From IMG/VR virus record IMGVR_UViG_3300040960_002782, positions 1 through 34,664 of that record: DNA of 34,664 bases; one strand, written 5' to 3'. The translations under genes and the position numbers were made by a program. Positions 1 through 34,664 of this stretch are shown here, piece after piece (positions within the stretch are counted from its first letter, which is position 1; every line of letters starts with the position of its first letter). The notes beneath the pieces are model-generated. The model was not told the DNA's origin, did not search any database, and saw nothing but the letters and a program-made list of their open reading frames with translations. The stretch is from a virus.

Positions 1-1
1 T

Positions 2-793
2 TTCCTATTCTTCACGATTTTGGGTAACTACGGTCTGTCATTGCAACTGTCTGGAGACTTAGATGTAGTGGCTGTACTCAACGAGCATGGCGCAACCAAA
101 GCGATCTTCTCGATGCTTGACCAACTACCAATGAGCACACTGGTTATCGCGGTATTTACGCTGTTGTGTATTATCTTCACGGCAACGACTTTTGACTCTA
201 TCTCATACATCTTGGCGTCGGTAGTACAAAACAACGTGACAGAAGAGCCTATGCGTTGGAACCGCATGTTCTGGGCATTTACACTGTCATTTCTGCCAAC
301 GATTTTGATGTTCTTGGGCGGCTTAAGCACACTTCAAACTGCAGCTATCGTGGGTGGCCTACCGCTACTAGGAATTTCGGTTATGTTGATGGTTTCTGCT
401 GTTCGTGCGACCAGTCTCGACCTACGCCATCAAGATGACTACATCGAGCCAACAATCAACATCGAAGAACTGCCAGACATGGACCCATGGTCCGCTGAAG
501 GTATGGCACTGGCTCAGTTTGAGAAAGTAAAAGATGCAGCTCAAGACGCAGCCGAGCTAGAGCGTTCCGCCTACAAAGCGCTGGCAGATGTGAAAAAAGA
601 GATTCGAGCATATGTTCTTGAACAAGGCTCTCAGATGGAAACGCATGAATTGCCGGAAGAGTTGCAGCAAGCACTGGAGCTTGCTGAGAGCAACCTAACC
701 GCAGCACAAGCGAAGAAACTTGAGTTGTCCGAACAGGCACAGAAAGCTCGTAGTGCGTTCAATCAAGTGGTTGCAGAACTACCACTTAATTGA
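2..793 (+). CDS. BCCT-family betaine/carnitine/choline transporter, C-terminal part
   Basis: The frame is open from the window edge, so the gene starts outside. The visible 263 residues hold the last transmembrane segments of a sodium- or proton-coupled BCCT osmolyte transporter. The family-typical stretch FTATTFDSISYILAS lies near residue 60, and two further hydrophobic helices follow. The last 110 residues are a charged cytoplasmic tail rich in E, K, A and Q with strong coiled-coil character, longer than the minimal family core. Such C-terminal extensions act as osmosensors in BetP-type carriers; that role here is inference. The gene ends just before a bidirectional terminator. The exact substrate cannot be told from this part. 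Confidence 0.88.
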   Translation, partial: FLFFTILGNYGLSLQLSGDLDVVAVLNEHGATKAIFSMLDQLPMSTLVIAVFTLLCIIFTATTFDSISYILASVVQNNVTEEPMRWNRMFWAFTLSFLPTILMFLGGLSTLQTAAIVGGLPLLGISVMLMVSAVRATSLDLRHQDDYIEPTINIEELPDMDPWSAEGMALAQFEKVKDAAQDAAELERSAYKALADVKKEIRAYVLEQGSQMETHELPEELQQALELAESNLTAAQAKKLELSEQAQKARSAFNQVVAELPLN

Positions 794-840
794 CCTTAGC
801 CATGACGATGTCCACTTGCTTGGACCCTCCTAACTAAGCA

Positions 841-870
841 AAAGGCTCACAGAGATGCGAGCCTTTTTTT
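841..870 (+). terminator. Bidirectional intrinsic terminator after the BCCT gene
   Basis: A perfect 8-bp stem, AAAGGCTC with GAGCCTTT, has a 10-nt loop and runs into seven T residues on the plus strand. Read on the minus strand the same stem ends in TTTT. Before the phage integrated it would have served both this gene and the convergent ycgN, whose original stop lies at 898-900. Confidence 0.85.
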
Positions 871-897
871 CATTCTTTTATTCGCGATTAATCGACA

Positions 898-932
898 CTA
901 AGCGCGATTTGGGTGGTTGATGATGTGGTCTT
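898..932 (-). pseudogene. ycgN: Displaced original 3' end of ycgN
   Basis: Read on the minus strand from 930, ten codons give DHIINHPNRA and then TAG at 898-900. The intact ycgN at the other prophage end finishes [10 protein letters not shown] and a stop at the same distance. The match is protein-like with mostly third-position changes, so this is the host's own ycgN tail cut off by integration. An in-frame stop immediately upstream (931-933) belongs to phage DNA. Confidence 0.85.
923..932. other. attL core
   Basis: The 10 bp ATGTGGTCTT are identical at 33555-33564. On the left they join displaced host ycgN codons to phage DNA, and on the right they join phage DNA to the body of ycgN. The crossover must lie within or right beside this identity. 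The longer aligned region has scattered mismatches. Confidence 0.75.
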
Positions 933-994
933 ACTAAACGCCAGATAATTACCATTTTAAAATCAATTACTTAAACAATGACCAATTGCAATTT

Positions 995-1012
995 GTCCCA
1001 AAAATGTCCACA
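995..1012 (+). repeat. Putative integrase arm-type sites, left arm
   Basis: TGTCCACA lies at 1005-1012, and a degenerate copy, TGTCCCA, starts 11 bp upstream at 994. The same heptamer GTCCACA occurs three times at 33421-33451 beside the other end. Paired short repeats on both sides of the att core are typical of tyrosine-integrase arm sites. The alternative is a site for the excisionase. Confidence 0.45.
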
Positions 1013-1474
1013 CCGTGAATTTATGGGCATCTGGAAAAATCGCGTTTTCTGTCATTGCTTTGTTCTCTTTTTCCGCTCCCTTTGCCAGCTTCATCCAATG
1101 AACAAATTTGAAAAAACAGTTTTTTTAGCAGATTGGCGCTAAAGCCTTGCTATATCTGGCTTAGATGCCAACCAAAGAGATCTTTAATTTTGCACACTAG
1201 ATCTTTAAAAAACTGACGAAAAACACAGAGCAACATTAAAAATCAACAACTTGCAATAAAGCACTAGATCCTTACAGATCGTCATTATTGCAATTTATCG
1301 AAAAAAAGCGCAATTGTTGAAATTCTATTAGGCGTAATATAAGCCCTTTTCAGAGGTTTTTCATATCACTCGAAGTCCTTATAGCAAAAGGCTTTATCGC
1401 GTGCTCTACGCCTTTCCTAGCCCCGTAGATTTTCACCAAATCAAAATTGCGAAAAAACCAGATCGAAAACATCG

Positions 1475-1523
1475 CAGGTGGGGAGGAGGAGTGCGGATTC
1501 CGTCACCTGATTGCTCCTTTCCT
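1475..1523. other. Candidate cos (DNA packaging) site
   Basis: A G-rich run, GGTGGGGAGGAGGAG, is followed by the near-palindrome CGGATTCCG (1494-1502). Both sit inside the inverted repeat CAGGTG (1475-1480) and CACCTG (1504-1509). P2-type cos regions are likewise G-rich with local dyad symmetry. The position between the final tail gene and the att site is where HP1-type phages keep cos. No cleavage position can be proved from sequence alone. Confidence 0.35.
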
Positions 1524-1562
1524 TGGCGTTAGTCTGTAGCTATGCCATTGGGCTTTAGGTAT

Positions 1563-1588
1563 AAGAAAAGCGCCCGTGGAGGGCGCTT
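1563..1588 (-). terminator. Terminator of the late operon
   Basis: On the minus strand AAGCGCCC pairs with GGGCGCTT around a 5-nt loop and continues into TTTTCTT. It lies 25 bp past the stop of the last late gene, so it ends the minus-strand morphogenesis transcript. Confidence 0.85.
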
Positions 1589-1613
1589 GGTGATGATATG
1601 GTATGTGTTTAGC

Positions 1614-1811
1614 TTAGGTTACTTTGTAGTTCCCAGCTGAGCTGCCGCCTGTGACTGGCACTTGTGCATTCTGTGTAATTTCGTCCACTACTGCGTTAGC
1701 AATGGCTTCTGCCATCTTACCAGCCATAGCGAACTCACCATCAAGAACAAAGCCCTGTGCTTTCAATTCGTTTTCTAACTTCTCTTTCAGTGATGCTTTG
1801 CTTAATGCCAT
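1614..1811 (-). CDS. Small conserved phage protein at the end of the late operon
   Basis: 65 aa beginning MALSKASLKEKL. The start at 1811 is chosen because it lies 2 bp after the stop of the upstream spike gene; an upstream in-frame alternative at 1826 would overlap that gene. The sequence is an amphipathic helix (residues 4-20) followed by a second helical stretch, AMAGKMAEAIANAVVDEI, and a short glycine-rich tail. Its place as last gene of the baseplate block suggests a baseplate or tail role, but no function is recognised. Confidence 0.7.
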   Translation of the reverse strand: MALSKASLKEKLENELKAQGFVLDGEFAMAGKMAEAIANAVVDEITQNAQVPVTGGSSAGNYKVT

Positions 1812-1812
1812 C

Positions 1813-2508
1813 TTACTTACCTGCAAATACGGTGGTTGATACGTCTACATGAGGCTTACCCATAAACGGGCAAATGCTCGCACCTGTGCATACTCCTTTA
1901 CCACCATTCATCTTTATCGAGTCTGCATTCTCGGTGATATTTTTAGCTGTGGTTGTCTTATTACCTTTGACGGTTTCCGTGTGGTCACCTTCAATTTCGG
2001 CTAAACGGTTTTCCAGTACTTTGATTCGTTGGTTAAGACATTCCAACTTATCGTATTTATCTGTCTTTCGTTCAAAGTTACCGTCTTGGTCCACCAAGTG
2101 ATAAACGCCTTGGCGTTGTTGATATCGGCTCTCACCTTCTTTGATACCTGGTAGTTTGAAGCCAAGTGGAAGAACGCAACGAATAAAAGGTTTGTCCGGT
2201 TGGCCGAACATAAAGCCTAACTCTACAATGCTACCAATTGCAGGTGGTTCCAAACGGCCAGCATGATCACCAAGACCAGGCACCGGAAGTGGTACCGCCT
2301 GCAGTGGTGGTTTGTCTTCGTATTCCATGCCCTTTTCATCAAGTAGCTGAACATCCACGGCATAATGAGGATAAAAGCGATCAGACAAGTCACCCTCTTC
2401 TGGTAGTTCTGGCAATGCAACCACCTTTCCCCATCTTGGCAAATGCCACTGGCCTGTGAACTCTGGAAACAACCTAAAAATAATGCGCTTAATAACATTC
2501 ACATCCAT
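1813..2508 (-). CDS. Baseplate assembly protein V / central spike
   Basis: 231 aa. The first 110 residues look like a gpV/gp5-type OB-fold, with PRWGKVVALPELPEEGD and the GSIVELGFMFGQPDKPF strand pair. A short coiled segment follows (about 145-170, LECLNQRIKVLENRLAEIEG). The end is a beta-helical tip with KGNKTTTAKNITENADSIKMNGG and a Cys-containing apex (CTGASICPFMGKPHVDV). It would puncture the outer membrane when the tail contracts. The start overlaps the hub gene by 10 bp, indicating translational coupling. The Cys/His residues at the apex could bind a metal as PAAR-like tips do; that is inference. Confidence 0.75.
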   Translation of the reverse strand: MDVNVIKRIIFRLFPEFTGQWHLPRWGKVVALPELPEEGDLSDRFYPHYAVDVQLLDEKGMEYEDKPPLQAVPLPVPGLGDHAGRLEPPAIGSIVELGFMFGQPDKPFIRCVLPLGFKLPGIKEGESRYQQRQGVYHLVDQDGNFERKTDKYDKLECLNQRIKVLENRLAEIEGDHTETVKGNKTTTAKNITENADSIKMNGGKGVCTGASICPFMGKPHVDVSTTVFAGK

Positions 2509-3188
2509 GTTAGCTTTGTCTCCGTTCCTTCAAACTCTACACCAATTAATCGAAGACCATTCACGACAACACCTGGCTTTAGTTTTGGAATAGCCGGTAT
2601 CTTTACTGACTTGTTGGCCGTATGGTTAGTCATTAACTCATTGGCTATCGAGATAGGTTTATCAGCCCAGTGGGAGTCTTTCCAACTACCTAAGTAAATT
2701 TGACCGTTACCTTGTTGCTGCCAGAATAAATCATCAATACTGAACGCTTGGGCTAATTCGTCCATGACTCGATACCCATTACCATCACTGTAAAAACAAG
2801 GAACAGCGGTTTTGCTGTAGGCTTTCTCTGGTACCACAAATTGAAGCCCCGTTTTGTTGGTCACTTCGCTAAGCAGCTGCATCAGTGTCGGGTGACGCAT
2901 GATGATGTTAAGGGGTTTATATAGTATTGCCGCTAATTCGCGGCAAAAGACTTTTGACCAACCTTTCTCAGCAGGTTGCACTCGTTCAATGTAACCAAGA
3001 AAAATTCGTGTAATATCGTCACCCCAACCTAAGTCCACTGCAATAATAGTATTTGGTTCTGGGTTACCCTCAATACTCAATTCACACCGACCTGGCGTGT
3101 TTTCACTAAATACTATGCGGTGGCTTTGGACTTTAGCTTTTTGGCTACCCAGATAAACGCGACAAACAAATCTATTATTTGCACTCAT
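2499..3188 (-). CDS. Baseplate hub protein (gpD/gp27-like)
   Basis: 229 aa. The N-terminal part has the hub-type pattern of repeated beta strands (FVCRVYLGSQKAKVQSHRIVF, CELSIEG, TIIAVDLGWGDD, RIFLGYIERVQP). A helix follows (about 103-115, TLMQLLSEVTNKTGL), then a second beta domain. This is the layout of P2 gpD, Mu gp44 and T4 gp27 hubs, which join the tail tube to the spike. It sits directly before the spike gene, as expected for the partner. It is shorter than P2 gpD, so an annotation pipeline may only call it hypothetical. Confidence 0.6.
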   Translation of the reverse strand: MSANNRFVCRVYLGSQKAKVQSHRIVFSENTPGRCELSIEGNPEPNTIIAVDLGWGDDITRIFLGYIERVQPAEKGWSKVFCRELAAILYKPLNIIMRHPTLMQLLSEVTNKTGLQFVVPEKAYSKTAVPCFYSDGNGYRVMDELAQAFSIDDLFWQQQGNGQIYLGSWKDSHWADKPISIANELMTNHTANKSVKIPAIPKLKPGVVVNGLRLIGVEFEGTETKLTWM

Positions 3189-3202
3189 AAATCACCATTA
3201 GA

Positions 3203-3733
3203 TCAGAGCTTATTGCTCTCATTTAGTGCTCTCTGAAAACCTGTCAATTCAACTTCTGTACCTGGCGGCACATCTTCACTTTGTCCTGCAACGACTGGAG
3301 TTGTAACTCCTTGCACTTTTTGTTGTGCTGCAGGTGCATCTGGTTGGCGTTGCTCGACTCGTTCTGGTACCGATAAGTACTCAACTAGCTCAAACGAAAC
3401 ACTCCATTGCCTATGAGAATCTTGCTCATCGGCACGGACTGCACCTTGGAATTTCACCTGGCGAATCTTCAGAGCTTCGGCTGTTTTGTTACTGATACGG
3501 TAGATATGGCGAGAGCCATTTTCTAATGCTTCGGCCATGCTAAACAGGTTGGTGAGAAGTTGGCTCATACTGAACGGGATCACACCTTTTATGGTTAGAA
3601 TTTTGCCTTTGGTACCTGTTTCTGCTTGGTCGGTGGCCGAAGTTTGGCCGGACATATCTTGTCCGGCTAACTGTTGGCGAACGCTAATGCGTAAGTTCTT
3701 TAGTGGGAGCTGAGCTCCATTTAAAATCAACAT
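3203..3733 (-). CDS. Baseplate complex protein
   Basis: 176 aa from the ATG at 3733. A GTG one codon earlier is possible, but AGAAG lies 6 bp before the ATG. The pattern LPLKNLRISVRQQLAGQDMSGQTSATDQAETGT, then KGKILTIKGVIPF, is what I recall from baseplate proteins of K139-like phages that cap the tube near the hub. The last 50 residues are proline- and glutamine-rich and probably disordered. It lies 14 bp upstream of the hub gene. The family name is from memory, so the exact role is less sure than the baseplate context. Confidence 0.55.
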   Translation of the reverse strand: MLILNGAQLPLKNLRISVRQQLAGQDMSGQTSATDQAETGTKGKILTIKGVIPFSMSQLLTNLFSMAEALENGSRHIYRISNKTAEALKIRQVKFQGAVRADEQDSHRQWSVSFELVEYLSVPERVEQRQPDAPAAQQKVQGVTTPVVAGQSEDVPPGTEVELTGFQRALNESNKL

Positions 3734-3742
3734 CACACACTT

Positions 3743-3973
3743 CTATGGCTGAATATCGTAAAGCTCATGAACTTTAGGGTGTTCTGAGTTTGCCCAGTCG
3801 CGACAAGAATCTATGAAAGTATACATCTGCTGTTTTTGCTCAGCAGTACCTGTTCGTTCTAAGGTTAATTGCTTACCCATCGAATAGTGGGAAACAATAT
3901 GTTTCTCACAACGTTCATTAACTTCAATCAAACTCATAATATCGTTTGAATAATCAATTACTTCATTACTCAT
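3743..3973 (-). CDS. Small unknown protein beside the tail-fibre genes
   Basis: 76 aa, acidic, no membrane segment. It starts 2 bp after the fibre-tip gene, so it is co-translated with it. The end, DWANSEHPKVHELYDIQP, is rich in aromatic and charged residues. A gene directly after the fibre is often a fibre chaperone in P2-like phages, but this one does not show the features of the P2 gpG family. A chaperone role is inference from position only. Confidence 0.65.
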   Translation of the reverse strand: MSNEVIDYSNDIMSLIEVNERCEKHIVSHYSMGKQLTLERTGTAEQKQQMYTFIDSCRDWANSEHPKVHELYDIQP

Positions 3974-3975
3974 AA

Positions 3976-4731
3976 TTAGCTACCTGGTTTCGTGTCAAAA
4001 GGTGCATCGCCGTAAAGCGAAGGGAAATAGCCCCACTTAGGATTTTCACTATCGAGTGAAACACGTCCTGATACTGCTCCTGGCCAGATAAACAGCACTT
4101 CGCCCGATGACGTATAAACATAAGGATGGATGTTCAAGTAATAACCTGGTAACGCACCGTAATAAGTGCCACAGCACTTCCATTCATTATTCGCTCCATT
4201 TAACCAATGACCGCGAATATCTCCCGAAAGTATTTTTGCATAACTTCCCGCAGTGACAGATGTTGATGAACTAATAACTTGGCTTGGGTACAGTGAATGT
4301 TTTGAGTGATGATCGCTATCATATCCACTCCACACCATTTTCATTACTCGGATTTCCGGAATAAAATGTTTAACTCCGGAGCGTCCCATTGCCGCTAGGA
4401 TTTCTTGCTCTTCAGCATCTCTATCGACCCAATCAATACCTGAAACAATCGTTCTGTACAGTGACACTCGAATATCAAAGTCAGAGTTCTTCGCGAAAAA
4501 ATCTAGGTTATCTCCAGTCAAGTTCCCATATTGGTTTTTAGACTGCCGTGTTATGCCATATTCACCTCTAGCCCCTGCGATATAACTGTCAATCTGAGCC
4601 TTGGCTTGTGCGACTTCATTGTCAATCTGCCCCATCTTTTGGCTGACCTCAGTGGTCACCGCTTTACTAGCTTCGGTTTGCTGTAACGAAGCATTAATCG
4701 CTTGTTGTAAAAGCCAGTCTGTATTACTCAT
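3976..4731 (-). CDS. Tail-fibre tip / receptor-binding protein
   Basis: 251 aa. Residues 1-55 are a coiled coil (TEASKAVTTEVSQKMGQIDNE, then AQAKAQIDSYIAGARG). The rest is a globular domain rich in G, S, Y and W, with segments such as GHWLNGANNEWKCCGTYYG and GYYLNIHPYVYTSSGEVLFIW. This fits the distal receptor-binding part of a tail fibre. It overlaps the collar-domain gene upstream by 8 bp, and both products have coiled coils at the joining ends, so they probably assemble into one fibre. The host receptor cannot be inferred. Confidence 0.65.
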   Translation of the reverse strand: MSNTDWLLQQAINASLQQTEASKAVTTEVSQKMGQIDNEVAQAKAQIDSYIAGARGEYGITRQSKNQYGNLTGDNLDFFAKNSDFDIRVSLYRTIVSGIDWVDRDAEEQEILAAMGRSGVKHFIPEIRVMKMVWSGYDSDHHSKHSLYPSQVISSSTSVTAGSYAKILSGDIRGHWLNGANNEWKCCGTYYGALPGYYLNIHPYVYTSSGEVLFIWPGAVSGRVSLDSENPKWGYFPSLYGDAPFDTKPGS

Positions 4732-5530
4732 CTTCTTTCTCCATGACTCTTAATTTTTCATTCACCTTCATAAGTTCGAGCTCTTGCTGAACGTTCTGTT
4801 TCTGGCTCTGTAACAACCCAGTGGTTAAGGAAATATCCATGTCCAATCGTTCTTGAGTAGACTTCTCATGCGAACGTTTATACTGGACGTATAGAACGTC
4901 ATGCTTCGCTTGATGGACACTCTCTTGCAGTTCGAGATCTTTAATTCGCTCCTCTAGGAGGCGATTCTTATCGTGCAAAGACATGCTTTCATGACTCTGA
5001 AGAATGATGTTTTTTTGTGCTAAGAATAACCCCGTGCTTAGTTGGGCAATTAATGCATCCATGTCATTGAGCTTGGATTCATAATTAAACTGCCATGTCT
5101 CAGAGGCCACAGTAATATTTGTGATTGCTTGCGCGCCCGAAAACTTGAGTAAGAAGTTACGCGTTAAGTTGTTTCCTTCTTCACCAGTCAATTCGTTATT
5201 CTTGCGCTTAGACTGCACCACCATGTGGTTGGCCGACACCAACACACCTTCTTCACTGACTAACCCAAGCCAATTAAAATCAAAGTTACCAATGGTGTTA
5301 TCCAAGATAAGTGAGTAAACCACTTCATTCGAATTCACATAGGCACTTCGCGTTGGCGCCATTCTTAGTCGAATTTGGTTGCTTGGAGGCAACGACTGAT
5401 TTCTTTCTGGCGGCACTGAAGGATCAACACCTGGCACGTAAGCCAAAACAAACTCTGCAATTTCTAATGGCTCTTCCGCTTGCTGCTTTTGTGCAATAAG
5501 CTGTTCGCCCGCGATAGTAATGACTGCCAT
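4724..5530 (-). CDS. Phage tail-collar fibre protein (DUF3751-type N-terminus)
   Basis: 268 aa. Residues 1-165 match the baseplate-attachment domain of P2-type fibres: ITIAGEQLIAQKQQAEEPLEIAEFVLAYVPG, with VVYSLILDNTIGNFDFNWLGLV and the KFSGAQAITN region. Residues 180-268 are almost entirely a charged coiled coil (for example LQSQKQNVQQELELMKVNEKL). In most P2-like phages the same polypeptide continues into a long shaft and tip. Here it stops, and the tip is a separate overlapping gene. Confidence 0.8.
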   Translation of the reverse strand: MAVITIAGEQLIAQKQQAEEPLEIAEFVLAYVPGVDPSVPPERNQSLPPSNQIRLRMAPTRSAYVNSNEVVYSLILDNTIGNFDFNWLGLVSEEGVLVSANHMVVQSKRKNNELTGEEGNNLTRNFLLKFSGAQAITNITVASETWQFNYESKLNDMDALIAQLSTGLFLAQKNIILQSHESMSLHDKNRLLEERIKDLELQESVHQAKHDVLYVQYKRSHEKSTQERLDMDISLTTGLLQSQKQNVQQELELMKVNEKLRVMEKEDE

Positions 5531-5534
5531 ATTC

Positions 5535-6068
5535 TTATCCTATTGAAGCTGAGTAGGTTTCATGGGTATGGCTGAACTCAGCAACCGAAACATGAAAATT
5601 AGCGGTAGTGGTCACATCAAAGCTGTATCGTCGGCATGTTCGCCCATATTGCCTTACAATGGCGTCCATCAAACCAGGTACATCGTTGATGTCTCCATCA
5701 TTCACTTTGACGCTCACGATATCCCAAGGGTAATAGTTCAGCCTTTCGTCAATTTTGATATGTGGGTAACCGAGTTTGGCAAACATATCTTCCCAACCAA
5801 CTTCTGAGCCGCCACCTGCCGCAAAGGAGTATGCAAAGTTCACCCTTATGCGATAAATCTCTTCTGGCTCTTCAGGTAGTCGCTCGATGTCACGTTGCCA
5901 AGCAATCAAGTCCACAAACTCAATGGGGGCTACCATCGGGTCTAATTGCTGCAGCGGCCACTCCAACACGGCTTTGATTGCATCCCAGTATCCAAGAAGG
6001 GCGTTTGCTAATTTGAGGATTTCCCCTTTGCCCATCCAGTGCTTTAACTTAAATTCAGGCAGTTGCAA
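5535..6068 (-). CDS. I: Tail protein I (P2 gpI family)
   Basis: 177 aa, close to the usual gpI length. The signature is the early WDAIKAVLEWPLQQLDPMVAPIEFVDLIAWQRDIERL segment, then EEIYRIRVNFAYSFAAGGGS. It is a baseplate wedge component next to gpJ and the fibre. Its start overlaps the end of the baseplate J gene by 14 bp, and the collar-fibre gene follows after 4 bp. Order J, I, fibre is the P2 order. Confidence 0.85.
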   Translation of the reverse strand: MQLPEFKLKHWMGKGEILKLANALLGYWDAIKAVLEWPLQQLDPMVAPIEFVDLIAWQRDIERLPEEPEEIYRIRVNFAYSFAAGGGSEVGWEDMFAKLGYPHIKIDERLNYYPWDIVSVKVNDGDINDVPGLMDAIVRQYGRTCRRYSFDVTTTANFHVSVAEFSHTHETYSASIG

Positions 6069-7242
6069 TGGTCACCCCCAAGCTGCTAATACGAGGTACT
6101 TCCATACCATTGGCAATATCAGCATTATCGAATTCAATTGACTCAAGTTCAGGGAACTGGCCGTGAAGCTCTTGCGCCAATCTTGAGAAACTAAAGCGCG
6201 ATGAGGGTTTAGTTTTCGTCGCCTTGTAGTCCGTGTTCTGCCTAAATGCTGAACCAATGAATAGACCGATATCCGTTTCTAAGTCTTGCCTTTCAGCCCC
6301 TGTCAGCACTCGCCCAACCCACGCTTTGCATGTCACATCAATCAGATTACCTGGCATCGCATACACAAGAAGATCATCACCATGACCGTGGTTACCATCG
6401 CGATTGATATGATTATTTAAGTCACTCAGCATTTGAGAAGAAGGTTCGCCCGAGTCCAGCAAAATGAAGGCATTGGCTGAACCCGCACCGCGTGGCGCGT
6501 TATGCTCGAAGTAAACATTTTCACTGTTGATACCCGCTCGTAACATGAGTAATGAACGGTAAGCCGCGTCTATATGCCACTTTGCCACGCCGCTGAACTG
6601 GTTGCGGATACGAACTCGAAGCTGATCATCACTCTCTTCGTCGGCTCCGGCTTCAATAAGCCAATCAGCTGAGTTCACTACTTGTCCGATACCAGGGACT
6701 GCAGTAGCAAAAATGTGGTAGTAACCCTCACCAAGGTTATAGGCCGCACCTTCATGCTCTGCTTCCACTTCACCAATAACCGACAGCTCATTTTCAGGCA
6801 GCGTGGTATCTTCTTTTAACACCACTCGATAAACAGTGCCGTTAATAGGGTCAGTTTGAATAAATGTCCCTTTAGGAACGACAATAGCCGGCCCCTTTGA
6901 TGCGGCTCGATGAAACACGATTTGACCGAGTGCTTTCGTTGCAGGTTTGCGTTGTACGTTGAACTGCCAAGCCCATAAGTCGAGCCATTTGCCCACTGCC
7001 GTAGCAACAAACATATTTGGCAGAACATACCCAACCAAAAACGTATTGATAAGCCACACTGTTGGGCTGATCACCATGGTTTCAATCAAACGCCAAAACG
7101 GTGAGTACTTGGAGTCGTTAGCAATGATGCTACCTTGCTTCTCCGCTTCCTCTTTCAGCACTGCTTTCCATTGGTCTTCATCAAGAGGCAAGCCTGCTTT
7201 TTTAGCAAGTTCGGTAAAATCTGGTTTAGGTATATCAGTCAA
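6055..7242 (-). CDS. J: Baseplate J-like protein
   Basis: 395 aa. The central part has the baseplate J signature: KGTFIQTDPINGTVYRVV, GEVEAEHEGAAYNLGEG, then EEGADEESDDQLRVRI-type residues (GADEESDDQLRVRIRN) near 200. The C-terminal segment about RFSFSRLAQELHGQFPELESIEF is also typical. It forms the peripheral wedge of the contractile-tail baseplate. It overlaps the DUF2590 gene by 8 bp and gpI by 14 bp. Confidence 0.9.
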   Translation of the reverse strand: MTDIPKPDFTELAKKAGLPLDEDQWKAVLKEEAEKQGSIIANDSKYSPFWRLIETMVISPTVWLINTFLVGYVLPNMFVATAVGKWLDLWAWQFNVQRKPATKALGQIVFHRAASKGPAIVVPKGTFIQTDPINGTVYRVVLKEDTTLPENELSVIGEVEAEHEGAAYNLGEGYYHIFATAVPGIGQVVNSADWLIEAGADEESDDQLRVRIRNQFSGVAKWHIDAAYRSLLMLRAGINSENVYFEHNAPRGAGSANAFILLDSGEPSSQMLSDLNNHINRDGNHGHGDDLLVYAMPGNLIDVTCKAWVGRVLTGAERQDLETDIGLFIGSAFRQNTDYKATKTKPSSRFSFSRLAQELHGQFPELESIEFDNADIANGMEVPRISSLGVTIATA

Positions 7243-7567
7243 GGTTCACCTCTGTGCTTACTTCGCCAAACTCAAGGGTTTCTGCAAAAATGTAAATTAA
7301 GCCATCATTAACTTCGTCAATACGCACTGTACCTGGTACCAGCCGCACATCTTCTTCAACCAAGAGCTCTAATTGTGTCCGAGCATCCGCCTTTTTCGAC
7401 GGGCTGCGCTCTGCAATCAGATACACGGCTAGGTTACTCTCAATGATGGCGTGTTTAATGTCTTGGGCGATCACTGCTCGGTCTTGAATCAATACAGGGT
7501 TACGGCCTGCATCGAGTACCACATCACCGTTTTCAATTAGGATGTCTTGATAGAGGTAATCCGCCAT
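7235..7567 (-). CDS. DUF2590 protein, baseplate wedge (gpW/gp25-like position)
   Basis: 110 aa. The sequence MADYLYQDILIENGDVVLDAGRNPVLIQDRAVIAQDIKHAI matches my recollection of the DUF2590 family, found beside baseplate J in HP1-type phages. It is small and acidic with the gp25-like pattern of an input strand, a helix containing QD.K.AII, and a C-terminal beta hairpin. It lies between tape measure (one-base overlap at 7567) and gpJ, the slot gp25-like wedge proteins hold in P2 and T4. Confidence 0.8.
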   Translation of the reverse strand: MADYLYQDILIENGDVVLDAGRNPVLIQDRAVIAQDIKHAIIESNLAVYLIAERSPSKKADARTQLELLVEEDVRLVPGTVRIDEVNDGLIYIFAETLEFGEVSTEVNLD

Positions 7568-9693
7568 TAGCCTGCCGCCATTTCTAATTCACTTGCCATG
7601 TCTTGTGGGCTATTCATGTAGGTTGGATAAATCGCCACACCACCGTAATTGGTTGAACTAGTTTGGTAGCTAGCAATGCTTCGGGCCGCGCCACCTGGTT
7701 GGATTTGGGCGTGTGGTGTTGCACGTTTTACTGACTCGGATTGAACCGGAGCCGTTTCATCATCACTGCCAAAACCTGGTATCCAGTCAATCAGCCCTTT
7801 CATGGTTTCCCAGATACCTGCCAACTTGTCAGTGAACCAACTAAATACACTTCCAAAGATGTTTCGCATTGAGTCGGCCATTTGCCCAATGAAGGCGAAG
7901 CCACTGGTATCGGTAAAGCCACTCATTACCCATTGCCAACCTGCTGCAATCGTTTGAAAGACAAAAGTAAAACCATTCATTAGCAAACCGATTGAGCCAA
8001 TAACTCCCGCAATAACAACCCCAATACCAGTAGCAATCACACCTACAACATCAAGAACACCAGACAACACCCATCCAATAGCAGTGAAAACACCTTTAAC
8101 CACTTCCCATAAAACCTCAAAACCCACCAACAGAATGTTTCCAACCATTCTCCCAAGCGAAATAATAATGTTCAGCAAAGGTTCAAATGCTTTATACAAT
8201 GCTGATATAGCTTGCATTATCGAGTGCGCTGTATATTCAACTACTTGAAATACAAAGTTATCCCCAAAGCTTGCTTTCAGATCATCCCAGTAGTAAATCA
8301 ATGCCCCTACTGCGGCGATTGCCGCAACCACTGCACCAACGATCAAAATGATTGGGTTAGCCGCTATCGCAACGTTTGCTGTTAATACGGCTACACGTAG
8401 CGCTGCCATGCCCTTGGTTAATAAGAAACTCACTCCCGTGAACATCTTCATGGTGAGCATGTAAGTTGCCATTGCTTGCTTACCCACACCCATCATCAAG
8501 GTAAATGCACCGCCTGCTGCTGCTGCACCTAAAATCGCTATTGCAGCAAAGCCAATGTATTTAGTGAGGTTCGGGAACATCTGTGTCCATTGAACAATGG
8601 CGGTAGCTCCTTCAGCCATACCGCCAACAACAGGCAAGATGGCAGGTAGAAGCACAGAGCCAAAAGCAGCACTTATGGCAAACACGCCTTGCTCTAACCG
8701 CTCCCATTGGTCGGTCATGGCTCCCGCCATTTGCTCAGCAACATCAAGCCCTTTGACTTTGCCGAGCTCATTTATTGAAGTGGCGAGCCCATCAGTGTTT
8801 TGCATAAGAAGTTGGATCATGGCTGTGGCTTCTTGAGTACCAAACGCTTTACTCAGCTCTGCCGCTTCCGCTACCGAAATGGTTTCACCATAACGGCCTT
8901 TGATTTGATTCAAGATATCGACGATTGGCAGCATTTGACCTTGAGCATTCGTGAACTGCATATTCAGGGCTTCTTGAGCTTTGGCCGTACCCGCTAAGAA
9001 CGCACGATATTTGGTACCCGCTTCACTACCACTCATGGTGGACTGCAAAGTACCAAGAATCGCCATTTGCTCAGTCATACCTACACCAACAGAGGTTGCA
9101 GCTGCACCTACCGAGGTAAACGCCGATGACATGCCATCACCTGTGGTCTTAAACATTTGAACCGCTTTCGCAGTTTGACCACCCAACATGTTTACCCAGT
9201 CCGCCTTACCCATTTCGTTGGCTGAATTTTGGAAAATGCCGTACATGGTGCCGACATAGTTGGTAATGGTTGAGGTATCCGCTTTAGTCGCTGCAGCGAG
9301 CACCCCAGACGCACGGGTAAACTCAGAAAGCTCGTTGCCTCCTAAGCCAGAAATAGCGGATTGAATATCATAGGAAGCTGCTACAAAATCTGAGGCTGAC
9401 TTGCCATAGTCCACGGCAAATTCAAGTGCCGTGTCACTTAGCTGCTTCAGCTGCTCATCAGCAACACCAAGAGATTTAACCTCACCTAATGCCCTATCCA
9501 TTTCAATGGCTGGCATCAAGGCTTGTTGTAATGCGAAGCCAGCACCCACCATGCCTGCCGCACCTGCCATCATGGTATGAGTACCTTGACGATAGGTGTT
9601 GGTGACATCGGTCATTTGTCGTTGAATATTGCCCAGAGGTTTTGAAATCTGGTCAATGAGTCCAACTTGAAATCTGAGTGCTTCTGGTAACAT
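7567..9693 (-). CDS. Tail tape measure protein (TP901 family)
   Basis: 708 aa from the ATG at 9693; two TTG codons upstream are weaker starts. Residues 60-330 match the TP901-type core (AIEMDRALGEVKSLGV, FVAASYDIQSAISGL, GTMYGIFQNSA, MLGGQTAKAVQMF). Residues about 330-600 hold several long hydrophobic helices (for example LLPAILPVVGGMAEGATAIV and ILIVGAVVAAIAAVGALIYYW), as expected of a protein that sets tail length and later contacts the membrane. At roughly 0.15 nm per residue it predicts a tail near 106 nm; that figure is an estimate. It follows the chaperone frameshift pair, the usual order. Confidence 0.92.
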   Translation of the reverse strand: MLPEALRFQVGLIDQISKPLGNIQRQMTDVTNTYRQGTHTMMAGAAGMVGAGFALQQALMPAIEMDRALGEVKSLGVADEQLKQLSDTALEFAVDYGKSASDFVAASYDIQSAISGLGGNELSEFTRASGVLAAATKADTSTITNYVGTMYGIFQNSANEMGKADWVNMLGGQTAKAVQMFKTTGDGMSSAFTSVGAAATSVGVGMTEQMAILGTLQSTMSGSEAGTKYRAFLAGTAKAQEALNMQFTNAQGQMLPIVDILNQIKGRYGETISVAEAAELSKAFGTQEATAMIQLLMQNTDGLATSINELGKVKGLDVAEQMAGAMTDQWERLEQGVFAISAAFGSVLLPAILPVVGGMAEGATAIVQWTQMFPNLTKYIGFAAIAILGAAAAGGAFTLMMGVGKQAMATYMLTMKMFTGVSFLLTKGMAALRVAVLTANVAIAANPIILIVGAVVAAIAAVGALIYYWDDLKASFGDNFVFQVVEYTAHSIMQAISALYKAFEPLLNIIISLGRMVGNILLVGFEVLWEVVKGVFTAIGWVLSGVLDVVGVIATGIGVVIAGVIGSIGLLMNGFTFVFQTIAAGWQWVMSGFTDTSGFAFIGQMADSMRNIFGSVFSWFTDKLAGIWETMKGLIDWIPGFGSDDETAPVQSESVKRATPHAQIQPGGAARSIASYQTSSTNYGGVAIYPTYMNSPQDMASELEMAAG

Positions 9694-9733
9694 CAACAAT
9701 TCTCTACTTACTTTGCGAACTGAAGCTTAGTGG

Positions 9734-10182
9734 CTAACCGCCAAAGGCTTTGGCTACACCGCTAGCGGTGACGGCTTGCATGTTTTCCCAATGGTTCTTC
9801 TCTAACCAAATCGCATAAGCAAGGTTCTGATCAGTATCCGGTTCATTAGGTAGCCACTTTCGCCGCCACGCATACATTTTTTGCCTGTCGCTACTATCAA
9901 TGGCAGCGACAAGCCCATCTATTTTTTTACCGAGATGGAAAGCTTAGGCGCGTACTCTTTAATAACGGCACCGTAAATCTGCGTTGCTGCACCTGGGTTA
10001 TTCTTAGTAATTTCACGCAGTTCATCTTTTGAACCTTCACTAACGCTACTCATCAGGAAGTTATGGGCTGCGCTGCTCGCATCACCTTGCAAGATGGTAT
10101 TTTGTGCGTCGTCGTACTCGGCTGGCGTTGGGTTGAATTCAAGGTCTGTCGTACCAACGGTTAAAACAATGGCTTTTGTCAT
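9734..10182 (-). CDS. Tail assembly chaperone, -1 frameshift extended form
   Basis: The upstream frame (9919-10182) would yield the short protein of 87 aa. At 9922-9929 it ends with codons GTA AAA AAA TAG, a perfect A-AAA-AAA slippery heptamer right before the stop. Slipping back one base continues as KKIDGLVAAIDSSDRQKMYAW and on to FGG and TAG at 9734-9736, a fusion of 149 aa. The extension has no stop and no convincing start of its own. Long and short chaperone forms upstream of the tape measure are known from lambda G/GT and P2 E/E'. Here the same logic is read directly from the sequence. Confidence 0.8.
9919..10182 (-). CDS. Tail assembly chaperone, short form
   Basis: 87 aa, beginning MTKAIVLTVGTTDLEFNPTPAEYDDAQNTI, in the style of the putative phage tail assembly chaperones placed before tape measure in HP1-type phages. 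It is acidic and alpha/beta with no membrane part. The start overlaps the stop of the 78-aa membrane protein gene as ATGA. The product ends at TAG 9919-9921 unless ribosomes slip on the seven-A run. Confidence 0.75.
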   Translation of the reverse strand: MTKAIVLTVGTTDLEFNPTPAEYDDAQNTILQGDASSAAHNFLMSSVSEGSKDELREITKNNPGAATQIYGAVIKEYAPKLSISVKK

Positions 10183-10415
10183 GCTGCTTCTCGCTTCAAT
10201 GTGTCGTAAATTCGAGTGAGTCCAGTTTCTAATTGACGTTCTAGTCGTTCGAAACCATCCCTAACTTCTTCTTTAGTGGCGAAGTTCTCCGCCACATGTG
10301 TTTTGTAGTCAGCAAGCTCTTTTGTTAGAGAAAACAGCTTGCCAATCAAAGCGCCAGTTAACATCACCAACAAGGTGGCAAGGGCAACCAGTGCGGATAA
10401 CCAAGTCGGGTCCAT
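10179..10415 (-). CDS. Small membrane-anchored coiled-coil protein, lysis cassette
   Basis: 78 aa. One transmembrane helix spans residues about 5-31 (WLSALVALATLLVMLTGALIG). A charged helical tail follows (KELADYKTHVAENFATKEEVRDGFERLERQLETGL) with coiled-coil character. It lies two genes after the endolysin, so a holin-accessory or i-spanin-like role is plausible. XhlA-type hemolysin proteins have the same two-part design in reverse order. No outer-membrane spanin partner with a lipobox is visible nearby. Confidence 0.6.
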   Translation of the reverse strand: MDPTWLSALVALATLLVMLTGALIGKLFSLTKELADYKTHVAENFATKEEVRDGFERLERQLETGLTRIYDTLKREAA

Positions 10416-10417
10416 CG

Positions 10418-10648
10418 CTATTCCTTCTGTGGGATTTCCTTCAAGCGTTTGCCCTGAAGTGCTGCAATGATGTCGTCAACAGTTTCTTGAAGAACATCAT
10501 TTGTGCTTAAACCTTTTAGTGTTTCCAAGCCCCACACCACCAAGCGAGTCGCAAAGCGTTCAAGAATGATTTTCCAACCGATTTGAAAGAACAGGCCTTT
10601 CAAAACTTCGAGTAAGGTTTTGCCGATAATTCCAGTTAAAAAGCTCAT
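10418..10648 (-). CDS. Small hydrophobic protein, candidate holin
   Basis: 76 aa. Residues 1-45 are hydrophobic and amphipathic (FLTGIIGKTLLEVLKGLFFQIGWKIILERFATRLVVWGLETL), and the tail is polar. The start shares a base with the endolysin stop (TAATG), so the two are coupled. Position right after the endolysin and the hydrophobic N-terminus make holin the best guess. The helix is interrupted by charges, so a membrane-surface protein is also possible. Confidence 0.5.
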   Translation of the reverse strand: MSFLTGIIGKTLLEVLKGLFFQIGWKIILERFATRLVVWGLETLKGLSTNDVLQETVDDIIAALQGKRLKEIPQKE

Positions 10649-11157
10649 TAATCTTCTCCAATCATGGATTTGTATGCGTTGAGGTAATCCGCTTCAGTAG
10701 CCTTACCTGCGTGAGTGTTCCAATACTTTTTGGCGTATCGCGCAAGCCCTTCCAAATCATCCGCTTCGGGCAGAGCTTCTGGGAACCGAATCAAGTTCAA
10801 CCGTGCAGTAGCAACCGCAAACTGAGGGGAAATCACCATATAATCCGCATCGCTTTCACAAATAGGATCAGCACCAACAGGCCCAAACATAGATAAAGCA
10901 TCCAGCAAGTGAGGGCGTGATTTGCCTAACCACTCAATCAACCATCGGAATGTCGCTGGCTCCATCTGAGTAAAACCAAGAGCAGGACCACGAACCTGTT
11001 TTGAATAGGTCAACTTTCCAGACTCATGAGCCACAATCATCAAAATCAGATTGATAGCGGCTTGCGTGTTCATTTTTCCGTGTCCGCCTGTTGCCATATC
11101 CAAATGGTCAAGAACCGGCTTAATCACATGCTCAACAAAGAGCTTTCCTAGTTTCAT
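10648..11157 (-). CDS. Endolysin, lysozyme/transglycosylase-like
   Basis: 169 aa from the ATG at 11157, which overlaps the upstream stop as ATGA; a longer reading to 11259 would run inside the zinc-finger gene. The motif NLILMIVAHESGKL near residue 38 places a Glu like the catalytic acid of transglycosylases. It is followed by GPALGFTQMEPATFRWL, resembling the G-x-M-Q-x-x-P part of SLT folds. There is no signal peptide, so release would need a holin. It would cleave the glycan strands of peptidoglycan at lysis. The enzyme class is by motif only. Confidence 0.6.
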   Translation of the reverse strand: MKLGKLFVEHVIKPVLDHLDMATGGHGKMNTQAAINLILMIVAHESGKLTYSKQVRGPALGFTQMEPATFRWLIEWLGKSRPHLLDALSMFGPVGADPICESDADYMVISPQFAVATARLNLIRFPEALPEADDLEGLARYAKKYWNTHAGKATEADYLNAYKSMIGED

Positions 11158-11372
11158 CGCGTCATTCTCTCCATGTCGCTTTGGCACTGGGTGCAGTATT
11201 GGCACCCTGGTACTTTCTGGCGGCGTTCTTCGGGTATTGGGTCGCCACATTCGCCGCATTCCTGTGCGCTTTCCCGTTTTTCAATTCGCTTAGCCCTTGC
11301 CAGTTGGTTGGCAAGCGCCACTTCTGTGAATTGGGTTTCAAGGCCACTGGCATGGTCGATAACATCAGACAT
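11154..11372 (-). CDS. TraR/DksA-type C4 zinc-finger protein
   Basis: 72 aa from ATG 11372, with AGGGGG placed 7 bp before it; a GTG one codon earlier is the alternative. Cysteines follow DksA spacing exactly: C39-x2-C42-x17-C60-x2-C63. The N-terminal half is helical, and the family binds the secondary channel of RNA polymerase. Short TraR-like proteins are standard between tube and lysis genes in HP1- and P2-type phages. It could tune host or late transcription; that function is by family only. Confidence 0.85.
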   Translation of the reverse strand: MSDVIDHASGLETQFTEVALANQLARAKRIEKRESAQECGECGDPIPEERRQKVPGCQYCTQCQSDMERMTR

Positions 11373-11384
11373 CACGCCCCCTTA

Positions 11385-11840
11385 TTACTGCACCAAGTCT
11401 TCGGTTTCGTCCGAGCGCAGATATGATGTGCCGTTGATCTTCACAAAGTCTGGGCTTGTCACTTCAAACGGCAGTTTGTGAACCAATGCGCTGCCACCAT
11501 TAGAATCAACATCGAGCAAATCAGAGATTTTGATTCGACAACCAAAGGCTTCTACTTTCAGCTCATCTTTATCAATCTTGCCGAAGAAAAGGGCATCGAA
11601 GTCAGGCAACCCGCGCCATGAACCCGCTTGGCTTGCAGCTTTGCTCAACTGGTTAAACTGTTGAGTAGTGAGCTCCATTTCACCGCTTGCTTCTACGTCG
11701 CCATCTACCCAGCCATCTGGCACACCAGAGGTTTTATTCACGGCTGAATTGTCGGTAATAGACAGGGTGACTTTTTGCGCTTTTAGCTTGTAGTCGCCCA
11801 TTGAAAAGTGCATGTTCTTGCCAGAAATACGCATGCTCAT
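11385..11840 (-). CDS. Tail tube protein (DUF2597-type)
   Basis: 151 aa, starting MSMRISGKNMHFSMGDYKLKAQKVTLSI. It is beta-rich with few charged helices, as tail tube subunits are, and it follows the sheath gene by 3 bp. The DUF2597 label is from memory of HP1-type phages, where this gene is the partner of the DUF2586 sheath. It polymerises as the inner tube of the contractile tail. Confidence 0.8.
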   Translation of the reverse strand: MSMRISGKNMHFSMGDYKLKAQKVTLSITDNSAVNKTSGVPDGWVDGDVEASGEMELTTQQFNQLSKAASQAGSWRGLPDFDALFFGKIDKDELKVEAFGCRIKISDLLDVDSNGGSALVHKLPFEVTSPDFVKINGTSYLRSDETEDLVQ

Positions 11841-11843
11841 TGG

Positions 11844-12965
11844 TTACGCCTCCGAATCTGCAGGGTTAGAGAGATCAAGCCCAATGTTGACCACAATGTG
11901 TTTCGGGCAGTTGTGAGGACGAACCATTAAGCCAATGTTGACTTTGGTTTTGCTCATCCACTGAATTGACACATCTTCATCGCGTGGTGGCATGATTTCA
12001 CCAGGGAACGGAATGCCGCCAATCTCAGTGGTCTTCGACATGTCGCGCATGTCTTTACTGAAGTAAGTGCGGTTGAGCTCGATACTTGGTGGAGTTGAAT
12101 TAAGAATGCGGTCAGCAATACGACGAATCGCTTTAATTCGAACGCGGCGATTTAGCTTGTGAACGGGGCGAACATATTCAAGGTATTGATAGTCTCCGCC
12201 TTTCGCTTCCAGCGTGGTGGCGTCTGTCCAGTAAACACCTTCCATATCTGCGTACCACTGGGGCAGTGAATAACGCGCATCGGCTAGCGCTGAAATAGTG
12301 CTCATTTCAAGTGGCTTACCTGCGCTATCCACTGGCATTTCGCCAAGACCTAATAGGCTTCCCGTTGCGACTCGCATTGGGCTATCGGCTACGGTGACAG
12401 CGCGATCACATAAACGACCACCAAGCACACCGACATTATTGCCGTTAAGCATTGGCACTGGCGTTACCATATTTGCTGCCACATCTTTCACTAGGGCTAG
12501 CATGGCGGTTTCATAGTCCGACCACGTTTGGGTATCTGCATCAATACCAGCACACGCAGCAAGGAAGAACACCCAACGACCAAGTTTGCTCGTTAACTCT
12601 GTTGCTTTGCCTTGCATCGTTGTGAACTCGGCTTTGTCGGCCACAACGTCAACAATACAAATACCTTCGAAAGAGTCGGTAAGGTTGGCAGTATCTACAG
12701 CGTCTTTCCAAGAGTCACCGTCAGCCAAACCGAAAATGGCACCCGTCCAGTTTTGTTTACCATTGAGCTGCGCGGCTTTGACGTTTGCGCCGAGCGCATC
12801 ATCAGCGACCACTTCATCAAGGTTGGTCATGTTGTTCACACGGGTAACTTTGCCTTGCAGTTCGGCTTTATCCGTTCGCCCGATGTAGAGCAGGTGGCGT
12901 TCAATCTCTGGAATCCCGCCTTGCCCTAAATTGAGGTTATTTACCTCTACCTTTCCGGTTGCCAT
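11844..12965 (-). CDS. Contractile tail sheath protein (DUF2586-type)
   Basis: 373 aa. The start MATGKVEVNNLNLGQGGIPEIERHLLYIGRT and the segment PVPMLNGNNVGVLGGRLCDRAVTVADSPMRVATGSL are what I recall for DUF2586 sheath proteins. The C-terminal part (MSKTKVNIGLMVRPHNCPKHIVVNIGLDLSN) has the extended strands that link sheath rings. It replaces P2 FI in HP1/K139-type phages and is directly upstream of the tube gene. Confidence 0.85.
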   Translation of the reverse strand: MATGKVEVNNLNLGQGGIPEIERHLLYIGRTDKAELQGKVTRVNNMTNLDEVVADDALGANVKAAQLNGKQNWTGAIFGLADGDSWKDAVDTANLTDSFEGICIVDVVADKAEFTTMQGKATELTSKLGRWVFFLAACAGIDADTQTWSDYETAMLALVKDVAANMVTPVPMLNGNNVGVLGGRLCDRAVTVADSPMRVATGSLLGLGEMPVDSAGKPLEMSTISALADARYSLPQWYADMEGVYWTDATTLEAKGGDYQYLEYVRPVHKLNRRVRIKAIRRIADRILNSTPPSIELNRTYFSKDMRDMSKTTEIGGIPFPGEIMPPRDEDVSIQWMSKTKVNIGLMVRPHNCPKHIVVNIGLDLSNPADSEA

Positions 12966-12968
12966 TGG

Positions 12969-13691
12969 TTATTTCCTTCTTTTCATATGCTGGGCTTTTA
13001 CTTTCCAACCGTAATTAATGCCCTGGAAGGCTCTTTCCCAAGCTTTTCTGTATCTTGCTTCCGAAGCACCCAAGAACTCTCTTGCTGGAAGCTTAATTTC
13101 CCAACTGTTTTTACTTGTACCAAGTTGTCCTGACTTTCTCAGTGCATGGAACGCGTACTGAACCTCTTTTGCTGATAGGTTTTGCATCATCCACTTAACG
13201 GTTGGGACACGCATTTTCCCTTTGGCTGCTTTGGAGTTCATGCGACTAGCATGAACTTTGAACCCAAAAGCCTTGAGCATCTTGGCTTCCTTTCTTGAAC
13301 AACCAGCGCTCTTGCTCCGGCGAATGTGCAATCGGGATCTTTTATCTACTTTGCGCTTGTGTCCGTCGTTATGAACACGGGCAACCACACCACCATGACT
13401 TCGGTGATAATTACCTCTGGCAAAAGCCACAATGGCCCTGTTTTCGTCTGATTCATTGCTCACTACAACCAGATGCTTTAGGCCGCGAAGCATTTTTCCT
13501 TTGCCACGCTTTCTTGGCGCCCAAGGGCGACCTTCCGGTGTTTTCTGCTGAGTAATGTTCCTCTTCGAATCCTGTCGGATACTAGCAGCGACTCTGTACA
13601 ACAAACGTTTTCGCTTTTGGCGAGGTAGAGCGAGCAGATCCAACGCCTTCATAAGCTTCTTAGCTGAGGACTGCTCTACCTTTACTTCCAT
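12969..13691 (-). CDS. S: Virion morphogenesis / tail completion protein (gpS-like)
   Basis: 240 aa, strongly basic. The N-terminal third fits the phage virion morphogenesis family (LARQ-type leader, SIRQDSKRNITQQKTPEGRPWAPRKRGKGKML). The rest carries more K and R than P2 gpS and is longer than the about 150 aa of P2 gpS, so a C-terminal extension is present. It shares one base with the gpR-like gene upstream. It would act in completing tail-to-head joining. Confidence 0.75.
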   Translation of the reverse strand: MEVKVEQSSAKKLMKALDLLALPRQKRKRLLYRVAASIRQDSKRNITQQKTPEGRPWAPRKRGKGKMLRGLKHLVVVSNESDENRAIVAFARGNYHRSHGGVVARVHNDGHKRKVDKRSRLHIRRSKSAGCSRKEAKMLKAFGFKVHASRMNSKAAKGKMRVPTVKWMMQNLSAKEVQYAFHALRKSGQLGTSKNSWEIKLPAREFLGASEARYRKAWERAFQGINYGWKVKAQHMKRRK

Positions 13692-14191
13692 TAGTAAGCT
13701 TCCGTATCCGAACCCTGAACTGATACCGAATCTGCCACCCAGATCTCATAAGGTGCCAGTTTGAAGCGTTGACCGTTCCACAGGATCGGGCCTTGTTCAT
13801 CTTCAACAACTTTCAACGGTTCGATAAAATCCAGCTCCATTGTCATAATCACCGTATCGTCTGATTCCGGCTCAATATCAAAGCTTGGGTCGTCGAGCTC
13901 GTATTCATCTCGTCGGTGGTCATTGTCCATTAGCCAAGCCATAACACCCGCAATCACTATTGCAGGGTCAACCTTCTTGAATGGAAAGCGCTCAAAGCTG
14001 AACTCAGCTGAGTACTCAATAAATCCGATATCAAAACCCAATCCTTGGTTGATTGGCGTCATGTGTACCTGCAAGTCTTCCATCCAAACTTCCATATGAC
14101 GGTGAACGTTTTTTGGCAGCATACTTTTTATGTGCTGGGTAAGTCCTTGCATCATGAATCCAGCTTGCGCTTGGCTTAACAGCTCACTCAT
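13691..14191 (-). CDS. R: Tail completion protein (P2 gpR-like)
   Basis: 166 aa. Typical segments are the N-terminal helix LTQHIKSMLPKNVHRHMEVW and YSAEFSFERFPFKKVDPAIVIAGVMAWLMDND, with a following acidic stretch DDPSFDIEPESDDTVIMTMELDF. It lies between head completion gpL and gpS, as in P2. It overlaps the gpL gene by 4 bp (ATGA). Confidence 0.8.
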   Translation of the reverse strand: MSELLSQAQAGFMMQGLTQHIKSMLPKNVHRHMEVWMEDLQVHMTPINQGLGFDIGFIEYSAEFSFERFPFKKVDPAIVIAGVMAWLMDNDHRRDEYELDDPSFDIEPESDDTVIMTMELDFIEPLKVVEDEQGPILWNGQRFKLAPYEIWVADSVSVQGSDTEAY

Positions 14192-14652
14192 AAAAGCGCT
14201 ACTCCTACTCGACCTTTACCTTTAATCGCTCGAACGTGCTGCTGACTTTCTGCCAACAAGCTGTTTTTGGTATCAGGCTCGCTTTCTGCTACTCGATCAC
14301 CGGCACCTTTTGTTTGTTGTGTTGCATACTCTGGCAGCAAGTCGGCTTTTGCTCGGGCATACACAGCCTTTTCATACAAAATGACCAGTAGATTTTTATC
14401 ATCAATACTCGGTTGGCCCGTAACATCAGAAGCTTTATCGAAGCCACTTGCTCGGTAGCTTTCTTTGGTCGAACTCAGCTCAATATTTAGCTGTGCAATA
14501 GCTGCCGCGACAGCATAGGCGATGGCGTCTTTATCCATGTGGGCAGGCACACCACGACGCTTTTCAAAGTCACCCGCGTTAATATCCGGCCAAAAACCAT
14601 CGTTAGTGATTTTTGTATCTTGATAATCTGTGTCTACTGAACCACTAAACAT
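14188..14652 (-). CDS. L: Head completion/stabilisation protein (gpL)
   Basis: 154 aa from ATG 14652, chosen because AAGGGAAG lies just before it; the frame is open to 14688. The start MFSGSVDTDYQDTKITNDGFWPDINAGDFEKRRGVPAHMD is characteristic of gpL, as is the helix DAIAYAVAAAIAQLNIEL. It fills the packaged head before tail joining. A 109-bp noncoding gap, rare in this operon, separates it from the small terminase gene. Confidence 0.85.
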   Translation of the reverse strand: MFSGSVDTDYQDTKITNDGFWPDINAGDFEKRRGVPAHMDKDAIAYAVAAAIAQLNIELSSTKESYRASGFDKASDVTGQPSIDDKNLLVILYEKAVYARAKADLLPEYATQQTKGAGDRVAESEPDTKNSLLAESQQHVRAIKGKGRVGVALL

Positions 14653-14761
14653 CACACTTCCCTTTTGAATAAGTGCACCTCTTGCCACTGGATCGACAGT
14701 ATCGAGTTAGCCTATTGGCTTCTCTTACCTCACCAGCCGAGGCGCGGTGGCGTAGGAGTCT

Positions 14762-15478
14762 TTACAGATTCTTGCCGTCTTTAATGGCACGAATTCGTTG
14801 TTCAATTTTCTTGATTTGGGTACCCACACCCACTTTGCTGTGCTTATCGTGGGCGTGTTGAAGCAGAGCCAAAGCCTTTTCCAACGTTTCCAAATTGCCG
14901 ATTGCTGTCGCTTGCGGTTGGCCTTCTTCATTTCGAATCAGGTATAAGCCTGCAAACTTGAACCACTTGGCGTGAACCTTTTCGTGTAAACGCCAATCTT
15001 TTTCGATCTTCTCAAACACATTGGAGAAGTAAGGTTCAATCGAGTTACCACGTTCAGACTCGCTTTCGGCCCAATCCAGTACTTCATCAGCACAGAATGT
15101 CGGCCAGTCACGGCGGAAGTTCTCTGGCGTTGGCAAGTCACGTTCGATTGCCGTCATACACCACTCAATCGCGGTATCTAGCTCTTTAATATCGAATAGC
15201 CAGATCACCAAGTTGGTAAAGATTGGGTTTTCGAACTGCTCACCACTTTCTAAGTAAGCTTGAACATACGGCTTGTATTTCGGGACTAAGACATTGCGCT
15301 TATGCTCGACACGATCAGCAATCGCATTGAAGGAACGCAAATGCTTGCGGTCTTCTTCGAAGTCAATCAGCTTGATGTGCAGGCTATTGGTGTCTGCACC
15401 AGAAACGGTTTCTGGCGCAGACTGGTTAGCTTGCTTTTCAAGAATCTGTTTACGCTGCCTTGCTAATGAACTAACCAT
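14762..15478 (-). CDS. M: Terminase small/endonuclease subunit (gpM)
   Basis: 238 aa. It matches gpM through VEHKRNVLVPKYKPYVQAYLESG, FDIKELDTAIEWCMTAIERDLPTPENFRRDWPTFCADEVLDWAE and the C-terminal helical IKKIEQRIRAI. In P2 gpM is the nuclease subunit that nicks cos and works with gpP. It follows the capsid gene by 10 bp. Its presence with gpP predicts cos packaging rather than headful packaging. Confidence 0.88.
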   Translation of the reverse strand: MVSSLARQRKQILEKQANQSAPETVSGADTNSLHIKLIDFEEDRKHLRSFNAIADRVEHKRNVLVPKYKPYVQAYLESGEQFENPIFTNLVIWLFDIKELDTAIEWCMTAIERDLPTPENFRRDWPTFCADEVLDWAESESERGNSIEPYFSNVFEKIEKDWRLHEKVHAKWFKFAGLYLIRNEEGQPQATAIGNLETLEKALALLQHAHDKHSKVGVGTQIKKIEQRIRAIKDGKNL

Positions 15479-15488
15479 TGTTCACCCC

Positions 15489-16499
15489 TTACGCAGCTGG
15501 CTCAGGGTCAACAACTGTGACCGCTTCGATTGCAGCAAACTTTTTAAGGTTGCCCACTGCATAACCTTCCATGCGGATATGGTTTTGCTTGAAGCGAAGC
15601 TCATCTTCATCGTTCTTCTGCTTGCGCCACTGCGTCCCTTCCTGCGTAAGGATTTGCAGATTCTTGGTATTGGTCACCCAAATTTGATTAGCAGGGAAGA
15701 ACGGCGGTGTGTAAGCCTTTTTACCCGCAATCGTCTTAGCTAGGCTTTGCGCCGCTTTGTGCTCAGTTGGGCTATCTGCTGCTTCAAGCAAACGGTGTTG
15801 TTCAGCCGCCACCAAATCAGAGCCAACCAACACAACAAGATCAGGGTCTTGGCGATGCTCTGGAGCAATGGTTGTATTGATTAAGTCTTGCACCAACGAA
15901 TCAAGGTTTTTGTATGAATCTTGGGTCGCTCCTGTTGGATCAAGATCGGCTGACGCTAGCACTTGAGCTGCTGCTTTCTCTTTTACAATTTTTAACCAGC
16001 CCTTGTTCACATCTTGCCCTAGCGGATTAGCAACTGGGTCGGTTTTAGCTGCGATAGATGTACCATTGAAACCAATACGCAGCATGTCCAAGGCAAAGCG
16101 ACGAGAGATGGCGTTTTTCATCATAGTTAGCCATTCGTTCTTTGAGCCTGAGTTGGCCCACTGAGTCATGGTCTCCCACATAATGTGCGCGCCTGAATCG
16201 GTTTTTGTCAGTTCGTAGGTATTACCACTTTGACCCACTTCAACACTAAAGCGCCCAGTATCGGAGCGACCTGTAGACAGGCCATCATCACCCACATCGA
16301 CCACTTGGCCTTTAATTTGTTGAACAGGCAGTAGTGAAACCATTCCAAGAAACGCATCTGACTGCATAATTGCTTGGCGCAGCTTAGTTTCCATTGGTGG
16401 TGTTAGGTTAAACGTCTGTGTGCCCTGTGGAGCGTTTGCCGCTGATAGCGTTGCTGTGCAGAACTCTAGTAAATAGGTGGTTGATAGTGCATTCAGCAT
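15489..16499 (-). CDS. N: Major capsid protein, P2 family (gpN)
   Basis: 336 aa. Family hallmarks are the early GTQTFNLTPPMETKLRQAIMQSDAFLGM, the VEVGQSGNTYELTKTDSGAHIMWETMTQWA region, and AQVLASADLDPTGATQDSYKNLDSLVQDLI. In P2 the N-terminus of gpN is cleaved by gpO; a similar N-terminal arm of about 30 residues precedes the conserved core here. It follows the scaffold gene with no gap. Confidence 0.93.
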   Translation of the reverse strand: MLNALSTTYLLEFCTATLSAANAPQGTQTFNLTPPMETKLRQAIMQSDAFLGMVSLLPVQQIKGQVVDVGDDGLSTGRSDTGRFSVEVGQSGNTYELTKTDSGAHIMWETMTQWANSGSKNEWLTMMKNAISRRFALDMLRIGFNGTSIAAKTDPVANPLGQDVNKGWLKIVKEKAAAQVLASADLDPTGATQDSYKNLDSLVQDLINTTIAPEHRQDPDLVVLVGSDLVAAEQHRLLEAADSPTEHKAAQSLAKTIAGKKAYTPPFFPANQIWVTNTKNLQILTQEGTQWRKQKNDEDELRFKQNHIRMEGYAVGNLKKFAAIEAVTVVDPEPAA

Positions 16500-17363
16500 T
16501 TAAAACATCTCCGTGGTTGAGAATTTGTCATCAGCACCTTCGCCCTTTGGCTCTTGGTCAGGTACTTCCTGTGAAAGTTTGTTGAACTGGGTTTCGAGAC
16601 CATCCACTTTATCAAGAAGCGGATTGAGTTTTTTATCCAGAGTGGCAGAGAACTGTTCGATCGCTTGGCTTTGATCTTGTTCTTCTACTGGTTCTTCTGG
16701 AGTTTCTGCATTGAGGTTGAACTCTTCGGCCAGTTCTTTTTTGAACTCACCTTTGAATGCGGAAAACTGCTCTTTCAGTGCTGCTTTAAGTTGCTCTTCA
16801 GTCACTTGGGTATCCTCGTCTATTGATGGAGTTTCTGGCACTTCATCGCCAGAAGAGAAAAATTCATTGAATGCCGCAAAAAAGCGGTCTTTCTTGGTGA
16901 AACAGGCTGAGAAGTCGATTTCTTCAAGAGCACTGCATTCAAGCTCGGTGGTTTCACCTTGCTTACGAGAGAATTGAAGGAGCGATGTACCTGTGGAGGC
17001 TGGGGAGTCAGTCGCAGCTAGGCCCATTAAATAACAACGCCCTTCGCCCTTGTAATCGGGGTTTGGCTCAATGGATGTGAATAGCTTTTGCTTTTTGCGG
17101 TTGGCTTCAAGCATGTAGTCGTTAGGCTCAAGCTTTGCGAACAGACGCATTTTGCCGTCTTTCTCTTCCGCTTTAAGCTCAACTACCTTGCCCCAGTTTT
17201 CACCGAAACCATAAAAACGACGATGCTCTGGCCAAATCAATGCTGGGTATTCTTCAATCGAATAATTCTCCGCCATTTGAGTTAACCATTCACGGGTGAT
17301 TTTACGTCCGTCTACGGTTGGCCCTTCTGTCGCTATGATTTTCCAGTCACTAATCTTTGGCAT
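16500..17363 (-). CDS. O: Capsid scaffold and protease (gpO)
   Basis: 287 aa. The first 140 residues are the gpO serine-protease domain. D18 and H47 sit one residue from the P2 catalytic Asp19 and His48, and candidate serines lie at S97 (LFTSIEPNP) and S120 (AATDSPAS). A linker and a coiled-coil scaffold part follow (about 190-270, rich in E and Q). It helps assemble the procapsid and then cleaves gpN, gpL and itself; that is P2 knowledge. Its ATG faces the divergent terminase promoter region. Confidence 0.9.
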
Positions 17364-17539
17364 TTACATACTCACATACTCAAAAGTTTGTTATTTACAT
17401 CTCGATTTACGCAAACAATACGCCTTTGAATGACTGCTTTCAGCCACTTCAATTCCTAGAAATTCGGATTTTGGCTAAATCCGAATTCATCCGAATTTCA
17501 CTTAGCCATTTGAGAGTTTTCGGGGCGTATGATGCAGCT
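17364..17539. promoter_or_regulatory. Divergent late promoter region
   Basis: This 176-bp gap holds no gene and separates the minus-strand scaffold operon from the plus-strand terminase operon. In P2 the same gap carries two promoters facing away from each other that are switched on by Ogr. A strong dyad is listed separately. No convincing sigma70 -35 box is visible on either side, which suits activator-dependent promoters. Confidence 0.6.
17461..17497. promoter_or_regulatory. Perfect 11-bp dyad with a third half-site, candidate late-activator operator
   Basis: AATTCGGATTT (17461-17471) and AAATCCGAATT (17477-17487) are exact reverse complements across 5 bp. A third copy of the half-site, ATCCGAATT, follows at 17489-17497, 11 bp from the matching part of the second. 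It lies 43-79 bp before the terminase start. The sequence is not the P2 Ogr box TGTTGT-N12-ACAACA, so the bound protein may be the local Ogr with a different specificity, or another regulator. Confidence 0.5.
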
Positions 17540-19318
17540 ATGGCATATTCAGACGAAATAAAAGAGGCCGCGAAAAAGCTTTATTTACGCGGATTACCTC
17601 CAAAGGAAATAGCGGCGCAACTTAACCTAAATAGTGACCGCATCATTTATACCTGGGCGGAGAAATTCGGCTGGGCTTTGTTGTTGAACGAACTTTCTGT
17701 AGAGGAAATGATTAACCGCCGTTTGGCCGTGTTAATTGATAAGGACGAGAAAACCGATCAGCAGCTTAAAGAGATGGATAAACTCATAGACCATCACGTT
17801 AAGTTGCTAAAAGCGAATGCCGATGCAAAAGCCAAAGCTCAACGCATGCTCTCGCAAGGCAGCTCGAAGGCAAATGATTCTGAACCAGCCAACCAAAGCC
17901 GTGGTGGTAACAGCAATCGCAAAAAGAGCCGTAAGAAAAACAGCATTGAGCACTTAGCCGAAGAAGACTTTAAACGCTGGCATGAATCGCTGTTCGAATA
18001 TCAGCATGTCATGCGTAACAATATTAAGCAGCGTATTCGCAACATTCTTAAATCACGCCAAATCGGTGCGACTTACTATTTCAGTGGTGAAGCGTTAGAA
18101 GATGCAATTCTAACGGGCGATAACCAAATATTTCTTTCTGCTTCTCGCGCTCAAGCAGAAGTTTTCCGCAGCTACATTATTGCCATTGGTAAAGAGTTTT
18201 TAGACATCGAGTTAACCGGCAACCCGATCATTCTTTCTAACGGCGCAGAACTACGATTCCTATCAACTAACAGCAAAACAGCACAGAGTTACCACGGCCA
18301 TGTTTATGTCGATGAATATTTCTGGATACCTAAGTTTGACGAGCTGAACAAACTTGCTTCGGCAATGGCTACGCATAAGAAGTGGCGCAAAACTTACTTT
18401 TCCACCCCATCATCGAAGATGCACCAGGCTTACCCATTTTGGACAGGCGACCAGTGGCGCAAAGGCAAAGAGTCTCGTGCAAAGATTGAATTCCCTACCT
18501 TTGAAGAATATCGCGACGGCGGCCGACTCTGCGACGATAAACAGTGGCGTTATGTTGTCACCATTGAAGATGCCGCGAATGGTGGTTGTGACCTATTTGA
18601 CATTGACGAACTTCGAGAAGAATACAGCCAAGACGACTTCAACAACCTGTTTATGTGTGTGTTTGTTGATGGTTCGCTTTCTGTCTTCAAGTTTTCAGAC
18701 CTTGAAAAAGGCATGGTAGATGCCGCCCACTGGCAAGACTTCAAGCCAAACAACAAACGACCTTTTGCCCATCGAGAAGTTTGGTTGGGTTACGACCCAA
18801 GCCGAACCCGAGATAACGCCTGCTTGGTGGTTGTGGCTCCGCCTGTCGTCGCGGGTGAACGGTTCCGAGTACTAGAAAAGCACTATTGGAAAGGGCTCAA
18901 CTTCCAATATCACGTTTCGGAAATCGAAAAAGTCTTTAAGCGCTACAAGGTGACTTACATCGGAGTAGATACCACGGGCATTGGCGGTGGTGTTTGGGAT
19001 TTGATTTCGAAGAAATACCCGCGTGAGACTCACGCAATCCACTACAGCAACGAACAAAAAAACCGCCTAGTGATGAAGATGATCGACGTTGTAGAAGCCA
19101 ACCGACTTCAATTTGATGCCGAACACAAAGACATTGCTATGGCGTTTATGGCGATTAAGCGAGTACCAACGGCCAGTGGTAACGCCATGACATTCAAAGC
19201 AGAGCGCAGCCAAACCACAGGCCACGCCGATGCATTCTGGGCTATCTCTCACGCCGTCGCTAATGAGCCGTTAGACCACTCAACACCAACTAAATCAACT
19301 TGGGCAACCGCAGCATGA
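17540..19318 (+). CDS. P: Terminase large subunit, ATPase (gpP)
   Basis: 592 aa from the ATG at 17540; the frame stays open upstream to 17357, but the extra residues read like translated promoter. Residues 13-45 form a helix-turn-helix ([20 protein letters not shown]). A Walker A-like element, [10 protein letters not shown], is at about 171-181 and Walker B, VYVDEYFW, at about 255-262. The C-terminal nuclease part includes [16 protein letters not shown] with its Asp. It drives ATP-powered DNA packaging with gpM at the portal. The stop overlaps the portal start as ATGA. Confidence 0.93.
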
Positions 19319-20343
19319 CCGAGCAAACAGAAACTTTAGTCAAACAAGAAGAACAAACACCCGAGTCGGTCTATCACATCGACTCCACTCCCGAAGCCAT
19401 CGACTCTAATAGTTGGATGACTTCCTACTCAGATTTGTTTTACAACGATTCCGACAATTATTGGGAACCGCCAATTTCACGCGCTGGATTAGCCGACATA
19501 GCCAGAGCCAACGCATATCACGGCTCTTTGCTGATTGCTCGGGCCAACTATGTCGCAGGACGATTTCAACAAGGTGGTTCGACTCGCCGCAGACACATTC
19601 AAGCCTTTTGCCGCGATTACTTCACCTTTGGTGATGCCGCTTTCTTAAAAATCCGTGATGGCTTTAAACGTGTAGTACGTTTGCACCCGTTACCTGGCAT
19701 GTATTTACGTAGGCGCAAAAATGGCAACATTGTCATTTTAGAGCGGGACAACCAGCAACGAGAATACCGCAAAGAAGATGTGATCTTCTTGCCTCAGTAC
19801 GACCCGCAGCAACAAGTTTATGGGTTACCCGATTACTTAGGCAGTATTCAGAGCAGCTTACTAAATAAAGATGCCACTCTATTTCGTCGCCGTTACTACA
19901 AGAACGGGGCTCATATGGGGTTCATTTTCTACGCTTCTGACCCGAACCTAAGTGAAGAAGACGAAAAGAAGATGAAGGAAACCATTGCCAGCTCCAAAGG
20001 CGTAGGTAATTTCCGCAGCATGTTTGTGAACATTCCAAACGGCAAAGAGAAAGGGATTCAGCTAATCCCCGTGGGCGACATTGCCACTAAGGACGAATTT
20101 GAGCGAATTAAGAATATTACCGCCCAAGATATTCTAGTGGGCCATCGCTTCCCAGTAGGTAAAGCAGGGATCATCCCTCAAGGTACCACCAGTTTAGGCG
20201 ACCCGATTAAGATTGGCAGTGAATATGCCAAAGATGAAATCATTCCAGTTTGTGAACTGATTATGGATGAAGTGAACAGTGACCCAGAGATCCCCAAACG
20301 GCTCCATTTAAAGTTTGATACCGATACGGGAACAACTGCATAA
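19315..20343 (+). CDS. Q: Portal protein (gpQ)
   Basis: 342 aa from ATG 19315; a TTG five codons upstream is less likely. Recognisable gpQ/PBSX-portal features are [35 protein letters not shown], the [21 protein letters not shown] core, [22 protein letters not shown] and the C-terminal [20 protein letters not shown]. It forms the dodecameric ring at the packaging vertex. The gene ends 2 bp before a LexA-type box. Confidence 0.93.
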
Positions 20344-20363
20344 AACTGTACATAAATACAGTT
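20344..20363 (+). promoter_or_regulatory. LexA (SOS) box upstream of ogr
   Basis: CTGTACATAAATACAG at 20346-20361 is CTG-N10-CAG with an A/T-rich centre, the SOS box form. It ends 49 bp before the ogr start codon. LexA there would block transcription reading into ogr until DNA damage. Confidence 0.65.
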
Positions 20364-20376
20364 TATGACTTAATAT

Positions 20377-20395
20377 TGAACTGTCAGTCAGTTCA
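20377..20395. promoter_or_regulatory. Second dyad between the LexA box and ogr
   Basis: TGAACTG (20377-20383) and CAGTTCA (20389-20395) are exact reverse complements around 5 bp. It starts 16 bp after the SOS box and ends 14 bp before the ogr ATG. TAATAT at 20371-20376 could be the -10 element, which would put the dyad at the transcription start, where a repressor would act. The binding protein is unknown. Confidence 0.45.
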
Positions 20396-20409
20396 GCTAG
20401 GTCATTGTT

Positions 20410-20661
20410 ATGAGAGTGTTTTGCCCAGAATGCGGTGAAAAAAGCCGCATCCAGAAATCAAACAGAATAAGTGCTAAGTACGCAGATTTATATTGCTCTT
20501 GCAGTGACCCTGAATGTGGTCACTCATTTGTGATGAACTTGTCTTTTAGTCATTCTCTTAGCCCTAGTGCTAAAACCACTTCACAGTTAGCCTTTAATAT
20601 GATCAATGCTTTAGCACCAGAACATAGAGAAGAATTAAAGCAGCAGCTTTCTATTCTATAA
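20410..20661 (+). CDS. ogr: Ogr/Delta late gene activator
   Basis: 83 aa with Ogr zinc-finger spacing C5-x2-C8-x22-C31-x4-C36, as in P2 Ogr and P4 Delta. After the finger comes HSFVMNLSFSHSLSPS, matching the conserved aromatic and hydroxyl residues of the family. Ogr proteins contact the alpha subunit of RNA polymerase and activate late promoters. In P2 ogr sits among late tail genes; here it stands behind its own LexA box beside the portal gene. Its last 6 bp overlap the end of the convergent 72-aa gene. Confidence 0.9.
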   Translation: MRVFCPECGEKSRIQKSNRISAKYADLYCSCSDPECGHSFVMNLSFSHSLSPSAKTTSQLAFNMINALAPEHREELKQQLSIL

Positions 20662-20874
20662 TTTAAAGTTAGGACTATCCGCTTCATCAGCCATCCCAAT
20701 AATAGACTGGATGGCTTTTATTTTTTCATCATCCAAAAGATGAGTAAACTTGGGCAATATACCCTCAAGTAACATTCTCCCCGCCTCCTCTCTTCCCTCT
20801 CCTTCAGAACTGACGGCCACACCATCAATAATTACATCCAAAGCTGATTGGAATAGCTGCTTTTCTTTAGACAT
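20656..20874 (-). CDS. Small LexA-controlled protein, candidate antirepressor (Tum analogue)
   Basis: 72 aa from ATG 20874, with AAGGG 9 bp upstream. A longer reading to 20958 would put the LexA box inside the coding part, so the shorter start is preferred. The protein is helical and acidic (LFQSALDVIIDGVAVSSEGEGREEAGRMLLEGILPKF). I recognise no family. In phage 186 the CI repressor resists RecA and a LexA-controlled antirepressor, Tum, inactivates it; this prophage has a 186-type CI and this SOS-boxed small gene. The Tum role is inference from regulation alone, and there is no sequence likeness that I can see. Confidence 0.7.
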   Translation of the reverse strand: MSKEKQLFQSALDVIIDGVAVSSEGEGREEAGRMLLEGILPKFTHLLDDEKIKAIQSIIGMADEADSPNFKL

Positions 20875-20905
20875 ATCAATACCCTTACCAGTGACACTGA
20901 AAATA

Positions 20906-20925
20906 TACTGTATATCCATACAGGT
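20906..20925 (-). promoter_or_regulatory. LexA (SOS) box upstream of the 72-aa gene
   Basis: On the minus strand CTGTATGGATATACAG (20908-20923) is CTG-N10-CAG, flanked by A/T, very near the LexA consensus. TATATT right after it can serve as a -10 element. It lies 32 bp before the start codon at 20874. Confidence 0.75.
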
Positions 20926-20994
20926 TTCTAGTTGTATTCTTAGACCTGCTTCACTCATATGCCATTTTCCTTAAGTTTTAGTGTTCGACCAAAT

Positions 20995-21025
20995 AGCCAA
21001 TACCTTTCGTATCGGCTCATTTTTA
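20995..21025 (+). terminator. Possible terminator of the ogr transcript
   Basis: AGCC-A-ATAC pairs with GTAT-C-GGCT around CTTTC, with one mismatch, and is followed by CATTTTTATT. If it works, the ogr transcript would run antisense across the whole 72-aa gene and its promoter before ending here. Confidence 0.35.
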
Positions 21026-21472
21026 TTCATACATTTACCAAACTATCACGGCTTTAAAATTTCCAAAGTCGCCCGTATTTACTGGGTTGAGTCAGTTGGT
21101 TTAGAAGCCAAAATATCAAACTGAAATAGAATCCAATTTGACGATAGATACGATCAGCGTTTTTTTCGTGCTACGAAGTCAGGCTTAAAAAAATGGATCT
21201 GTGCTTAGTAAAATTGAAGTTAAGAGGTTTGAGAAGGAGGGTGTATTTATAGTTGCGATTTGATGGAACACTGTCAATAGGCATATATGAGGGTAAGGTC
21301 TTGCCATGTGTGCTGATGTGCGATATACGCGCAAATACACACATGGACAAAAGAAAAACCAGCCACACCAACGACCTATAATGCTCTGATTTTTAAAGCA
21401 TACTTTTTTGAACCCACTAGTGTTCAAACCGTACACCGAAAGTCACTTTTCATTAATGTGACAAACATCAAA
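21026..21472. other. Intergenic region without a supported gene, holding a structured hairpin
   Basis: Open frames here (for example 21171-21436 minus) have poor composition and no ribosome site. The main feature is a two-stem concentric hairpin at 21304-21346. Outer 9-bp stem CCATGTGTG/CACACATGG, 4x4 internal loop, inner 6-bp stem with one G-U pair, loop ATATA. A smaller inverted repeat, GTCAC/GTGAC, is at 21442-21462 just past the rha stop. Confidence 0.55.
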
Positions 21473-22150
21473 TCAGAAAGGACATCTTGCCCCGTACTTG
21501 GCTAGTACTTTAGCAATGTACTCCCACAACTCATTCAAATCGCGATATTCCAAATAAAAGTTACTGTCGACGAATTGCGAGCCACTTGATGAAAAGTTAG
21601 GTGCTGTATTGCCCTTGCCACCGATACCTAATTCAAAAGTCGCGGCAAACTTGCCACCTTTAGGTCTTACATTGAATTTGATGTGATATGTCCAATGGGT
21701 TTCAGATTGGCAACGCTGATAGTGAGCCGGTATCCATCCAGAGTCGTAAAAGTTTGGGTAGGTGTGGTTTGGGAGTTGATTGCCAGCGAACGGCGGAAGT
21801 GTTGGAAGGTTTGAACGAAGTTGGTTAGCCATTTGATTAAAGGCGTTGATGTAGGCTTCTTTGATTGCTGCAGCTTTCTTGCCTGTGAAACCCATCACCA
21901 AGAACATAAACCCGTCTTTGGTCATTTCCCAAAGCGGAAGTTTACGACCAGAGCCGTCTCGATAATCACTGAGCGTAAAATTGCGCTCAGTGAATTCTTT
22001 AGAGCAATCTAAAGCTTCTATCTTACGCAAAACATCTTTGTGCTGCTTACCAAAAGCCTGAGAAACTAGCTTAGATGTGGTGACAAGTTCACCTGAATGT
22101 TCAAAGACAAGATCAGAAGAACCTAAAGTTACAGTGATTTGATTGGTCAT
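21473..22150 (-). CDS. rha: Rha-type phage regulatory protein
   Basis: 225 aa. Start 22150 is set by AAGGAGGT 5 bp before the ATG. Residues 20-110 match the pRha domain: ELVTTSKLVSQAFGKQHKDVLRKIE, FTERNFTLSDYRDGSGRKLPLWEMTKDGFMFLVMGFTGKKAAAIKEAYINAFNQM. The last 100 residues are a separate aromatic- and glycine-rich domain I cannot name (GWIPAHYQRCQSETHWTYHIKFNVRPKGGKF). Rha proteins act as antirepressor-like regulators. The frame is open without a stop back to 22282, so an icd-like leader is fused in frame, and a C4-type RNA lies upstream. Confidence 0.8.
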   Translation of the reverse strand: MTNQITVTLGSSDLVFEHSGELVTTSKLVSQAFGKQHKDVLRKIEALDCSKEFTERNFTLSDYRDGSGRKLPLWEMTKDGFMFLVMGFTGKKAAAIKEAYINAFNQMANQLRSNLPTLPPFAGNQLPNHTYPNFYDSGWIPAHYQRCQSETHWTYHIKFNVRPKGGKFAATFELGIGGKGNTAPNFSSSGSQFVDSNFYLEYRDLNELWEYIAKVLAKYGARCPF

Positions 22151-22282
22151 GGTGACCTCCTTGGAATGATTTTGTAAATCACCACTCAAAGGTCTCAATC
22201 TATGGGTGGTGAACTGAACAAGGTTGAGACTACCGCTTCCAAGGATACGGCCAGCAAAAAGCTGCCTCGCCCAGCCCACCAT
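22151..22282 (-). CDS. icd/ash-like leader peptide fused in frame to rha
   Basis: From ATG 22282 the reading is MVGWARQLFAGRILG and onward, running straight into the Rha start without a stop. Leaders starting MVG(R/W)A before antirepressor or Rha genes are the icd/ash type of P1, P4 and many prophages, whose translation is the target of C4 antisense RNA. The nucleotide stretch 22222-22244 inside it is complementary in three blocks to the RNA at 22389-22475. Whether the 44-residue leader is released or extends Rha to 269 aa is unknown. Confidence 0.55.
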
Positions 22283-22388
22283 AATTCTAAAATCAACCAG
22301 CTCAATTTTGAGCCCGTTGAAATATTTGTCACTGTTTGACTAACTATCGTACAAACAAGCAAATCTCAGGTGTGCTAAAGCTACGCAT

Positions 22389-22475
22389 AAAAAAAAACCA
22401 GCAAAAAGCTGGCGTCTATGCGCCTTGGAAATTAAAGCGGGGTCTCAATCCCGGCACTGGATTTTGCCAGTGCTC
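22389..22475 (-). ncRNA. C4-type antisense RNA
   Basis: Read on the minus strand: a 7-bp hairpin (GCACTGG/CCAGTGC, 22454-22473), then GGGATTGAGACCCCGCTTT, then TTTCCAAGG, a short GGCG/CGCC hairpin, and the terminator CCAGC-TTTTT-GCTGG followed by nine T (22389-22412). The pieces TTGAGAC, CCGCTT and TTCCAAGG are complementary, in order, to the rha leader at 22222-22244. This matches the layout of the P1/P4 C4 RNA: paired stems, complementary loops and a target ahead of an antirepressor-like gene. A weak promoter, TTGACT-18-TAACCT, would start it near 22473. Confidence 0.7.
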
Positions 22476-22517
22476 TAGTAGGTTAGCCGATGTGATCTAT
22501 ACTAGTCAATGACGGGT

Positions 22518-22555
22518 ATTGATTAATATTGATGTATATTGATTAAGATTTGACA
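22518..22555. promoter_or_regulatory. Phased 10-bp operator array upstream of the C4/rha unit
   Basis: ATTGAT occurs at 22518, 22528 and 22538, exactly 10 bp apart, and a related ATTTGAC follows from 22548. Same-face spacing points to a protein that binds cooperatively along one side of the helix. The array has the same TTGA core and step as the one between cox and cI. Confidence 0.55.
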
Positions 22556-22704
22556 ATGTGAAGATTGTTTGAAGTTTTCAACTGAGGTATAGTCCGGCTT
22601 CTAAAAAATAGTGTATATTATTTTTTGTACTCCTATCCCACGTCATAAAGTGACATAAGAAAATGTAGCTCACATTTTTCTACGCAGATATCTAAGGGTA
22701 TAAA
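22556..22704 (+). promoter_or_regulatory. Upstream region of the accessory two-gene operon
   Basis: The region has no gene. GTCA/TGAC (22642-22654 region) and AAAATGT/ACATTTT (22670-22688, 5-nt loop) are inverted repeats just ahead of the operon, so self-regulation is possible. TATATTATTTTTTG around 22612 is a likely A/T-rich promoter part. AAGGGT lies 5 bp before the TTG start at 22705. Confidence 0.4.
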
Positions 22705-23484
22705 TTGCAAGCAGCACACGCAACTAAGACTAACGAATTACTTGACTCACTAATGGAAGCTATCGCTTCTGACACTGTGTTGAGTGAATTCGAGCAAGCT
22801 TACTACAAGAGAGAAGCAGAAAAGTTACCTGATGCGGCACATACGCATTTGGTCCTAACTCTGCTATATACCTCTTTGCGTCATCAAAAGCTTACTCTTG
22901 TCCATGCTCAAGAAGCATTGCGTCTATCAGAGCCGGGCGAACTCGCATCCTATGCCAATGCGATCTGGGCCATGAATTATGTGGGTGCTGCCAAGTCTCT
23001 ATACGACCTAATGTCTCAATGCGATTTTGAACTCTTCCCAGAGGTCATTATTGAAAACATGGTCGTTGCAAGTCGCTTTTACAATGATTATCAATTGACA
23101 GAGAAGTTACTTTCATACCTTTCTGAAAGTGATTACCTAGAGCCTGAGTCGCGCAACCTTGCGATAAAGCAACAAAATCTCGCAATTGCTCACGAGTACT
23201 TCGGCATTACAGCTCAAGAGCTTCTTGATGTGTCGATGATTGCATCAGAAGTTGTTGAAAAGCTAGATGTTGCTGTTCCTGTCGATTCAAAGGCCTACAT
23301 TCTCCCTGAATCACATCATTTAAGTGTTGTATTCGAAGTACAATGCTCTGTTGATGAAGCTTTCGACCTAAACTGGGAACTTAGCTCAGCACTAGTCGAG
23401 CGCGGGTTAGATGATTGTAATATTGTGGCTCGCTTTGACATTGAAAGCTCAAAGCCACAGCTTGTTGCAGGAGGTGCGGTCTAA
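22705..23484 (+). CDS. Helical-repeat protein, first gene of the HEPN accessory operon
   Basis: 259 aa, starting at TTG 22705 with AAGGGT close by; the next ATG (22753) would remove 16 residues. Residues 20-185 read as TPR-like helical pairs (THLVLTLLYTSLRHQKLTLVHAQEALRLSEPGEL, then SYANAIWAMNYVGAAKSLYDLM, then YNDYQLTEKLLSYLSES). The last 60 residues form a beta-rich part (HHLSVVFEVQCSVDEAFDLNWEL). It shares one base with the HEPN-like gene that follows (TAATG), so both are made together. Function unknown; sensor or antitoxin for the second protein is inference. Confidence 0.8.
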   Translation: MQAAHATKTNELLDSLMEAIASDTVLSEFEQAYYKREAEKLPDAAHTHLVLTLLYTSLRHQKLTLVHAQEALRLSEPGELASYANAIWAMNYVGAAKSLYDLMSQCDFELFPEVIIENMVVASRFYNDYQLTEKLLSYLSESDYLEPESRNLAIKQQNLAIAHEYFGITAQELLDVSMIASEVVEKLDVAVPVDSKAYILPESHHLSVVFEVQCSVDEAFDLNWELSSALVERGLDDCNIVARFDIESSKPQLVAGGAV

Positions 23485-23885
23485 TGCCAGTAACAACTGA
23501 CGAACTGATAGCTCATACGCATTCTCTACTAAACTCGGCTTCAAATGAGGCCGAGTACCGCAACGTTGTAAGTAAAGGCTATTATGGAATGTACCATTCG
23601 GTTCTATCCATACTTGATAACGCCCCACCAAGTGTTATTGGTCAAGGGGTACATGCATCGCTTATCTCATACTTACAGTCACGTGATGTGAGACACAGTG
23701 AACGCCACAATCATATGTCTCTCAAAGCGTTAGCTATGGTTCTAGCTCAATACAAAGACAAGCGTGTGGTTGCTGACTACAAACTTGAGGCTACTGTTAC
23801 TAAAGAACACGCTGAAGATATCGCTAACGCCGCAACTCGTCTTAAAGATAAATGTGACGGCCTAGTAACATCCCTAGACAAATAG
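23484..23885 (+). CDS. HEPN-like protein, second gene of the accessory operon
   Basis: 133 aa, all helical. The segment EAEYRNVVSKGYYGMYHSVLSIL resembles the first helices of HEPN families that read YR..VS.AYYA.FH. R70 and H75 in RHSERH give R-x4-H, the catalytic motif of HEPN RNases, and R70-x6-H77 is also possible. HEPN proteins act as RNA-cutting toxins or as their inactive partners in defence and toxin-antitoxin systems. The gene ends one base before the end of the convergent replication gene, with no terminator between. An effector role is inference. Confidence 0.7.
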   Translation: MPVTTDELIAHTHSLLNSASNEAEYRNVVSKGYYGMYHSVLSILDNAPPSVIGQGVHASLISYLQSRDVRHSERHNHMSLKALAMVLAQYKDKRVVADYKLEATVTKEHAEDIANAATRLKDKCDGLVTSLDK

Positions 23886-23886
23886 C

Positions 23887-26367
23887 TCACGCCAGCGGCC
23901 AGTCATCTTCGATTTCTGGGAAGAACGAAAGGTCTGGTTGTTGGTATTCATCTTTTGCTTGCTCAGGTTGGGTAAATAGTTGGTCCCAACCCTCAAAATC
24001 CATCCATTTCAGATCTTCTGCAGGTGCACGGCTGACTTCGACAAGCTGTGCAGGCCGTTTATTGCCGTGTTCGTCTACCTCCGCAGGGCGGATTTTAAGA
24101 CTTGTCTCGTTATCTACTTTTAGTGAACTGCCTTTTAGCAATGCAGTTAAGGCAAACTCATCAATATTTGGTGGGCTATTCGCCAATATTTCATTTGGAG
24201 CTAATAACCTGGTTAGCTGATCGCAGACCTGTACTTTCTCGGGCTCCGTACAGTTATTGACAGAACTCCGAGAGGAGCCAGAGGCTCCAGAAAGAGCAAG
24301 AGCCCCCGCTTCAACATCATCGTTAACCTTGGACTTCTTCTGAATCGTCCAAACCTTAGTGCGTGTTTTGATGGTTTCTTCTGGTGTCGCGAAACCTTCG
24401 ATTTTTCGAACATCTTCCCCATGTGGTGAAGCAAACGGCAAAACCTCATAAGAGTTCACGATCAGCAAATCTTCGCGCTTAACGAATGGACCACCTTGCC
24501 CCATGATGTAACCTTGCCAGTTACCATGGTCAGCAGCTTTTAAAGTGTCTGTGATGCTCGCGTCTTCGGTGTTTAATCTTGCTTGGAAGCTATCCCCAAT
24601 CACTTTTACTAGTTCTTCATTGGTGATCAGATTGCTAGGCTTAACGGGACCAATTAAGTCACTTTGCAACTTAACGTACATAGAAAGTAAATCAGCTCTC
24701 TCTTGCATGAAGAGGTATTCCATAAACGCTTTTTTGTTCTGGTTAGCAAAGCGACGTAATTCACGGTAAGTCGTGACTGGTGCACCACCAAAGAACTGAA
24801 ATTGACGAATGTTCCAACGGCTTTTCCAAGCACTCACATTCTTCGCCATGTCTTTAACTGACTTGCCAGTTTCATCGGACACTTCATCGTCCATCGCGAA
24901 ACCGTCGATGTTTTTGGAAATGTATTTAGCGATGTAGCCTGTTGCGGTGCCTTTCTCTGGGTCAATTTCACCTACATCACAACGAGCCGAGTGATCAAAC
25001 TTACCTTGTTTATCAAAGAGCTCGTGTTTGTCTTCTTTCGTTGCGTAATCGACAAATATTTCTGTAACTGCCTCTTTGTCCTCTGGCTTAACCCAGATAA
25101 GCAAATGCCAATGTGGTGTGCCATCATGATGCGGCTCTGCAACGCGAACCCCAAACCAACGGATTTCCTTACGACCTAACTTGGCTCGGATTCGTTGCCA
25201 TACATTGTTTAGGTACGTTTGCGCATCACGTGGGCTTGCGCCGTTCCAGTGACCAATGAAACCCCCTTTCTTGTATGAGTTGTGATATTTAGCTGGCGTG
25301 GTCAACGTTAAGAACAAACCTTGTAAACCAAGCTCATTGCCAATGTCCTCACAGCCTCGGCAGCGCACCATTAATTCATGGCGACGAATCGCAGGGTTAG
25401 CCACACTCTTTTTGACCATATCCCACAAATCAGCTTCTTCACCTGTTTCTTCATCTAATAGCTGACACTGTTTGATGTATTCATAGTTGGCCGTTTGCTG
25501 TTCTTGGTGTTCACGAACACAATCCCAAGACGCATACGGTGAAGCCTTAGAAGATACTTGTCCCATTGCAATGGCAAGATGCTCACGCATGATTTTGCGA
25601 ATCTTCTTTAAGCGGTCACACCACCACTTCTCGCTGATCAGCCTTGAGATGTCTTGTAGGGCAGAGAGTTCGGATTGGTCTTTGTACTTGCGAGGAGGCT
25701 TAACACCAAAAGTATCGGTCACGAACTTAGCAACTTGTTCATAGGTGAACACCACCGCCATAGTAGTACCAAGCTCTGTCTTCGCGTGATACTTGTCGCT
25801 TTCTAATCGAGTAAAGCGATCAACGATGACAGAAATCTTAAAAGCCATCTCTTTGATTTCAGATGGCTCAAGCTCTGCAAGTAATCGACTTTTTACTGGC
25901 TTGCGGTTGCGTTCTACCTTTTCGAAGTCAAAGCGCATTTGCTCTTTTTGTGCAAAGTTGCTTTGCTCAGTGTTGCTAAACTCTTCACTAAGCAAAGAAA
26001 CCTTTTGGGTTGTAGGTAGTTTTTTGTATTTGCGTAAAACCATAGCCGCACGCTCTGCAGCTGGCCCCATGCGCTCACGCAAAAAGATGTTCGCTTCTCT
26101 TCTGCTTTTCTTTTCGAAAACTGAAATGTAACGAGTCACGAAGTACTTGGTTAGGTAATCCGGTAGGTCTTTAATTCTTTCTTGTGCCCACTCAAAGTCT
26201 TCTGGGTTCGCTTCAAATAGCTTTCGTTCCAGAACACCAAGATCATCAGGCTCAACAATTTCGTTGTATCGACGCGCAGCAAAGCAGCCCACTTCAACCT
26301 CAGTTAAAGGGGCTGCCCATTTGAATTTTAGTGGGGTTACTGGCTGATAGTAGCTTAATGATTTCAT
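23887..26367 (-). CDS. A: Replication initiator, rolling-circle endonuclease (gpA)
   Basis: 826 aa. All HUH-endonuclease motifs are visible: FLTLTTP at 352-358, the metal-binding H419-W-H421 in TPHWHLLIWV, and the double catalytic tyrosines Y478 and Y482 in GYIAKYISKN. P2 gpA nicks one strand at an origin inside its own gene and works with host Rep helicase. An N-terminal basic part (residues 1-330) and a C-terminal variable tail follow the family plan. It lies at the end of the early transcript and is separated from the other early genes by an opposite-strand gene. Confidence 0.93.
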   Translation of the reverse strand: MKSLSYYQPVTPLKFKWAAPLTEVEVGCFAARRYNEIVEPDDLGVLERKLFEANPEDFEWAQERIKDLPDYLTKYFVTRYISVFEKKSRREANIFLRERMGPAAERAAMVLRKYKKLPTTQKVSLLSEEFSNTEQSNFAQKEQMRFDFEKVERNRKPVKSRLLAELEPSEIKEMAFKISVIVDRFTRLESDKYHAKTELGTTMAVVFTYEQVAKFVTDTFGVKPPRKYKDQSELSALQDISRLISEKWWCDRLKKIRKIMREHLAIAMGQVSSKASPYASWDCVREHQEQQTANYEYIKQCQLLDEETGEEADLWDMVKKSVANPAIRRHELMVRCRGCEDIGNELGLQGLFLTLTTPAKYHNSYKKGGFIGHWNGASPRDAQTYLNNVWQRIRAKLGRKEIRWFGVRVAEPHHDGTPHWHLLIWVKPEDKEAVTEIFVDYATKEDKHELFDKQGKFDHSARCDVGEIDPEKGTATGYIAKYISKNIDGFAMDDEVSDETGKSVKDMAKNVSAWKSRWNIRQFQFFGGAPVTTYRELRRFANQNKKAFMEYLFMQERADLLSMYVKLQSDLIGPVKPSNLITNEELVKVIGDSFQARLNTEDASITDTLKAADHGNWQGYIMGQGGPFVKREDLLIVNSYEVLPFASPHGEDVRKIEGFATPEETIKTRTKVWTIQKKSKVNDDVEAGALALSGASGSSRSSVNNCTEPEKVQVCDQLTRLLAPNEILANSPPNIDEFALTALLKGSSLKVDNETSLKIRPAEVDEHGNKRPAQLVEVSRAPAEDLKWMDFEGWDQLFTQPEQAKDEYQQPDLSFFPEIEDDWPLA

Positions 26368-26408
26368 TGTGTTAGTCTCAACTCTCTAGTTTCTTAGGAG
26401 TCAGAGTT

Positions 26409-26705
26409 GTGAAAGCCAAGTTAATAGATCCCGAAAACAAATTACCCAATGACAACCAAATCGCGGACTGGTTGAAAAACAACGAATCTGAGATTGTCGG
26501 AGTTGAATATCGCGCTGCCATCCTTGGTAAAAATGGCAGAACTGAATATCGAACCCTTACTGTTGGAGGCTTAGACCAAGTAGTTAAGCTCTCCAACGTA
26601 CTGCATGATTTTGGACTGGTTGATTTACTCAAAGACTCTGGCCCTGTGAAAGGTTTTGATTCTGTTTTTGCTTTGAAAGAAAGAGCTCAAGATCTGCATA
26701 AATAG
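26409..26705 (+). CDS. Unknown small protein on the opposite strand to the early genes
   Basis: 98 aa starting at GTG 26409 with TAGGAG 8 bp upstream. The composition is protein-like (KLIDPENKLPNDNQIADWLKNNESEIVG, then GLDQVVKLSNVLHDFGLVDLL). It is divergent from gpA (41 bp gap) and its last 77 bp overlap the end of the early gene at 26629. Its transcript would be antisense to the join between early genes and gpA. No family is recognised; an accessory or regulatory gene is possible. Confidence 0.6.
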   Translation: MKAKLIDPENKLPNDNQIADWLKNNESEIVGVEYRAAILGKNGRTEYRTLTVGGLDQVVKLSNVLHDFGLVDLLKDSGPVKGFDSVFALKERAQDLHK

Positions 26706-26883
26706 CTTCTTTATTTCCTCCTTCTTCTGCCTTGCATACAGCCATTTCGATTGTATTTCTCAACACTGGGGAGACTTCATGTTGACCCCAGTGTTCTTCA
26801 ATCACCTTACTTGCCCTAACTTTTATCTCGTTACTTCTCTTTGGAGCTGCTTTTATAGCTTCAATTAATGATTCATTATTCAT
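26629..26883 (-). CDS. Unknown early protein, 84 aa
   Basis: Helical and basic at the start (LIEAIKAAPKRSNEIKVRASKVIEEHWG), with a polar glutamine-rich end (KQKQNQNLSQGQSL). It overlaps the previous early gene as ATGA, which supports expression in the operon. The 3' end overlaps the opposite-strand gene at 26409-26705. No function recognised. Confidence 0.65.
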   Translation of the reverse strand: MNNESLIEAIKAAPKRSNEIKVRASKVIEEHWGQHEVSPVLRNTIEMAVCKAEEGGNKEAIYADLELFLSKQKQNQNLSQGQSL

Positions 26884-27107
26884 GCTGCTACTCCTAACTT
26901 TTCTTTAGCAAATGCTAAGAAGCTTGTTTGCATTGATGGCGTATTGAGGAACGTGTCTACATGCTCAGGAAAAATGTTCATTGTGACGCCCCAACCGTCT
27001 TTACCTTGGAAAGAAACCACAGCGCATTTTTCATGTGTCAACGTGCGACCTTCATAAATACGGATTTGGTCTTCACCAAGATGTAGTGAGTGAATGTGCT
27101 TACTCAT
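26880..27107 (-). CDS. Unknown early protein, 75 aa
   Basis: Start 27107 is set by ATGA overlap with the gene before; a longer frame to 27209 lies inside that gene. The sequence is a compact beta-type domain (HIHSLHLGEDQIRIYEGRTLTHEKCAVVSFQGKDGWGVTMNIF). Such small proteins are common between CII and gpA in K139-like phages. Function unknown. Confidence 0.75.
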   Translation of the reverse strand: MSKHIHSLHLGEDQIRIYEGRTLTHEKCAVVSFQGKDGWGVTMNIFPEHVDTFLNTPSMQTSFLAFAKEKLGVAA

Positions 27108-27331
27108 ACTTCCTCCAGTTCTTGAGTTGTAACCAACATAAAACCACCTTTCCCCTTTCCCTTGCTGATCACCCCTTTGTGTAGGTGAGTGCAACTTAGG
27201 TCTTGGCAAGCTTGTTCAATTGCCACTTCCATTGATTCAAAGTCGCCAACCAAAACATTGGCGACTTCTTGTGTTTCTTCATGGCGGATAACACCGCCAC
27301 CAGAGCAAAGCATTACTGCTGCGTATTGCAT
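27104..27331 (-). CDS. Unknown early protein, 75 aa
   Basis: The sequence MQYAAVMLCSGGGVIRHEETQEVANVLVGDFESMEVAIEQACQDL is alpha/beta with a lysine-glycine loop (ISKGKGKGGFM). It abuts the gene upstream without a gap. No cysteine cluster or signal peptide; function unknown. Confidence 0.75.
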   Translation of the reverse strand: MQYAAVMLCSGGGVIRHEETQEVANVLVGDFESMEVAIEQACQDLSCTHLHKGVISKGKGKGGFMLVTTQELEEV

Positions 27332-27733
27332 TTAACCCGCCTCCACTGTTGGGTAGCCATGTAGCGGCTCACAGTCTCTCCACCACATTTGCATGGTTGC
27401 GTTTTGGCTAGTGCTTTTAGTGCAAGCAGAAACAAAGAAAAGTGCGCGAATTGCGCCTAAGGCTTGATGATGCATTGCGTTATCAGTTGATTGGTTGAAT
27501 ACAACAACCCAGAAAACCCACCAAGCAGTAATAAAGTCTTCAAGACATAACCCTTGCTCAGTACCATTCACGTTGACCAACATAGCGCGAGTAGAATCAA
27601 GCTGAAGCATTGCGCCCTGGCTTGAATCAACGCCTTTGAACACACGAATGAACTGTTCAATTTTGCGAGTGGTAAAGCCTTCACCACGAAGGCCATGCTC
27701 TAAATCTTTGCGAAATACGGTGATAGTGCTCAT
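27332..27733 (-). CDS. Unknown early protein, 133 aa
   Basis: It has a tryptophan-rich hydrophobic stretch at about 84-99 (DFITAWWVFWVVVFN) that could be a buried core or a membrane segment. The rest is soluble-type sequence with a cysteine near 105. It is part of the coupled early block. No family recognised. Confidence 0.75.
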   Translation of the reverse strand: MSTITVFRKDLEHGLRGEGFTTRKIEQFIRVFKGVDSSQGAMLQLDSTRAMLVNVNGTEQGLCLEDFITAWWVFWVVVFNQSTDNAMHHQALGAIRALFFVSACTKSTSQNATMQMWWRDCEPLHGYPTVEAG

Positions 27734-27736
27734 GCC

Positions 27737-28144
27737 TTACCCCTCAATAACTGACAAGCAGTACTGTTCAAATTGATAAAGCGCCTCATCATCGAAGCGG
27801 CCAAGATCACGCAGAGCAAGCATTTCAATAAACAAGCTGCGATTTTTCATGTCTAGCTGCGACCAATGGTGTAGCTGTGGTTTAGCATTCTCGTTTTGAT
27901 AAGAGCGATACCAGCTCACATAGGTATGAGCGAAGAAGACACGAGCACGATCACCTTGCATGGCTTCTTTGATGTCAGCTAAGACTTCTTCTAGTGGGCG
28001 ATGGGTTTGAACAGGTGTCAGCTTTTTAGCAATCGCATCTAACTGGATAACAATCTCTTCCTGCTGTGCGGTGCTGCTTTTTTCAAAACGTGCAGCAATT
28101 TGTTCAAATGATGTATTGAATAGGTGGACGTAGATATTACTCAT
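27737..28144 (-). CDS. Unknown early protein, 135 aa
   Basis: All helical, with FEQIAARFEKSSTAQQEEIVIQLDAIAKKL at the start and aromatic-rich AHTYVSWYRSYQNENAKPQLHHW in the middle. It is coupled to the upstream gene by ATGA overlap and lies 3 bp before the next. Function unknown. Confidence 0.75.
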   Translation of the reverse strand: MSNIYVHLFNTSFEQIAARFEKSSTAQQEEIVIQLDAIAKKLTPVQTHRPLEEVLADIKEAMQGDRARVFFAHTYVSWYRSYQNENAKPQLHHWSQLDMKNRSLFIEMLALRDLGRFDDEALYQFEQYCLSVIEG

Positions 28145-28644
28145 GCTTCCACCTCCGCGATAGATTCAGAGGCTTCATGCGCATCAGCAATTAGGTCTAT
28201 GAGTTTGTCTTCAATTGCCAACAGCTCTGCTAGAGCGTTATCGCTCTGCAAGAAAATATTTTCATTAACTGTTAAGCCGCCTTCTGGCTTCAATGAGCTT
28301 GCGCGAACACAAACACAATCTACAGAAGCTGCGTAGTCGACAGAGGTATGAATTAAGTCTTTGTTGGTGATTGCCATATTCATGATGGTATTAATCACAT
28401 CCATAAGATCACGATTGGCAATTACATCTACTAGTTGGCGACTCTTATTAGCTAATACTTCTGGAGGTAAATCATCATGCTCAATAATGCCGACGTTCTT
28501 TGGCAGAACAGAGCTCAACGCAAATGCTAATTTACGTTGATGGCTCAATGTGCTGTCGTGAATTTGTCGAGCTTTGGTTAAGAACTCCATGGCTTCTTGA
28601 TGAAGTTCTTTTGCTTGCTCAAGTTCAGATTTGTTTTCGTTCAT
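28141..28644 (-). CDS. Unknown early coiled-coil protein, 167 aa
   Basis: The first 45 residues are a likely coiled coil (SELEQAKELHQEAMEFLTKARQIHDS). The middle has VIANRDLMDVINTIMNMAITNKDLI, and the end is acidic and helical. AGGAG lies before the start, just downstream of the internal terminator at 28669-28693. First gene of the distal early block. Function unknown. Confidence 0.75.
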   Translation of the reverse strand: MNENKSELEQAKELHQEAMEFLTKARQIHDSTLSHQRKLAFALSSVLPKNVGIIEHDDLPPEVLANKSRQLVDVIANRDLMDVINTIMNMAITNKDLIHTSVDYAASVDCVCVRASSLKPEGGLTVNENIFLQSDNALAELLAIEDKLIDLIADAHEASESIAEVEA

Positions 28645-28668
28645 CTTCTATGCTCCTACGCTAAGACG

Positions 28669-28693
28669 AAAAAAAGCCCCCTGTTACAGGGGC
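28669..28693 (-). terminator. Internal intrinsic terminator of the early operon
   Basis: On the minus strand GCCCCTGTAACAGGGGGC folds with one bulged base and is followed by seven T. It separates the genes nearest the early promoter (cox, small membrane protein, CII, 28712 gene) from the distal genes and gpA. Expression of the rest would need read-through or a separate promoter, like the tR-type terminator in phage 186. Confidence 0.85.
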
Positions 28694-28711
28694 AAATGGC
28701 TGGCTAGGCTG

Positions 28712-29056
28712 TTAATTAACTTTGCTGATATCGGAATGTTTTAGACGGCGAACATCACCCACCTTGCGGTCAAACTTCATCACCATCTCTTTAAGTAGCT
28801 GCATTCCAGAACGGACTTTTTGCAACTCAAGGTCATCGAATGAGTCAAACTCGCGGCTGTAATCTTTTGGCGGCATACCACCTGCAATCAGGATTAAGCC
28901 ACGGCTACGATCATTCATTTCGTTATACATATCGCGTAGCTTTCTACGCTTTGCACTTTTATCGAAAAGCGACTTACACGCGGCAATGCTATCTGCTGCG
29001 CTCGGTACTTGGGGCTGCGTTTCTTGTTGTCTGGCTAACTGACTCATGGTGTTCAT
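28712..29056 (-). CDS. Unknown early protein, 114 aa
   Basis: Rich in charged residues (FDKSAKRRKLRDMYNEMNDRSRGLILIAGGMPPKDYSREFDSFDDLELQKV). A second start at 29047 suits the AGAGG site less tightly; 29056 leaves only 2 bp, so the true start is uncertain. It ends 19 bp before the internal terminator. Function unknown. Confidence 0.7.
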   Translation of the reverse strand: MNTMSQLARQQETQPQVPSAADSIAACKSLFDKSAKRRKLRDMYNEMNDRSRGLILIAGGMPPKDYSREFDSFDDLELQKVRSGMQLLKEMVMKFDRKVGDVRRLKHSDISKVN

Positions 29057-29081
29057 ATCCTCTTAATCGGGCTCAAGCTGT

Positions 29082-29621
29082 TTAGGCTAAGCCTGGAATA
29101 GGTGCACCATTAGCCAGAAAATCTGTGCCAAATTGCATTAGTGGCTGCAGGCCTGTGGTGCGGTGTTCAAGGTCATTGATAAGCAAAACCAGATTGCCCA
29201 AAGCGGCTTGTGCCTTGGCTAAGGTTTTGCGTTTAGTAGATCGCGGTAAACGCTCTGCGGTGCACATGGCTAACGCATCGCTAGAAAGCTCACCAGAGTG
29301 TGCGTTTAGCTGAAGAACCCTTTCAAGCAAGTTGAGTTCGTCTTCATCTTTTGGAAGTGGAATGGTTACAACACCATCATTGGCAAATAACGTGTTTACG
29401 ATTGAGTAGTCACCAGAAACGCGGCTGATTAACGCCAACTCAACCGGCTTAAGAACATGCGGTTGATTTGGATTCAGCTTGTTGCGAAGCATCGTGCCAC
29501 TTAGCTCTAACTTACGGGCTATCGCTTCAACATCGTGATTGACGACAAAATCACAACAAGCCGCATCAAAAGTTTGTTGTTTGCGTTCGCGTAATACACA
29601 CATTGAGTTATTTGCGTCCAT
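29082..29621 (-). CDS. cII: CII-type regulatory protein (Phage_CP76 family)
   Basis: 179 aa from ATG 29621. The N-terminal half matches the 186/K139-type CII: FDAACCDFVVNHDVEAIARKLELSGTMLRNKLNPNQPHVLKPVELALIS, a helix-turn-helix. The C-terminal half is helical (LAKAQAALGNLVLLINDLEHRT). In 186 CII activates transcription that establishes lysogeny. It follows cox in the early operon, as expected. Confidence 0.85.
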   Translation of the reverse strand: MDANNSMCVLRERKQQTFDAACCDFVVNHDVEAIARKLELSGTMLRNKLNPNQPHVLKPVELALISRVSGDYSIVNTLFANDGVVTIPLPKDEDELNLLERVLQLNAHSGELSSDALAMCTAERLPRSTKRKTLAKAQAALGNLVLLINDLEHRTTGLQPLMQFGTDFLANGAPIPGLA

Positions 29622-29630
29622 AACCAATAC

Positions 29631-29777
29631 TCATTTAAAGAAGAAAGGAACGAAAACGAATGACCAGCCGATGATATTCAGCCAAAGCGGACATTTGTTT
29701 GGGTAGTTTTCTTCCCAAGACTCACTCATTGCATTTTGCTGAGTGAGTTTGGTTTTAGGTGGGATAGCGGGGCTCAT
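29631..29777 (-). CDS. Small predicted membrane protein between cox and cII
   Basis: 48 aa. The start overlaps the cox stop as ATGA. The N-terminal half is polar (PPKTKLTQQNAMSESWEENYPNK); a single hydrophobic segment, WLNIIGWSFVFVPFFF, ends the protein one lysine before the stop. Coupling to cox and a clean transmembrane pattern argue it is real although short. Function unknown. Confidence 0.6.
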   Translation of the reverse strand: MSPAIPPKTKLTQQNAMSESWEENYPNKCPLWLNIIGWSFVFVPFFFK

Positions 29778-29974
29778 ACTTGTTGCTCCGCTGCACGTTG
29801 GTAGAGCTTGACCAGGTTGATAAGAACGCTGCCGCTTCTGCCTTTCTTCTCTAGAACTGGGATTTCACCTGCAGTGATAGCGCGGTCTAAGGAAGATGAA
29901 GACCAGCCAGTGCGACGGATAAACTCTTTTTTAGTACAAAAAGGTGCGTCTACCGCTATTTGAATAGTTGCCAT
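29774..29974 (-). CDS. cox: Cox/Apl-like excisionase and early repressor
   Basis: 66 aa from ATG 29974, with AGGA about 8 bp before it. The helix-turn-helix is CTKKEFIRRTGWSSSSLDRAITAGEIPVLEKKGRSGS, the P2 Cox style of winged helix. Cox proteins bend DNA at att for excision and repress the lysogenic promoter. It is the first gene of the early operon and is divergent from cI; a 10-bp-phased repeat array lies right before its start. Confidence 0.8.
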   Translation of the reverse strand: MATIQIAVDAPFCTKKEFIRRTGWSSSSLDRAITAGEIPVLEKKGRSGSVLINLVKLYQRAAEQQV

Positions 29975-30164
29975 AAGTGGTATCCTACTTGTTTGAGTGT
30001 ATTTGATGGCGATTGAGTGAGATTGGTTAGCCATCATCTTGTATGAGATAAACTTACGATCAAATTCTTTCATTTGCAAGATTTAAATTTAAAAGCCAGC
30101 TTTAGATCCCATATGAAGGTATTTTTAGGATTGTTTGTCATTTAAGTAAAAGCAGGTTTGCTAT
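29975..30164. promoter_or_regulatory. Lysis-lysogeny switch region
   Basis: The 190-bp gap separates cox (minus) and cI (plus). It carries the phased array next to cox and an A/T-rich part near 30070-30150 where the cI-side promoter should lie. Exact -10 and -35 boxes cannot be fixed by eye. Confidence 0.6.
29993..30029. promoter_or_regulatory. Phased 10-bp operator array in the cox-cI control region
   Basis: TTGAGTG (29993), TTGATGG (30003), TTGAGTG (30013) and TTGGTTA (30023) start exactly 10 bp apart, so all face the same side of the helix. Phage 186 Apl binds repeats 10-11 bp apart in the same place, so Cox/Apl is the best candidate ligand. CI is the alternative. Confidence 0.65.
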
Positions 30165-30764
30165 ATGAGTAGATTAAAAGCAAAAGTTCCTCCATTTGAG
30201 TACTTGAAGGGGCGGGAATTTACCGAAAAGCTAAAAGAAGTGACTGGTTGTAAGACTTATGAGCTTATGAGTGACTACTATGGCGTACCTAGTTCTACGT
30301 TTTCGACTTGGCATCACCATGATCGGACAGGATTTGAATTGATTGTGAGGGAGCACCTAAAATCTGGGGCTTCAGTTAGGTACCTTGCCCTTGGTGAAGG
30401 TAAACCATTCGATGACGAGCAATCCCCAGCCGACTCCATTTCAATTAACATCATTCTCAATGGGAAGCTTGAAGAAAGAGGCTCTCTTTCAATCGACTCA
30501 CTTACTCTTGATGGCTATGGGTTGAAAGCAAGCAAAACCATTATCGTCGAGCACGATGGTCAACGATGCTTTATTAACTCAGAAGAAACCCACGCCACTT
30601 CTGGTCGTTACCTGATAGAAATAGACGGGGCTCACTCTATAAACCAAGTTCAAAGATTACCTGGTAAGAAACTCGCAATAAGCTTTGGGAACTCGACTAT
30701 TGAAGCAACAGAAGAAGATATAAATGTGCTTGGTCGAGTAACAATGAGCATGACTAAAGAATAA
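30165..30764 (+). CDS. cI: CI repressor, 186/K139 type
   Basis: 199 aa. The N-terminal HTH fits the Phage_CI_repr family (FTEKLKEVTGCKTYELMSDYYGVPSSTFSTWHHHDRTGFELIVREHL). The C-terminal half is a beta-rich oligomerisation domain (LIEIDGAHSINQVQRLPGKKLAISFG) with no Ala-Gly cleavage site or Ser/Lys pair of S24 peptidases visible. Such repressors form large oligomers and are not cut by RecA, so induction needs an antirepressor. It starts the plus-strand lysogenic operon with lipoprotein and integrase. Confidence 0.85.
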   Translation: MSRLKAKVPPFEYLKGREFTEKLKEVTGCKTYELMSDYYGVPSSTFSTWHHHDRTGFELIVREHLKSGASVRYLALGEGKPFDDEQSPADSISINIILNGKLEERGSLSIDSLTLDGYGLKASKTIIVEHDGQRCFINSEETHATSGRYLIEIDGAHSINQVQRLPGKKLAISFGNSTIEATEEDINVLGRVTMSMTKE

Positions 30765-30786
30765 AAGCAGTTGGCTAGGAGAAGGT

Positions 30787-31254
30787 ATGAATATCGTTCA
30801 CAAGAAAAATTTAAAGATTGGCTTGTTCAATTTATTGGGATTATCAGTTCTCTTAGGGCTAGGAGGGTGTTCTGACCCTGCCAAAGTAACTAGCACCAAA
30901 CAATTGAATGATGAACAGATAGAGATCTGTTTTGATAGACCCTTCAAAAAAGGCACTCTTTTTTCACTAAATTTCACCGATACTAATGGCGCCCATTTCA
31001 ATAGGGACAGCTACGCAAACCAATTTGAAATAATGTATCCAAACAGCACGGATTCTACCTGTTATGACACAAGGCTCTTTGATTATTTCTCTGTTGGTAA
31101 TTCAACTCCAAAAGAAATAAAAGCTTCAGAACTAAAGCTATCTGGTTTTACTAGCGTTGAAATTACAGTGGCAACACCTAAAGGTATGGATAGCCTGTCT
31201 AGCAGCACACCGGATGAAGTAATTTACAACGGTATTTTGCCACTCAATCTGTAA
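30787..31254 (+). CDS. Lipoprotein in the lysogenic operon
   Basis: 155 aa. A basic N-terminus and a hydrophobic core lead to the lipobox LGLGGC, with the lipidated cysteine at 28 and Ser at +2, which favours the outer membrane. The mature part is beta-type with no known domain (LNDEQIEICFDRPFKKGTLFSLNF). It lies between cI and int and should be made in the lysogen. K139 keeps its exported glo gene, linked to reinfection resistance, in the same neighbourhood; superinfection exclusion or host conversion is inference by position. Confidence 0.8.
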   Translation: MNIVHKKNLKIGLFNLLGLSVLLGLGGCSDPAKVTSTKQLNDEQIEICFDRPFKKGTLFSLNFTDTNGAHFNRDSYANQFEIMYPNSTDSTCYDTRLFDYFSVGNSTPKEIKASELKLSGFTSVEITVATPKGMDSLSSSTPDEVIYNGILPLNL

Positions 31255-31266
31255 TGCCGACTCAAA

Positions 31267-32289
31267 ATGACAGTTCGAAAGTTAGACGACGGCAACAAGA
31301 AACCATGGATGTGCGATGTCCGTCCAAATGGCCGTAATGGTAAACGTGTAAGAAAACGCTTTGCGACTAAAGGTGAAGCACTTGCCTATGAGAAGTTTGT
31401 TTTAAAAGAAACCGACGACAAACCATGGTTAGGTGAGAAAAGCCAAACTCGTAGCCTGTTGGATATGATCGACTTATGGCAAGAACGCCACGGCCAATCA
31501 CTTGCCCATTCCAAATACACTTACAATAAGTTGAAGGTTATGGGCTTGGCGTTAGGCGACCCGCTTTATCATAAGCTCACGGCAACGATGTTTACTGAAT
31601 ACCGCACTCGCCGCCTTGCAGGTGAAGTGGCTGATTTGAATGGCCGAAAGGTTGAAGTGTCTTTTCGTACTTGCAACAACGAACAAGATCTGCTGAATGC
31701 TGTGATTGTAGAGCTGCAGCGCATGGGAGAATGGAAAGGCGAAAACCCTTTAAAAGCTGTCCGTCAATTCAAACTTCATGAACCTGAAATGGAATTTCTC
31801 ACCATTGAGGAAATGCAGAACCTTATCACAAAGGCAGAAGCACACGAATTCCATGATGACATGCATAAGATTATTAAACTTTGTTTGGCTACAGGTGGTC
31901 GCTTTCGTGAAGCATCCCGACTAACGGGCGCTCAAATCACAAAATACAAAGTCACGTTCACTCAAACGAAAGGTAAAAAGAATCGCTCGGTACCGATCAG
32001 CCCCGAACTTTACGAAGAGATTTACAAGGAAGGTTCTGGCCCATTGTTTAGCATTGGCTATTCGACCGTTTACCGATTCATTGTGAGAAACGTTCCACGA
32101 CTAAAGCAGCAAGCGGCCCACGTTCTGCGCCATACTTTCGCGTCTTACTACATGATGAACGGTGGCAACATCATCGCCCTTCAACGCATCCTTGGTCATA
32201 GTGATATTAAGCAGACCATGCGATACGCGCACCTCGCCCCAGATCACCTAGAAGATGTGGTCACAAAGAACCCGTTAGTGAACTTGTAA
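31267..32289 (+). CDS. int: Tyrosine integrase
   Basis: 340 aa. Catalytic residues: R212 in ATGGRFREA, a lysine in the TKGKKNR turn (235-238), H285 and R288 in HVLRHT, H311 in LGHS and the nucleophile Y320 in MRYAH. The N-terminal part (AP2-like arm-binding and SAM-like core-binding domains) is P2-type in length. It acts at the ycgN site. The spacing to the lipoprotein gene is 12 bp. One accessory gene separates it from attR, so attP lies about 1.25 kb downstream of int. Confidence 0.95.
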   Translation: MTVRKLDDGNKKPWMCDVRPNGRNGKRVRKRFATKGEALAYEKFVLKETDDKPWLGEKSQTRSLLDMIDLWQERHGQSLAHSKYTYNKLKVMGLALGDPLYHKLTATMFTEYRTRRLAGEVADLNGRKVEVSFRTCNNEQDLLNAVIVELQRMGEWKGENPLKAVRQFKLHEPEMEFLTIEEMQNLITKAEAHEFHDDMHKIIKLCLATGGRFREASRLTGAQITKYKVTFTQTKGKKNRSVPISPELYEEIYKEGSGPLFSIGYSTVYRFIVRNVPRLKQQAAHVLRHTFASYYMMNGGNIIALQRILGHSDIKQTMRYAHLAPDHLEDVVTKNPLVNL

Positions 32290-32354
32290 GTGAATAACAC
32301 TCTTTTGCTATCGCCAACTCAGCTATAGCTCTATTTAAAAGGATAGGTTTTTAT

Positions 32355-33389
32355 ATGAATGGATGTGTACTCTTCAACATTTTCTTTCCCGGCCAGATTA
32401 GAGTATTGCCAGGAGAAGCATTTTTCGAATTGGATGGTATGACTTTTTGTGTAGGGATTGCCGGACATCAATCTTCTATTGCGACAGCTTCTTTCCCCAA
32501 TGAGATTATTAAGCAACCTCAGGGGTATACCTTCAACAAGCCTATAACTGCACTAAAAAATCAAACATGTAATTATCGACGTTTAGAAGATAACTCGTTA
32601 GATGTGAGCCTGCTAATGTCAACTGAGAATGGGGTATCTAACTTTAGTTACAGCGATTCTATGACATTTGTCCGAGTGGCTTTTGAAGCTAACTGCTTAG
32701 AGTTAGGCATGGAGAAACTTGCAATTAAAGCTCTAAACCATTTCATAAAAGTCTATAGATACGCAAGCAAAGACATGAATGTTAAAGAGACTGAATTTAT
32801 CTATGGTTTCAAACCATACCTCGTTGGAGCTTACAAGAACTATCAAGATGACGAAAAGGCAGAACCAACAGCCCAAAAGAGAATCCAAGGCTTATTTGAC
32901 AATTGGGAACCGAAACCAACCCATTTCATCTCAATGCAGGGCCGCAACCTATTGGATGAGGAAATTGATGGGTTTGACCGCAACAAAGTGACAGGGGAGA
33001 TTGCACATTACCTAACTAGCGACTCATTTTATCCTTGGATGCAAACGATGAATCGAGCATATGAGTTAGCATCGGAGCTCAAGCATCACAACGCAGCAAT
33101 TATTGAGGCATTTCTTTCAGTAGAGGTACGATTGTTTGAGTTCGTCAGAAAGCATGGTATCAAAGTGAAATTTAATCGCCGGCATAAACAAGAACCTACA
33201 ATTGTAGATGTGATACGTTCACTGAAAAGGCTGTTGAATCGAGAACTCTATCAATCACTAGATAGTTTCCGTATATCGAGAAATAAAATAGTGCATGAAA
33301 GTCAAAACCACAGCTACGAAGAGTGTATTGCATTTCTGAATACAGCTACTCAGATACATCGTTTCATCGAAGATTACCCCAACAACTGA
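32355..33389 (+). CDS. HEPN-like accessory protein beside attR
   Basis: 344 aa. The N-terminal 220 residues are unknown, mixed alpha/beta. The last 110 form helices typical of HEPN (AYELASELKHHNAAIIEAFLSVEVRLFEFVRK, then IVDVIRSLKRLLN), with R309-N-x3-H314 in RNKIVH, the classic R-x4-H catalytic motif. ApeA and other abortive-infection proteins have a large sensor part plus such a C-terminal HEPN RNase. AAAAGGAT lies before the start. Its place between int and attR is a usual spot for cargo genes. Defence function is inference. Confidence 0.75.
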   Translation: MNGCVLFNIFFPGQIRVLPGEAFFELDGMTFCVGIAGHQSSIATASFPNEIIKQPQGYTFNKPITALKNQTCNYRRLEDNSLDVSLLMSTENGVSNFSYSDSMTFVRVAFEANCLELGMEKLAIKALNHFIKVYRYASKDMNVKETEFIYGFKPYLVGAYKNYQDDEKAEPTAQKRIQGLFDNWEPKPTHFISMQGRNLLDEEIDGFDRNKVTGEIAHYLTSDSFYPWMQTMNRAYELASELKHHNAAIIEAFLSVEVRLFEFVRKHGIKVKFNRRHKQEPTIVDVIRSLKRLLNRELYQSLDSFRISRNKIVHESQNHSYEECIAFLNTATQIHRFIEDYPNN

Positions 33390-33529
33390 TGGGGTAAACA
33401 CTTTTATCTATCACAGAAACGTCCACACAAAATGTCCACATTGTGTCCACAAATTTTCAGAATATAGATAAACACTGATGATTATTGACTAACAACCCTT
33501 TGATAAAGACCAGTCACGCCTTGTTTGGC
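33390..33529. other. Right terminal region of the prophage
   Basis: Noncoding. ACCCC (33376-33380) pairs with GGGGT (33391-33395), a weak hairpin at the end of the HEPN-like gene followed by a T-poor tract. The rest carries the arm-type repeats listed separately and an A/T-rich stretch up to the ycgN stop. Confidence 0.55.
33421..33451 (+). repeat. Putative integrase arm-type sites, right arm
   Basis: GTCCACA occurs at 33421-33427, 33434-33440 and 33445-33451, about one helical turn apart. The left arm carries one full and one degenerate copy. They lie 104-140 bp from the att core. Confidence 0.5.
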
Positions 33530-33970
33530 CTAGTTCCTATTAGGGTGATTTAAAATGTGGTCTTCCCAATCAACAACATCAATCTCATACACTACTTTAT
33601 TACGTACACTTTCACCCGCAGCGTGCATTGCAGATTTAGAGCCAGTGATCAGTGGGTGCCATTCTGGCAGTGGCTTCTCTTCTGACAATAGGCGATAAGC
33701 ACATGTGTCAGGAAGCCAGTGAAACTCATCAATCTTGTCACGAGTTAACTTCAAACACTCTTCACCTGAGCTAAAACGATTTGGGTAATCTTTACAAGAA
33801 CACGTCTTATTGTTTAACCAGCTACATGCCACGTTGGTGTAGTACACTTCGTCGCTATCTTCATCCATTAGTTTGTGCAGGCAACATTTGCCGCAACCAT
33901 CACAAAGCGATTCCCACTCTTGCTCGGTCATCTGTTCTAGTGATTTTTCTTGCCAAAATGGACTGGTCAT
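33530..33970 (-). CDS. ycgN: YcgN-family (UPF0260) cysteine-cluster protein with phage-supplied 3' end
   Basis: 146 aa, full length. The conserved cysteines are in [22 protein letters not shown] and EECLKL, likely a metal or iron-sulphur ligand set. [28 protein letters not shown] is a family hallmark. Its last residues, HILNHPNRN, come from the prophage; the native ones (HIINHPNRA) remain at the left junction. Function in the cell is not established. The gene stays intact, so integration is probably harmless to it. Confidence 0.93.
33555..33564. other. attR core
   Basis: ATGTGGTCTT, identical to 923-932. It lies inside ycgN ten codons from its stop, so everything downstream of the crossover in that gene is phage-supplied. 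Confidence 0.75.
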
Positions 33971-34129
33971 AATAGGACTTCTTACTCTTTTACTGGGGTG
34001 CGTGTTATACCGCTAGCCCACAAAAAGTTCAAGGATAAAAAGTGTTCAGGGATTAATCACAGACAAAAGCTGCCACAAGCGATAATTTTTGCTACTATCG
34101 CGCACCCTGTTTTGACTGAGTATAAATTG

Positions 34130-34378
34130 ATGGAATGTCGTCTAGGTTGTGGTGCCTGCTGTATTGCACCAAGTATTACATCTGCTATTCCTGGTATGCC
34201 AAATGGCAAGCCTGCTGGCGTTCGCTGTATTCAGCTCAATGAACAGAATCTATGCAAACTATTCGGACAACCGGAACGCCCAAAAGTGTGTCACCAATTT
34301 AAGGCGTGCCCAATCATTTGTGGTAAAACAAACCAAGAAGCGCTCGACAATATCACTGAACTCGAAGCCATCACATAG
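34130..34378 (+). CDS. YkgJ-family cysteine-cluster protein
   Basis: 82 aa from ATG 34130; the frame is open further upstream but the first conserved residues start here. MECRLGCGACCIAPSI, then MPNGKPAGVRCIQL, CKLFGQPERPKVCHQF and CPIICG give the full CxxCGxCC-type pattern of the family, probably binding zinc or iron-sulphur. It is divergent from ycgN, another cysteine-cluster gene, across 160 bp. Function unknown. Confidence 0.85.
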   Translation: MECRLGCGACCIAPSITSAIPGMPNGKPAGVRCIQLNEQNLCKLFGQPERPKVCHQFKACPIICGKTNQEALDNITELEAIT

Positions 34379-34411
34379 CCTCTGTCTCAATAAAATTGTT
34401 AGCTCATGAAC

Positions 34412-34452
34412 AAAAAAGCCGCTGACTTTCTAGATAAGAGAGCAAGCGGCTT
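34412..34452 (-). terminator. Terminator downstream of recR
   Basis: On the minus strand AGCCGCT pairs with AGCGGCT across a long loop and is followed by six T. It begins 4 bp past the recR stop. Confidence 0.75.
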
Positions 34453-34455
34453 AGA

Positions 34456-34664
34456 TTAGATTTTGTGTCGACCCAATAGTGAGTGAGACAGCGTGGTGCC
34501 ATCCACCAGCTCTAACTCGCCACCAACGGGAACACCGTGAGCGATTCGGCTAGCGTTCACTTCATGAGCGCTACATAACTCAGCAATATAGTGGGCTGTT
34601 GCTTCGCCTTCCACCGTTGGGTTGGTTGCAAGAATCACTTCTGCAATATCGCCACGGCGCAAAC
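34456..34664 (-). CDS. recR: Recombination protein RecR, C-terminal part
   Basis: The frame runs off the window edge, so the true start is outside. The visible 69 residues contain [21 protein letters not shown] of the Toprim domain and end [21 protein letters not shown], which is nearly identical to E. coli RecR. RecR works with RecO and RecF to load RecA at gaps. Confidence 0.95.

Follow-up and report, generated by a model that had tools for sequence, protein, structure and literature searches.

In phage 186, the antirepressor Tum is placed under the control of LexA and inhibits the repressor CI (PMC7708051), and in PSP3 antirepressor activity has been assigned to the upstream gene, TumA (personal communication cited in PMC3121763). 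Further small SOS-controlled inactivators of non-cleaved repressors include GfoA/GftA (Gifsy), FsoA (Fels-1) and AntC (N15) (PMC3121763), which are described as acting on other repressors and are set beside the protein family analyzed here by description only. The Vibrio phage PV94, which carries both of the LexA-like boxes discussed below, was isolated by mitomycin C induction (PMC3986222). Comparative analysis of the present locus indicates that in a large P2-like group, mostly from Vibrio and marine relatives, LexA appears to control two genes at once, namely ogr, encoding the activator of the late virion and lysis genes, and a gene for a 72-aa protein, probably an antirepressor of CI.

The stretch of DNA analyzed (hereafter the window) is a 34,664-bp IMG/VR virus record that represents a P2-like prophage of the K139 type (Vibrio), its closest named relatives being Vibrio cyclitrophicus prophages such as 10N.286.45.B12_PE001 (95% identity over the region). 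Domain and profile matches revealed a Cox-like protein, a CII-like protein, a GpA-type replication protein and an integrase. The CI repressor (30165-30764, plus strand) combines PF07022 with PF16452, the C-terminal domain of the 186 type, and no S24 peptidase (PF00717) is encoded in the whole record. The portal gene (19300-20343, plus strand; identified by BLAST to annotated portal genes) is located immediately 5' of ogr on the same strand. The ogr gene itself (20410-20661, plus strand) encodes an Ogr/Delta-type zinc-finger late activator of 83 aa (PF04606, E 1.8e-17, 63.4 bits against a curated cut-off of 26.3; phrog_603, E 3.7e-31), the counterpart of K139 orf13 and of 186 B. Convergent to it and overlapping it by 6 bp, as had already been noticed from the sequence, lies the gene for the 72-aa protein (20656-20874, minus strand). 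Two genes at 22705-23885, with no function assigned, occupy a variable slot beside the replication gene; in the relative 10N.286.54.F9_PE001, the genes of this slot are labelled PD-T4-9 defence.

The sequence-only reading had reported a CTG-N10-CAG box just ahead of each of the two start codons. Quoted in this form, the motif is uninformative: it has 9 matches in the window against a chance mean of 9.1, so that only the form CTGT-N8-ACAG carries information. The exact CTGT-N8-ACAG palindrome occurs only twice in the 34.7-kb window, at 20346-20361 (CTGTACATAAATACAG) and at 20908-20923 (CTGTATATCCATACAG), which are the very positions reported. On a matrix of 17 E. coli LexA sites, the box of ogr (20344-20363, plus strand, AACTGTACATAAATACAGTT, with its core at 20346-20361) scores 21.4 bits and that of the 72-aa gene (20906-20925, minus strand, core at 20908-20923) 21.7 bits, well within the 13.3-25.1 bits obtained for the E. 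coli sites on the same matrix. The third-best place in the window reaches 11.8 bits, and about 0.03 sites of at least 17 bits are expected per window by chance. Both boxes thereby show the gammaproteobacterial LexA operator form, a CTGT-N8-ACAG palindrome with a TA-rich centre and a score within the range of known sites, and this motif is valid for Vibrionaceae (PMC3323433). The distance from the end of the box to the ATG is 48 bp for ogr and 33 bp for the 72-aa gene.

For the ogr promoter, a putative -10 element (TAATAT; 20371-20376, plus strand) was read from the sequence 7 bp past the box, and in relatives (e.g., L143) TATAAT is found directly 3' of it; the box would cover the -35 region of this putative promoter. 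Between the -10 element and the ogr ATG lies an GTCAGTCAGTT element (20383-20393, plus strand), conserved in most relatives. With a threshold of at least 13 bits per site, the ogr box was detected in 75 of 113 distinct ogr upstream regions, 38-55 bp and nearly always 44-50 bp before the ATG, against a rate of 0.2% under a first-order Markov null and a single passing window among 2784 control windows from the same loci. K139, PV94, 1.202, ZF14, SMHB1 and Aeromonas phiO18P are among the phages that possess it. The exact pattern of box plus ogr was retrieved from 17 of 330 Vibrionaceae genomes, and a reversed-pattern control retrieved nothing; a separate scan of contigs with one single pattern yielded only 7 loci. 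Sorted by the type of CI, the box is present in 46 of 67 phages with a 186-type repressor and in 10 of 12 with an S24 repressor, and its retention in the latter, which are devoid of the antirepressor gene (see below), argues that it is independent of the antirepressor. Judged by these comparisons, the LexA box of ogr is real, in agreement with the SOS control proposed earlier for this gene.

The most serious alternative, although an unlikely one, is that the box of the 72-aa gene is the sole LexA site and that the palindrome ahead of ogr is a LexA-like operator of another regulator, either a phage protein or Ogr. Consistent with it, the ogr boxes have a lower median score than the antirepressor boxes (18.5 against 23.7 bits), and their centre is A-rich, asymmetric and more conserved, beyond what LexA alone requires, so that this box may also serve a second purpose; moreover, one clade has a degenerate ogr box with the left half kept and the right half lost. 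However, the two half sites hardly vary (1.9-2.0 bits) among 49 distinct ogr boxes, and the scores fall within the range of the E. coli sites. The P2-type Ogr site TGT-N12-ACA is absent near ogr, and self-regulation of Ogr through such a site was dropped for that reason. The one palindrome shared with the late promoter region, ATTCGGAT-N9-ATCCGAAT (17462-17486), is a candidate Ogr operator within the divergent terminase/scaffold promoters, but it is unrelated in sequence to the LexA box of ogr; it occurs as a single copy in the window (chance about 0.1), with a comparable inverted repeat in K139. As a separate observation, the Ogr proteins of 1.202 and ZF14 are about 150 aa long and consist of two tandem Ogr/Delta-like stretches (L238:2794-3246 and L242:2806-3246).

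The convergent gene had been regarded as coding for an unknown 72-aa protein. It is not an orphan, being a member of PHROG 5581 (phrog_5581, E 3.9e-30) and a homologue of K139 orf12, although the description stands insofar as PHROG 5581 has no function annotated. The open reading frame from the first ATG would comprise 100 aa and include the box; the 72-aa start was preferred because it is conserved among the homologues. The predicted structure is a three-helix bundle (helices at residues 3-21, 28-46 and 49-64) with a mean pLDDT of 87. No Pfam match, including DinI (PF06183), was obtained for the protein or its family, and a PDB sequence search with the protein returned no match; a structure search of the model against PDB and BFVD gave no match below E 1, a result that is uninformative for a three-helix bundle. 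In relatives, the box of this family scores 20-27 bits and is retained even where genes are inserted between the 72-aa gene and ogr.

Distribution of the family was compared with the type of CI in two sets of phage records. Within the first (50 records, fetched through ogr), 47 possess PF16452 above or near the cut-off and lack S24, whereas three carry Peptidase S24, and the 72-aa profile matches exactly the 47 records of the 186 type. The second set (42 records from another ogr clade) contributed nine S24-type and 20 further 186-type records. The family was recovered in 16 of these 20, and the other four (G051, G064, G084 and G085) have the second LexA box before a mini relative of 42-53 aa, which resembles the first two helices of the 72-aa protein and was found in none of the S24 records. 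In the pooled 79 records, the LexA-boxed family, mini relatives included, accompanies all 67 repressors of the 186 type and none of the 12 self-cleaving S24 repressors, some of the S24 records being partial, with the CI-to-ogr stretch or the ogr neighbourhood still covered. A tree of ogr DNA places at least five changes of CI type on well-supported branches (six on the best tree), and presence of the 72-aa gene follows the CI type at every change; the sign test on five independent pairs gave p 0.0625, the lowest value reachable with five pairs. A portal tree was set aside, as this gene is mosaic and many of the records lack it. These changes of repressor constitute a natural experiment, in which phages acquiring a self-cleaving repressor would drop the antirepressor.

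The divergence of the protein points in the same direction. Among 47 thinned records, distances of the 72-aa protein correlate with those of the CI C-terminal domain (partial r 0.33, exceeded in 0 of 1000 permutations) when the CI N-terminus, Ogr and portal are held fixed, against a partial value of -0.12 for the CI N-terminus. Ogr distances also correlate with the CI C-terminus (0.23), so the co-variation may partly reflect general relatedness and is taken as support and not as proof. Both the distribution and the tracking of the C-terminal domain favour the earlier suggestion that CI is removed through this protein, which is probably an SOS-controlled antirepressor of CI.

Two other roles for the gene were weighed against this antirepressor function. 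It is improbable, somewhat more so than a different operator at ogr, that the 72-aa protein is a LexA-controlled modulator of the SOS response, DinI-like and directed at RecA or LexA, or that it acts on Ogr and not on CI. A DinI-like half does form part of Tum in phage 186, and LexA controls small genes of other kinds as well; nevertheless, the 72-aa protein lacks a DinI or other Pfam match, it co-varies with the CI C-terminus, and its gene is missing exactly where CI is self-cleaving, while ogr and its box stay. Slightly less probable again is module exchange, whereby the immunity cassette would be swapped as a block together with a passenger gene that does not act on CI. The immunity regions of P2-like phages do swap as modules, but the 72-aa gene adjoins ogr, about 9 kb from CI and with the replication gene in between; ogr does not change along with it, and several records have extra genes between ogr and the 72-aa gene with the LexA box kept. 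Lastly, it is very improbable that the SOS antirepressor of the prophage is the Rha-like regulator gene (21473-22282), which has Rha/antirepressor family matches but is without a nearby LexA box and is not annotated at the matching place in K139 or PV94.

Two side observations concern other genes behind LexA boxes. Next to an S24-type CI, a separate S24-like protein with no obvious DNA-binding part was encountered (L191:702-1190), its gene lying behind two LexA boxes at 1270 and 1330 (21.0 and 21.4 bits); it resembles the separate gp4 of Pseudoalteromonas phages ACA1/ACA2 (PMC10612066). In four relatives, G051, G063, G092 and G090, the integrase start is directly preceded by a strong LexA box of 22.7-25.0 bits (L228:1209, L223:11816, L226:1079 and L232:18292), which suggests that the integrase, too, may be under SOS control in these phages.

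We consider it likely that ogr and the 72-aa gene form a two-gene SOS module. In the circuit proposed, host LexA would sit on both boxes and repress both genes; upon DNA damage and cleavage of LexA, the 72-aa protein and Ogr would be made together. The former would bind CI, most likely via its C-terminal domain, and the non-cleavable repressor of the 186 type would let go, so that the early genes start. Ogr, made from its own promoter, would be available to the late operons irrespective of CI. Since terminase and portal lie ahead of ogr in the same orientation, late transcripts reading through from them could sustain ogr expression and would lock the state in through a positive loop. LexA holding ogr down in an undamaged infected cell implies that late expression may there depend on copy number, incomplete repression or readthrough. 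Binding of LexA to the boxes, contact between the 72-aa protein and CI, and priming of the late genes are the predicted steps of this scheme. The sequence-only reading had already proposed that one SOS signal would both remove CI and prime the late operons, and the comparative tests of both halves, either of which could have failed, support that proposal at the level of sequence.

Such a module would link DNA damage to the late genes by a second pathway that bypasses CI, in a phage group known from Vibrio, Aeromonas, Salinivibrio and others. The prediction that follows is a rise of late transcripts upon SOS induction even under immunity that cannot be removed. A testable function is also offered for PHROG 5581, a family present in K139 as well. 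More tentatively, and with less than even confidence, access to late transcription in this clade may be guarded by LexA and not by the phage repressor. In that case SOS induction would turn on the late and lysis genes even in lysogens with a CI that resists inactivation, and in infected cells free of damage host LexA would restrain ogr, with lysogeny favoured until this restraint is overcome by copy number or damage. What would be new is the control of Ogr by LexA within P2-like regulation, the antirepressor being a new member or an analogue of a known type. The earlier remark that direct SOS control of an Ogr-family gene seemed undescribed agrees with the literature searched, which yielded no account of LexA acting on an Ogr gene, although this is weak evidence, as most subscription journals fell outside the search.

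Among described phages, K139/Kappa, PV94 and other Vibrio Peduoviridae have the same gene order and convergent pair as this locus. In K139, orf13 (zinc finger) and orf12 both possess LexA-like boxes (17.4 and 23.7 bits, respectively), whereas its annotation places the promoters P12 and P13 over these boxes, marks no LexA site and gives orf12 no function. P2 likewise has an Ogr zinc-finger late activator with its own promoter, but differs in having no LexA-like site above 11 bits anywhere in its genome; a LexA-type site had been sought as a candidate in HP1 and P2, with none above 12 bits. A LexA-boxed gene at the boundary of the replication and portal genes is, judged by boxes and synteny, common to 186, PSP3, ENT90, YenM324 and the window. 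Stand-alone TumA-like genes behind strong LexA boxes are found in PSP3, ENT90, YenM324 and Fels-2, and in YenM324 this gene faces ogr as in the window; Tum is split into TumA and TumB in PSP3 and Fels-2. The DinI-like domain, which forms the C-terminal half of Tum in 186, is separate in PSP3, not required in TumA and absent from the 72-aa protein and its family. The N-terminal, antirepressor half of Tum and the 72-aa family give an in-register but weak profile match (hhalign E 0.005, probability 7%; 0.06 with a narrower profile), and likeness to Tum in function is thus a stronger claim than membership of the Tum family. By analogy, the 72-aa protein is predicted to be an antirepressor working like the stand-alone TumA of PSP3. 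Like the window, phage 186 has a CI without peptidase, a small gene that follows the replication gene at the portal end, and an Ogr/B homologue; in 186 the small gene encodes an antirepressor under LexA and the homologue drives the late genes, and the same roles are predicted for the window. Unlike ogr of the window with its LexA box, B of phage 186 lacks any LexA-like box; the annotation of its promoter, pB, gives two sites through which CI represses it. Early and late control in 186 are both under CI, with LexA acting only via Tum, whereas here the late activator appears to be wired directly to the SOS response of the host.
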